Assembly (NCBI GenBank): GCA_021307315.1
Contig: JAJSPD010000033.1
Location: 372,001 to 436,000 of the forward strand
Reading direction: 5' to 3'
Length of the DNA: 64,000 nucleotides
DNA from: Bisporella sp. PMI_857
Taxonomy: Eukaryota > Ascomycota > Leotiomycetes > Helotiales > Helotiaceae
Part shown: one piece after another, positions 1 to 64,000 of the stretch
Layout: every line of letters starts with the position of its first letter
Position numbering within the stretch: the stretch's first letter is position 1
Program-made: the position numbers and the translations under genes
The notes under the pieces: model-generated
Database searches by the model: none
The model's input: the letters and a program-made list of their open reading frames with translations, nothing else
What the model was told of the DNA's origin: nothing

Positions 1-542
1 ATTGATACATGCTCATATAAATCATTATCTAGATATTACCTTCTCTGCCAGCCACGTACCTAATGTTATGAGAGAAGAGACGGCATAAGGGCGGTCTATG
101 CCAAGTGCTTTCTCCCGCAAATAGACGCATGTCACCATTAATTCCAGGCTCTCCTTATAGCGACCCCGGTCCCGGTATGTCGAAGCAAGTTGGCCATACT
201 GGTCAGGCTAGTGCTAGTCTAACCTCTGAATTCATCGACCCCCTTAGATCCCCTTTCTCTTGGGTCATAAGCTTACCCTCTGCACACCTCAGCCAGCCAG
301 CGCCAAGCTTCAATCAGGACGTGAGCATTCGTCCCAACTCATTTGTGCGTCGTTGTTGGCGGGCGTGACGCTGTTATCAAACCGTTCAATGAGTTTCACC
401 CTCCCAGACGCTTTGAAAACGCTGCGAAAGAAATCCAATCATAGCAGACAGTTATGTTGTGAGTATCCTATTTGCATCGTGGGGACCTGTCATCTACTCT
501 GTACTCTGCTGTAAGCGGGGAGTCAACGGTTCGCTTTGCGAA
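1..542. other. intergenic, no gene seen
   Basis: The short open frames here overlap each other in several frames, have no recognisable protein content and lack splice signals. I see no LTR ends, inverted repeats or RNA gene. It lies downstream of the minus-strand HET gene that ends at 543. Confidence 0.5.
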
Positions 543-1745
543 TTAACTCGTGCATTTTCTGTACTTATTGAACCATCCCAGCTTGTTCGCGAGCTCAGAT
601 GGCACCCTTTTTTGGGCTTCGGCGTCTATCCTCATCTTATTTCCTTCTTCGTCAAGGAACTCAAACCACCACTGTCCGTCGTGTATTCCAATCGCGGCCA
701 TCTTCTTCGGGCCGGGAGGTATTTCCCTGTTATTGTATGCACCGCCAGCGGCTACGTGCCGCATTTCAAGCAGGAGTGCCGACAGATGAAAAGGCTTCGC
801 TAGCTCTGCGGGATCCAGGTGCTGCGGACAGTCTGCCATACTGAAAGATATGGCTAGGCCTGAAAGTGCTAGTACACAGTTGAAATGATCGTCGTACCGT
901 GCGTTGCACAGGATCAACATGGTATCGAGAAACACCTCCCACAACGTCTTCGAGTAATCGACCTCGAGGCGCTGCTCTTTTCTGGCGAGCCCCAGTAGCC
1001 CGTACACGCGATCTCGAGGGTCAGTGCATTGGTTCATGCCAAAGTCGATTAGCAGCTCTGCCAGGCCAGTAGAGCCACGCAAATAGCTTTGTGCTCGGTC
1101 AAGAAGGCTACATGTCGCTAGGGGTATGCCGGCATCCACTGTGAGGGGCACAACTGCAAAGCTCCTCCAGTTGATCCATGTGGTACCGCCCAAGACCTCG
1201 ATGTCCTCAGCAAGCAAAATCTCCTGCACGATCCACACCCTAGTGAAGTAGGAGTTTTGTAACAACTCGACAGACCCGTGTTTCGAAAACAGTTGCGCTG
1301 CCGGCGCCGATGCCTTTCCCAGCCAGATAATGAGAGATAGGCACCGGCCGTAGATACCGGACATCAATCCGACTTGCTGATTGCGCTCGACCATATTCTT
1401 CTGGTTAATGCTTATCTGATCGATCCAAAGCCAACTGGGTTTGTTTCTGGCATCACCATGGAAGGCCTCGAGGAAGTCGGTCAGGTTCTCACTGACATGC
1501 AGCAGTTTTCCATCAACAATTAGTGGAGATTGCTCCTCTTCCATCGCTTCGAGTTTCGGCCGTGCGTCAGCGGGTTCCGAATACGTCCATCGGTATGAAA
1601 GTGCCGTGTAGCGCGGCGCATTGTTGAGATCAAAATTCTCAAGATGGCATTGCACCATTGACGTTGCGGTCAAGCTTCTGTCAACTTTTAATAGCCGGAA
1701 TTGACATCTGCTCACATCTAGGGGCCGATAGTTGTAGGCCTCCAT
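543..1745 (-). CDS. HET-domain protein (heterokaryon incompatibility family)
   Basis: This uninterrupted 400-residue frame starts at the ATG at 1745. HET proteins act in the cytoplasm and trigger growth arrest or cell death after fusion of genetically different hyphae. The three blocks of a HET domain are visible in order: YTALSYRW at about residues 46-53, LWIDQISINQ at about 105-114, and RVWIVQEILLA at about 168-178 followed by the usual charged EDIEVLGG stretch. The C-terminal 200 residues contain the common DPRDRVYGLLGLA block and otherwise have no domain I recognise. The protein is intact, with no intron needed. No NACHT or repeat domain follows, so it belongs to the short stand-alone HET class. 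The partner or allele specificity cannot be read from the sequence. Confidence 0.85.
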   Translation of the reverse strand: MEAYNYRPLDVSRCQFRLLKVDRSLTATSMVQCHLENFDLNNAPRYTALSYRWTYSEPADARPKLEAMEEEQSPLIVDGKLLHVSENLTDFLEAFHGDARNKPSWLWIDQISINQKNMVERNQQVGLMSGIYGRCLSLIIWLGKASAPAAQLFSKHGSVELLQNSYFTRVWIVQEILLAEDIEVLGGTTWINWRSFAVVPLTVDAGIPLATCSLLDRAQSYLRGSTGLAELLIDFGMNQCTDPRDRVYGLLGLARKEQRLEVDYSKTLWEVFLDTMLILCNARYDDHFNCVLALSGLAISFSMADCPQHLDPAELAKPFHLSALLLEMRHVAAGGAYNNREIPPGPKKMAAIGIHDGQWWFEFLDEEGNKMRIDAEAQKRVPSELANKLGWFNKYRKCTS

Positions 1746-2247
1746 CCGAAACTCGCTGCTTTATTGGCGAAGTGAACGAGATACTTCGCTGACCCACAGG
1801 ACGATAATACGCGGTGGCGGGGCACCCGCAAGCACTGTAGGAGGACAGACTTAGTCACAAACACGTGAGATGACTACGGTTGAAACCAAAAAAGTCATGT
1901 GTCTGCGTTGCGATCAAGGCGAAAGCAGTACTGAGATGGGTATGTAGGATGGGAAAGCTGTGTTAAGGAGCCTAACTAGTGCTCTTCACGCGTAAACGCA
2001 GATGACGCACAGCCACCGCTATCAAATCTTGGAGCTGGACAGCGCGCTAAATTCTGCGGGATGCGCGGAGTTGTTTCGGCTTTCGGTCTCCTTTGATTGG
2101 AGGTACCGACCGGCATCGCGACATTGCATGAAGATCAGCGCCACTGCAGCCACAGGGCTGATGACGATTTCCAGCAAAGTAGTGAGGCCCTGAGGCTCGG
2201 GAATAACATTGTCATAAGTATTAGAAGTGAGAAGAGCTGGATGGTAG
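1746..2247. other. intergenic upstream of HET gene
   Basis: This is the presumed promoter side of the HET gene starting at 1745. The one open frame (2002-2193) has no recognisable content. No other element is visible before the LTR at 2248. Confidence 0.5.
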
Positions 2248-2481
2248 TGTCACGGCCCTGGCCCTATCTCGCTTAAAGCCCCTTAGGGCTCGGCCCCTGA
2301 CACCGCAGGACTTGCTTAGACTGACCAGGGGCCAGTCTCCTGTATACAAAGCACTGCTTTCCTTCTTTTCTTCTGTCTGTAGCTCGTTTTTTTCGTTATA
2401 ACAATTAATAGACGTTCATACTTTTGAGTCCCTCTCCTTGAGATCTACGGATCGAGATCCCTGTTGCCTTGAGTTGTTACA
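2248..2481 (+). mobile_element. solo LTR, family A (plus orientation)
   Basis: It begins TGTCACGGCCCTG and ends TTGAGTTGTTACA. It matches, in inverse orientation, the copies at 3310-3532, 16041-16261 and 47348-47635. No internal retrotransposon sequence or second LTR in the same orientation is adjacent, so it is a solo LTR. The flanks (GGTAG and CTGCG) do not form a target-site duplication, suggesting ectopic recombination or decay of the flank. Confidence 0.8.
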
Positions 2482-2903
2482 CTGCGGACAGGCTACAAAA
2501 ACCGTCAAGCACACCTTTTTCCGATGCACAAAATAAGACACATACTGTACGCAAATGTTAGCACAGACAAATACAAGAAAAAGCAACCTTTCTTTTTACT
2601 TTAGAAAGAAAGCTTTATCTGACTCGAAAAAATAGGCACTAAATATAAATGCGGTTCGAACAACGATCAAGTTTGCCGTTGCTACAAGACGTTTAAACAA
2701 AAATAAATAAAACAAGCAGCTAACTTTCTGTAACAGTAAACTCTATTTTATTCTTTATTCTAACTAACCCGACTAACTCTATATCACCTTTGTGTCCCCA
2801 GTAGGCTTCGCTTTAGTCGCTGACAATAAAACGTTGAACACTTGGAGGAATGAACTTCAAATTAACTTGCTACTAATTATGCACGAGATCTTGTTAACTA
2901 TGT

Positions 2904-3167
2904 TGTTGAAATAGAAGAAGAGAGTCACGTGGCCTTCAGAGAGTATGGGGTAGAACAAGTCAATTGCTGAAGGTTGTAGAACTACGAACTACAAGAAAGG
3001 ACCTCTCTACTTATAGAGATGTGATACTCACACGTGGTATCACATACGACGTAACGTATACGTCAGTAGATGTATCATCAAAGCTAAAATACGTATGTGC
3101 ATACGCATACATATCTAGAACTTCCCCAATAGGTTAGGTATGATCCTTAGGCCTAGCCTGTTCAACA
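2904..3167. mobile_element. solo LTR, copia-like ends (TGTTGAA...TTCAACA)
   Basis: The 264-bp segment starts TGTTGAAATAG and ends CCTGTTCAACA, giving inverted 7-bp ends typical of Ty1/copia LTRs. It is flanked by TATGT and TACGT, a 5-bp target-site duplication with one C/T mismatch. No internal coding region is attached. It sits between two family A LTRs of opposite orientation. Confidence 0.7.
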
Positions 3168-3309
3168 TACGTGTTACTGAAATTGAAAAATATTGGCAGA
3201 GGCAGTTTTGTATACGTTGAAGGAGGCATTGGAAACCGAAGAAAATGTATTATGTAATGTAGACTAGGGCCCTCTAGGCTTAGCCGGACGTAATAAAACT
3301 ATTACTACT

Positions 3310-3532
3310 TGTAACAACTCAAGCTGAACAGGGATCTCGATCCGTAGATCAGGTAGAAGGACTCAGAGGTGTGAACAACTATCAATTGTTATAACTAAGA
3401 GAACAAGCTACGGACAGGAGGAGGGGAGGGAAGCAGCGCTCTATATACAGGGAGCTGGCCGGCGGCCAGTATAAGCGAGCTCTAGGATGTCCGGTGCTGA
3501 GCTCCGTCAGAAAAGAAGCCAGGGCCGTGACA
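3310..3532 (-). mobile_element. solo LTR, family A (minus orientation)
   Basis: It begins TGTAACAACTCAAGC and ends AGGGCCGTGACA, the reverse complement of the family A consensus. It is inverted relative to the copy at 2248-2481. No matching 5-bp duplication is present on its flanks. Confidence 0.8.
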
Positions 3533-4119
3533 TTTTGATGAAAAAAAGGAGGTTGGTAATTGTCGGAATACCTACCACGTAGCAAAAGGCGTAGTAGCTG
3601 TGACTACGCTCTCGCTGGTGTGGTTTTGATATTCGTTGATTCATTCTAAGCTACGGCCTATTGCCAGGTAGATATATGTGATAGGAGACCTACAATCTTC
3701 ACGATGTGGAATGCGTGAAGCTATGTACATCCATTCCAACGGTGATGACAAGAAGCAGAAAATCCTTGGCAATTTGGGTACGTTTTAGCTGCAGAGCCGC
3801 ATTTTAGCCTTGGCATGATATCACAGTATATTGCCAATATGATATGAGATCAAAATTTCATATTAATACTAGTGCTTTACGAGATATCTCATACTAATAC
3901 TAGTGTAGTATCAAAAAGTTGATCTCATATGACTCGAGGCTCGGTATCACTAAATATCACCATACTAGTGCTTTCACTGCGCTAGACGATTCGAGAAGAT
4001 ACTAGGAACAGAGTAATAATAACTGGCCACTATAGAGTAACCTGCTCCCCTGGACCCTCTGTGAACGAGAGGTAATATAAAAAAGGCAATATATAGAAAG
4101 CTATTATAAAAACTATTAT
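3533..4119. other. AT-rich intergenic with short direct repeats
   Basis: Between about 3838 and 3975 the motif CATAYTAATACTAGTG and the variant CATACTAGTGCTTT recur with GATATGAGATC-like words, giving a small cluster of diverged direct repeats. No gene is visible. The segment lies downstream of the HNWD gene. Confidence 0.45.
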
Positions 4120-7100
4120 CTATATTGCCTTTTTCCCTTGCGCAAACTCAAAAAACGAAATGCTTCCTGATGAATGCCCTATTGCGACATATCCATACCG
4201 AATAGCTACAAAAGTGGGTCGATAATCCGGTGGAAGCCAAAGAATATGTGTATCTTCTTCCGCAATCCACTCATTTGCTACGAATAAGCCATGCAGTTTG
4301 CCACCGGGGGAGATGATTAGGTCTGAGTGGACTAGGCTCCAGTGGCCCCTGAGCGTCTGCCGAGCCATGCCTGTCGTGGCATTCCAGAGCCGCACTGTAT
4401 TATCGTCAGATCCAGACACGACTAGCTCGCCGTCCGGCGAGAAAGCTACAGAGTAGACTGCGCCAGAGTGGCCTTCAGCGTCTGCCGAGCCGTGCCTGTC
4501 GTGGCATCCCAGAGCCGCACTGTGTTATCGTCAGATCCAGACACGACTAGCTCGCCGTCCGGCGAGAAAGCTACAGAGTAGACCGCGCCAGAGTGGCCTT
4601 CGAGCGTTTGCCGAGCCGTGCCTGTTGTAGTATCCCAGAGCCGCACTGTATTATCATAAGACCCAGACATAATTAGCTTGCCGTCTGGCGAGAAGGCTAC
4701 AAAAAAGACTGAGCCAGAATGGCCTTTTAGCGTTTGTTGTGCTGCGCTTGTTACGGCATTCCAAAGCCGTACTGTTCTATCGTAAGACCCAGACACGACC
4801 AGTTTACTGTCCGGTGAAAAAGCTACAGAGAAAACCGCACCAGAGTGGCCTTCGAGCGTCTGCCAAGCCGCGCCTGTCGTGGCATCCCAGAGCCGCACTG
4901 TGCTATCGTAAGACCCAGACACGACTAATTTGCCGTCTGGCGAAAAAGCTACAGAGTTGACAGCTCTAGAATGGCCCTCGAGTGTTTGCCGAGCCGCGCC
5001 TGTCGTAGCATCCCAAAGCCGCACTGTGTCATCGTCAGATCCAGATACGATCAGTTTACCGTCCGGCGACAGGGCCATAGAGCTAACCGCGCCAGAGTGG
5101 CCTTCAAGCGTCTGCCTAGCCGTGCCTGTCATGGCATCCCAGAGCCGCACTGTGCTATCGTAAGACCCAGACACGACTAGCTCGCCATCCGGTGAGAAGT
5201 CCACAGAGCCGACCCGGCTAAAGTGGTCATCGAGAGTCTGCCACGCTGAGCCAGGGCGACCCTCGAGCGTCTGTCGTGCCGCGCTTGTCGTAGCATCCCA
5301 GAGCCGCACTGTGTTATCGTCAGATCCAGAGACAATCAGCTTGCCGTCCGGTGAGAAAGCTACAGAGTTGACCGCTCTAGAATGGCCCTCAAGTGTTTGC
5401 CAAGCCGCGCCAGTTGCAGCATCCCAAAGCCCAACTGTGTTATCGTCAGATCCAGACACGATCAGCTTGCCGTCCGGCGAGAAAGCTACAGAGTTGACCG
5501 CTCTAGAATGGCCCTCGAGTGTTTGCCGAGCCGCGCCTGTCGTAGCATCCCAAAGCCGCACTGTGCCATCGTCAGATCCTGATACGATCAGCTTGCCGTC
5601 TGGAGAGAAAGCCACAAAGTTGACTCCGCTAAAGTCCCTTTCGAGCGTTTGTCGTGCCGCGCCTGTCGCGGCATCCCAGAGCCGCACTATGTCATTATGA
5701 GACCCAGACACGACTAGCTCACCGTCCGGCGAGAAAGCTACAGAGTTAACCGCGCCAGAGTGGCCTTCGAGCGTCTGCCGAGCCGTGCTTGTTGTGGCAT
5801 ACCAGAATCGTACTGTATTATCGTAAGACCCAGACACGACTAGCTCGCCGTCCGGTGAGAAAGCTATAGAGTTAACCGCGCCAGAGTGGCCTTCGAGCGT
5901 CTGCCGAGCCGTGCCTGTCGTAGCATCCCAGAGCCGCATTGTCTTATCGTAAGAACCTGACACGACTAGCTCGCCGTCCGGCGAGAAAGCTACAGAGTAG
6001 ACTGCGCCAGAGTGGCCTTCGAGCGTCTGCCGAGCCGTGCCTGTCGTAGCATCCCAGAGCCGCACTGTGTTATCGTTAGACCCAGACACGATTAGCTTGC
6101 CGTCCGGCGAAAAGGCCACAGAGGTGACTCCGCCAGAGTGGCCTTCGAGCGTCTGCAGCGCCGCGTTCCAGTTAGCTTGCACTCTGGGCTTAGTTTGGAT
6201 CCAATGTGGGATATCCTTTTCGAACTGTCTCCGAACAATGCTTTTCTCGGGGGTAAATACAAGGGCTGAGCAGTATAACTGGAGAGGAAACTGTTCGATT
6301 ACTGATCGGTTATATAAGACGAATCGCTTTGCATCATGGATATATGTGTGTAAATTAGAAGAGGTACCAGCCTTAGTATAAGTTAGTCAGATTTCTTAAA
6401 ATATAACAAAGGAGCTTTACTGGAATTAGAGTTTCTAAAGACAGTATTGCAAGAATCCCTTCTGAGCTCTTCCCTATCCAGCTAAGTGCCTCAAGCCAAT
6501 GAAGCAGATGATCCTGCAGAAATCGATGGATTTCTCCGTTGTCATGAAGCCTAGCGCCACTCCTTTGTAGATGCTGAACCCAGTATAAGCATGCGTATTG
6601 AACTTCAGAGGGAAAACACTCCTTAACGCAATTACTTTTGACTTGAGTGGTTAGACTACCAGGAGTATGCATTTCGCAGATATCCTTTTTGAGCGTCTCG
6701 GACATCAGCAGTAGGCAACCAGAAGCTAATATCTGATGCGCCTGCTTGTAATCTACCCAGAAATTGGAATCTCTGCATCGATCTTTATTAAGGAGAAAGT
6801 CGCGAAAGGAAGGGTGGTGTAGACGGAGAAATCCAGCAACATCCTTCGGAACGTCTAAGATGGCTTGTAGTTTCCCAAGCGTCTGTTTAACCTGTATTTC
6901 AGAGAGCCCAATTAATCTTCCCAGCGAGATAGCAGACAGCGGGGATGTTAAAATAACAATGCTTCCAAGAATTTGCCGCTGTCGCGAGTATAGCCGCATT
7001 TTCTCCGGTTCTCTGAAAGTAGTGGGTATAGAGGTTTGGAGTACAGTAAGATATATTTGGTCAAGGTGCTGTTCCGGTGCGCCGCTAGAGTTAACGCCAT

Positions 7101-8802
7101 CAAGAATCTCCTGAAGCCTGTCTTCGGCAAACTCTTCGCCTGCATTAATGAACCGACAAGCAGTAGCAGCCCAAATGAACAAGCCACTTGATTTGTCTAC
7201 CAACTGACTCAGAACCTGCTCGCCTGGCCAGCAAGATCCAAGAGCCCACTCCTGCCCTATTATCCCCAGGTTGTGTCTTAGGAATAGAGAGATATCATGA
7301 TTAACAATCGCTAGCGGTATATTGTGGAGTACGAAGTCCTGGTGTTCGGATTGTGGGATACGGTGCACGCCGTGTCGGATTGGGATTTCAGGTCTGCTTG
7401 TCAGAAAAATTCGGAGTCGTACCGTCGTTAATAATCGAGCTTCAGCTAGGAGCTGCAGAATTGTCCGAATATGGTCTTCATTGTCACACTCATCAAGGGC
7501 ATCAACAATAAGCAGATAGGAAGACGGAGATAAGTGTCTGCTCAGCTTCGAAAATGGACGGAGGATAAGCTGGCACCACTGGTCGCGGAGAGACTGGTTT
7601 GCAATATCTTCCTGTTCTATAACAGCATCAGAAATGTGTTGTTGAATTTGTGGTACATTGTGCGCAAGTTGCACAGCAAGACTCGTAAAGAATCTGCCAG
7701 CATGGCCAACATCTCCACCACCTTTTGAGAAAAAGAAGCTGGCTACAAGACGCTTTTGATCAAAGTATCTGCGGGCAACGGTTCGAGCAACTGTCGACTT
7801 CCCTGTACCAGCTAAGCCATTCAGCCAGAAGATGCACCGATCATCTTGTCCATCAGACCAGTTATATATCTCTTGTAAAAGGTCGACGCGGGTGTCAACA
7901 AGGCATGTAGGTTCGTGTTGGCGGTTGAATGAATTGAAGGGCGCCTCAACAGCGTACGGTAGATGACGAAGTAGGCCACTCTCACGGCCTGAGTCGACGG
8001 TTAGTGCCAGCCTTAATAAATATATCAGCCATTAACATGAGTTATGGGGCTTACTCTTTAAAGGTGTATTAATCTTCCTCCAGAGCCGCCTAAATGCATT
8101 CTCTCTACCTTCACCATAGCGGGACGACATTTGGACATCGAAAATACCCAGAAGCGAGTATGCCATATCTTCTACACGTGTGGTATCACGGTTTTTCGCC
8201 CATAAGAATCGCTCGTTAATACTGAAATTAGATAGTGGGCCTCCTTGCAGAGCTTTTACTGGAATTTCTGTTACCTCATGAATGCATTGTTGTAGTGATT
8301 GTTTGTCGCCCAGATATTCCCAATATTTAGAATAAAAGTCAACGAATGCCGGAGCAAGAAGTTCCTGAAGAGTCCAACCTCGAGTAAACCATTTGCTTTT
8401 CCGGAAAGTCGATTCCCAGAATAGCTGGTTGAACTCGCCGTTAGCGTCAAAAGCAGGCCGAGAAACATCCGCGAGATATACATAGCATTTGACCGCATTA
8501 CGGTACCAGCGAAACATAGAAATAATAGCTTCTGACAGCACGGCACTGCTTGATTTATCAATGCAACAACTATCCACCCAAAAGTATCGTAAGCCATCAC
8601 GTCTAGCTTGGTCTCCACAGAGAGAAATCTTCTTATAACCAGGCTTGCCCTGGCCAGTGCCATCCATGAGGTCTTGAAATGTGAGCTCGTCTGTATCTGC
8701 TCCCCATGTGTGCGAAAGGATAGCATATTCGGGAATATTATCGCCAATAAAGTCCTTCGTAAGTGTAAGCTGGCCAGCACTGTTGCGTTCTAGAAGACGC
8801 AT
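4120..8802 (-). CDS. HET-NACHT-WD40 (HNWD) STAND protein, frameshifted near 3' end
   Basis: This is a het-e/het-d-type incompatibility receptor. Three exons can be joined in frame: 8055-8802, 6421-7988 and 4120-6371, with introns 7989-8054 (GTAAGC...CAG) and 6372-6420 (GTAAAG...AAG). Exon 1 carries the HET domain (YAILSHTWG, YFWVDSCCIDK, RGWTLQELLAP). Exon 2 carries the NACHT NTPase with Walker A GLAGTGKST and Walker B YLLIVDALDECD. Exon 3 carries 14 WD40 repeats and a degenerate C-terminal cap. In this family the WD repeats sense the non-self partner, the NACHT domain oligomerises, and HET executes cell death. One base is missing at about 4475, where other repeats read TTCGAGCG and this one reads TTCAGCG. 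As it stands the frame ends at 4446, giving about 1413 residues instead of about 1522. Either the allele is truncated or the collapsed repeat was mis-assembled. Confidence 0.88.
4346..6158 (-). repeat. array of 126-bp WD40 repeats
   Basis: There are thirteen in-frame 42-codon units plus one after the frameshift. Each follows the pattern QTLEGHS-x-V-x-SVAFSPDG-KL/EL-VSGS-xD-x-TVRLWDA. Nucleotide identity between units is very high, while a few codons vary (after GHS, after SGS, and in the TGTAR/TGAAR/TSAAR end), as known for the het-e/het-d WD40 domains that evolve in concert. Between units seven and eight there is an extra 11-residue partial unit (QTLEGRPGSAW), a footprint of unequal crossing over. 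Confidence 0.9.
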
Positions 8803-9782
8803 TATTCGCCGACATTCGGGAGGGGAGGGGCACGAAGTATTAATTGAGTCGCCGAGTCTGCACTCATGTGAAGTTAGTTGTGGAGTTGGTGGAGGTCGGA
8901 TCCAGCCTGGTGTTCATGTGCCTCAGCTGACAGCGCATTGCCCCAATAGAACAGTAGCGTCATTGTGCATCGTTGTGGCACGCAAACTAGCCAACCCCTA
9001 GGCAGCTACAGGAGGAGGTTATGTGGTCAAAGCGTCGCGGGGTATTCACGTGACCTTGCTATGTGCATACTGACAGTTATTGTTATCGGGTTATGGAGGA
9101 AAACCGGGTCTTAGCCCTGGGTTCACCAAAAATATAGATGGTTAGACATTAATTCAAGTTAAAAAAACTTGTATAATTAGCTTTAATATAAGAATAGATG
9201 GCATAATAGATCACAAGTCTTATTTACTGGAATAGCTATCCCTTAGTAATGGGATAGCAGCTCGTCACACTTATGTTAGAACAGAAATGCCGTTGTTGCA
9301 GGGATAACAGGCATTGATGATAAGAGCCTTGCAGAAGCTTGATGAGACTGAAGTGGCAATGAATATGATATACAACCACATTCTATCCATAATTTCACCA
9401 TTTAATTATCGATTTTACAAGGCGGCGCCCTGCATGATGCGAAAGTAATTGCAGACTATAGATGGAAATGGATTTTTGAGGCAGAGTGAGATTCGCCATG
9501 GATCACATACCTAGTTGCAGCAGCTGAATGCACCTCTACCGTTTCGGCATCTCTCATTCCACATTATATAAGCACTCCTCTCCCTGCGACAATCTCTAGG
9601 AGGAGCCTTATCAGAATTTGTACTATTATGAGTCACATGGACGGGGTGAGCGATTTATCATTTTTCTGCCTAAGTGCATAGCTAGCTCTTTCCTTTACAG
9701 GACATAATGCATTCATTCAATTTCTTATTATTTCGGACAGTTCAATTAGTATTTTCTGACCCAGTCGTCTTTATTAATTAGA
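8803..9782. other. intergenic between HNWD and dioxygenase pseudogene
   Basis: This contains the HNWD promoter side and the region before the dioxygenase remnant. I see no LTR ends or inverted repeats. A short ATG with a GTGAG donor-like site at about 9630-9650 could be a relic first exon, but this cannot be supported further. Confidence 0.4.
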
Positions 9783-10585
9783 ATGGCGCAAGTTTCCTGT
9801 GCACCTGGCTTATTGACCTTTAAAACGTTGAATCCTTCCAACACAAACCTATCTACTACGTTGCCTGATAGGATTTCCTCAGTTTTGAATTCTCCATTTG
9901 CATGGGATCCCGATAGCATCATTTAGAAAAAAGCAGAAACCATCCTATAGCTCTCTAAAACCGATATTCAAGAGATAAACGATGCACTTGAACAATTCAA
10001 GCGTAAGGCCACGCCTTTAATAGCATTCCAAAGTATAGGTTCAAGCTACTGACACTATCAGGCTCGGGGAAAGCTATGCATCTTTTAGTTCCCGATACAT
10101 TCCCTCTTCCCCAGCTGTCAAAGAGAATGGTTCATTTCAAACGTGTCCTGCATAAGGAATATGGTTTCTTCACTGTCCGTGGCCTAGGTCCCCCCCCCCC
10201 GGAAGTCGGCACCCCCCTATAGTCGGCACCTCGCTTAATTCTTACCCACCCCCTTTGGCCATGAATAACTATTTTATTCTCTTATAGTTATATGAGATAT
10301 TGTAGAGCTAAGTTCTATAGCCATATCTGATCCTTCATCCTCAATTTGGCGATCTCCAGCTGCCGTTTGCGCTCTTTTTATCTGCTGGATATCTACAAAC
10401 TTAGAATTAGGACTAGCCACCACTTTCCTACGTTTTCTAGGTTGCAATTGGACTACACGTTGCTTTAATTGCTTAATTTTCCTTTCTTGCTTTGCAATTA
10501 CCTATTATTTTTGCTCAATGCCTTTAGATATCTTCCTAAAAGTACCTTCGTTGTTGGCGCAGAAGTGCTTTTTAACTGCGAAACC

Positions 10586-10845
10586 TGTAACAACCGGTAT
10601 GCCCAAGGTGCGACACGGAGGTCATGGCACGGGATCAGGAGGCTGAAGATCAGGGTATGAGGGGTTTCAGAGCCGATACGGAGGAGAGTCGGAGTCGCCT
10701 ATATAAAGGCCTGCTCCCACTCTCTACAGTTGTTCCTCATGTTTTTGTATCCTTCGTAGGTAGACCTATAAGGCAATCACTATCAGCCTATTGTACGCAC
10801 TCCCATATGCCTCTATTCTAGCCCGTGATTCCTTGCGTCGTTACA
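10586..10845 (+). mobile_element. solo LTR, family C, inside the pogo element
   Basis: It begins TGTAACAACCGG and ends GCGTCGTTACA, with a TATATAA box at about 10709. It is flanked on both sides by AAACC (10581-10585 and 10846-10850), an exact 5-bp target-site duplication. It matches the minus-oriented copy at 16848-17382. The insertion lies in the 3' part of the transposase region. Confidence 0.9.
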
Positions 10846-11345
10846 AAACCTCGTAAGCAATATCTCGGATATCTTGACCTTTTTAAGGAGTTGTAATATC
10901 CAATTGAGCTTTATCTGCAATCCAATTAGGCATATTTTCATTTGAAACTCGGTTTTGCAGTATTGAATTGGAGTTATTGCTGTTTTCTAAAAGCAGTCGG
11001 CTTATAAGAGGCTTAGCGCGATTAATCGGCCACAATCCAGTTGCTTTCCAACCGGCCTTTATATTATAGCTTGTTAAGCCGTTTTTCTTTGCTTTTTGAT
11101 AGCACGTAAAGAAGTTTCGCTTTCGGAAAAGTGAAGAATCGGTTAATAGGCTATAAAATCCTACGTATTTGCGGTAAGCGGCCTTAAAAGGGGAGAAAAC
11201 CGATAAATCTAAAAGTTGAAGCATATGTGAAGTGTAAAAGGGTAAAAATAGTAGCTGAATATTGTTTAAAAAGCACCTCTACATAAATTCAACTGTTTCG
11301 TGACTCCTATGGCCGTCTAGAATAAGCAATCGAGGCTCAGATGGG

Positions 11346-11548
11346 TGTAAGGTGCTGGAGTAGTGTGGCACAAGTCAACTGCAATTCTGATACAAGACTA
11401 ATCTCTACCCTCTCTACTAGGTCCCGAGTCCCCTACTTATACCCTCCGTACCCCTGGCGGCTCCCCACGTGCCCATACATGCCCAGCATCATGGCTCTTA
11501 CCGAGCCGCTCCTTGCCCCTTTAGCACATGACATCCTGGCACCTGACA
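11346..11548 (-). mobile_element. solo LTR, family E, inside the pogo transposase
   Basis: The 203-bp element has ends TGTAAGGTGC...GCACCTGACA, flanked by an exact ATGGG duplication (11341-11345 and 11549-11553). Removing the element and one ATGGG restores the transposase frame from VYIPQFRP into EPRLLILDGH, which proves the boundaries. Orientation follows a GGTATAAGTA box on the minus strand. Confidence 0.9.
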
Positions 11549-13364
11549 ATGGGTCACGTGGTCTAAATTGAGGTATATAAACTTTATTTAACTATTTAAG
11601 CGCTGTATTGTTTGTAGTTTACCCGTTTTCTGTTGCGGTAAACTTCCAATCCTTAAAAATATCTAAATCACTCCTAAACCATTGTTGTTGTACTGATTTC
11701 CCTTTGAAAATGACTAGAGGATTGAAGGTATTCCCGGTTGCCGAAATGCACTCAATAAACGAAGTCCAAGCTTTAGAACCGGGTGTTTTCTTCTGAATAA
11801 AGCGTTTTTCTTTGCTTACTAAAACTAGCTTATTATCACCAAGTCCTTCCATAATACCAGCTTCGTCCATATTTCAACGATTTTCCGGTTTTATAGCCTG
11901 AATGCAAAAAATAGCCAGTTTTTGGAATTATTTTGAAATAATTTCAGTCGTAGTACTATTTACATGCGCAGAATCAATAAAGAAGTGCTTTTTGGTCCGG
12001 AGAATAGAATTACGACGTTTAAAGCCATCTATCCAACGTTTTTCTAGTAGTCTTTTATCTCCACGAGTATAAAAGATCCGGCCGGCTAGCTGTCTAATTT
12101 GCACGTGCGTAAGTGCAAGACCTAAAGCTTCCTGGGTAAGAATTCAATCTGTAAAACGCTTTTCTTGGTTAGGGGAGAGCTTTTATTCATGTGCATGAGC
12201 TTCTAATCTCGAGGTGCGGCCATTTAATCGATTTTGAAGTGTCCCTCGTGGTACACCGTAAGTTTTGGAAGCTTCCACTTGGGTCATGCTTTTTTCAATA
12301 GCAAATAATGCTAATTGCAAATCGTTTTCAGTATATCTGGGCTTCATCATGAAATCTAAAAGACTACCAAGTTTGAGATAATTCAATTAAAAGATTAAAT
12401 TTTTATTTAGATTTAATAAGGTGGGTATTCAAATTGCGGTGTGCTAAGCGAGTGCCGACTACGGGGGGGGGACTTAACACCCCTGATTTATAACGACAAA
12501 GATAACATTATCATCCATATTGGAATTGCTTCGTACATAGGTGATGAACGGGCTTTACAACAGAACTGTACTGGCAAAGAAGCCAAAGCTCTACGTTGGT
12601 CAGCATGCCAGTGCTTTGTTAAGATATGCTTACCATCAATAGTACATGTTTGCGACATCAAACAGGAGCAGCAGAATGTCATCCAAGACGCATTTCTTGC
12701 TCCTGGCAATCAATCTATCCCTATTGTGAGTTATTTTTTCTCTTGTAATACACTCAACTTGAATCTAACAGAGCTAAGGGCTTCTATAGTGACAGTGGTG
12801 ACAACGTATCACTCTACTGCTGGGCTACTACGGAAAGCGGAGGAGAGCTCTATCTCTCTAGTGCCTGGAAGATCTACAATGAGTTGGCGCAGAATCACAA
12901 AGATGTCCTTCATACGCCGGTGGCACCATGGGAATGGCAGCGTAGTCGCTCGTATGTGTTGAGGTTCTTCTTAATTGCAAGTTCTAAGGTTCTTCTGGTG
13001 GTGAAATGAAACTTCGCACGAAAAGTGTGCTATTGTTTTACTTTTAGACGGCAAATTGATAGTCAACTATCAGAAAAGGCCTCTACGGGGAACCAAAGAA
13101 GAGCCACGCAATGCGCGTCTTCCACCCTTAAGCAATGATCAGGAGATAGCGCTACAAATTGTTGACAGGCTCGCCTTTGAAAATGCAGTTGCATTATCAT
13201 AACGAGCTGGTGATATCAACTTCTTCAACAATCTAGGGCTTCTGCATTCACGAAGCGCATTCTTTGACGGTAGTGAGGCAAAGGTCCAACGCCGCTTGAC
13301 TAGACTTATGTTCCGGGATAGTGATATAGGCTGGGATATCCCGTCGAGAATGACCCCAGAATAG

Positions 13365-14869
13365 AAAAAGTACTACAACCATAACAAGTCCACTGAGGTA
13401 TTCCTTTTCAGCTTTCAACCTTGGCCGTTTAGCCTCGGTGGACACGATTAAATGCTTATTTTTTTCTGATTTTGGTTAAACGAAGCAGAATGATATACTG
13501 CAAAAACGGGCAAAAGGCCTAAGGTGTGCGCTTAAGTTAGTTCATTCTTCCGAAGCAGCTCTAATAATTTGAAATTTGATATTAATTTCGACCCCCATCT
13601 TCCTTGAATGTAAAAATGCTTGTCCTCCCGCTTGTGAGTTGACAGCAACAGGCTCAAGGAAGCCACTTTGATTCCATATATCATCAGTTGTGTGATATGC
13701 TATGTTCGTTCCTTCGAAGCTACGCCCTGTTGATGTCAGTGGACACAAGCGCTTCCAAAAGAGCTGGCAACTTTTACCTCGTCACAACTTGAACTTTGCA
13801 TCGCCGTCTGCATGAATTGAACTGATAAAAATATAAATCTTTCGACCTCAGCAGCTCGCTGCCCATTTTGCAGACTGGAAACTCCCCAGCCGACAGGGCA
13901 GTCTTCGTTATGGGCTAACCAACCATCCAAAGGTACGGGCCCCTCTTTAATCACCCTTAAGCTTGAGGAAGTCAGAGAAACCTGAATAGATCCGGCCGAA
14001 CTTGTTGCACTTCCTGACATTAGCCTGGGCGCTTGCAACATACGAACATATAGTACATGATTGTCTTACCTAGCAATAGTAGCACGAACTGGATATGACA
14101 TTTTGCCGTCGTAGAGATTCTGATTTTCTGAATTAAAAGGTACTTTTTGCAATTTTTTAGAGTGTAAAGTCTAAGTATTGTGAATATTCGCGAATAAAAA
14201 GAATGCCAAAAACGTTTTACACAGGACTGATAAGCCGCCTTCAGATCGCCCTTTATATCGCACAGCGGAGAGGAAACTCGCCGGTCAGCTTTTATCGGGT
14301 TGCTTGGCTATACGGCAAGCTTCGTAGATTTGCCAATCTAATTATAACGGTGGGGGCTTTACATTGCTCCCAGAGGCCAGTCGTACATCAAATAGTGGAT
14401 GTTGATAAGCAGCGCGACAGCTTTTAACCGGCGTGCCAAAATGGGCTAGCTCAATATTGTCTCTGCAAAACTTTGTGGAATTCACCAAAGTTAAGTTACA
14501 GCACTTTTGTACCCAAGGATCAATCCATTAAGCGATGATTAATTCAAGAAAAATCGTAACTTAAACAGCTGGAAGTTTTCCACTGTTTTATAGTATTAAA
14601 GTGAGAAATGCATAATTTGGTGGTTCAGTTCCAAAAGTTAATTCTTCACATTACTCCTGATTATGGCATTGTTGGTATGCCTCCTCCTTACCTTCCACGG
14701 GGCAACGGGCGTAGTTCTATATAATAGGTCACGCTCTTGCTCTTGATGGATATGGTAATTGCTGTTGTATTAGGTTCTACTCTAGATTCTACAAAATGGG
14801 GGTTGTGCGTACCACGTGACCTGGTGGGTCGTATGTGGATCCGTAAACCCCTACTTCCTACAGGCATGT
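13365..14869. other. gene-poor stretch with uncharacterised minus-strand fragments
   Basis: On the minus strand, 13542-14041 holds two overlapping frames. One contains PVPLDGWLAHNEDCPVGWGV and the other GTNIAYHTTDDIWNQSGF. They could be joined by a one-base shift near 13740 and look like a remnant of one real protein, but I do not recognise the family. The rest (14042-14690) shows nothing. At 14688-14790 there is a copy of a 100-bp sequence that recurs at 17648-17745. Confidence 0.35.
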
Positions 14870-16040
14870 ATGGCTGATATAACAACCATCGTGGGAAAAC
14901 GCAAAATGGGGTAATTAAATATGATAATTGATCAAATTGCAAATCGCAAATCGATATTAGCAAATAGCAATAACAACTAATTGCAAATCGCAAATTGATA
15001 TAAGCAAATAACAGTACATAACAATTGCAAATTGCAAATCGCAATTACAACCCTTTTTAATCAACTTTTTGGATCAAAAGCTTGATATACCAGATTACTA
15101 ATCTAGTTTGTGTAACTTACCCCGCTTCTCGTTTTCGTCATTGTTCCTTTTCATATCAATTTGTATGCCAGACCGCAATTGAATTAACGGCTGAAAAGCC
15201 CGTAATCATGCCGCGCGAGAAGGTTGATTTTCAGCTATATAAAACGAAATTATAGAGCTATATTTCGACAATACTAGCGTGGAGGAGATTTGTCGACGTT
15301 TGTGCGCAGATTTACGAGGTGTGGGAAGCAGGCTCGCTATGCGAGGCTTTACCTTACCAACACCCTACAGACTTCGTTGTCAAACAGTGTGTAGGCTGTA
15401 ACCTTTATAATCCTCTTCTTTATGCTGCAATTGATGGTTTATCTGTTCCAGTACCTTCTAAAAAGGCTGTGGAAGCTTTCAGAGCAGTAGGCGCCTCTGG
15501 ATCGAAGCCTGCGTCAAGATTCGGCCCTCCGGTTCAAATCAACTCTTCGGACGGCCGCCAGCGAGTTATAAATGAATCTGTAAAAGAAACAAAAAGAATC
15601 GAAGCTGAGAAAGCTCGTAAAGCGCTTTTTGAGAATACAGATAATGAAATTGAAGTAGTAGGTTCTGAAATGGAGACCAATACGTACAAAAAGAAAGAGA
15701 AGGAAATAGTGAAAAGATCACATAGCGCTGAAGCTCGTATTCGAAGCATCAATAACACTAGGAAGCTCAGTACGTTTTAGACTAAATATTCAGTGTTTTT
15801 GAATGCTAACTCTGCTTAGAGCCTCAAAGCGTTGAAGAGTCGATTCTTTCTCTTTCGGTATCAGTTTAGTATCGACTACTACCACACCATTTCCAAATTC
15901 GGTCGCGAAACTATTATTAAATATCACAATAAAAGCATGGTTCAGTATAGGAATACACTATCTGTTCATATCCACAATCGCTCTAAAATCAATGTGAACA
16001 ACGATAAGCACGGATAGATCGAATATAAGTTTATTGTACC

Positions 16041-16261
16041 CGTAACAACTCAAACTGAACAGGGATCTCGATCCGTAGATCCAGGTGGAAGGACTCAAAG
16101 GTGTGAACAGCTATCAATTGCTATAACTAAGAGAACAAGCTACAGACAGAAGAAAGGAAGGAAAGCAGCGCTCTATATACAGGAAGCTGGCCGGAGGCCA
16201 GTATAAGCGAGATTTAGGATGTCCGGTGCTGAGCTCCGTCTAAGAAGTCAGGGCCGTGACA
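16041..16261 (-). mobile_element. solo LTR, family A, inside the TIR element
   Basis: It reads CGTAACAACTCAAAC...CAGGGCCGTGACA, with the first base changed from the expected T. It is flanked by an exact GTACC duplication (16036-16040 and 16262-16266). Removing it rejoins an open frame across the site. Confidence 0.9.
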
Positions 16262-16847
16262 GTACCGCGTTTTGTCAAGTACTTGACCGGTTGTAACGTT
16301 GGAGATAATACCTCACTTGTACGCCTTATTAACGATGCTGATTCAATTGCTTTCGCAAAATCAATCAACAAAAAGACGAAAAACGCTATAAAGGTCGATA
16401 TGAAAGGCTTTTGGAGTTGTATAAATTGCCGCGATTTCCTCTTTACGCAAAATAATTTCAAACACTCAACGTCGGTTGTTTTACTTTGTTTTTTGAGGTT
16501 TACGTTGCTAACTTTTATACAGAAGCAAAAACTACGTCGAAGTTATTATATTGCTGAAGTTCGAGGAATCCCCACCAGCGCAACTTCGTAGAAAGCGCTA
16601 TCTCAACAATGCGGTCGCTGTAAAGAAAGAGGAAGAAAAAGCCGAAAGCTCGAGCTTTTCGGCCTCTAATTCAGAACCCAACCTAGCTTTTGGTGGTACA
16701 GATAAATCCGACACTATCGGCGATAAGGCGCATGCTAAGCTTTCGAACAAACGCCAGCGCTTTGATCGAAAAAAGGAAATCAGTGATAGTAGCTTCGATA
16801 TCGTTAATATAAAACAGCCAGGCAATTTCCTTGGAAAAGGTGGATAT

Positions 16848-17382
16848 TGTAACGACGCAAAGAGTCACGGGCTAGAATAGAGGCATATGGGAGTGCGTAC
16901 AATAGACTGAATATGACTGCCTTATAGGTCTACTACGGATACAAAACATGAGGAACAACTGTAGAGAGTAGGAGCAGGCCCTTTTTATAGGCGACTCCGA
17001 CTCTCCCCCGTATCGGCTCTGAAACCCCTCATACCCTGATCGTCAGCCTCCTGATCCCGCGCCATGACCTTCGCTGTAACAGCCACAATCGGTTTAAGGA
17101 AGGTTTACAGCGGTGACAGCCAGAGTCGGTTAGGGATGGTTTAAAGTAAACACAGGTCGATTTATGTCGGCTACAGGCTTCATCGTTAGGGGATATAAGG
17201 AACAGTTGGAGCTCTTTGGAGAAGGGCAAGCTTGAGTTTTCCTGTTAGACTTACAAGCATACTTCTGATATCAATACATCACTGTTGTAACTACAGCGCT
17301 GGTCAAGTGTTCTCACCTATTATATTGCAATCCCTCCTGCTGCCCTCTTTCTGTTACATTCGCCTATGCTTCGGTTGTTACA
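16848..17382 (-). mobile_element. solo LTR, family C, interrupted by a family D LTR
   Basis: It starts TGTAACGACGCAAAG and ends TTCGGTTGTTACA, the inverse of the copy at 10586-10845. GATAT flanks both ends (16843-16847 and 17383-17387). The body is interrupted at 17075-17358, so the original LTR is about 246 bp. Confidence 0.9.
17075..17358 (+). mobile_element. solo LTR, family D, nested in the family C LTR
   Basis: It starts TGTAACAGCCACAATCGG and ends CTCTTTCTGTTACA. The flanks are TTCGC on both sides (17070-17074 and 17359-17363). It is closely related to the sequence at 45863-46367. The nesting order is TIR element, then LTR C, then LTR D. Confidence 0.9.
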
Positions 17383-17757
17383 GATATAGCTTATAGAGCC
17401 ATCAAAAACCTCTACCGAAAAAGAAATCACCTGGTTTGTTTGTTACTGACAAAAAAGCGTCCATTGCTGTCGAATGCTCCTTCAAAACGCTTAATCAAAG
17501 CGTAGATCACTGTTCTACTTCTTCCTCGGCGCTTTCTGACCTTGAGAGCGATCACGAAGTTCCTCCTCCAACACAACTTACTCAAGCGCCTGTGATAGTT
17601 CCTAAAAAGATCAAAAAACAGGTTACTGATGGTTTCGCTGTGTTCTTACCTTCCACGGGGCAAAAGGCACAGCTTATAGGCCGTGCTCTTGCTCTTGGTG
17701 GATATGGTAATTGTTGTTGTATTGAGTTCTACTCTACGTTCTAAGATAAAGGGGGTG

Positions 17758-17777
17758 TGATGGCGCGTGCGCCATCA
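17758..17777. repeat. short palindrome, 9-bp arms
   Basis: TGATGGCGC and GCGCCATCA are separated by two bases, directly followed by a second partial palindrome CACGTGCCACGTG. It lies just after the stop of the frame ending at 17744 and could be a terminator-like hairpin or a protein-binding site. Confidence 0.4.
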
Positions 17778-18320
17778 CGTGCCACGTGTGAGTCATACGA
17801 CTGGCTTGGTCAATATATACCCACAGTTACTTACTCGAGGAAAAGAAACCACGGAAAGTTCGCCAAATCTACCTAATTTTATTAGTTTTCGGGTCTTTTT
17901 TACGTTTTTTGTTTCTTTTGATTGATCAATTTAAAAATAGATTTACAGTGTGTTTTCGATTACTTTTATGTAGTATTCTATGGCAATATACATTAAATAC
18001 ACTTTTATTTTGCCCCAGAATTTGCTCAATTCTATGTTTACTCAACCTTTCCACTATACGTAAGTACGTTGGTGATACTCTCGAACTTGAAAAAAGCTCT
18101 AAGTTTGTTGTGAATCAATTTCTATTTGCGATTTGCGATTTGCAATTTGATCAATTATCATAATTGATTACCCCATTTTGCGTTTTCCGACGATGGTCGT
18201 TATATCATGCCATATGATACGATTATAGGTTCACGAGCCAAAGAGTGGCCTCCCACTATCTCTCATATTTAAATCGCAGCAAACTACACACATTTGTAGT
18301 AAAGTTAATCACTATTCCTA

Positions 18321-19301
18321 CTATATTCCGTGGGGCCCCCACTTTTGTACCCAGAAATCTACACTAGCTTCCTTGTTCTCCCGCCCGTCAGTCAACGTGA
18401 CTTTTACGTCAGTAGAGTATCCCAGGGAAGCATAGAGTTTCATGCCCGTTTCTGCAGCAATGACTCCGATAGGAACATTATCCTTAGCTGCAATGTCAAT
18501 GCTGTAGCGGCAAAGCATTGCCCCGAAGCCCCTCCGAAAATGATCCGGGTCCACAGCCATGTTGTCCAATTTGTCAGAAATATAATCTTAATAGTAGTAT
18601 CACGTCGATAGAATACGGGTTGTTGTGTGCTTGTATTGTATGATCTGTATCTACGTTGTAGACATGTAAGAGATTTCCTAATTCCTTGGCCTATTACGTA
18701 AGCCAATTCCTGACACAATTCCATATGGCCGTCAAAGCATCTAAAACTAGTGAGCAATGCAATCCATGAAACATTTATTCAGCTTACTTTTCCACCGCAG
18801 ATTCTGTAGCACTGAAAAGAAGAAACCCGCGATGTTTATCGACACTACGATCTACTCAACCTTGTGTCAATAAGTTGTAATGTAAAGCTTTTAGGTTTAA
18901 TGGATGTTACCCTCGAACTTGACCAGCTCAACACTAAGTGGCTGCGATTTTGGAGCCTGACTAGCTGCAAGATTCCAGATCGCAAACCCAACCACCTGCT
19001 TTGTGCCGGTCTCATCTGAAATCGATGCTGGCGTCTCAGCTTCCATCACAGTAAATGATTTTTTTGGCGTTCCAAGTGCTTCTTGTTGTTCTCGAAGGTA
19101 CGGGCGTTCAACATCTTGTGGGCAGTCTTCGGCGTAAGGACGATAGAAAGGATTCCATGGTGAAAGGCTGAACCCACGGAAAGCAATTCGAGATGTTACA
19201 GTCAGGTCACTTGCAGTTGCGAGTCGCACAGCCATGCTGTAATTGGAGAGTATCAAGACTGGATGTGGGATGAAATATTGAAAATCTTTGTACAAGCCCA
19301 C
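18321..19301 (-). pseudogene. GNAT-family N-acetyltransferase, broken by an LTR insertion
   Basis: The first exon (about 18940-19301) encodes MAVRLATASDLTVTSRIAFRG, starting at the likely ATG at 19238, and ends at a GTAACA donor. A middle exon reads GFLLFSATESAVEK, followed by a GTAAGC...TAG intron of about 40 nt. The last exon reads FRCFDGHMEL and then, after the insertion, DNMAVDPDHFRRGFGAMLC, the acetyl-CoA binding V-x-P-x-x-R-x-x-G-x-G/A motif of GNAT enzymes. It ends at 18321. The LTR plus its duplicated CAATT adds 149 bases, which is not a multiple of three, so the acetyl-CoA motif is out of frame. The fungal relatives are small-molecule acetyltransferases of about 230-250 residues. Substrate unknown. 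Confidence 0.75.
18572..18715. mobile_element. 144-bp solo LTR or LTR-like element, family F
   Basis: The ends are TGTCAGAAATA...CAATTCCTGACA, with exact CAATT duplication at 18567-18571 and 18716-18720. Excision restores the acetyltransferase frame GHMEL-DNMAVDPD. A 29-base piece of the same end, TTACGTAAGCCAATTCCTG plus flanks, recurs at 56411-56453. Confidence 0.85.
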
Positions 19302-21515
19302 AATCCAGGTTAAGGGACTGCCTTTCGTGTGTGTTAATCTACCCTTGGCCTCACCTTCAGTCCTTCAGCGAATCAGCTTCAAGACTTGGCATCCTTCGTC
19401 GGTTTGCCCAAATTGGAAGGGCCTGATGCGGCTCCCCGCCGATGCCTAAATGGACCAAGTGGTGGGGTGATGTGAACTGGTGGGGTCGACATCACCACGA
19501 TCGGAATCTCGACAGAGACTTTTTCCATTTCCATCCCCAGGCCTGAGCTGTTGCCGCTTTGATCTGAGCTGTGGGTGAGCAAAACCTGTGCTAGGCTGAG
19601 CAGAAGGCGACTCATTTGTGCTTCTCGGCTACTACAGCCGCCGACTAAATTTTAAAAAGATAGTAAGAATTCTTCCGGGAGCCAATTCTGGACCAATACA
19701 AGTCGAAGTGCAATTCTCCTAACAGTAGGGTTGCGGCTGGGAATGGGAAAATAACAGCTGGGCGCCTCTTTTAGGCAAAATGTTATCCATGTAAGACTAG
19801 GCCACATCACTGCAGCGCGACAGCAATATCGAGGGTTACGACAGCTAGTGCTTAATGGAACATAGCGATCTTTGCAAATACGAAATTACATCAGGCTTCT
19901 GTCTCCTCGAAAATTAGGGAATTTCATGCAAGCAAAGTAAAGCAAGGCCAAGTCATATCAGCAGCAGAGTTGCTTTAATGGAAGAGTTCTTGCTTACTAG
20001 TGGCTGTTGAGAGATTCATGCAGTGGCGAAAGTGGGCCAAAGAAAAGGTGATAGTTAGGCTTAGCAGGAAAGCTATGCAAGCAACAGGATGCAGAGTTTT
20101 ATCGGAGACAAGCTGCACTGGTGGAGAAGTCCAGGGGTCCCGGAATTGGCGTGGTCCCTGGGCATCAAAATTCATGCGTGGGCGAGGTTACGCCAGGAAA
20201 GGACGGAGGGGTTTGCATGATAGTGTGCTAATGAGTACCATGGAATCCAAAGCATGGCAAGTTGGAATTATGTTGGTGGAAAGTTGCAGAAAGATTTGGG
20301 TATACGACAGCTGACGTGATTCCTGCGCATCTTGAGACGGATGCAAGTGGCATGACATCGCGGAAGGTTGGTTGTAGCAGTACTTGGCTCGCCCACTTTC
20401 TCAGGCATCCTCCATATATAAGTTAATTCTTTGCCACGCTCCACAAGAAGTAATACGCTCTACTAGACGCTCTATATAATTCACTTGCACTGTTTCTAAC
20501 TTCCCCCTTACAAGCCGAACTGCCTCTTTTGGGTCAGTAACTCGAATCAGAAAGTGGTAGTTGGATTCGCGACTTGCAGCATAGCAAAGAAACTGAAATA
20601 TCCCTCTTACATATCACGTCCTAACCAGGGCCATTTACCATCCTCCAAATATTCTATTCACCTCTCTTCCCAAACTCCTCTCGCCTAACCTACACTAATG
20701 CCTCTCCCTAATTCAGCGCTTATAATTAGCATATCGCCTCAAGTCAGCTCAGCGCCTCATCTCTTATAGCACTCCTACTTCTACTGATTGTTGTTTTGAG
20801 GGATCTCGGCTTGTTATCTATGCAATAGCGACAACAACAACAACAACAACAACAACCTGGAGAGAAAGATATGTCTTCGATGGGGGTTTTGGGCTGTTGA
20901 AGAAAGGTTTTTGTTGGAGAGAGAGTTTCTATTGTCAAGATTGTTCTTTTGTTGTGAAATACATTCGCATTATCAAACGCAACACCCCAAGGTACATGTG
21001 AAACACAACAAAAGCGACATCCTGCTTTGTTTGTAGTCAACAATTTTTACATATATCACAAGGTCTTGGGTATTGACAAAGATAAACGTGTCTTTTTTAC
21101 TCACATGATATCTCCATCACCTCCACGATTGTGCTTATTGCTCTACTTACTTGGAGGGGAGAGGGGTTATATAACCAAGACCTTAGTACAAAGTGGTGGA
21201 TCAGGTGTTGAAGTTGGCAAGGCTGTGGAGTTGAGGTGACTTTTCAATAGAGAATCCCAGCATTAAATTGCGTTTGTTTCTCCTTTACTGCCTGATGCAT
21301 TCATCAATGCCGTGCCATTGGTCAGATAGCCGTTCTATTGGCCAATAGATTATTTGGCCAATAGATCAGATAGACCTATGCTATTCGACAATTAGCCGCC
21401 GTGTTTTGTCCGCCACGTCAGCATCGACAACCTTATCGCCGACCATGGACTTCCTTCCTAGTCGTCGCCTTGCCTGTATACATCCTTTGAACATTTTGCC
21501 CAGATTTCATCAGCA
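19302..21515. other. long intergenic region
   Basis: The frames in this 2.2-kb stretch (for example 19379-19615 minus and 20000-20314 plus) have no recognisable content and no splice structure. It includes a CAA microsatellite at 20831-20856. A short direct repeat, AGATTATTTGGCCAATAGATC with variants, lies at 21325-21370 upstream of the HET gene. Confidence 0.45.
20831..20856. repeat. (ACA)n microsatellite
   Basis: An uninterrupted ACA triplet run of 26 bases. Confidence 0.95.
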
Positions 21516-23668
21516 ATGCCATGCCCTCACGCTCAATTCGTGGAAAACCCCAACCGGTTCGGAGCCTACGAGCCTCTATCGACATACATTTCAAGCTCTT
21601 CGGGATGTTCCGAATGCGAATTGCTTCTTCGAGTCGTTGAGAATTATAAGCCAGGTTGGATAGAAGAAAAGAAGCTTGACGATGGATTGATCTACATTCT
21701 TCATGAGGGCGGCCCTGTTCTCATCAGCTTACTCGTTGGCAAACCATATAATGACGACCGCAAATGGCTGGTAGACACGACGGTAGTAGACTCATTCCGG
21801 TTGCTACGCCATTCTCCAGGTACGAGATTTCCACTCTACGGAGCTATTATCAATTAAACAGAGTTTATGGTTTAATGTTTCTGTGCATATCGTCAATCTC
21901 GTTCTCGGCATTAACTTGTACAGAGGATCCACTTTACGATAGCTTCTGGGGCAGTAACTATCCAAATTATTATCATAGAAAGCTTCTAAGACAGAGCTTG
22001 GCCATAATTCCGGATTCCGGATCGGAGCCGGCCTTTGATCGTGCCACTAAATGGCTGTCTCACTGCCTTTCCCATGATGAGAATTGCGGCCCCCATGGCT
22101 CGACCTACGCGCCTCGGCGTCTACTCAACTTAGGATTGGGCGTAGAAAGCCACGACCCTATTCTCTTCGAGCCCACGGAACCAGTGCCTTATGTTTGTCT
22201 GAGTTATTGTTGGGGAACCGACATAAAGGATGTCTTGACGACGACAACCAAGACTTTGAAAACGCATTATCGTGGCATTCGACTTTCATCACTGCCAAGG
22301 ACAATTTATGATGCTGTCATTTTCTGTCGAGGACTCAAGCTCCAATATTTGTGGGTCGACTCTTTGTGTATAGTTCAAGACGACAGGGAAAGTTGGCTGG
22401 GTGACTCGGCTCAGATGCGAGAGATATACTCCAATGCCCTCATTACACTTGCCATAGAGGAACCTGCCTCCTGCAAGACAGGATTTCTGGGCAAACAGCG
22501 ATTCGGTTCGGAATGGCAGCAGAAGCTTGTCACACTTGTTTCGCCGGAAGCCGGAGGTCCTGGAAAGGCACTTTTCATACGGCCTCCTACTTCTCAATCA
22601 CCCGATGGAGCTCAAAGATGCTCTTTGGACAAACGCGGCTGGTGCCTCCAAGAAAGCATTCTCTCAAAACGGAGATTATGTTTTGATGGCAACGAAATGA
22701 CCTGGGAGTGTGCCCACAGAACAATCTGTGAGTGCGGACATACATCTTGGGTACCACGATCGATGGATTTTGCGCAATTAGGTCATTCTCTCAGACCACA
22801 ATTAGACAATCTGCGCCAGAACAACCCGTTCGGACATTGGAGGGACATTGTTGAGGAATACTCAAACCGGTCTCTCACAGAGGCTGGTGATAAGCTTATA
22901 GCAGTATCGGCTTTGGCTAAACTCATTCATGAAAATTTCAAGAATTCCGAGGGCGAGCCTCACACCTATCTCGCCGGACTCTGGAAAGAAGAGTTCCTGT
23001 ACGATATCACGTGGAGTGTTGTCCCTCCCGAAGGTCACAGCTACAAGCATAAATCGATACCACAATTCCGTGCGCCGACTTGGTCGTGGGCGTATCTAGA
23101 CGCGCCAGTTGAATACAAATATCGCAAAAGTATCTCGGGATGGAAATATAAGCCGAAGCTTGTACCGGATTGTAGGATCGACGCTGTTGTTTCTGTGCCC
23201 GTTGTGGCTTCGGATCCTACCGGTCCTGTATTGTCAGCGTATGCTCAGATAACTGCACCACTGGTGCCGGTGTGCAGGGGTGGTCTTCAGCAGGCGAGTG
23301 TATTGCTGGACCGACCTGACGAAATCTCTCATTGTGAAGAGAGAGAGGATCAGGACCCATGCAGAAGGCAATGCTGCTGGAATGGCGAAAGAAACGATGA
23401 GCTTCAATCGTTCAATGCACCATACTATCTTCTTCGACTCTTCACATTTGTCGGCTTCACAGGACGAAGGTCCTATGGTTCGGATAAAATGATGGTTATG
23501 GGTCCTGAGATCTGGTTCCTGGTATTGAAAAGCTCTTCAGTTGTGAAAGGTGCTTATGAACGGGTTGGGGTTGGAGAATGGAATCGACAGTCCGGGGAGT
23601 GGGATGCGGGGGAAGAATACTGTCCGCTTTTCCAGGGATGCAAAACTAGGAGCGTTAAGATTATATAG
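21516..23668 (+). CDS. HET-domain protein with a conserved long C-terminus
   Basis: Two exons, 21516-21819 and 21924-23668, join across a GTACGA...CAG intron of 104 nt to give 682 residues. The junction restores SPEDPLYDSF. The N-terminal part carries SSGCSECELLLRVVENY and GGPVLISLLVGKPY, followed by the usual pre-HET block RLLNLG. The HET domain shows YVCLSYCWG, LQYLWVDSLCIVQDD and RGWCLQESILSKRRLCF. The later PTWSWAYLDAP block is also typical of this large fungal HET subclass. Such proteins act in vegetative incompatibility or related immunity. No stop or frameshift is visible and codon use looks ordinary for the window, so the gene is probably functional. An upstream in-frame extension before the chosen ATG cannot be excluded. 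Confidence 0.85.
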
Positions 23669-23950
23669 CCTCGTCAGGGCTCTTTAAGCATTAACTGAAG
23701 CACTACGCGAACGCGATAACCGGTCAAAGAACAAGTACACGAACCACACACAAGCTACCTTTGGCACAGCGGAAAAGTACCTTCAATAACCATATCGCCA
23801 TCGCTACGGTCTATCTTTTTTCCTACCTTACTTGGCGCGAAGTTTTGCTAGTTCCTGAGCTCTGGGTCCTGTAGTACTCTTCAAATCTCCCCCGCATCAT
23901 ACGGTCATACTTCCGGCTGGCCGTCCGTCATATATGTTATTGGAAAGACT

Positions 23951-24235
23951 ATGGATGCGGATACTGCAAAGGAACACTATTCCTTTTGCTTCGAGAATTG
24001 GCAGATCGAGGACGGCATGGTTCGGCTGAAGTGTTGCAACGCTAGCTCCAAGAAGCCTGCCTATCCAAACCCGTTCTCGACTTCAGCACTGCCTTCACGC
24101 AACGTCGTCCTTACGGAACCCCCAGACACTAGCAGAGTAGGAAGGCTATTAAGATGTCAACTTCAATACGAAAGGAACATTGTCGCACTCCCGGGTCACC
24201 ACTGTGATTCTCCTGAAGTCCGTCGACGATTATAA
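23951..24235 (+). CDS. small hypothetical protein, uncertain
   Basis: A 94-residue frame starts MDADTAKEHYSFCFENW. The first 35 residues, with SFCFENWQIEDGMVRLKC, faintly recall the cyanovirin-N homology fold (cysteine, IxxDG, LxxxC spacing). The rest does not clearly continue that fold. It could be a remnant. No signal peptide is visible. Confidence 0.3.
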   Translation: MDADTAKEHYSFCFENWQIEDGMVRLKCCNASSKKPAYPNPFSTSALPSRNVVLTEPPDTSRVGRLLRCQLQYERNIVALPGHHCDSPEVRRRL

Positions 24236-24439
24236 ATGGCAAGAATAGTTGGCTTGCAACCCGAAGGCAAGCATCAGACCAGCGGAAGAGATGCAAAACA
24301 AATGACGGCCGCGATACAAACAAATCTTTGAATGCCATATTTGTTGATTTCCTTCTTCCATACCTGCAAGACGAAGGCGGCGCTTAGACAAACTCGAATT
24401 TGTCATTTGAAGAGTCTTGGGGGATATGACGGCGAGATA

Positions 24440-24635
24440 CAATACATCCTCCAAATCTGCATCCTCCAAATTACCAAATCAGACATCCTCCAGGTCAAGC
24501 ATTCTCCAAATCAACATCTTCCACACCAACACCCTCCAGATTAAGCATTCTCCAGATCACACATCCTCCAAATCAAACATACCTTAGATCAAACATCGCC
24601 CAACATCCTGCATCCTCCAGCAATACCAACCTCTC
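24440..24635. repeat. diverged 16-17-bp minisatellite
   Basis: About ten imperfect copies of ATCCTCCAAATCAAAC occur in tandem with variants such as ATTCTCCAGATCACAC. No gene overlaps it convincingly. Confidence 0.7.
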
Positions 24636-26156
24636 CCATCATTGCGGCACTCAAATCTTCATTCTCCTAGCTGACTGTTTCAAAGTCATCTTTTTCAGGC
24701 TTCAAATATCCTAAGATTTTGCATGCGTTCGATGCCGTGGTACCTCATCCCCCGTGCCTTCCTCCTCTGAATCGTCATCATCGGGAATCATTGGCTGATC
24801 TGCGTATCATCAGCAGCCCGCTTCATTTCCGGATGGGGAAAGAATGGCTGTGTCTCTGTATGTTCTTACTGCTCGAGAGTGATGGGACTGATAGGTTGTT
24901 TTGAGATGGCCGGAGGGTATTGTTATTGGACACTGGCGGGTTCGATAAAGGAAATGCGCATGGAACTAATCTCAAGCTCTTAAGGGCAGATATTATGATA
25001 TGAAGTAAGTGGGGAAATCGTGTTGGAAAGGTGTAGAATGTTTAATAAGGGGAATGAGTGGCTTAGGCGGTTGTACGTTCTACAGCAATATTAGGTTCCC
25101 ACGCCCCTAAGATGACGAGCACAAATGAAATACACCGCTGAAGATCATAAGCCACCATCTGGACATTAGAAGTAGGCCCTTTCATTATCAGTCGGCCCTG
25201 TCCTCTTGAAATCGGTTTAAGGAAGTCATAGGGAGAGTAAGTGTTGTACTGTTGGTATTATTGTTTTATATAGATTTAGCTACTAAAATGGGAGTGTATC
25301 ATGTGGTTTGCACGCTTCCAATGAGTAGGAGTTGATTTGCAAGATGTACAGTGGGAGCGATTGCGGCTTCTAATTCTATCCAATGCCAAGACGCTCGACC
25401 AATACTAGAGTGATTCTGGTTAAATGTTTCTTTGTCATTCCGTCATCAATACAAGGCCAAAATCGCCGCTTTAAAAACAACTGCGTCGCTATATATGTGA
25501 ATCGGGACTTGGAGCCAAGCGTTCCCATATAAACAGTTTCGACTGTATTTACTAGGGAAAGTTCGAAGAAAAGGCACCACCATCGAGGTCCTGGCTCGTT
25601 CTAACATCCCATGTCTTAGTTCTGTATAATTCCCCTACAAACTCGCACAACATTCGATTGCCGTTCTAGTGAGGTGTGGGTGGTAGGAAGTCATGTGAAC
25701 GAGCCTGCAAAGGCGATAATGGGGCCGTTGGCAGGGTGGGCTGCCCCTTGTTTAAATGAGGTAGCCTCATTCACCACAAGCAGCTTGTAGCGCTGGGGTG
25801 GGGAATGAATACAAAGCATCACTAAGTAACCTGTACTTTATCTGGACCCAGAGAATAATGCCAACAAGTGATCCGTGACCAAACCTAAAACTCGTCCTCC
25901 TCAAACCGGCTTCAGCTACGAGCCTGAGTCCTCAATTAAAAAACCGGGCGTGCCCCACCTACTTAAAAATACCACCGAAACAGAGCTAGCAGTTTATATG
26001 TGATGTGAGGTTGGACTATGTACATAAAATCGGAATGAACATCTTCATTCATCATCAAGATCAATCGAAATCTCCCAAGTTACCACCGCCGTGCTATAAA
26101 AGAACCATCCAAAGTTATTGCAAAGTCAAATCGAGCCTCTCCAACATCCACTGAAA
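24636..26156. other. intergenic, with a single transposon end
   Basis: No gene is seen. At about 25480-25545 there is a lone transposon end, GCGTTCCCATATAAACAG then TTTCGACTG followed by TA. It matches the right end of the element at 28921-29471. The segment 26090-26156 is the promoter side of the NmrA-like gene. Confidence 0.5.
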
Positions 26157-27359
26157 ATGTCGAAGAAAATTGTACTCGTCCTCGGTGCTACTGGCACTCA
26201 AGGTAATTGCATCAATCTAGCTATAGTTTCCGTTGATTTTCTCCGAGACTAATGGTTTTAGGTGGTTCTGTGGCGAATGTGCTGCTCAAGGATACAGAAC
26301 GGTACACAACACGCTGTTTAACTCGCAACTTGGACTCAGACAAAGCAAAAGCTCTGATTGCTAAAGGTGCTGAGATGGTCGAGGCAGATTTAACGAAACC
26401 TGAGACCCTGCCAGCTGCTTTCAAAGGCGTTTGGGGTGTCTTTGCTGTAACAGATTTCTATGATACGGTATTTTTTTTTGGTCACTTCTTGGTATTTAAC
26501 AGTTGCTAACCGGTGACTCAAAGACCGTTCTTGAAGATCCCATGAGTGAAGAGAAACAGGGACAGAACATTGTGGAAGCTTCAGCTGCAGCCGGAGTGCA
26601 GTGTTTCCTGTGGAGCACATTGCCAAGTTCACATGAGATTTCAGGTGGCCAATTTGTTACCAGGCTTTATGAGGGTATCTTCTATCGTATATCGTAACAC
26701 TTTCCCTTGAAGACTGATATGAAACAACAGGAAAGTATTCTGTTGACGCTGTGATTCGCAAAGCCGGAATTCCTGGAGCTTTCATTCGTACTGGCAACTT
26801 TTACGAGAATATGATCCTGCGGAAATATGCTGCATATGATAAAGACGCTGATGTTATTACGATGAAGCGTCCTATCATTACAGCCGAAGCCCAGAGTAAG
26901 TACTTCAATAAAATGGGCCATATCAATTCTTAACTTCTCAAAGTCACCACGCTTTACGTTGAGAAAGATCTTTCGGCTATTTGCAAAGCGATCTATGATC
27001 AATGGGATAGTAAGAAGGCCAGTCTTGATGGGAAATATTTCTTAGCAAGCGGCGCACGTGAGACGCAGGGACAGATCAATGCAGTTCTCGAGAAACGTAT
27101 GTATATCTTTCTCCGAATATTACTGCTATTAACTATTTTCGAAATAGTGTCCGGGAAGAAAGTGGTGTTCTCTACCAAACCGACAACTGGTATCAAAGAT
27201 CGTGATATTATGCTGCAGCTGTATAATGCTGTTGGCATGTATCCGGGGCTAGAGGTACCTACTGCCGAAGTCGCTGAATTGGGGGTTAAGCTTCACACGT
27301 CGGAAGATTATATTCGAGAGAAACTTCTTCCACATTTGGGTCTGAAAGCTGTCAGCTGA
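26157..27359 (+). CDS. NmrA-like NAD(P)-binding protein
   Basis: Six exons join in frame: 26157-26202, 26262-26467, 26524-26674, 26731-26895, 26944-27096 and 27148-27359, giving 310 residues. All introns are GT-AG and 48-59 nt. The N-terminus MSKKIVLVLGATGTQGGSVA has the GxxGxxG dinucleotide-binding loop of NmrA/HSCARG proteins. LTRNLDSDKAKAL and GVWGVFAVTDFYDT follow the family pattern, and AGIPGAFIRTGNFYENM is the conserved region near the substrate pocket. NmrA proteins are catalytically weak SDR relatives that sense NAD(P) redox state, for example as regulators of nitrogen control. Members of this subgroup are also found beside secondary-metabolism genes. The gene looks intact. Confidence 0.88.
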
Positions 27360-28019
27360 GCAAACTTATCGTGCGCTCGAGAGAAGGTTATCGGCGCTAG
27401 CAGATTCTGTCAGAAAGCTAAAACATCTAAATGCAAACACCAATCCCCACGCATACTGTGTTTCAGTTCCAAGTATCCTCATCACGTTTCATGTCAGGTT
27501 AATCTAAAGTCAAGGTTTTGAATTTCTGATTTGCCTTAATTCCCTTTGGAGAAGATAACGAATTATGGCGCACTCCAGTAGTGCTCTCCTCAATGGAATT
27601 TGTCCTGCCTCGCATTCGTGACTATAGATTACGTTCTGAATGAGACTGTTTACAAGGCTCAAGTCTGAGCACTTCACCAACAATGCCACCAAACTGCGCT
27701 TGGTCGATTTGTTGACCTTTCAACGTAGGGTGAAGTGGTGACTGGATCGATCCTCAGTCCTGACACCCCGCAATCAACCCCACTTGTGGTCCCCTGCCAA
27801 GACAAGCCCCATTGGAGTCCCCCACCACCACTGTCTGTACCGAAGTTCGTGGAGCTAATTCTTGGGGAATGGGTCAATACTACACTGGGGTGGGTCGATG
27901 GAGTCATGGAGTCATGGACTCATGACATCGCTATCACCATCGCCATAATTGCCCGACCTTCACGTTAACAAGCTGTGCAATTCTAACCCCAATTCATCCA
28001 ATACTCCCTCAAGTACATA
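27360..28019. other. intergenic
   Basis: The frames on both strands at 27674-27968 are proline- and threonine-rich but have no family resemblance. No repeats or transposon ends are seen. Confidence 0.4.
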
Positions 28020-28605
28020 TCGCCTGTTTTTATGGGCGCCAAGCCAAATGTCATTGACGAGGGACCCGACAAGGGAACCGAGCTATTCACTGATCAGGAG
28101 AAATTGGGAATGAAGTTGATGCAATCACTTGACGGGTGAATTGCCAAAGACGTACGTAATTACCGGGAACTGAGTGGCGACGAATAACCCACCATGGAGA
28201 CTCCGCCGCGCAGACCAGCGACATCTTGCTGGTGCTTTCCAAGACAACAGAATCATTCCACGCGAGGGTACTCTCGTCTCGAGATTCACTGCTTCCCAGT
28301 AGGATATAGTTCGTAAGTTGCTTGTACTGTCTCTCAACTATCTCCCAGAGAAAGCTTTGGAGGCACATATGGCACAGATTGCAGCTCACTGGGAAGAAAC
28401 TTATTTCCGCTGGATCGGTGGGTTTAATAAGGATGATGCTTTCTATTATAAAGTGCATTCTCCTGTCATTATGATTGAGTTCGATCATCACACGGGTGTT
28501 TTCTTGAATAACAAAGTGCCGTTGCCTTTCCATGTTCATACTTTAGTCAGATATCCGAATGGCAATGGCTATGGGAAGGCGTGGCTCAAGCAGAATCAGG
28601 ACTGA
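28020..28605 (+). pseudogene. DUF3500-family protein remnant
   Basis: In one direction the frames give PVFMGAKPNVIDEGPDKGT, then RHLAGAFQDNRIIPREG, then WEETYFRWIGGFNKDD, FYYKVHSPVIMIEFDHH and VHTLVRYPNGNGYGKAWL. These are the successive conserved blocks of DUF3500 proteins, including the histidine/tyrosine-rich C-terminus. A stop lies in TYVITGN-stop-VATNNPP and another before DIVRKLLVL. The N-terminal half of the family is missing. It is a 5'-truncated, stop-containing remnant. Confidence 0.7.
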
Positions 28606-28920
28606 TCGAATTTCATGGAGGTTTGAAGCGGAAAATAATATGTTGGACGCAATGTCAATCTTTCTAGATACTTGAACTGGAAGAATACTATTTTGAAATT
28701 GTTTTTGTAGCTACCACTCGATGTAACTTCAATACATCTAACTGAGCACGACAATTTCGAAAATGATCAATACTCTTTCTGTTACTCCGGTCTAAAAAAA
28801 AAATGTAAAGCTAATGAATTAATGAAATATGTATCACTTAGGAGGGGGTTAGTGTGCTGAGAGAGGGGCGAGCGAAAATTACAGAACTTATCGAACAGAA
28901 GATTCAATTTTTCGTTGATA

Positions 28921-29471
28921 CAGTCGAAACTGGTTATATGAAAACTCCTTATATGAAAAACCTCTAGATATGGGAATGGAGGCCTGGAACAGTCGATTTG
29001 ATAGTTGATAGATGGGAAAATCTCTTTAAATGCATATGGAAATGAGATATAAGCTTTTTGGGTGCATTCCCATTTAAAAATGTGGTGGGACCTAAGGTCT
29101 TGTTCCCAGATTAGTTATTATATGATTGTCAACACTCCCTAATTGAACCAAAATACCTTTATTTTGACCCTTTTTAAGCTTCATCATGCCTTATCGACGA
29201 GCTAGAGAACCATTTATCCTAAGTGTACTAATCGAGGCACAGCCTAGAAGCCGAAGGCGTCGTAATCGTACAGATGAAGAGAAATATAGCCTTCGGTATC
29301 TACAGGACTCTGAATTGCAAGGCCGCATACGATTTTTGTGTATATACCACTAGAAAATGCTTTTAGAACGCAGTATAATCTTGCTCAGATAAGACCTCTA
29401 TACATGAGAAACCCCTATATATGGGAATCAGGATTTGGAACCAAGCGTTCCCACATAAACAGTTTCGACTG
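28921..29471. mobile_element. mariner/Tc1-like element remnant with TA duplication
   Basis: The ends are CAGTCGAAACTGG...and the inverse CAGTTTCGACTG, flanked by TA (28919-28920 and 29472-29473). Inside, the plus strand has MPYRRAREPFILSVLIEA at 29185, followed by a basic stretch and DEEKYSLRYLQ, perhaps the N-terminal DNA-binding part of a transposase. At 551 bp it is a deletion derivative. A lone copy of the same end lies at about 25534-25545. Confidence 0.7.
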
Positions 29472-29582
29472 TATATGCTTTCTTCTTACAATTTCATCAA
29501 GTCAAAATAGAATCAATATATATATTGAAAGCGATGCACTTCTGTACAAATTAAAATAGCTCAACGCTATGACAAACTGCGA

Positions 29583-31343
29583 TTACAGCGCCCCTTTCAA
29601 TATATTGCGAGCAAGAACGTGGGAGAAAGCTGAACGCAAAGCTTGAGTAGGATCGGTCACTCGATCCACAGATCGCCATGCAATATGGCGATCAGGACGG
29701 ACGAGAAGAGCACCTCCGTCTTTAATCTCACGCAACGCGCTCCATCGACCGAGGACATCATCGTAAGTGCAACGGTATCCAACTGGGCAAACAGAGAGTT
29801 CAACTCCAAGTTCCTGGCTTACTTGCGAAGCTGCAGCAGTCCAAGATTTGCCACCAATGCCAACAATAAGACCGAACCTCGCATGCGGGATTATATCCAA
29901 AGTTGAGATGCGACGGCCTTTATGCTCTACAAACGCGTGTGGCAAGTAGCCCCCAGGGTGTGTAGTTGGTTCATAGTAAAGGACCGGATCTTGTTTGTAC
30001 TCAGGGAAAGGAGTTCCATCATAAACAATTGAGCAAGAATCCTTATAACGATTGCCCAAATGTAAGCCAACCGCATTCGATCTGCGATCCTGTAATTTGA
30101 CAACCTCCTCCAAGCGAGCGCGGCGGTCCTCCGCACCCGGATCGTCAGAAAACAAGCTTTCCAGCGTTGCATATCCATCTTCCAGGGCCTGCCCTTTTCG
30201 GAAACCCAGCGTTTCTGGAATCTTGGTCATGTTGTAGAGCGTTTGGATCGCGTGAGCTACGATCTGCTTGCCCACCGGCTGTCGCTCTTGATTGTAGCTG
30301 TCGAGCAACCGATCCCCAGCTATGCCTGAGGTGACAAGTGCGAGTTTCCAGGCGAGGTTGTAGGCATCTTGGACACAAGTGTTGCTTCCAAGGCCGCTGG
30401 CAGGGGGATGACGGTGAGCAGCATCGCCGGCTAGGAAGACATGTCCACGGCGGTACTCGGAAGCGACAACATTGTTGACTTGCCACTTGCTCGCATCCTT
30501 GACACGCATTGGCAGATCATCCGGAACCCCGAGAACTTTGCGAGCGTGACTGATGATAGCTTCATCAGAAGTATCCGGCTCACCGTCGGCAGCATCATAT
30601 TGTCGGTTCAGGACCCATTCGGTGAACGGCTTCACAACAACACACGTTCCGGAGCCGACCCAATATGCGTTTCCAGGCTGTAAAATCAAGTAGATGGCCG
30701 CTGGACGATGGGCGGTATATTTGGTCAGGTCGGCTTCCAACCATACGCTGAGCATACTCATAAAACCACTCTCGCCTGTAAAACCGAATCCCAGCTTGTC
30801 TGCTACTGAGGAGCGGCCGCCATCCGCAGCGACAGCATAGCGAGCACGAACAGTATACTCTTCTTTTGTCTGGCGGTTGCGTATTCTTGCCACCACACCC
30901 TTGGCTCCATCTTCAATGTGAACCAACTCATTGCCAAAGCGAACATCGGCACCCTTTTCACGTGCGCGATCCAGTAAAAGTTTTTCGACGATGTGTTGTG
31001 GCACATTTACCATTTCACTGGGGCTCGCTGTTGAGAAATCAGATGCATGAGCTGCTCCTCCTCCATAGCAACTGTAACGTGCAATTTCCATGCCCGTAAG
31101 GCTGGTCGCCATAACACCGTTGCCCAGGGTTGTAAGCTTCGTTGCGACTTCGAGTACGCGGTCTTCAATCCCCATATCTCTGAAAACTTCCATGGTTCGT
31201 TGGTTTGTGATGTGTGCTCGTGGTGTTGGAGCCGTGCCGCGGTGTTTTGAGATGGTGAGTGCCTTCACACCATATTCTTCCAGAAGGATGGATGTTGTAA
31301 GACCAGTCATTCCAGCACCTACCACCAGAACGTCCACATCCAT
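29583..31343 (-). CDS. FAD-dependent aromatic hydroxylase (phenol hydroxylase/TfdB type)
   Basis: This single 586-residue frame starts at the ATG at 31343. It is a class A flavin monooxygenase that hydroxylates phenolic rings with NADPH and O2 in the cytosol. The FAD-binding loop VVGAGMTGLTTSILLEEYG lies at residues 6-24. The DG motif region YAVAADGGRSSV lies near residue 170, and GDAAHRHPPASGLGSN, which contacts the flavin ribityl chain, lies near 305-320. The C-terminal 150 residues fit the thioredoxin-like dimerisation domain of the TfdB/PHHY group. Length and motifs are as expected and there is no break. It is divergent from the MFS gene at 32429, and with the FAH-family and carrier genes downstream it suggests an aromatic-catabolism block. 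The exact substrate is not readable. Confidence 0.88.
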   Translation of the reverse strand: MDVDVLVVGAGMTGLTTSILLEEYGVKALTISKHRGTAPTPRAHITNQRTMEVFRDMGIEDRVLEVATKLTTLGNGVMATSLTGMEIARYSCYGGGAAHASDFSTASPSEMVNVPQHIVEKLLLDRAREKGADVRFGNELVHIEDGAKGVVARIRNRQTKEEYTVRARYAVAADGGRSSVADKLGFGFTGESGFMSMLSVWLEADLTKYTAHRPAAIYLILQPGNAYWVGSGTCVVVKPFTEWVLNRQYDAADGEPDTSDEAIISHARKVLGVPDDLPMRVKDASKWQVNNVVASEYRRGHVFLAGDAAHRHPPASGLGSNTCVQDAYNLAWKLALVTSGIAGDRLLDSYNQERQPVGKQIVAHAIQTLYNMTKIPETLGFRKGQALEDGYATLESLFSDDPGAEDRRARLEEVVKLQDRRSNAVGLHLGNRYKDSCSIVYDGTPFPEYKQDPVLYYEPTTHPGGYLPHAFVEHKGRRISTLDIIPHARFGLIVGIGGKSWTAAASQVSQELGVELSVCPVGYRCTYDDVLGRWSALREIKDGGALLVRPDRHIAWRSVDRVTDPTQALRSAFSHVLARNILKGAL

Positions 31344-32428
31344 GATCAGATTTGATTCTGATCCTCCATTCGTTGCGAGAGGTACTCCATTGGTATGGCC
31401 GCTGGACTGAAGTTAGCAATACTGAGGCTTTAGGAGAGAGTTCTATTCGTGCTTCATCTGTGCGCCGCCACCGTTTTCATCCGCAGTCATTTTCGCTCAA
31501 AGTGTACGGATTCCAGGAATCGGTGTGTATATCTTTAAGTTCAAAGAACTGAATTCAGATAGGAGCTACTGTGAAGTCAAACCTGTTGTGTGTCCGTTCA
31601 GGAGAGGGTGTTGGTTGATATTTTCAAGATGCGAGGTGACGATTTTGCATATCGACATAGAGCAATCTCCTTTTTCCGTCCGATTTTATATAAGATACCC
31701 AAAACGAGAAATGGCACTCTGTGGCGATAATTCCACGACCCACATTGTGGTTTGTTGTGGACACGCTCGCTTAAGCTTAAACTTCGTCCCCACGCTTCTC
31801 CGCAACTCCCCATGCTTACGCATGGACGTAAATATTGCAGCGCTACAGTGGCAATAACAACTCGACTCTCAAAACCACACAAGGTGGGGTACTCATAGGA
31901 GTAGCACTGGTGGCGGGGCACTTGCATGATACCTAGACTTCGAGCGCTAAATTAAGTAAACGTTTATTTGCCACAATTTCTTCACCTTCGTATTAACAGC
32001 CGACAAATATACATATGAATGAGGTTTGTAAGCTAACCCCAACACGCTAACCGTGGGGTCGACATGTAAAGGCTAGGCGTGTGGAGACCCCGTGGGGTAT
32101 AGTCGTTCAACTGGCAGTGAAGTGACACATGAACAAGGAGTTGCACAGGACGTATATGCATAGACATGCACACATATTTGATATAGGTTGGTAAAATTAG
32201 GTCTTATTGAGTCCCGTTTCCACCCACAAATGGCGTTCTCTGGTCTTGGTCCGCGAGTCTCAAGTAGAAACCCCCTAATCTCTTGGGTACTTTGTTATTC
32301 TATAAGATTCCGTTTTATCCGTTTCGACATCACATCCATCTTGACCTGATTTATAATCTTCCTTCATTTATAACCACCTGTCACCAAGGTTTCCTTTACA
32401 TCTCCATTCGAAATACAAGCAATCATTC
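31344..32428. promoter_or_regulatory. divergent intergenic region (monooxygenase / MFS)
   Basis: About 1.1 kb separates two divergently transcribed genes that plausibly act together, so shared control elements are expected here. I see no transposon ends. I do not identify a specific factor-binding site. Confidence 0.4.
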
Positions 32429-34204
32429 ATGATGAGTAACTCATCTGAAAACGACTCGGTCGAGCCAAAGGGCCACGCGGAAATGATTGAGCGTAGCGTC
32501 ACAGTAATTCCGGTGCCTGATGCTCTCAGAGTTGACGGCGGTCTTGTGCTTGGAACCGAAGGCTTAGCCAGCTCCGAAGGCCTCAAATTGGCCAAAGATG
32601 GACATGTAAGCTGTTACGAGCACCCTCCTATCCTAGCACAGCAAGCTAATTTAGAACTTCTCAGACCGTTTTGATCCCTCAGCCATCGAACCATCCGGCC
32701 GATTGCTTGAACTGGCCATCCGCAAAGAAACACCTTGTGCTTTTCACCATCGCATGGGGAGCGCTATGTGCAGATTTCGTAGGGGCGATCAGCTCAGCTC
32801 CCATCATTTTCCAAGCAGAAGAATGGAATCTCTCACTCGATGAGGTCAACCGGCCAACCAGCATTGTCGTTCTTATCCTGTATGAAGACATTTAAGATCT
32901 CCCATAGAACTTGATGACTGATTCTACCACAGAGGGTTATTCGGCCTAGTCTGGGTCCCCATGGTATCTTATTGGGGCCGAGCACCAGTCCTCTTCTGGA
33001 CCGAATTCTTCAGCTTTTTCTTCACCGTTGGAACGGCCCTCTCACCCACCTATAAAATATACTTCATAATGCGCTGTCTGAGCGGAGCCTTCCTCACAGC
33101 AGCTCAAACAATCTCCCTCGCTTTCCTAAAAGACATGTTCTTCTTCCATGAACGAGCACGCAAGATCGGCCTCTGGGCTTGTCTATACATCTGCTCGCCG
33201 TACATGGGTCCCATGATGGGAAACTTTGTTATTGGCAAAACTCATAGATGGGAAAATATTTACTGGATGTGCACAGGTGTACTTGGACTCCAGCTCGTCT
33301 TCCTTGTTGCCTTTGTTGACGAGACCTGGTTCAATCGAGCCATTCCCAGCCAAGAACAGCCTGAACGACCACAGGCCTTTCTTGCGCGAATGTCTCGCCT
33401 GGTTGGGATTTGGCAGATTCAAAACCACACTGGATATTTCTCAACTATCATGGACACATATCGAGCGCTGGTTGTGGTTGTTTTGCAACCTCATTTCGCA
33501 TTGATTGCTCTCTCATAGTAAGTTCAACCGCTTTGGACTTGAATGACAAACCTAACCCAACGGTTTTTTTTTCTAGTTTCCTACTTTTCTGCTGGATTAT
33601 CGGAATCAATATCACCACATCTATCATTTTTGCCACACCTGTAAGCTACGGAGGATATGGCTACGACAACATTAAAGTCGGATACCTCCATTTCTCAGTC
33701 ATCGTTGGAATCATCCTCGCTGAATTCTTCGGCCACTACTTCAACGACTTCCTGGCACGCCAATATATTCACAAGCACCACGGCATCTTCAAGCCGGAAG
33801 CCCGCCTTTGGCCCATTTATATTGCGGTAGTCTTCAATGTGCCGGGACTCGTCCTAGTGGGTCAAACGATACACCATCATCTGAATGTAGCTGGTGTAGT
33901 GATGGGTTGGGGAATGTTCGGTTTCGGAATCATGCTTTCCTCAGTCGCTGTTACGGCTTATTCTCTCGACTCCTTCCCAATGGCGCCAGCTGAGGTGGCG
34001 GCATGGCTCAATCTCGCTCGAACCATGGGCGGATTTGCTGTCGGGTTCTTCCAGGAGCCTTGGGGCAAGAAATCGGGCTATGATGTTAGCTTTGGGATGC
34101 AAGGGTTGATTGCTGGCCTTTCCATTATTCCTGTTGTGCTTGTTCACTTGTATGGCGCTCGCATGAGGTTGAAGACTTCAATGACGTACTCGAAAGACAT
34201 CTAA
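32429..34204 (+). CDS. MFS transporter (DHA1-like drug/proton antiporter class)
   Basis: Four exons, 32429-32605, 32665-32879, 32933-33517 and 33577-34204, join in frame to 534 residues. The introns have GTAAGC, GTATGA and GTAAGT donors and CAG/TAG acceptors. The N-terminal 70 residues are hydrophilic. Hydrophobic segments then follow in pairs, for example LVLFTIAWGALCADFVGAIS, GLFGLVWVPMVSYWG, GLWACLYICSPYMGPMMG and FLLFCWIIGINITTSIIFA. WGRAPVLFWTEFF matches the loop 2-3 region (G-R-R/K motif, here altered) of the family. It probably exports or imports a small organic compound across the plasma membrane. Its divergence from the hydroxylase suggests it handles a substrate or product of that pathway. 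Intact. Confidence 0.85.
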
Positions 34205-34610
34205 GTCCCCAGCCGAAATGCTGTGGTTACCGGGCAAACACGAAAGTGTATGCTGGTTTGTTTGTTAATATTCTTTAGAGCGACGACGCAGATTTGGTGG
34301 CACTGGCACTAGGAGTCATAACTTAAGACTTTGTTAAATAATTGTACTTCGCGTTTTATAAAAGCGCTATATGGAATTGTATGATTTCAATAGATGTTTG
34401 AGTGCTTTTACAGTCCACGTTACTCGGTTATGGTTTACAATTTCCTTCAACTCAGGTGACCGGCTTCCTTGAAGTTCTTTCTACTTTACAGTTACTACGA
34501 CAGAATGCACTTGAACCCCTGAAGCTATATTCACCAGTCAATTCTCATATAAATCCATGCAAAAGGTTACGCTGGGACACACAAATCTCTATTCAAGCAC
34601 ACCAACTATA

Positions 34611-35340
34611 TTACTCATAAACAATCTTGTTCACACGCCTCCCCAATTTTTCAATTTTAACCTCCACAACACCTCCCTGCACCAACCAATTCGGCGCCTC
34701 CATTCCCAGCGCCGCACCTCCCGGCGTACTGGTCATGATCGCCGTCCCCTTCTGCAACGTCTGTCCCTGGCTCAGGAAAACCAACAAATCTAAGACCCCA
34801 AACAGTAGGTCACTGGTATTGGTATCCTGTCTGACCCCGCCATTGACCAACGTCTTCAACTGCAAAGCATCCGCAGCTCCAACCACAGAAGGGATACAAG
34901 CATTGGGCCAATGGGAGCAAAAGTGTCGAAGGACTTCACGAATGACCGTTGCGGTATTGCTCCAGCGAAGGCCGGGTCGCGTTGCCAGGTTCGTACTGAG
35001 ACGTCATTGGAGGGTGCGTAGCCTGCGATGTAGGAAAGTGCTTCTTCTTTCTTGATATTTTCCCCTATTTTGCCTATTATCATTGCCTGTTAGGTTGGGT
35101 TAGTCAATGAAAGAAGTTGATGTAGGCGGGAGGCACGAACAAGTTCTCTCTCGTAATCTAGAATTTTTCCCTGGGCGATCGAGGGAACGAGGACAGTGGT
35201 AGCTGCCGGTGTCGATGTTACTTCTGCATTGCCGTAACGAATATTGGGTACCCGAAGTTGTGGTTTCATGATACCACAAGAGATCTTGAAGCTCGCCTGG
35301 CCCCAGTAAGCGGCTTGGCTCAGGGGCCAAGGTGGGGCTA
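34611..35340 (-). pseudogene. fumarylacetoacetate hydrolase (FAH) family, frameshifted
   Basis: From high to low coordinates the minus strand reads VPSIAQGKILDYEREL. A GTTCGT...CAG intron of about 57 nt follows, then MIIGKIGENIKKEEALSYIA, GYAPSNDVSVRTWQRDPAF and KSFDTFAPIGPMLVS. The frame then changes by one base at about 34890, and VVGAADALQLKTLVNG, VRQDTNTSDLLFGV and TLQKGTAIMTSTPGG follow to the stop at 34611. DYE-x-EL and GY-x-x-x-NDVS are the metal-binding and conserved blocks of FAH enzymes, and MTSTPGG is the C-terminal signature. The region before VPSIAQ also changes frame, and the N-terminus is missing. The family hydrolyses or decarboxylates acylpyruvates at the end of aromatic ring cleavage. 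One to two indels make this copy non-functional unless they are sequencing errors. Confidence 0.75.
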
Positions 35341-35849
35341 GCGTCATGCAATGTGGGGCCAACGCTAACTAACATGGAAAAGTCTGGGGATCACCCACAG
35401 TGGGACAAAACTTGATTGTTAGTGCGCATTCAAGGAGGTACGAAATGAAATGTCCCATGGGCATTATTGTGTGTGCGGTTAGTGCGGTACTTGTACAGGG
35501 TGATGGTAAGGAGAGCTGGGGATTGACCACGAATATGGGTAATCCTCTCACTATCCCCATCTTTGGTACTTCACCCCGATCAGTTGTGGGGTCCTGCTCG
35601 GAAGTTTATGGGCGTGGATGGCAGAAACTAAATCTGAACTCGGATATCTGGCGCCGTTTGCCTGGGATTTTATGTGCAGGATGCAATGATCTCTAAGCTC
35701 CCTAGCGATATTTGCCTTGTGTGTGTTATATATGTCCCCGTATCGGATGCCCTTGACGTGTCGCTTGTGCAAGTTATACCGGTTCAACTTCGTATTTCTA
35801 TACCTCCAAGTACTCTATTCGCCGAGGCGAGCACTATTCATACTGTACC
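35341..35849. other. intergenic
   Basis: No supported gene, repeat or element. It is the promoter side of the carrier gene starting at 35850. Confidence 0.45.
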
Positions 35850-36859
35850 ATGGCGACCCTCACAGAAAGTATCCTAAGAGGAGAACTCAAGTCCACTAAG
35901 AAAGTACCTCATGAGAAAAGCCAAATCCACTACCCCTTCTGGTTTGGAGGCAGCGCAGCCTCAATGGCAGCGTGTATAACCCATCCACTCGACTTAGGTA
36001 AGTTTCGTTTCCTGTCTCGTTTAACTACCTTCTTTACATCACCCACCCAGTCAAAGTACGACTCCAAATCCTCCAAACTCCGGCTTCAAAGTCCATGCTC
36101 CGAATGTTCCCCTGCATTCTCACTTGCGAGGGGCCTCGTGGTCTTTACAGTGGCTTTACGGCAGCGCTCATGCGCCAAATGACCTATTCAACCGCTCGTT
36201 TCGGCGTTTACGAGGATCTGAAGCATCGCTGTACACCGCACCCAACGCCGTCAAATCCGACGCCAAAGCTGTCGATACTCGAAATGACCTTATTGTCAAG
36301 CGCCTCTGGGTTCATTGGGGGTGTGGTTGGAAATCCTGCAGATGTGCTGATTGTGCGCATGCAATCTGACGGCGGCAAACCTGCGGAATTGAGGTACAAT
36401 TATAGGAATGCGATAGATGGATTGATACGAATGGTTCGTAAAGAGGGATATAGCAGTCTCTTTCGCGGGGTGGGACCGAATGCTAGTCGTGCTTGCTTGA
36501 TGAATGCGTCGCAGCTGGTTTCGTACGATATTTTCAAGGCTCTTTACATGAAGCATTTCCGGCTTGAGGATAATTTCGTCACGTACCTTGCGGCGTCGGT
36601 TTCAGCGGGTTTGGTTGCGACGACTGTCTGCTCTCCGGTGGATGTTATTAAAACGAGGGTTATGAGTGCTAAGAATGTGCCGCTTATGGGGATATTGAGG
36701 AGGACTGCTAGAGTGGAAGGCTGGATGTGGATGTTTAGAGGTTGGATACCGAGTTTTATCAGGCTGGGTCCGCAGACCGTATGTACAATGCTATTCTTTG
36801 AACAGCATAAAAATGTATACAGACAATGGAAAGGAATAGATAAGGGGGTGGAGATATGA
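35850..36859 (+). CDS. mitochondrial carrier, dicarboxylate type
   Basis: Exons 35850-35997 and 36051-36859 join across a GTAAGT...CAG intron of 53 nt, giving 318 residues. The three mitochondrial-carrier signatures are present: HPLDLVKVRLQ at the first intron, NPADVLIVRMQ, and SPVDVIKTRVM. Each follows an odd-numbered membrane helix. The blocks GLYSGFTAALMRQMTYSTARFG and SLFRGVGPNASRACLMNASQ fit the Dic1 subgroup, which exchanges malate or succinate for phosphate or sulfur anions across the inner mitochondrial membrane. Intact and of normal length. In this setting it could feed ring-cleavage products such as succinate or fumarate into the TCA cycle, but that is inference. Confidence 0.85.
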
Positions 36860-37306
36860 GACTAGTATTCCTTTTGCAGTGTGAATTTTCCAGCGTTATG
36901 TAGGGAATTATTGAACCTTGAAGTATCGAAGTCCCTGAAATATCTTGTCGCCATAGGCTACCCTTTTCTCGGTGCTCATATCACAAGAGGGCCGTACCAA
37001 ACTTTGCTTTTGGTATCACATCACGTCAGTGGTAACCAACGCAAGCGAGTCATCACTTCTCCGCTATACGGTCTTCTCGAGCTGGAGGAGCATGAATGTT
37101 CCCCGCCCCAGTCTCCTCCTTTCCTTGACTACTAGTAGTAGAATCTTACAAAGTGCAGCATTCCACTGAATCACCCGCTTGAATCTTCAGTATATATCGA
37201 CCACATGGGACGCAGATTGTTTGAGCGAATCACATAATAGGAAAGACTGCAAACCTGACAACCCAACTTTCGAGCCTGACGACATACCATATACAAAGTA
37301 CATCCT
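36860..37306. other. convergent intergenic region
   Basis: This lies between the 3' ends of the carrier gene and the transcription-factor gene. No feature is recognised. Confidence 0.45.
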
Positions 37307-40300
37307 TCATTGACCGCCTTCAATTCCAAGATCACTCATTATCCTGAGTGACTGTGCAAATCTCGAGGAACGCCATTTGCCCAAATCGTCGAGTAAGTGC
37401 ACATAGTTGAGCATTATCTTTCGTGCCGTGCTTGCACCGCCAAGCTGGTCCTCTCCAGCAAAAGTCACTGGTCCACTGTGCCGTAAGAAGTCGAGTACTG
37501 CATTGTTCGAGGCTTGCGGGGATTGACAAGCCAAATTTAGAGTAGACAAGCCGTTCTCTGGTGGGTAATGCAAACCCTCACCTCCAATCGTCGCCCAATC
37601 AATGTCTTGAAGTAATTCGAAAACCTGGGAATTCTGATCTTCTTCTCTTTGCTCAACCACAAAGAGATACATACAGAGCACAATAGCGGATACGAATATC
37701 AGACGATCTAATCTGGCTATATTTGATATGCGTGGTCGCGACGAAGATAGAATCCGGAATACCTGACTTGCGTGAAGTACTGCTCTTCGAGCACTGCTGG
37801 ACCTTGACCATTTGGTAACAGCTACCATAGCAGCACGAGCAGGCTCCAAACCCTCGCGGCCAGAAGCAATTTCCAGGAGATCCAGATCTGCCGATAGAAC
37901 CATGCCCAGATTGTTCCATGCCATCATTATCAACGTATCCTTGCCTCGGAATATATCGGCATATTTCGAAGGTATCAGCAAGATGGCTTTGAAGATATTT
38001 TCGTTCATTGGGTCCCTTGCTAGTGTTTCTGCGGGACTGCACGACACTGATCTCCATAGTGTGTCTTTTCCACTGGGCAGTTCGAGAAGGGCAGCAGCAA
38101 TTTGCAGGTATATAATACCCACTATGGATTGCATTGACGATAGATCTAGCGTGGGCGGCGCAGTTGCTGGGAAAGTTTGAACCCGCAGTCGTGGCTGAAT
38201 CAATGGCATACCACGCTTCGCAGCTTGTAGGAATCTTGAGAAGGTTGGGGCCTCAAATAAAGCGGCATCACAGGTCAGATGCAGCTCAACCTTGCTCATA
38301 TCTAACGCTCCTCCGCTACCCATTATTCGTGTACATGCTGCGTCAATCCATAAAAGAAAGTGAGTTAGGCTAAACCCCCATTAGTCAACTCTACTGCGTG
38401 CAAGCAAATAACCTACCGTTTTATAGACTCGGCACGAGCCCAAATTTTCCACGAGCTTTCATGGTCGGAAGGCGCTATTTGAAGTTGCAAAGCAAGGTCA
38501 TCCCCGAGGTAAGCGGCAAAAAGCCCATGCTTTTCTGAAATCTAAAGACAAAATTAGATCAGGTTTCAACACATTCAGTCTCTTTCGCTTCTTACATGTA
38601 GCATTTGAACACTAAGCATATGAACCTGGTAATCTTCCACGTCAACCTGTTGCTAATCATCAGCAGAGCTCGACTGTCTCGGCCGAGTGCTTTACACATG
38701 CTGAAAATCCGAGGCCTAGATAAACGACCAGCAAAGCGGACGCTATTGCCATAAGAAGCTCCCATGACTCGCAATGGCCAAGGGCTCGGGACGCTAAATT
38801 GTCATGACAGAACTGTATCAAACTCTGCACAACGTGTAAGCACCGCCCATGTTAAAGGAAAGGGATTCTTTGAACGTCAGTACCTTTTGGTAGCGAAGAA
38901 CGAAAGGTTTCGAACCCTCCGGGTACAACAAAGCGAGGCCAACAAGACACATCGGAAACAGTAATGAAGTTGGAGTTGTACTTGCATCAAATGTCGCTTT
39001 ATGTATGAAGGGCATGGGAAAATACTGGAAAAAGAAGTCTAAACTGGCGTCAAGCACCTCCCTCGTTAGGAATCCATCAGCTGAGAGTACTGGTATTGAT
39101 CTTTCCATCTCGTGTTCGGACTGAGTTTGAGGAGGTGTAGAAATAGACTCAAGCTCGGTCGTCCGTTCGCGATAGGCCCTATCATCGAGATCTTTGCAAA
39201 ATGCAATCAGGTCTTTTCTACAATCCTCGTTCATACCCCATTTAGAGGCCTTGGTCCCTTCCGTCATTGCTTCTGGGGGGCTAGGGATAGCGGATCGAGA
39301 CTGTGAGAATATATTATCTACTCCATGCTGGGCGACTTTACCCCAGAGAGACCAAATAATTCGTACGCCAGGTGCTGATCGTCGACCTCTCCATAAATTC
39401 CGAACCTGCTGTGTTTGCTCATCGGAGAGGAAGGTCTGATTACTGCCATTCTTGTCTTTATGAAGGGGAGATGTTGACAATGGCACGCCGGGGGTACCGA
39501 GGTCTAGGCCATCCAGCATGCCAGGGCTGAAGTAACCATATGGGTTGAAGTCTGTTTCCATCCGAAAGATATCTGTATCAAAATTGCCGCCTCCAGTCTG
39601 TGGAAATACCGATGATAACTGGGGGTCTAGGAGAGGCCGAAACTGAGCCGGTGTAGACTGATGTGCGCCACCCTCCCTACTAAGTGACTTCAACCGTTCC
39701 TGGTCCTGCGTTGTTGGCTGAAACGCAAATGATTCCGTGGTGTGGTTTCTGAATGACCCATCTGCAGCGACATGGAATTCCCCTTCCTGAGTAGCATTCT
39801 GAAGATTGGGGACACCCCCGGTGTCTCCTCTAGGTATCAGAGACGAAATTGACAAGTCTTGTTGGGTGATATCGTTCAGTTCATTGTGTCTGACGTTGCT
39901 CTGCATACTCGAACTGGTAGAATGCATTCCAGGACATGTATCCAAGCCAGCAAGAGGTTGTCCCTGCCGTGACTGTGTCTGTGGAATAGACGCCACAGGC
40001 AAAGAATTGCTGATGCTGGGTAACAAGTCTGAGTGATCCGATGGACGTCGATCGTGTCCAGTTGAAGCCGCACCGGGGGGTGATAAGTTGAATTGTTGTT
40101 CCTGATTTGGGGAGAATCGTTGACTGTCAGGTAAAATGAAGGAATTTGAATCATGTTGATTAAAATTGTTGCCGCTATCTTGACTCTGAGGTTCGGAAGA
40201 AATATCTACAGGATTGCTGTTTAGGATAGTGGAGCGTCGCGCATTCTCATGGTTCTCCAGACGGTGTGTTTGGATATGTCGAGCGAGGACATCACTGCTC

Positions 40301-40612
40301 ATTCGCTATCAGATACTGGGCCACCAAAGGGAGAAGGGCGGAAGGATGTCAAGATTTTACCTCCTGCCATATCTTCTGGAACATTTCGGGCAGCCGAAGG
40401 GGCGCTCGCCAGTATCTGCAAGACTCAAGTCAGCCCGTGGGAGTGTGGAGTGTCTATCGACACGTTGACCACGAAATAGCGATGCGATATCTGCTAGACT
40501 CACGTGTTCTTTGATGGCGCCTTAGATGCTCCTGCTTCGTGAAAGTGCGATCGCAAAAGCTGCATTTCTTCGTGTTACCATGACGACGCATGGGCATGTG
40601 CTGGTCTTGCAT
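37307..40612 (-). CDS. C2H2 zinc-finger transcription factor with fungal-specific TF domain
   Basis: Seven exons join in frame: 40504-40612, 40361-40415, 38844-40297, 38696-38793, 38596-38646, 38417-38541 and 37307-38369, giving 984 residues. The introns are 47-88 nt with GT-AG ends. The first two exons and the start of the third encode two tandem C2H2 fingers: CSFCDRTFTKQEHLRRHQRTH, then CPKCSRRYG-x-SDVLARHIQTH, with the standard TGERPF linker. A long glutamine-, serine- and asparagine-rich middle follows. From about residue 450 on is a fungal_trans-type domain, with LDFFFQYFPMPFIHKATFD, ESWELLMAIASALLV, EDYQVHMLSVQML and THFLLWIDAACTRI. Such proteins bind DNA through the fingers and regulate neighbouring metabolic genes. 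It is the likely local regulator of the 29-44 kb block. Confidence 0.88.
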
Positions 40613-41199
40613 GGCAGGTCCGCAGGGCTCCAGGAGCGGCGTAGCGCCCTCAGCCTAGACGATACTCGAGCTTCGCATCCAAACCCCAAAGGTGTTGTAA
40701 CCTACCCCTCCACTTTCGTGGTGGTGGTGATCTGTATTGTGTGCTATTAGTGAAGTGAAGTCGGGATGTCGTCTTGCTGCAGGCTCTCAAACGGGAATAG
40801 GCGGGGTAATAAAGTTTGCAAGTGCCGTAGCCCGGAACGGAAACGCAGAATCTCCAACTTCGCTTAGAGTAGAGATCTCGTGACCGAGTTAATGGCTTCT
40901 GCTTTTTCAGGGTTCTAGATATACTTCGAGATGTGGATCTCTAGACTTTAACTTAACAATGAAGCTAAGATTGGAACTTCTGTAGAAATGGGGTTTCAAT
41001 GGTAGCGCAGATGACGCTGGAAGACGGCCTGTGCGCCGTAATTCTCGGTAAATTGGCCACCACTCCTGAAACCCCAGCGTCCATACTGCTATCTGGTTGG
41101 CCAGTTCTCCGCGGTCAGCTCGTGGCTGCCACCATACAGGGATTATGGACGGTTGACCGCCAAGCACTTGGGAGTAAATACTCATTGTTAAACTATCAA
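40613..41199. other. intergenic upstream of transcription factor
   Basis: The promoter side of the minus-strand TF lies here. A 92-codon frame at 40907-41185 on the minus strand has no family resemblance and I do not call it a gene. Confidence 0.4.
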
Positions 41200-42704
41200 T
41201 TACGAAAATAACTGCTGAATACCATTCATAACTTTAGCCTCATCAGAACCAGCCGACTTCCCTGCAGCTGTGTGCAAAAGATGATTCCTAGGCAGAACGC
41301 CGGCATTCTCGAAGCTCTTATATGTCTCCACCCAAGTCTCATATGTATCATCATGTCTATGCCAACCGAATTTCCGTGCTTTGGACATGGTGGAGATGGT
41401 AGGCCACGCCTTACCCGTAGTCCAGTCTAAGAATCCCCAGGTTCCCCATTCGATTGCTTCGGGGTTACCTCCGTATTTTTTGCAAATAGATTCCCAGATT
41501 GGTTTCTTATCTTTGGACCAATCCGCCATTTTGAGACCGTTGCCAAACTTTTGATCAGCCCCGAGTTCGAGAAATTCGGTTTGTGGAGGGATCTGTTTCA
41601 CATTCAAGTTAATTCACTTCTTGTCAAATAAAGTAAAAGGAAAACAGGAAGATTTTCAGTGGAGTGACTTACATCAACCCCGAAATATTTCCCTATCTTT
41701 TGGAAGAAATATCTCCAAACGAAACAATCCCCATTTACGTGAACGAAATCTTCGTTTTTGGTGTGCTCGTTTGTGGTTGCCCAGACGGAGATATCGGCCA
41801 GTCCTCCGGCGAAGGAATTGTCATCGACAGCATTGTAGACGTACTTGTTTCCAGGGAAAATTGGGACTTCGCCTTGTTCTTTGCAGACAAGTATGTAGAG
41901 AGCTAGGGTGAGTGCTTGGGACATGCCATTTTCTAATTTTAGTTCCATCAACAAAAATTTCTTTCTTCAGTGAAAATGAAGATTATGGAGAGAAAGACTG
42001 ACTGCCTGGGGTGAAACCAATGATGGCATTAGGTCGAATGACATTCCAAGACCATTTTCTTTGCTTGTGTAGAGCGAATAGGAAATCTTCTTGGTCATAA
42101 TAAAAATTCTCCCCCTTGTCATCGTAGCGTGACATGCCCTCATGCAAAGGGGATTCCGTAGGACCCAGATGAGCACCATAATGCTTTGGACACCCACGAG
42201 TCAGCAATCACCAACACAACAACCTAAGTAGTCAACCGAAAAATAGAAATACACACCTTCCCACCCGTCTGCAAGCAAACTCTTTGTAGCGAGTCTCCAG
42301 CGACAGTATCAATAGCAGTCAGGAAATTCTTAAACAGAGGTACGTTCATCTCCTTAAGCTTCGAGAAATCATCCGTGTGAACATATGCGGCGAAATAGGC
42401 GTGTGTGACTTCTTTGCACAGCGGTTGCATGGTTTCCATGATATCATCAACGGGTTTGAGGAAATCTATAGACAGGAATTCAACTCGAGGGTCCTGCCAG
42501 TAGTTCTTCAAGGGACTTCTGGAAGACACTACAATTCGTGACCTGATATGGTGTCAGTGTCCTCGCCCTGCAATGCCTTTCCTCTGCGGCCTCCTCGACT
42601 TACCATTCGGTCTTTGGTTGTCGGATCAGGTATTCGACAAGGGCATTCCCACTCACGCCATTGCAGCCAGCTATGAAAGCTACTTTTGGTGCTGGGAGAG
42701 GCAT
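41200..42704 (-). CDS. SDR reductase of the progesterone 5-beta-reductase/iridoid synthase-like (PRISE) group
   Basis: Five exons, 42604-42704, 42257-42542, 42003-42183, 41673-41932 and 41200-41592, join in frame to 406 residues. The introns are 61-80 nt. The N-terminus MPLPAPKVAFIAGCNGVSG carries the Gx(N/T)GVxG NADPH loop of PRISE enzymes, followed by the IVVSSRSPL strand. LQTGGKHYGAHLGPTESPLHEG, NFYYDQEDFLF and WSWNVIRPNAIIGFTPG match the catalytic region, with tyrosines in the YYDQED block. Family members reduce the C=C bond of enones using NADPH in the cytosol. The gene appears intact. It lies between the transcription factor and the broken acyl-CoA dehydrogenase. Confidence 0.85.
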
Positions 42705-43139
42705 TGTTGTTGGTTTGCAAAAAGTGGCTCGTTGCTGAAGCTGTGGGTTGATAGATGTTGTTGGATTGGAGGATATGGAGCAGAGAACTGGAGTAGGAAA
42801 TGGAGATAGAGATTTTTGGAACGGCTAAATTTGGAGAGTTAAGATGAACAGATTCCGATTTTGAGCCAGTCCGTAGAAGTGGGAGATCCATGCATTGTCT
42901 ACCTATGCTCAACACTACAAGGCGAGATGGACATGGAGACCAGTGCGGGGTGCGGGACGGTAAGTGGACCAGGTCATGTGCACGCGCAAAGGAGTGTAGT
43001 CCATAAGCCTCACATCCGTATTTTGAAGTGCATTTCAACAAGGCTATTCAATGTGGGGCACCACACGTTGGAAGTGGGGGGCAGCTAATGCGGCTACCAG
43101 AGCCTCTGTAGTCGGAAATAGGCGCACCCCACGTCCCGC
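42705..43139. other. intergenic
   Basis: The promoter side of the reductase. The N-terminal part of the acyl-CoA dehydrogenase that should lie here is absent. Confidence 0.45.
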
Positions 43140-44109
43140 TGCGGTGCCACCGAAAGCGTGACCAAGAAAGGATATCTTTCAATTTCTGGCGCCAAAACTT
43201 GGATTACGAATTCTCCCATCGCAGACTTATTTGTCATCTGGGCAAAACTTCAAAGCACGGGAAAGATTCGAGGCTTCCTCATCGAGCGTGATCAATGTCC
43301 TCCCGGCACACTGGAAACACCTGTACTTAAAGACAAGAATGGCCTTCGAGCCCCAATCACCGGCACGATTCAACTCGACGAATGCCCTGTACCCGAAGAA
43401 AACATCCTCCAAGTAGAAGGTCTCACAGGTCCATTCAGTTGTCGGAATTCCGCACGATACGGAATTGCATTCGGCACTATGGGAGCACTTGAGGATTGTA
43501 TTGATCGAGCTCGGACATACGCTTTGGATAGGAAACAATTCAAGGGAAATCCAATTGCGAAATGTCAGCTTATACAGAAGAAACTTGCTGACACTCTTAC
43601 GGATGCTGCTTATGGTGTTTGGCTGCCACACAGGTTGGGAGACTAAAGGATGAGGGTTTGGTGGCTTCGGAAATGACTTCTGTTATTAAGAGACGGAATT
43701 GTGATAGAGCTCTGCATGGCGCGAGACTGTAAGTCTTTGACTGTGGGAATGGGCTTGAGTTCTTTGTTTGCTGATAGCTGCCAGGTTACAAGAAATCTTT
43801 GGAGGGTAAAGTGCCTTCCACATTGTGAGGCTGCTTTTGATAGAATATTAACAATGTCTTCAGCAACGCCGCTTCTAACGAATATTGCATCGGTCGGCAT
43901 CCGCTACTTCTGTAGGAATAAGAACAAGAAATTAACTTTCAGCAGGTCGCCACGTCGCAAATCTCTTCGTCACTCAGACATACGAAGGACAGTCAGATAT
44001 TCACTGTAAGGCCTAAAACTCTGCCACACCCCCTCAACTACTTACATGTTTACAGCCTTAATCATTGGAAGAGCAATTACAAGTCTCCAAGCATTCTGTA
44101 AGGACTAGA
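43140..44109 (+). pseudogene. acyl-CoA dehydrogenase (glutaryl-CoA dehydrogenase-like), 5'-truncated and frameshifted
   Basis: The frame starts abruptly at KKGYLSISGAKTWITNSPIAD and continues with VIWAKL, GFLIERDQCPPGTLETP, YGIAFGTMGALEDCIDRAR, YALDRKQFKGNPIAKCQLIQ and KKLADTLTDAAYG. A one-base deletion at about 43620 shifts the frame into ATQVGRLKDEGLVASEM. After introns the frame gives HGARL, LQEIFGGNAASNEYCIGRH, VANLFVTQTYEGQSDIH and finally IIGRAITSLQAF, ending near 44109. Relatives are about 400-430 residues; the first 150, including the N-terminal helical domain, are missing. The catalytic glutamate region TYEGQSDIH is present. The enzyme class oxidises glutaryl-CoA or similar acyl-CoAs in mitochondria. 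This copy is dead. Confidence 0.75.
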
Positions 44110-45862
44110 GATCAATCTCTCCCTCCGCCTTTTTACGCTCCACAAACTTAACGATGCCCTGGCGATTTTGAAAAGAAGCAGACTTCCGCAAATGAAAGTT
44201 TTTCTGTTTTCTTAAGCCTTGCCATGCCAATAGAGGCGGTTTCCAAAAGCCGGGAATATGAATCCCAAGTTCGAATGGGTTCGGTTAGATAGACTCAACA
44301 CTGCTACATTAAACCCGATGGCATAGTAAAGTTGTGACATCTTTTGTTGACTACCTCCGGTCCCAGAGTCTGCTCTAGACCCCGCAGAGATTGCGAAATA
44401 AAGTGTGATTTAACCCGAAAATGATGCGTCTGACATACAACAAACCATGTATGATCTCTCTCTACGCCTGCCAATCTCAGTGAAGCCCCAACGGTGAAAG
44501 ACAACCACTGTCGCAAGTCATATCGAGATCCTTGCTGGCCCCACGAATGCCAATGTGATGACGTCAGAGTCCCCCCAGCAAGCGGACCCAGGGCTAAGCT
44601 AGTCCAGAACTGGCCCCCTGGACATCACCTCCTAGCGTTTCCAAGGAACCTTTTACTGAATCAAAAATCCTTTAATCTCTCCTATTCCTCGCTGATAGCG
44701 TCTCTCTAACTGCACTGCTTAGAATGCCTTATTCAATGACACCAAATAATCCTCTTCCACTTGCAGTTATTTGCGTTGAGAACATTGCCCTTCTCTATCT
44801 TTTGCATTCTGTTCCTGCTCCGCCTTTTCACAGTCCAATTGACAGTCTTCCGATTTGTCAGAAGGGATATACGCTGTTTATTCTGCGAGAGCAAGACTTG
44901 GCTGGCACGCCTGCATTTCTTTCGAATCTGAAAAATGGTCCTGATTCCATCTTTGCAACTTGTGTTGAGAAAGATCCTGATTCGGCTTTTTAAACGTCTT
45001 GACTGCTGTGAATAAAGCCAGGCCAGGTGATAGTAAGGAAGTTCTACATAACCTTAAGTTAGGTTTCGAGAGAATTTTTACACTCCTGTCCCGTGTATCA
45101 AACGGTCAGTGACTATTGTTTCATACTCTTTTGCTGCTAATCAGACGAAGAAGACAGCATTTCAGCTGTCGAGAATCAGGTCTTTGCTGCAATTACTTCT
45201 ATGGGCTCGGTTGACCGAGCGGGATATACTATATTCGACGCTAAAGATATCGCTGCCACATGGATCGGAAGCATTGATTACTGGAACTCAAGTTAGCAAG
45301 CTAGACTTGCAAAACCTCAAGATCTTGATGTTTTGTTTGAACAGGATTGAAAAGTTAAAGGTTTAGGAATACACTGACCAGCACGAGCAAGATGGACAAA
45401 GAAAAACAACGAACAGAACTTTCTGACATCCATCTTTGAAACTGTTACAAGAAGCTCCATAGAGGGACAACTTTCATATTTGTTTGTGGACATCGTTTGG
45501 TCGTGATCGAAGGTATCGAAGCCCGTTCCTTAAGCTTAAACTACGTGGTTTAAGCCGGATATGATAATTTGGGCAATATGGTTGGGCGTCCTGCCGATCG
45601 TTTCTGGGTTTGAGTGGCTGCCTACCTTGCCAAGCGAAGCGAAGGATGAGATGGTGGGCTGGGAGGAGAAAGATTCTGCGGGGGTGGAATTGTTTATTAT
45701 GGGTCTTGCCAAATCACCGCCAGCATTTGCTAAGTCGCTGCCGTCGCCTAAGGCCAACACATAATATAGGGCACCGACGCCATTGTCGGAACTCTACCAT
45801 CAAGTAATGCCTGTTTTGTCACGATCACGATCATATGAGCCTGTTGGGGCGTAATATAGATG
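44110..45862. other. gene-poor stretch
   Basis: An 89-codon plus-strand frame at 44724-44993 starts MPYSMTPNNPLPLAVICVEN and is mildly protein-like, but I do not recognise it. Frames at 45109-45366 and around 45540-45764 on either strand are likewise unassigned. No inverted repeats or LTR ends are seen before 45863. Confidence 0.4.
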
Positions 45863-46751
45863 TGTAACAGCCACGATCGGTTTAAGGAAGGTTTACAGCG
45901 GTGACAGCCAGAGCCGGTTAGGGGTGGTTTTACAATAGGCCACAATCGGTTTAAGGATAGTTTACACTAAAGTCGGTTAGAAATGGTTTACGGTATCACA
46001 GGTCGGTTTAGGTCGGCTACAGGCTCCTTTACAGAAGTGCCGACTTCTAAGAAAGTACAGTACTGTTGTAACAGTCAGCCGAAGGTTTTTCAGCTGTAGT
46101 ACTTTCAGGGCTGCAAGCGGCACGCTCCGCCCATGGCCAGCCACGGGCTTACAGCTACAGCAGCCACAGGCTTCCAGCTACAGCACAGTGAAAGATATAA
46201 GGAACAGCTAGAGCTTTCTGAACAAAGCAAGCTTGAGTTTTTTCTTTCCATGTAAGACTTACAAGCATACTTCTAATATCAATTCATCACTATTGCAACT
46301 ACATCACTAGCCACGTATCCTTATCTGTTATATTGCAAATCCCTCCTGCTGCCCTCTATTTGTTACAACTGTTAAGCATCGTTAAGGATATAACAGCCAA
46401 AGCTTCTTGGAGAAGAGTAAGCTTGAGTTTTTCTCTTTGGACTCACAAGCATACTTCTAATATCAATACATTACTATTGCAACCACAGCGCTCGTCAAGT
46501 GTTTTCACCTGTTATATTGCAATTCCTCCTGCTGCCCTCTATTTGTTACAACTGTTAAGCATCGTTAAGGATATAACAGCCAAAGCTTCTTGGAGAAGAG
46601 TAAGCTTGAGTTTTTCTCTTTGGACTCACAAGCATACTTCTAATATCAATACATTACTATTGCAACCACAGCGCTCGTCAAGTGTTTTCACCTGTTATAT
46701 TGCAATTCCTCCTGCTGCCCTCTATTTGTTACAAGCCCTCTATCTGTTACA
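45863..46751 (+). mobile_element. solo LTR, family D, rearranged, with tandem 3' duplications
   Basis: It begins TGTAACAGCCACGATCGG as in the copy at 17075-17358. A first LTR-like end, ATTTGTTACA, is reached at 46367. The 3' part is then repeated as two 183-bp units and a short tail ending at 46751. The element also has an insertion relative to the 284-bp copy, with repeated CGGTTTA/TCGGTTAG words. No target duplication is found. Confidence 0.7.
46368..46733 (+). repeat. two identical 183-bp tandem units
   Basis: Units 46368-46550 and 46551-46733 read ACTGTTAAGCATCG...CTATTTGTTACA with no difference that I can see. The unit is the 3' part of the family D LTR, so the duplication is recent. 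Confidence 0.9.
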
Positions 46752-46932
46752 AAATTATTTTTGTAATTTCAGTTTCTAAATAACTATTAATTGTCTTAGT
46801 TTCAAACTTCACCAACGTATAAGAATTGCAGTTGAATTTTTATATATCAAGTTTTATAAAGTTAGATAAAATAGTAGTTGAGATATAAAAATGCCAAGAC
46901 CGTGATTTTTGGTGTGTTTTTGCGTGGCCAGG

Positions 46933-47135
46933 TGTCACGGCGCTGGCGCGCCTACGGCTCCTATATGGCCTAACAGCCCGTAAGGCACCTACATTGGGGA
47001 TCACGCGGAACGCCACGTGATCCAGGCTCCTGTATATATGCTTCCCTCTCTGCCTCCATAGTTCTGTAGTTCTATTATTCTCGATTCTTACCCGTATTAC
47101 TTTGAGCCGTTGCTCTTATCCTACGTGTCGTGATA
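46933..47135 (+). mobile_element. solo LTR, family B (variant U3)
   Basis: It begins TGTCACGGCGCTGG and ends CTACGTGTCGTGATA, where CA has become TA. Its downstream half, from CTTCCCTCTCTG to the end, is nearly the same as in the LTR at 56139-56354, while the upstream half is unrelated. A TATATA box lies at about 47034. CCAGG precedes it and GCTTA follows. Confidence 0.75.
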
Positions 47136-47347
47136 GCTTAAGCTTAAATTGAAGCATATAGCTTTTCTTTAAAGCTGTACGTAGCTTTCGAAAGTAGTAG
47201 CATAAACATAGAAAGTGTAGTAGGCAATTGGGATATTAGCAAAAGCTGCGGCGACAGTGAAAGTCGAATATCTATTGTTGTAATGTAATTGCGTTTGGTG
47301 ATGCATTAATTGCAGGCAAAATTACAGTGCAAATGGATGCAGAACGC

Positions 47348-47635
47348 TGTAACAACTCAAGCTGAACAGGGATCTCGATCCGTAGATCTAGGTAGAAGGA
47401 CTCAGAGGTGTGAACAACTATCAATTGTTATAACTAAGAGAACAAGCTACAGGCAGAAGAAGGAAAGGAGAGTAGTGCTTTATATACAGGAGGCTGGCCA
47501 GGGGCCAGTGTAAGCGAGCCCTGTAGCGTCAGTCGCCAAGCCCTGGGATGCCGAGCCCCGTAGCAACAGGGGCCAAGCTCTACTGAGCTTTGCGGTGTCT
47601 GGCGTCAAGCTCGAGATAGGGCCAGGGCCGTGACA
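47348..47635 (-). mobile_element. solo LTR, family A, long form
   Basis: It begins TGTAACAACTCAAGCTG and ends GGGCCAGGGCCGTGACA. AACGC flanks both sides (47343-47347 and 47636-47640), an exact target duplication. At 288 bp it is longer than the 221-234-bp copies because of a GC-rich extension in U3. Confidence 0.9.
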
Positions 47636-48312
47636 AACGCGACGCGCGATCATTTTGATGGGGTGGCAGGGGGGGTGGTAGGTTTTGAGGGCTGACTAAG
47701 CCAAAATTATAAACCTACCATAGTGGTAAATGTATTGGGACCCCTGGTGGTCAAGTTGGATTACATAAGCAAAAACATACCTGGTGGGGAACTTGAACCT
47801 ACCTGGTCATCTGCGCTTCCCTCATGAGCACGTGCGGACCCATTTTTCCGTGACAATGTGCGAGGGGAAGAAGCTGAGTTAGGGCTGATTATTATGCCCG
47901 AGGGATTGAAGAAGTACCAAGCCACGTAGCTTCAGCATGAGCAGAGTACCGTCAGGTCAGCCGGGCCTGGCATTCCTGGCTCGGCTTTGCTCTGTATCTT
48001 ATGGGCCGGGCAGGGGCCTGCGAAGCTGGTGGGCCAGGTCCTAAGAGCGCTTCTAGCAGCTCGGGCTTGTCCTCTAAGCGGAAGTCACTCGCCGACCTCC
48101 CCCAGAACGAGAAGGGAAGAGGGCAGGACTTGGGCAGGACTTGGGCATGATTAAAGGCCAAGGGGAGGGTCTCACACTCTTGTAACTATATCATTATTTA
48201 GTTTTGAGAAAAACATTTCATTCTGGGATTTTACTACTCCAGTAGTGTAGGCATAGAGCCAGTTCCCGTATAATAAGCCAGCCTGCTCCTCCGTTTGGAC
48301 CGTTTCTGCCCT

Positions 48313-48660
48313 TTAGCCTGAGGAAGCCCCGTCCGCTTCTGCATCTGCCTCTTCCTGACCTTCCGCCTCTACTGCCTCCTCTGCCTCTGCAGCCTGGTCT
48401 GCCTCGTATTGCTCCTCTACTATCTCCTCGAAGTGGTCGTCGAAGTAGCCCATCTTTGAGACTTTGGGGTAAGGATTAAGCTGTCGCTGTTCCCGTTTTG
48501 ATTTGGACGAGGATCGGGCTACGTATTGTTAAGCGGTGAAGTCTTTCTCTAAGGGGCATAATACACACCTTAGAACCTGTATCTTGTCGTAGTTTCCCGC
48601 TAGCCGTTCTGATGCGACTTATAAGGCGTGTAGAAAGGAGGTAAATTTAGGCTCTGGGCG
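48313..48660 (-). pseudogene. degraded gene end with acidic C-terminus
   Basis: On the minus strand a reading frame with two internal stops runs VASERLAGNYDKIQVLRC, VLCPLEKDFTA, YVARSSSKSKREQRQLNPYP, KVSKMGYFDDHFEEIVEEQY and then an alanine/glutamate-rich tail to the stop at 48313. The composition and continuity suggest a real coding 3' end, perhaps of a transposon protein. I do not recognise the family. Confidence 0.4.
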
Positions 48661-49879
48661 GTCAGGCTGCAGAGAGGTCTTAGGGCGGAGCTAAGCCGGA
48701 AACGGCTTATCACGTGGACGTGTGTAGCCAGAACATAAATGCAACTTACGCGATTATTATTTACACCTCAGAGAAGAAGATACCTGAGGTAAAACAGAGT
48801 CACCAGCTGGAGCTGATTAAGGTCGCTGTCGATACGTCCTCGTTGTCGTCGAAAGCGTCGCGAGGGGGTGGCCGATGTGGCTTTCTTAGAACAGAGGATT
48901 CTGCCAGCGAAATCGGTACGAAAACCATCCGACTGTTCGGTCCCTTACTTTGCAAGCAAGCTCGTCATTAATTCTACGCTGTTAATGGCCTGAGCAGCAA
49001 TGACTGTACTGGGCAGATAGGACACCTCTGGGGCGTTGGCAGAGTTTTCGCCTTTTTATCGGAGCCTCGCGGAAGCGTGGCAGACGCTCTAAAGAGACTC
49101 AGCGTGTGGGAACAGCCAAAGCATTCGATAAAGAAAGGGAATCTGAAATAGTATATGCGCTGTGCGGGTAAAAGAGACTGGATGAAAGTTAGGGATCTTG
49201 TTGGAAACTGCTGCGTACTCAAAGGGTAATAGTTAGACGCGATTTCGATCATGGAAGAAGACCCCTGCAGCGACAGGCCCAAAAACGAATCTACGGGACT
49301 ACACGAAAACAACACTAGCCTCCTTTTTAACCACGCGATTCTACAACAGACAAGGCAGAAAGGCCGGCAGCTGAAAAGGAACTGGGGCATGACGAGCCAT
49401 CGGAGATACTGGGTTTGGAACACACAGAGGAAAACGAAGCACACGTTTTGGTTAGTGGGAGCGGACACATTTCTATAGAGCCGCAGGCTTGGGTTTTATA
49501 GTAGCAACTCCTGCGAGGCACGGTCGGCCTTGCTGTGAGCAGAGATGTGGCAGTGTAGCGCGAAGTAGTTAATAGCTATGGGACGCAGCGTATAATGGCA
49601 GCGACAGAGACACTGTCTATATGGCTCGAGAGGACGGAGGCGCGTGTCGGTCTACAATAGCATGTTCAGAGTCCAGTAGAGTGGCAGGCATGGGGTAGGC
49701 TCAAGGATCAAACAGCGGGAGAGATATAGAGAGATGGATTGGGCCCCGGAACCCTCGAAGCTATCGGAAAAAGGAAAGCTCACACGATGACCCTTTGATT
49801 AGCAGGAAAGATATTAAAGAGGGCTCTTGCGTAGATCAGAGCACGTCGAACCTCTTCTTGTACTATAGCTTAGGTTAGA
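48661..49879. other. gene-poor debris
   Basis: Several overlapping frames occur on both strands (for example 48974-49468 minus) without family resemblance. It lies upstream of the LINE ORF1 remnant and may be its decayed 5' region. Confidence 0.35.
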
Positions 49880-50643
49880 AATACAAGTCTCTCGCCGCCC
49901 CGCCGTCACCCCCATCATCTCCACCGCCATCGATAGCCCCCGGTCAGATCCCAGGGATTGGACTCGACCTCAGTCGAGTGACGATCCCGGAGATCAAGGA
50001 GGGAAACGCAGGCGTCGTGCGCAGACGTGTGAATGAGGCTCTAAAGGAGAGGGACATAACGTGCTTAGGAGTCAATTCTAAGTGGAATGGCCGGTACCGG
50101 CTTCTCTTCCACGATAAGGACGTCGACAACGTACGGAAGGCTGACACTTGGGTTAGGACACATTTTGATAGGGGAACGCTGTACCGAGAACGGTGGTATC
50201 CAATGAGGGTTGACAGAGCATATCATGGAGCAGCGGTAGGTGGGATGGGTTGTTTAGTTTTCGGTCAGCTAAATGGGGTCAAGGTTCATAAGATGCGATG
50301 GCTTGGGAATGTGTCGATTGACAAGGAGTATCGCTCGATGGTTGTATATTTGGACACGAAGGAGGAGGTTGATAAGCTTTTGACGAAGATGACGGTTACT
50401 ATGGCAAACGGGGAGTGCGCATACACTCGCCCGTTTGCTCTCGGCCGTCAACCTGCACGATGCTATCGCTGCCACCTTTACGGCCACTTACACTACCGTT
50501 GCCGAGAGCCGGCTCCAATCTGTAGACAGTGTGCGCTCCCAGGGCATTCCGCATCGATATGCGCCTCGACGACCTTTAAGTGCGCACCATGCAGTGGAAA
50601 GGGTGCCCACAAGGCTACTGAACCGGGGTGTCCAGTTTACTGA
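49880..50643 (+). mobile_element. LINE (Tad-like) ORF1/gag remnant with CCHC zinc knuckles
   Basis: An open frame runs from the proline-rich stretch at about 49890 through IPEIKEGNAGVVRRRVNEA, VDNVRKADTWVRTHFDRG and GMGCLVFGQLNGVKVHKM to zinc knuckles CYRCHLYGHLHYRC and CRQCALPGHSASIC, then a third CAPCSGKGAHKATEPGC motif, ending at 50643. The order of a recognition-type fold followed by two or three CCHC knuckles fits ORF1 of fungal Tad-clade non-LTR retrotransposons, which binds RNA. No reverse transcriptase frame follows, so the element is 3'-truncated or rearranged. The start codon is uncertain. Confidence 0.7.
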
Positions 50644-51858
50644 CGGGAGCTTGCCAAGTTACGACCATCACCATTGCAATCGTACGACTAATGCGATCTA
50701 TTCCAGCCTATTTTCAATCCGGCACAACCCCTCTACTACCGCATGCAGTTGCCGGCATCTGGGTGGTTAGCTATTTCGGTCTATTATAGGATGATTTACT
50801 TTGCATCGACTCAACATTTGTGGAGGATTATTGGGTGCAAGAGAGAGGTCTTTGTTGTCTACGGGCTACGGGCTATAGAATGGGGATAGGATAGGTAAGA
50901 CAATTTTTACGGAACAGAAAACGCTTGTAGAGAACAGTTTAGCGAGTTTGTTTGGTATTGCGGTTTGGGCTTAGAACCGAGTTTGGACGTAGCTAGAATA
51001 GGCTTAGCGGATCTTCGACTGTGCCTCTGGGACTAAGCCGATTCCTGTCGTAATACTACTTACGGTTAGGCATATGTAAATACCAACCGTACTGTCTTTG
51101 CGTGCTATATTCTCAGGCCACATAACTTCTAAAGGTCATTACTATGGCCTATCGAGATCCGTAGCCGATGACGTATTCGGATTACTTCTCCCGGATCTAG
51201 CCGAGCTACTTTCACGACGCAAAAAGCTGAAGACAGAATCCGTCTAGAAAGCGAAGACCGCAAAGCAAAGCTTGAAGCTCGCGCCATTCGGAGAGCAGAA
51301 GCTTAGCCAGGCTTTCACAAAGAATCGGAAAAGGCCGAGGGTGCAGTTATAGTAAGCGACTGTCTCTTGAGGAAGCTTGTTGCGCAGAACAGCCTGAAGG
51401 GATTGTCCAGAGAAGCGAAAAGCAGCAAAGAAAGGATAGATCATAAGAAAGGGGAGCTAGAATTCGAGAAAACGAAGCTTGAGACGACGGAAGCTTTGGT
51501 GGCACTAATTTTGTACTTGTAGTTACAACAATAAAAGAAGGGGCATTTGGCTCTTATATCCCACGGTTATTCCACTAGTGAAGACTTCTCCACGCAAGAT
51601 TTACCCATGTAAGCTTTTTCCATGCAAGAATTTTTAGTAGTCAGCGGTAATTTTAGCCAACCCAAACCGAAAATTCAAGGGAGTCCAAACTCGCCCCATA
51701 ATGCAGTTAAGTCAGCACCAGTTAACTTTTAATAAGCCATCTGTATTTTGTACTGTATCTCTTGGCGAGATGTCACGCATATTTCAGAAGAAGCCGTGCG
51801 CAGTCCTGGCCTCCGCTTGATCAATGTTTAGAGGAAACATGAGTCTGAAGATTACGGT
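50644..51858. other. debris downstream of LINE remnant
   Basis: At about 51225-51520 the plus strand shows a stop-containing lysine/glutamate-rich stretch (EDRIRLESEDRKAKLEARA, SKERIDHKKGELEFEKTKLE) resembling a decayed coiled coil, origin unknown. Nothing else is recognisable. Confidence 0.35.
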
Positions 51859-54800
51859 TCAGCATAGTTCCCCGGAGGAAGACTCTTCGGATACGTAGCG
51901 TGCCTTGATCTTCCCCAACCCAACCCTTTCATACTGAATTCCCGAGGTCTTCTTCACGAGTAAAATGTGACAAGTCGTATCTTGCTCATTGCCATTTGCC
52001 GTTGCAATGACAACACATTGCCATGCACTGCAATTGGTTGTATCAAACGAGACCTTCTTCGGTTCGGCGTCTAAGACGAAATAATTACTTTCTTGGTTGT
52101 TCTGTTTGCAATTTTGAAGCTGAAGCTCTCTAACTTGGACAAGTAATACGTTTTTCCGCTCAGGGTCAAATTTCAGGTTCGCATCAACCGGAACCTGTAG
52201 GCTCTCGGCTGAGGGGAAACTGATGCGGGTATATGTCATCCAAGACCATGACGGTAAGGCCAGACCTTTATAATCCGATTCATTGCTGTCGGTCCCGTCG
52301 GGTCGTCGCCATAGAAGAAGCCGAGAGAGAAAGCGTGCAAAGATGCCAAATCTACATTCAGTCTTCAGGACACCTTCCATGCGTTTTAACAAGCCAGAAA
52401 TCGCAACCTCCCTATCTGGCTTCTCACTAAGGACAGATTGTGCGTATTTCTCGAAGAGGGACTGAATGGCTTTAATTGCAGCAGTATAAGTATAAGCCGA
52501 ACCATTGAAACAGCTTGGGAAATTAGGGTCCAGATATAAGCGTCCCGGGCCAGTTGGGCTGCAATGAATTAGATTTAGTAGAGGACGATTCGACGCACCA
52601 AGGGCCAATAAAATGGGTCTTACATTATTATTCGTCCAGAGTTTTCAGAAGCCAGACCAAAACCACACGTCCAATATATGCAATTTCTGGTAAAATGGAT
52701 GGTACGACGGGACAGTACTCTTTCTTGCAGCACCCAAGCTCTTTTATTTAGTGGACCGGCATCCACATCGTTCTGGAAATTTTTTAAGAGGTTATTGCCA
52801 AGTCTCTGTCGACAGAAGTCGTGAAGCAATTCCGGCTCAAGGAAACCCTCTTTCCAGTTCTCTGCTGAAGTAGCAGCAATAGTACAGTAAGCTGAACCAA
52901 AGACCTCTTCCATGAGCTTAGCTTCTGTATCCCAGTCGCTGGACTTTCTGTCTTCAGTTGTTTGAATTATACAAAGTGCGTCAATCCAAAGATACTTTTT
53001 CCTAAGTGCTCGAGTTACTTCAACAGCATGGCAGAATGTTTTTAGCGCTTTATCTATAGTAAGATTTTCCAACTGTTGGTCATAATTCTCTGAGGTTGTG
53101 CAGAACTGCTTCTTTTCTTTGTTGGTTGGACGCGGACCCCAACGATAGGAAAGCGCAACATAGTCAACATCTTTATGGAGCCTTTCCTGTTTCGACTTCG
53201 TCTCCCAGAGTTCTAATACTGGAAACTCCGAATCACCGACATAGATGACTCTTGTCGGCCAGAAATTTGCACTAGATTTGCAGCCGTGAGATTTGTCGCA
53301 TGCTTGGAGCCATTGAAGTAGTAACGCTAAGTATGGAGGGCTTTCAGTTTGAGAGATTCTAGAGAGGCTCGGCTGACTATGGTCAACAATCATCAGATAT
53401 CGTTTATTAAGATAAGCTAACTTACAAACTACACCAGCAAGCAAACCATGGTTAACGGTTATCACATATTGTATATTTCAAGTTAATTAACTTACTTCCT
53501 ACACCAGTAAGCAAACTATAGTTAGCAATTCTCACTTATTTTGTATTTTAGGTTAGTTAACTTACAAACTACACCAGCAAGCAAACCACGGTTAAAAATA
53601 ATTACATATTGTATATTCCAAGTTAATTAACTTACGCTCTACACCACAGTTAACAGTCATTACATATCGTGTATTTCAAGTTAGCTAACTTACTCTCTAC
53701 ACCAGCAAACCACAGTTAGTAATTATCACATATCGTGTATTTTAAGTTAGTTAACTTACTTCCTACAACAGTAAATAAACTATAGTTAGAAATCATTACA
53801 TATTGTGTATTTTAAGTTAACCAACTTACTTTCTACATTAACAAGTACACTATAATTAGTAATTATTTCATATGGCATATTTTAAGTTAATTAACTTACT
53901 TCCTATACCAACAAATTATAATTAGCAATTATCATATACTATGTATTTCAAGTTAACCAACTTACCCACTAAAACAGCAAGCAAACTATACTTAGCCATT
54001 TACATATCGTGTATTTTAAGTTGACTAACTTACGCTCTACACCATAGTTAACAGTTATCGCATATTGTGTATTTCAAGTTAACTAACTTACTCTCTATAT
54101 CAGCAAACCACAGTTAGCAATCATTATATATTGTGTAGTTCAAGTTAACTAACTTACTTCCTACACCAGCAAGCAAACTACGGTTAGCAATTATTACATA
54201 ACATGTATTTCAGGTTAACTAACTTACCCACTACAACAGCAAGCAAACTATACTTAGCGATCATTATATATTGTGAATTTCAAGTTAACCAACTTACAAA
54301 CTACAACAGCAAGTAAATTATACTTAGCGATTATCGCATATCGTGTATTTTAAGCTAGCTAACTTACAAACTACAACAGCAAGCAAACCACAGTTAACAA
54401 TTATTGCATATCGTGTATTTCAAGTTAACTAACTTACGTTCTACACCAACAAGCAAACTACGGTTAGCATTATTGTATATCATGTATTTCAGGTTAGCTA
54501 ACTTACTTCCTACACCAGCAAATAAACCACAGTTAGCGATCATCACATTTCAGGTTAACTAACTTACAAACTGCAACAGCAAGCAAACTATAGTTAGCGA
54601 TCATCGCATGTCGTGTATTTCAAGTTAACTAACTTACTCTCTACAACAGTAAGCAAACCACAGTTGGCAATCATTATATATCGTGTATTTCAAGTTAACT
54701 AACTTACTTCCTACACCAGCAAACAAACTATAGTTAGCAATTATTACATATCGTGTATTTCAAGTTAGCTAACTTACCCACTACAACAGCAAGCAAACTA

Positions 54801-55638
54801 TACTTAGCGATCATTATATATCATATATTTCAAGTTAACTAACTTACAAACTACACCAGCAAGCAAAATATAATTAGCGATCATTACATATTGTATTGTG
54901 TATTTCAAGTTAGTTAACTTACGCTCTACACCAACAAGTAAACCACTGTTAGCAATTATTACATATTGTGTATTTCAAGTTAACTAACTTACTTCCTACG
55001 CCAGTAAGCAAATTATAATTAGCAATTGTTAAATATTGTGTATTTCAAGTTAAGTAACTTACGTTCTACACCAGCAAGCAAACTACGGTTAGCAATTATT
55101 AAATATCGTGTATTTCAAGTTAGCCAACTTACTTCCTACACCAGAAAGCAAACTATATTAACGATCATTACATATTGTGTATTTCGGATTAACTAGCTTA
55201 CCCACTACAACAGCAAACAAACTATACTTAGTGATTATTAATATCGTGTATTTCAAGTTAACTAACTTACTTCCTACACCAGTAATCAAATTATAATTAG
55301 CAATTATTAAATATTGTGTATTTCAAGTTAAGTAACTTACGTTCTACACCAGCAAGCAAACCACGGTTAGCAATTATTAAATATCGTGTATTTCAAGTTA
55401 GCTAACTTACTCTCTACACCAATAAGTGAACCACGATCAGTAATATTCCATCTTTCCTTTCATCACTCACCTCCTAAATTCACGGTTACAGTTAGATAAC
55501 CTGCCTTATAGTACTTCGGTGTGTACATACATCCTATATCTACTTTAGATATACATATCCTATCTTCACCCGACAATTGAAACGTACCTTAAAGTCTTTG
55601 CGAATCCATTCAACAGTGTCAGTATCCGGAGATTCCAT
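51859..55638 (-). CDS. HET-domain protein with a predicted array of 31 one-codon microexons
   Basis: Proposed structure: exon 1 at 55588-55638 (MESPDTDTVEWIRKDFK, the only in-frame ATG), followed by 31 exons of three bases each. The HET exon is 52624-53372, starting PSLSRISQTE, and the last exon is 51859-52558, after the GTAAGA...CAG intron 52559-52623. All join in phase 0 up to the HET exon and give 530 residues. The HET domain shows YVALSYRWGPRP, KYLWIDALCIIQTTEDR and KRAWVLQERVLSRRTIHF. The later PSWSWMTYTRI block is also typical. HET proteins mediate non-self recognition and cell death. If the array is instead only a minisatellite, translation could start at the ATG at 53393 (MIVDHSQPSLSR). 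I prefer the microexon model because all donors, acceptors and the phase agree, with 31 of 31 units intact. Skipping any microexon still keeps the frame. Confidence 0.65.
53373..55587 (-). repeat. tandem array of about 70-bp intron-like units separated by variable triplets
   Basis: On the minus strand each unit reads GTAAGTTAGTTAACTTG, an AT-rich middle with TTGCTAAC, then TTTGCTTGCTGGTGTAG, three variable bases, and the next GTAAGT. Units are mostly 70 bp (range 58-75). Triplets (lowest plus coordinate): TTT at 53426, 53566, 54298, 54368, 54568 and 54848; GAA at 53496, 53760, 53900, 54158, 54507, 54708, 54993, 55133 and 55271; GAG at 55471; AGC at 53636, 54034 and 54923; AGA at 53694, 54092, 54638 and 55411; AAA at 53830; TGG at 53966, 54228, 54778 and 55202; AAC at 54438, 55063 and 55341. 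All 31 have a GTAAG or GTGAG donor after the triplet and a YAG acceptor before it. The first intron, 55474-55587, is 114 nt and mostly unrelated. The last, 53373-53425, is a diverged copy of the unit. Confidence 0.9.
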
Positions 55639-55939
55639 TTTGGTGTTCAGGTCAGTGTAGGCCTCTCCGTTCTCGTGAAAAGTGGCGGTCTTAAAACTCA
55701 GGATCAGCTGGGGCCGACGTGGCACGCGGTGTTTGGGGGGGGGGAATGGCTGCCAAGAAAGCCATAAGTGCAAAAAAGTCACTAAATCACGTGCTTATGC
55801 GACTCTGGCGAACTTGTCAGGAATCGGCTTACTTAAGTAGGCCAAGGAGCTGGGTCCCAATACGTTGACACTCCAGTGTCAGGGGTTCTGGTACACCTAC
55901 CCGGGGTAGGGATAAGTTTTATGACTAAGCACAACACAC

Positions 55940-56045
55940 CCCACCAAGCCTGTAACTACAGCGTAACCAGCCCTAAGTTACAGCGTGACTAGCCTAAAAT
56001 ACAGCATGTCCAGCCTGTAAACACAGGTAACCAGCTTGTAATACA
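55940..56045. repeat. short diverged tandem repeat (TACAGCGTAACCAGCCTAA-like)
   Basis: About four imperfect 24-27-bp units occur, built on TACAGCGTRACYAGCC and TGTAAAYACAGGTAACCAGC. It lies just upstream of the family B LTR and downstream of the short interval before exon 1 of the HET gene. Confidence 0.55.
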
Positions 56046-56138
56046 ACTAAAGCTTAAATAACTTTGTTTTTTGCTTGTATATTCATGCTACTGCTTTTTT
56101 TTAAAAAAAAATGTACTGTTAGTATTAAAGCTATTATT

Positions 56139-56354
56139 TGTCACGGCCCTGACTTCTTAGACGGAGCTCAGCACCGGACACCCTGGAGCTCGGACGGAAC
56201 TCAGCACCGGACATCCTAAAGCTCGCTTATACTGGCCTCCGGCCAGCTTCCTATATATACTTCCCTCTCTGTCTCCATAGTTCTGTAGTTCTATTATTCT
56301 CGATTCTTACCCGTATTACTTTGAGCCGTTGCTCTCATCCTACGTGCCGTGACA
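56139..56354 (+). mobile_element. solo LTR, family B with family A-type U3
   Basis: It begins TGTCACGGCCCTGACTTC and ends CCTACGTGCCGTGACA. Up to the CTATATATA box its sequence is that of family A, with a duplicated GACGGARCTCAGCACCGGACA module. Downstream it matches the LTR at 46933-47135. TTATT precedes it and CCAGG follows, so it has no target duplication of its own. Confidence 0.8.
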
Positions 56355-56410
56355 CCAGGATGATGACATGGCCAGCTAACTGATTAAGTACGTTAACTGA
56401 ACAAGTACGT

Positions 56411-56453
56411 TACGTGCGCTCTTTGGCCTGATTACGTAAGCCAATTCCTGACA
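56411..56453. repeat. remnant end of family F LTR
   Basis: TTGGCCTGATTACGTAAGCC followed by AATTCCTGACA matches the right end of the 18572-18715 element. The other end is not found. Confidence 0.5.
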
Positions 56454-56567
56454 AATATCTCCAACCCCGCAAGGCGCCTTACGTAGCATCAAGTCTATAG
56501 TACGCTCGCACAATTTAAAGTGCCTTATCTATAGTTGCAGTTGCCTTACACCTGTACTTATGAATCT

Positions 56568-59500
56568 ATGGAACTGATAGATTTAGTAGAATCTAACGGG
56601 AGCCTAGAAGAAATAAGGCTTCTTCTTGACGGTGGTGCAAATATCAATGCTCAAGATGAACACCACGTGCTCTTCAAGCAGCAGCTGCAGCAAGTGAAAG
56701 CCAAGAGACGGTAAAGCTGCTTCTCGACCACGGTGCAGATGTCAATACTCAAGGTGGACATTACGGCAATGCTCTTCAAGCAGCTGCTGCAGTAAGCGAA
56801 AGCCAAGAGACGGTAAAGCTGCTTCTCGACCAGGGCGCAGATGTTAATGCTCAAGGTGGACATTACGGCAACGCTCTTCAAGCGGCTGTAGAGAACGGAA
56901 AACAAAAGACAGTAAAGCTGCTTCTCGACTATAGTGCAAATGTCAATGCTCATGGCGGATATTACGGCAATGCTCTTCAAGCAGCTATAGTAAGCGGGAG
57001 CCAAGAGATAATAAAGCTACTTCTCGATCATAGTGCAGATGTTAATGCTCAAAGTGGATATTACGGCAGTGCTCTTCAAGCGGCTGTAGCGCACGGAAAA
57101 CAAAATACAGTAAAGCTGCTTCTCGACCATGGTGCAGATGTTAATGCTCAAGATGGACATTACAACAATGCTCTTCAAGCAGCAGCTGCAGGGAGCGGGA
57201 ACCAAGAGACAGTAAAGCTGCTTCTCGACCGCGGCACAGATCCTAAGGCTCGAGATGACCCCCATAGGGCCATTCTTCAAGCATCCCATAGAAAACGCCC
57301 TAATACAACTGCCGATATGCTTTATAAGAGTGCGGATGGCCTAGAGCTACAATCAACAGACACGGCAAGGACAGTAGAAGGCACTACATCGGAAGCGTCG
57401 GGCACTTCACCAGAGAACCTCCAAAAGGTCATTCATTCAGGTAAAATCGATGACGTAGAGCAGCTGTTAAATAATCATTTTGATTCCGTGGCACAGGGGA
57501 TATTTGCATGGCTTCAGGAGCTTCGGCAGCACGGCTATGAGACAAACAAGATTGCGCAATTGCTTGTAACCGAGCAGAACGAATCACCTTGGATCTATTT
57601 TAAGCCTAAGCAATTTTCACAAGCGGCCATAATTCGCGACCATCATGAACCCTTCTGTGTTCATAGTGGCGGTTATGCAATTGGACATAGTACAGCGGCG
57701 ACAAGCGAAGGTAGCAGAAAAAATAATTGGTCGTCCAGGTCGCCTGATAGTGATAGTTTGGTGCTTATACAAGAGTTCTGCGGAATTGCTGGGGTTATTC
57801 CTGATGCTCCTGGCCTAGGCGAGCGGCTGGGTCTAGTGGAATTCATTGAAGAAGATGGCATATTGGCAGCGTCAGTAACTTGTCAGTTGCCTGCTAGCGA
57901 GCCGTACCATGCAGCCGAAATTCTTCAAGCTCTTGGAAGCTTGTGTAAAGCGATTTCACATGCTCAAAGAAGTGGAATATGTTGCAATTCTTTCACTGTC
58001 CTTAAAATTAAGTCTGACTTCTCTGCTGAAGAGATTATCGAGCTCTATCAGATCGATGTTTCGGTAGTGCTGGACCTACAATCGGAGCTTAAGTCTCTCG
58101 TTGAGAATCACGCCAAATATTTTGACCTAGACGACTTGGGGAAAGCTGCTTTGAAGTATGGGAAGTGCATATTCCAGGACGTAACACTATCATCTTTCAA
58201 TATCTCGAGAGTCAGTGGATTACTCGATTTCTATTCCCTGGAAACACAATTTCTTAGTCTAGCCTTCGCCTCTTACGTTGAATCCCACATTGGCGCAATC
58301 CAACCATTTTTCCTTGATACTCCTCTATGCGTTGTGGAATTATATGGACTGGAAGACTCGGAAACACAGTTGCTACGACTAGAGGCCTCCCTGTGTAGAT
58401 TGACATGTTTAAACGACATGATACAGAGTCCTGTGCTAGTATTTCGAGAAGGTAGAGCTCAACAGCACAATAGCAAAGAGTCATACGACTTGCTGGCCTC
58501 TCTAGAAGATTTGGTAGATACCTGGGGCCCTGGGCAATTTGTCAGGAGCGGTATCGAAACGGAATATCAAAATCTAACATCTATTATCATAGGCGGCGGA
58601 GTTATCAAACCAACGGCAGAAAACAACAAGGTCCTACATTGGAGCAATGATTTTGACCCACGCCACAAATTTTCGGTAAGCTTCAACTCGACAGAGAAAG
58701 TTCTGATAGCAGGAGCTGTTCAACCAAACACAGCTTGTTACATGGATAGAATTGCCCGTTGGGCTTCATTTGAAGCTTCACTAGAAAACTTGGGTACAAG
58801 TGCCGATTATTGGCAATTCACGGAGTTTCAGGCTGGAGCGGCAGTGACCGGTCAACAGTTTGCTGTCGCGCAAATCGGATTCAATAAAACCTGGACATGG
58901 CATGCGGGCAATAGCTGGAAGCGACAAAACTTGAGCTTAATCGCCGAAGAGTTGCCGTTTAGCGAGTTGGACCGACCTTGGGGCCTTCAAGTGAGTCCTG
59001 TACTGGTGTTTCTCGTAGAGTACCACTTCGACTGCTGTTGGCTGATATAATGCCTATATTTGCCGAAAACCTGGCTCTACCACCGGGCTGGTCGATTTTA
59101 CAACAGCAAGGGATACTAACAGCATTAAGAAATGGTGGTCAAAGCTTAAAAGTATGGTATAATGGCCTGTATAGCCTGCCAAACTTCCAGGATCTTCAAA
59201 CGTTAATGAAAAGGCTTATAAGGCACATATTACTTGTGCTTCGTGACACAGGTATCGACCGAGAGGGAAAGACTTTCCTGATTGCATGCCCACCAGATCA
59301 CACTGCTGGAAAACTAATATCGATGCGTCTGCCTATCCCATGCGAGAAGGCTAGTTTATGGGCGCAAATCCTCAAAGACTCACAGAACTGCGCTACTTTC
59401 GCATATATGACAAACACTTGTTTAGTGACTGAAGAGCACAGATGCCAGCGAACGAATGCTTGGCATTGTCCATCACTTGAAACAGCTGTTCAGCATTCAC

Positions 59501-59787
59501 GTCTAAGACAGGACCCCATCATCCTGCCACCACAAGCTTGGGACCTCGAGACAAATAGACTATACTGGATTGGAACACCCGATTCTGGGCTCCAAGCGAT
59601 GGTGGGGATAACAGCTGATTCTCCTTATCCAAGACTCTATATATCGGAGAGTTTGGTTCCTGAGAAAACGCGAGCGAGACTAGGATCTCTAAGCAGAATA
59701 CTTGGACAGACAAAAGACCACTTGCAAGAGAAGCAGTTCGAAACGTGGGCCGCGAAAGATGTTCTTATATTATCTCCGCCAACATAG
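56568..59787 (+). pseudogene. ankyrin-repeat protein with unknown C-terminal domain, two frame breaks
   Basis: The frame starts MELIDLVESNGSLEEIRLLL at 56568 and enters ankyrin repeats. At about 56665 a net loss of four bases relative to the sister repeats (CACCACGTGCTC for CATTACGGCAATGCTC) shifts the frame. From there about six repeats of the form GNALQAA-x(9)-ETVKLLLDHGADVNAQ-GGHY run openly to about 57280. The protein then continues as a long domain (ENLQKVIHSGKIDDVEQLLN, then ESPWIYFKPKQFSQAAIIRD) to 59050. A second break at about 59010-59035 leads into ADIMPIFAENLALPPGWSI and DIREGKTFLIACPPDHTAGK-like sequence, ending at 59787. The intron that would bridge this would be only 28 nt, so I read it as an indel. 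Ankyrin repeats bind proteins, and fungal genes of this type often accompany HET/NLR loci. The C-terminal region is not a family I can name. Confidence 0.65.
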
Positions 59788-60084
59788 GCATGAGCTCGGG
59801 GATGGAATATGGCTCAGATTTTTCAATAGTTATGTATATCACTTTCACAGATTCATTATCTATCTCTCGTAGCATGGATTATAGCCGCCCCCAAAATTGG
59901 GTACAATTGTGTTGGTATGTTAGGTCACCTAAAGGGGGTTATGTGGGTCCTGAGTCAAAGGGGGAGTGAACGGGGGATTCGGTCGCACGGCGTACCTGTA
60001 GCATATAAAATAACGCGCTGTAGTAGCAGCAACAACCAGACACAATTTTACCACATTCTACTTACCGGCAACCATGTAACAAGT

Positions 60085-60934
60085 ATGCGGCGTCGCTACA
60101 AGTGGAGTAGTACCTCAAAGACCAATTCTCAGTTTCCCCCATCAGACACGTGTGATCCAGCTACCTGGCATGTCGACGATATCCACAAATGGCGTTTGTT
60201 CTTTTTCCACGAGGAGAAGCGGGCCAAGAATTCTTTCGAGTCAAACATCCGGGCTCTTGAAACCAAGCACAAAGTTATTGCAAAGAATTCACCGAGCCAC
60301 GCGAAGATGTCAGCTTCGTGTACGCCAACACTTTTGCGAGTGGATATGTGCGATTTTGGTCTTTTACCCGAGGTGATTCGAAACCACGGGGTTTCTGGAA
60401 CGGCGATGAGAAGGACCGCTTCGAGCATTACAGGGATGTTGGATCAGACGAGCGTTTCCGTGCGTTCGGCATGCGCTCGACGGCATAAAGCCAATGTGGG
60501 CCGGCGCCTTTCGTCGAGGGCAGAGCCGCTCCCAAATCGGCGTGTTTTCCTTTTCGAAAAAGGTCCCGGCCACGTACTCTGTCCCAATGCAGCCAGCAAG
60601 CTCAGGCATGGTCACAGCCTTAAGTGGATACTCGGACAATTACCCTGCCCCGGTAAACCTGTCAAGCTCTAACCCGGCTACAACTTCAACCCCAGCAGCT
60701 TTCGATGCCTCAATAAGCTCAGCGCCGGTTGCCCTGCGAGACAAGGATTATGTCGATGTCGCTTTGGTGCAACGTGGCCGGGATATATCACACCACATGT
60801 ACAGATTTCAAACGCCGCGTGGGCCAGCAGTAAAGTTAGGGAGCGAATTCGATGTTTCGACCGGTCCACGGGAAACTAGCGTATGGCGTATTACGGCAGG
60901 CTATCTGGAACTTATTTCTGGGCAACAGGTTTGA
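60085..60934 (+). pseudogene. uncharacterised gene in several frames
   Basis: From MRRRYKWSSTSKTNSQFPPS at 60085 the coding sense moves between frames. It runs through DPATWHVDDIHKWRLFFFHE and EKRAKNSFESNIRALETKHK, shifts to VSFVYANTFASGYVRFWSF and NGDEKDRFEHYRDVGSDERF, and shifts again to GVFSFSKKVPATYSVPMQP and DYVDVALVQRGRDISHHMYR before the stop at 60934. The segments read like one protein with indels or unrecognised introns. I do not recognise a domain. Confidence 0.4.
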
Positions 60935-61331
60935 ACCCAGAGAGCGAGCATGTGAGAATCGACACAAAGAAAAAGAGACACACATGAGCGTGTGAAGTCC
61001 CTTGAAGAAACATGGAATATTCCAATCTGTCTGTAATGTACTCCTGTTATTACAGAGCTTGTTTTGAAGTACCTAATCTGTTTATTCTAACTTTGTTATG
61101 TCGTATCTTTCTGTTGATATATTGATCTCCTGATACCTTGGCTCCCATAATTCAATCTCATCGTAATCTCGCGTAAACCACTATGCAATAGAACGCTAGA
61201 AGGATCAGAACAATTGCAACGGATAAGCTACAGATTTGCCTAGCTCGGCAAGTGAAAAGAGGCCAACTTAAATTGGTCTGCGAGTACAATCTCGGAAGGA
61301 TTTGCGTTGGCAATATGCATAAATACGCCGT
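60935..61331. other. intergenic, convergent
   Basis: No feature seen between the 3' ends of the flanking genes. Confidence 0.45.
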
Positions 61332-62317
61332 CTACGTAATAGCCCCATTCTCCTTTTGAAAATCGAAAAGTAATGCCAGAAAGAATGCCTTCACACTCAC
61401 TATAGACCTCCGAAACCAAGGACCGTTTGCAGTCCCACCGACCAAAAACATCAACCCCCCATTATAATGATCGATTGACACCCCCATGCACCGATATCCT
61501 CTCTGACAAACCCGAAGGCCTTTAACTTGATCTAATTCGCTGTTCGAGAAATACATACCGGTTACCGGGTCTTGGAGAATAATTGGTCTGTGGCGAGGAA
61601 AAGGAATTCCTAGAAGGTTTTTCGCGCCAAATTGATGCTATGTCTTGATGTCCTTGGTAATGCCAATATTCGCAATTCTACCGTAACGCCTTATTACGAG
61701 TGCATCGAAAAATATGCCAAGAATATCAGAATCCCGCGCAAGAGGAACCATGCATACTCGCAGTCTGTAATTATAGACTGAGGAAGACAAGGCCCAAAGA
61801 CGCAGGAACGGGCGAAGTTTGTTGTGACCTGACAGCGTTCAGTGAGGTGCCACAGAAAATTAATTAAGTGATACTTGCTAGGATGCTTGGTTCATTTCCA
61901 ATCGTAATAGGATAGGTTGGGATCCGAAGCCATATAGACAGGATGCGCTCTTTTGGTTCCTTATAGAAATGTATCGGGCAGCCTTGACACAACCCAATCC
62001 GCTCTGAGTCTACCCATGAGCTACTATTCCCGTTACACCATGGCAATCACAATACATCGTTAGGCATGAGATACCGCCAGTACTATCAATAAGTGGTAGA
62101 TACTCGCATAATCGCCATCCAGGGAAGTTGTGAACCTGGGAACGGGTGGCAAACGTGTCAAGAATATAGTGGTGGTGCGAGCTAGTAAAGTGCAAAAGTT
62201 TATCTCACATTACTCGAGAAGCTACCCCCAGTGCTGGCTCTTCTTTCTCGAGATCGATTCGGATGTACTTGAGATTCTGTCTTTCATTAACAATTGACGA
62301 AGCGCTACAGTCCCCGG

Positions 62318-62773
62318 CAGTAAAAAAGGGCCCAACTCTTGTTTTACGCCAAAAGTTACCAACTTTTTAGTTATATATTTGATATTTGCTATAAAGTTTT
62401 TTTTTTATAAGTTAGAAATATAAAGTATAAAAAGGAGTTCAATTAGAATTTAGTGTTTTTATATTTAAATTTTTAGTTTATTATATTCAAATTTTGTGTT
62501 GATTTTAAAGGATACATAAAATTTTGGATTTTACAGCAAAAATAAGCGAAATTCAACATAAGTTTTAAACTTTTAATATTTTTGTAAAATTAAACTTATA
62601 TTTTTAATGTTGATAATAATTTCTATTAGCAACAACATCGATTTAAATAAAAACCTATTAGGAATTTTAAATTTAAACTGTTTCATTTTATAAATTCGGA
62701 AATATTTAAGTTTCAAAAGTAAGCAATACCAGGGTTTAAGCGGGTACGCCAAGGATTGGGCCCTTATTTACTG
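62318..62773. mobile_element. AT-rich MITE inside the F-box-like gene
   Basis: The inverted ends are CAGTAAAAAAGGGCCCAA...and the inverse CAGTAAATAAGGGCCCAA; just inside, TTGTTTTACGCC corresponds to TTGGCGTACCCGC. The interior is very AT-rich and has no open frame. No clear target duplication is visible. Confidence 0.7.
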
Positions 62774-63451
62774 TCTAGTACTGTACATACAAAAACTCAC
62801 GTCATGTAACACATGAACACATGAAGCTCTGAGATATCATTGCCATACATTATACCTGTCCAGCCATTTGTAGGATCCCCCAGCCACGAAGATGCCGAAC
62901 CATCGGTATAAAGGATACTGAGTGCACGAAGTCCATAACGCCCAATTGTGAACTTAAGTCCCCTGAACCCCGTTGTACGAACCGACGTCCCTTCAGTTTT
63001 ATTGAAAGCAATCGAAGATATGTACTGCTGATTAAATACTGATCTTTCAAGCACCCAGAGTGAGTTGACGATATTGTTGCGATCGGTAATAGTTCGATGT
63101 AAACACTCGGCAGCATCGAGAAGTAGTGTCTTCTTGGCTGTGAGGAGAGAGAAGGTAAGGCTCGGCCGGAAATATGTTGATATTATAGATCGGACCTCGG
63201 GAGGAAGTTGCACGAAAAGTTTTAAGGCAATTGCGGAATCTTGTGCATTATCCAAATCTTGTGCATTATCCAAATCTTGTGTATCGATGACCGTTAGATC
63301 CATCCAGGTTCTGTGTTCATCAACGAGCGCGTTTCCAACATTGAAGAGCGGGTATATAGACTGCGCAAAGTTGTAGATGGATAAAGCAGAGGGCTTCGAC
63401 TTGTTCAGCAATTTCCAACAAGGCTGATGCACAAGATGGACGATTTCCTTT

Positions 63452-63482
63452 CCTTCGCACTCTTCGCACTCTTCGCACTCTT
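63452..63482 (-). repeat. 9-bp tandem repeat encoding Cys-Glu-Glu
   Basis: Three copies of CTTCGCACT occur in tandem, giving ECEECEECEG in the F-box-like frame. A separate 18-bp repeat at about 63238-63280 gives DLDNAQ twice in the same gene. Confidence 0.8.
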
Positions 63483-64000
63483 GGCATTTGGGTTCGAGGC
63501 AGAACTCTATCGATAATTTGGTTGACTTGAATTCTAGGGAAAAGGTTTCAGGGTTTCTAAAATCTGTCTTTCGCCGTAATTATTCGTGAATTCTCTGCGT
63601 AAGGCTTGCAGACTGGAACAGAGTCACCAATTAGACAGTTATCAACAATAAGCAGGAGATTACATGCAAGTACCTCATATTCCCAAGCTTCAGGCTCTCG
63701 AGTCTCGATGTCTGAATTAGATTCCCAATCCTCAGTGTCTGAATCATACTCAGGCCCTGGCAGACGCAAGCGGCAGAGTGCACAATGGGTGCTCAATTTC
63801 AAATGTAATCGATTCATATTTGCTCTTTTTGAGGAGTCTTTCGGTAAGCTTCGATGTGCCAAATGTTCTGGGATGGACGATGGGCAATTAAAAAGGGTAT
63901 TTGGCCAGAAACGGGTATTGCCCAATATTGATAGCATGAGGCTCCCTGCAAACTAATCGTGCACGGGCCTCTATGCGACCGTGACCCATGAAAGCGCGGA

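Follow-up and report, generated by a model that had tools for sequence, protein, structure and literature searches.

Multiple codon-sized microexons that are alternatively spliced have been reported in the NACHT-ANK (nank) genes of the truffle Tuber melanosporum (Iotti et al. 2012, referred to in PMC4986451). The HET gene studied here, located in a window of 64,000 nucleotides (the whole stretch of DNA analysed), resembles these genes at the DNA level, in that a fungal immune-like family expanded in paralogues carries multiple codon-sized exons, but it encodes a Leotiomycete HET protein with an N-terminal array rather than a truffle NACHT-ANK protein. A preliminary description of the locus had stated that no described system was like it, which the Tuber genes contradict; codon-sized fungal microexons are already known, and what is new is the variant in HET genes of a Leotiomycete. 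One-codon exon arrays in HET genes were the subject of no report found by a word-based literature search, most subscription journals lying outside it. According to a Trichoderma paper, functional microexons were undescribed in filamentous fungi until its own 20-nt one (PMC11121469).

Consecutive short in-frame exons are a feature that the window gene has in common with the aphid bicycle and megacycle genes and the schistosome microexon genes. In schistosomes, genes with such consecutive exons encode secreted proteins, and the microexons of schistosomes and of aphid bicycle genes usually exceed one codon in length, whereas each counted array exon here is 3 nt long and, in the large arrays, has a tandemly repeated intron attached. 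Two papers describe many consecutive very short exons in bicycle and megacycle genes, with bicycle exons nearly all in one phase and fast evolving and more than 100 microexons in megacycle (PMC9168663), and an internal duplication of the exon-length pattern in a schistosome microexon family (PMC5825161). Isolated exons with a length of 1 or 3 nt have been described as well (PMC12940212, PMC8831610 and PMC7392893). Fusarium CYP621A, plant APC11/VPS55 and Drosophila hth illustrate accurate splicing at the lower limit of exon size, as would be needed here, but have single tiny exons instead of arrays.

Near-identical introns also multiply as fungal introner-like elements, which occur in unrelated genes; here the copies found are confined to one locus and carry a codon. 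The array unit gave at least 26 pattern matches and at least 13 BLAST matches in the 55.6-Mb genome, every one at this locus, which gives no support to an introner burst. As with stwintrons, consecutive splicing reactions on fungal introns would be needed; unlike stwintrons, in which a splice element of one intron is split by a second intron, the array consists of complete introns set apart by one codon, every counted intron carrying a donor and an acceptor of its own and lying 3 nt from the next. The concerted WD/ANK/TPR repeats of fungal NLRs share with the array a tandem organisation, a few fast-changing codons and a place in self-recognition genes, but these repeats are wholly coding, whereas only 3 of about 70 bases code here.

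Structure and variability of the array in the window gene

The window gene (Table 1) encodes a protein with a match to the HET family (PF06985; E = 3.9e-25, 89.3 bits vs a cut-off of 22.5, residues 88-234 of the triplet-free form). No other Pfam family was detected in the scanned protein at E ≤ 0.001, NACHT and ANK domains being likewise absent at this threshold. Its best protein match is P0001 of Bisporella sp. PMI_857, a fungus of the Helotiales (100% identity across 91% of the query), a public gene model that starts inside the last array intron and ignores the array. A search of positions 51800-56200 for structured RNA or snoRNA host introns gave zero Rfam matches at the gathering score.

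Table 1. Parts of the HET gene in the window
Feature	Position	Strand	Description
Exon 1	55588..55638	-	ATG, 17 codons, MESPDTDTVEWIRKDFK, phase 0
Intron 1	55474..55587	-	114 nt, GTACGT...TTTAG, unlike repeat copies
Array	53426..55473	-	31 one-codon exons with 30 intervening introns; peptide ERNEWENESFWERFENFFWERSWEKERSFEF
Array triplets 1-6	GAG 55473-55471, AGA 55413-55411, AAC 55343-55341, GAA 55273-55271, TGG 55204-55202, GAA 55135-55133	-	
Array triplets 7-12	AAC 55065-55063, GAA 54995-54993, AGC 54925-54923, TTT 54850-54848, TGG 54780-54778, GAA 54710-54708	-	
Array triplets 13-18	AGA 54640-54638, TTT 54570-54568, GAA 54509-54507, AAC 54440-54438, TTT 54370-54368, TTT 54300-54298	-	
Array triplets 19-24	TGG 54230-54228, GAA 54160-54158, AGA 54094-54092, AGC 54036-54034, TGG 53968-53966, GAA 53902-53900	-	
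Array triplets 25-31	AAA 53832-53830, GAA 53762-53760, AGA 53696-53694, AGC 53638-53636, TTT 53568-53566, GAA 53498-53496, TTT 53428-53426	-	
Last array intron	53373..53425	-	53 nt, GTAAGT...TCAG
HET exon	52624..53372	-	249 codons + 2 nt, PF06985, entered in phase 0
Intron	52559..52623	-	65 nt, GTAAG...TGCAG
Final coding exon	51859..52558	-	stop at its end

The preliminary description had placed 31 triplets, with acceptor and donor three bases apart, between exon 1 and the HET exon, and all of these sites were found: YAG stands immediately 5′ and GTRAG immediately 3′ of every triplet. The 30 intervening introns measure 55-72 nt, and 22 of them have a length not divisible by three. The same phase had been claimed before and after the array; it is indeed phase 0 on both sides, so that the frame stays open whether every triplet is included or none is, and dropping any subset leaves it intact. 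At the last array intron, an alternative acceptor (CATAG) 4 nt upstream of the TCAG at 53373 would lose the frame. Units are contiguous from 55410 to 53426, and no repeat copy without splice sites remains. The further claim of 31 tandem units held for the triplets and their splice sites only, since units 1 and 2 cannot clearly be recognised as copies of the repeat (introns of 114 and 57 nt), 29 units align, and TRF reported 29.9 copies with a period of 70. Across the 64 kb, the array accounts for 31 occurrences of YAG-N3-GTRAG; outside it there are three on the plus and two on the minus strand. Exon lengths of 0-2 and 4-12 between YAG and GTRAG gave zero cases in the array.

We then compared variability by alignment column in 29 of the 31 units, excluding the first two, whose introns are not repeat copies, and adjusting acceptor placement by hand in two rows. 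The triplet columns rank 1-3 of 70 by entropy (1.85, 1.58 and 1.52; next column 1.30; intron mean 0.42), and units differ pairwise by 0.66-0.72 at triplet bases vs 0.175 at intron bases. By comparison with this variability, the flanking AG and GTAAG are unchanged in 29/29 units, as are the A's of the branch word at columns 48 and 49. The top variability thus lies in a three-base island amid invariant splice signals, which is unexplained for a non-coding repeat and argues that the array is not a passive one. Parsimony on the intron tree assigned 11, 11 and 11 steps to the triplet columns (other 54 intron columns: mean 2.5, maximum 8), a count that we do not take as proof because the units seem to recombine and one tree is unfit for them. 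Codon identity is associated with the 3′ half of the intron before it (P = 0.0005), but with neither the 5′ half of that intron nor the intron that follows; exchange therefore seems to break within introns.

Predicted one-codon exon arrays in paralogous HET loci

A HET-exon search of the 55.6-Mb genome returned at least 165 matches, and 20 other HET loci were fetched with 5 kb upstream, so that, with the window, 21 of at least 165 HET places were examined. Chains, defined as two or more YAG-N3-GTRAG sites at intron spacing, were found on the sense strand in six of the 20 loci and not in the other 14, while the antisense strands of the same loci gave 0/20. Seven genes thereby hold 172 one-codon exons at the DNA level: 31 in the window gene, 29 in L043, 60 in L044 (extended by L063), 40 in L049, five in L046, four in L045 and three in L048. 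The L048 case comprises these three exons only, and a GC donor follows one of the three. Three sites were handled separately: a starting 6-nt exon of L049 is included in the spliced frame and excluded from the 172, a strict GAA match in L048 was left uncounted because it seems to close a contiguous exon (...NQE), and one gap candidate in L049 was excluded as too near its neighbour. By eye, one possible extra 3-nt exon was seen in each of L045, L046 and L048, outside the 172.

The 165 array introns of these genes are 53-79 nt long, and 104 have lengths that are not a multiple of three. GTRAGT donors account for 150/165 (GTAAGT, 119; GTGAGT, 31), acceptors are TAG (153), CAG (11) or AAG (1), and CTRA lies close to the acceptor in 148/165. 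Nine of the 172 exons fill chain breaks and have variant sites, yet are 3 nt each; the variants are two GC donors (GCAAGT and GCAAGA), two GTAAAT, one each of GTATGC, GTACGT, GTAGGT and GTTAGT, and one AAG acceptor. No unit without a donor or an acceptor was found within the chains of the seven genes. Spliced frames are open from the ATG through the array to the next exon in the window gene, L043, L044 and L049, with all junctions GT/GC..AG. Stop triplets number 0/172 in array exons vs 8.5% of triplets within introns (chance of zero stops ~0.002 when, to allow for the non-independence of copies, a codon type enters only once for each locus).

Neighbouring introns are mostly 0.65-0.97 identical in the large arrays, 0.38-0.55 in the last eleven comparisons of L049, and 0.29-0.46 in L045, L046 and L048 (raw, unshuffled values throughout). 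The first one-codon exons of the short chains encode N-Q-Y-A in L045 and N-E-Y-R-F in L046, and L043 also begins N-E-Y; in L048, the contiguous ...NQE is followed by Y-K-F, whose E-Y-K-F parallels the E-Y-R-F of L046. Triplet columns of L044 have entropies of 1.85, 1.72 and 1.83 (top intron column 1.84). They rank 1, 1 and 11 beside 68 intron columns in L049, where one is not among the most variable, and 1, 21 and 13 beside 65 in L043, where two are not. On a HET tree that omits L047 (its match is broken in two), array presence is scattered, with at least three changes over 20 own-genome rows, and L050, L054 and L062 lack arrays though they sit in the same part of the tree as array paralogues. 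Scanning exon lengths of 1-30 nt in the 14 array-less loci revealed one chain only, of two 23-nt exons in L056.

The encoded segment and its homologues

The exon 1 motif WIxxxF recurs, as WIHDDF, WIHKGF and the like, in many homologues. Where both anchors are present (18 homologues), 34-169 residues separate it from the next shared block, and the distance in the window gene is 45 residues with all triplets and 14 without. P0111 and P0121 have a long segment at the array position that is encoded without interruption; both seem to have been read from genomic DNA, because their ends fall at read-through of the HET exon donor. The residues D, E, K, R, H, F, W and Y make up 73% of the 172 array residues vs 41% in HET exons, and 34-75% of nine homologue segments cut by eye, two of which (P0121, 34%; P0011, 38%) show no enrichment in charged and aromatic residues. 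Residue order of the 31-residue peptide was not significantly similar to that of the 18 homologue segments (permutation of the summed local score, P = 0.12) or of five homologues picked as closest in type (P = 0.49); among the 18 segments tested singly, P0017 and P0043 reached P = 0.02-0.03. A by-eye alignment of the peptide to P0003 and P0111 failed the permutation test and was discarded. Synonymous third bases are skewed in array codons (TAT 19 : TAC 0, CAT 12 : CAC 0, TTT 10 : TTC 0), beyond what selection at the protein level alone explains.

Twelve of 121 homologues (120 listed of 1940 matching, plus one more) begin with a peptide such as MIADLGVYGG, and these N-termini look like translated intron ends. 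Given these and the start of P0001 inside an intron, other HET proteins of the clade may have wrong N-termini. In P0046 of Fusarium falciforme, a similar peptide is repeated about eight times. When residues 1-225 of P0046 were compared with 8000 scored candidates, no clear second protein of this type emerged, the only match besides itself being P0094 (E = 0.066).

Competing readings, origin and significance

Judging from the DNA, the window array is very likely a tandemly amplified intron-plus-codon cassette, each array exon supplying one residue of a HET protein. This reading, already put forward in the preliminary description, gained from the column variability, the chains in six further HET genes, the open frames in four large arrays and the homologue segments of like length. 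Weighing against it are the start of the public model inside the last array intron, a residue order without clear likeness to homologues, the two homologue segments low in charged and aromatic residues, the skewed third bases, the less variable triplet columns of L043 and L049, the small number of exons in L048 and the array-less paralogues L050, L054 and L062. Alternatively, the 2.2 kb from exon 1 to the HET exon could be one long intron or untranscribed DNA with a 70-bp minisatellite, whose triplets never become exons, which would fit the TRF call of a tandem repeat, the restriction of the unit to this locus within the genome and a public model that passes over the array. We regard this as very unlikely: the hypervariable triplets sit exactly between invariant AG and GTAAG, chains recur in six paralogues, half of which have introns without clear similarity to one another, none of the 172 triplets is a stop, and total skipping would leave 14 residues where the anchored homologues have 34-169. 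A single large intron spliced recursively or in nested fashion, removed stepwise with the triplets finally skipped, is permitted by the consecutive complete introns and by a frame that survives the skipping of any subset, but leaves the codon diversity, the lack of stops and the N-E/Q-Y residues common to paralogues unexplained and seems equally improbable.

Combinatorial alternative splicing, raised as a possibility in the preliminary description, with a triplet subset that differs per mRNA so that one gene gives many receptor variants, is compatible with real exons and would suit arrays in which all exons are one codon in one phase; the alternative splicing of the Tuber microexons is a precedent. 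We nevertheless find it rather unlikely, as the prevalence of GTRAGT donors points to constitutive use and short introns under intron definition seldom yield exon skipping. Also very unlikely is a decaying gene whose array is a neutral relic: the 14 fetched paralogues without arrays could be read in its favour, but in the four genes with large arrays no exon interrupts the open frame, the HET domain match is full-length, and every unit within the chains keeps its donor and acceptor.

Returning to the amplified cassette, we infer that the array is actually spliced and that all triplets are included. Transcription of the window gene would begin at exon 1, each array intron of 53-72 nt would be recognised as a unit and cut out by the standard splicing machinery, and the 31 exons of one codon each would be joined in order into a 31-residue charged and aromatic segment between WIxxxF and the HET domain. 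One-codon exons look old, because three genes with dissimilar introns still have 3-nt exons that partly encode the same residues (N-E/Q-Y-R/K-F), while the large arrays look like later tandem amplifications. A few such exons may have been ancestral in the HET clade, three to five being kept in some paralogues with introns of no clear similarity; elsewhere a block made of the 3′ part of an intron and its codon would have been amplified in tandem, locus by locus. Unequal exchange could then add, remove and reorder single residues with the frame safe, codons diversifying as splice signals stay fixed.

The reading of the window array is probably right, and the phenomenon reaches beyond one gene. 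More tentatively, it is possible that a widespread fungal HET class uses one-codon exon arrays for protein variability, through unequal exchange, diversifying selection on codons and possibly partial inclusion within one mycelium; contiguous versions of the segment would then be products of intron loss. The device may also exist in other classes, for example in Fusarium falciforme, where P0046 would represent about eight translated intron units. Gene finders miss one-codon exons, as the public model of the window gene, which begins in an intron, illustrates. If spliced as read, up to 60 consecutive one-codon exons lie near the limit of spliceosomal exon definition, and the arrays would be a natural system for testing how introns are defined, in what order they are spliced and how faithfully. 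The array segment is likely the fast-changing recognition or contact part of what we take, from the HET family, to be a self/non-self cell-death protein. The arrays also point to a way in which self/non-self proteins could vary quickly, by single-residue changes with no risk of frameshift.

Codon bias in the one-codon exons

The 172 one-codon exons predicted over seven genes (the window gene and six paralogues) were skewed in their codon third bases, well past the usage in HET exons. TAT outnumbered TAC (19 vs 0), as did CAT over CAC (12 vs 0) and TTT over TTC (10 vs 0), and CCT accounted for 9 of the 10 proline codons. This skew is possibly an effect of splicing or of ancestry. Separately, exon 1 of the 60-exon paralogue (L044 plus L063) encodes a proline-rich PADEPP-type repeat.

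Uninterrupted segments at the array position

Two metagenome homologues, P0111 and P0121, carry unbroken low-complexity segments (122 and 86 residues), one rich in E/R and the other in L/G/W, at the position where the array would be. These segments are possibly products of intron loss from arrays of one-codon exons. In L047, a paralogue without an array, the HET region is preceded by WIHDDF and then by an unbroken run of charged residues.

Two further tandem repeats were present in the window, the second lying close upstream of the HET gene. In length, their units match a WD repeat and ankyrin repeats, respectively.

Window positions of the public start codon and of the tandem repeats
Feature	Positions	Unit	Copies
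Start ATG of P0001	within 53373-53393
First tandem repeat	4351-6163	126 bp	about 14
Second tandem repeat	56668-57230	99 bp	about 5.6

N-termini of public gene models

Because the start ATG of P0001, the public model of the window gene, sits in the last intron of the array, its N-terminal residues are probably not protein. MxMIADLGVxGG-like N-termini, which resemble translated intron 3' ends, were found in 12 of the 121 retrieved homologues, and the N-termini of gene models in this HET clade may, judging from such sequences, be wrong. In Fusarium falciforme P0046, residues 1-225 comprise a 22-25-residue peptide repeated about eight times, which looks like the translation of an intron whose donor is GTRAGTGG and whose branch word is GCTGAC, and a HET domain follows immediately. 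These repeats may stem from an array of introns in a fungal class other than Leotiomycetes.
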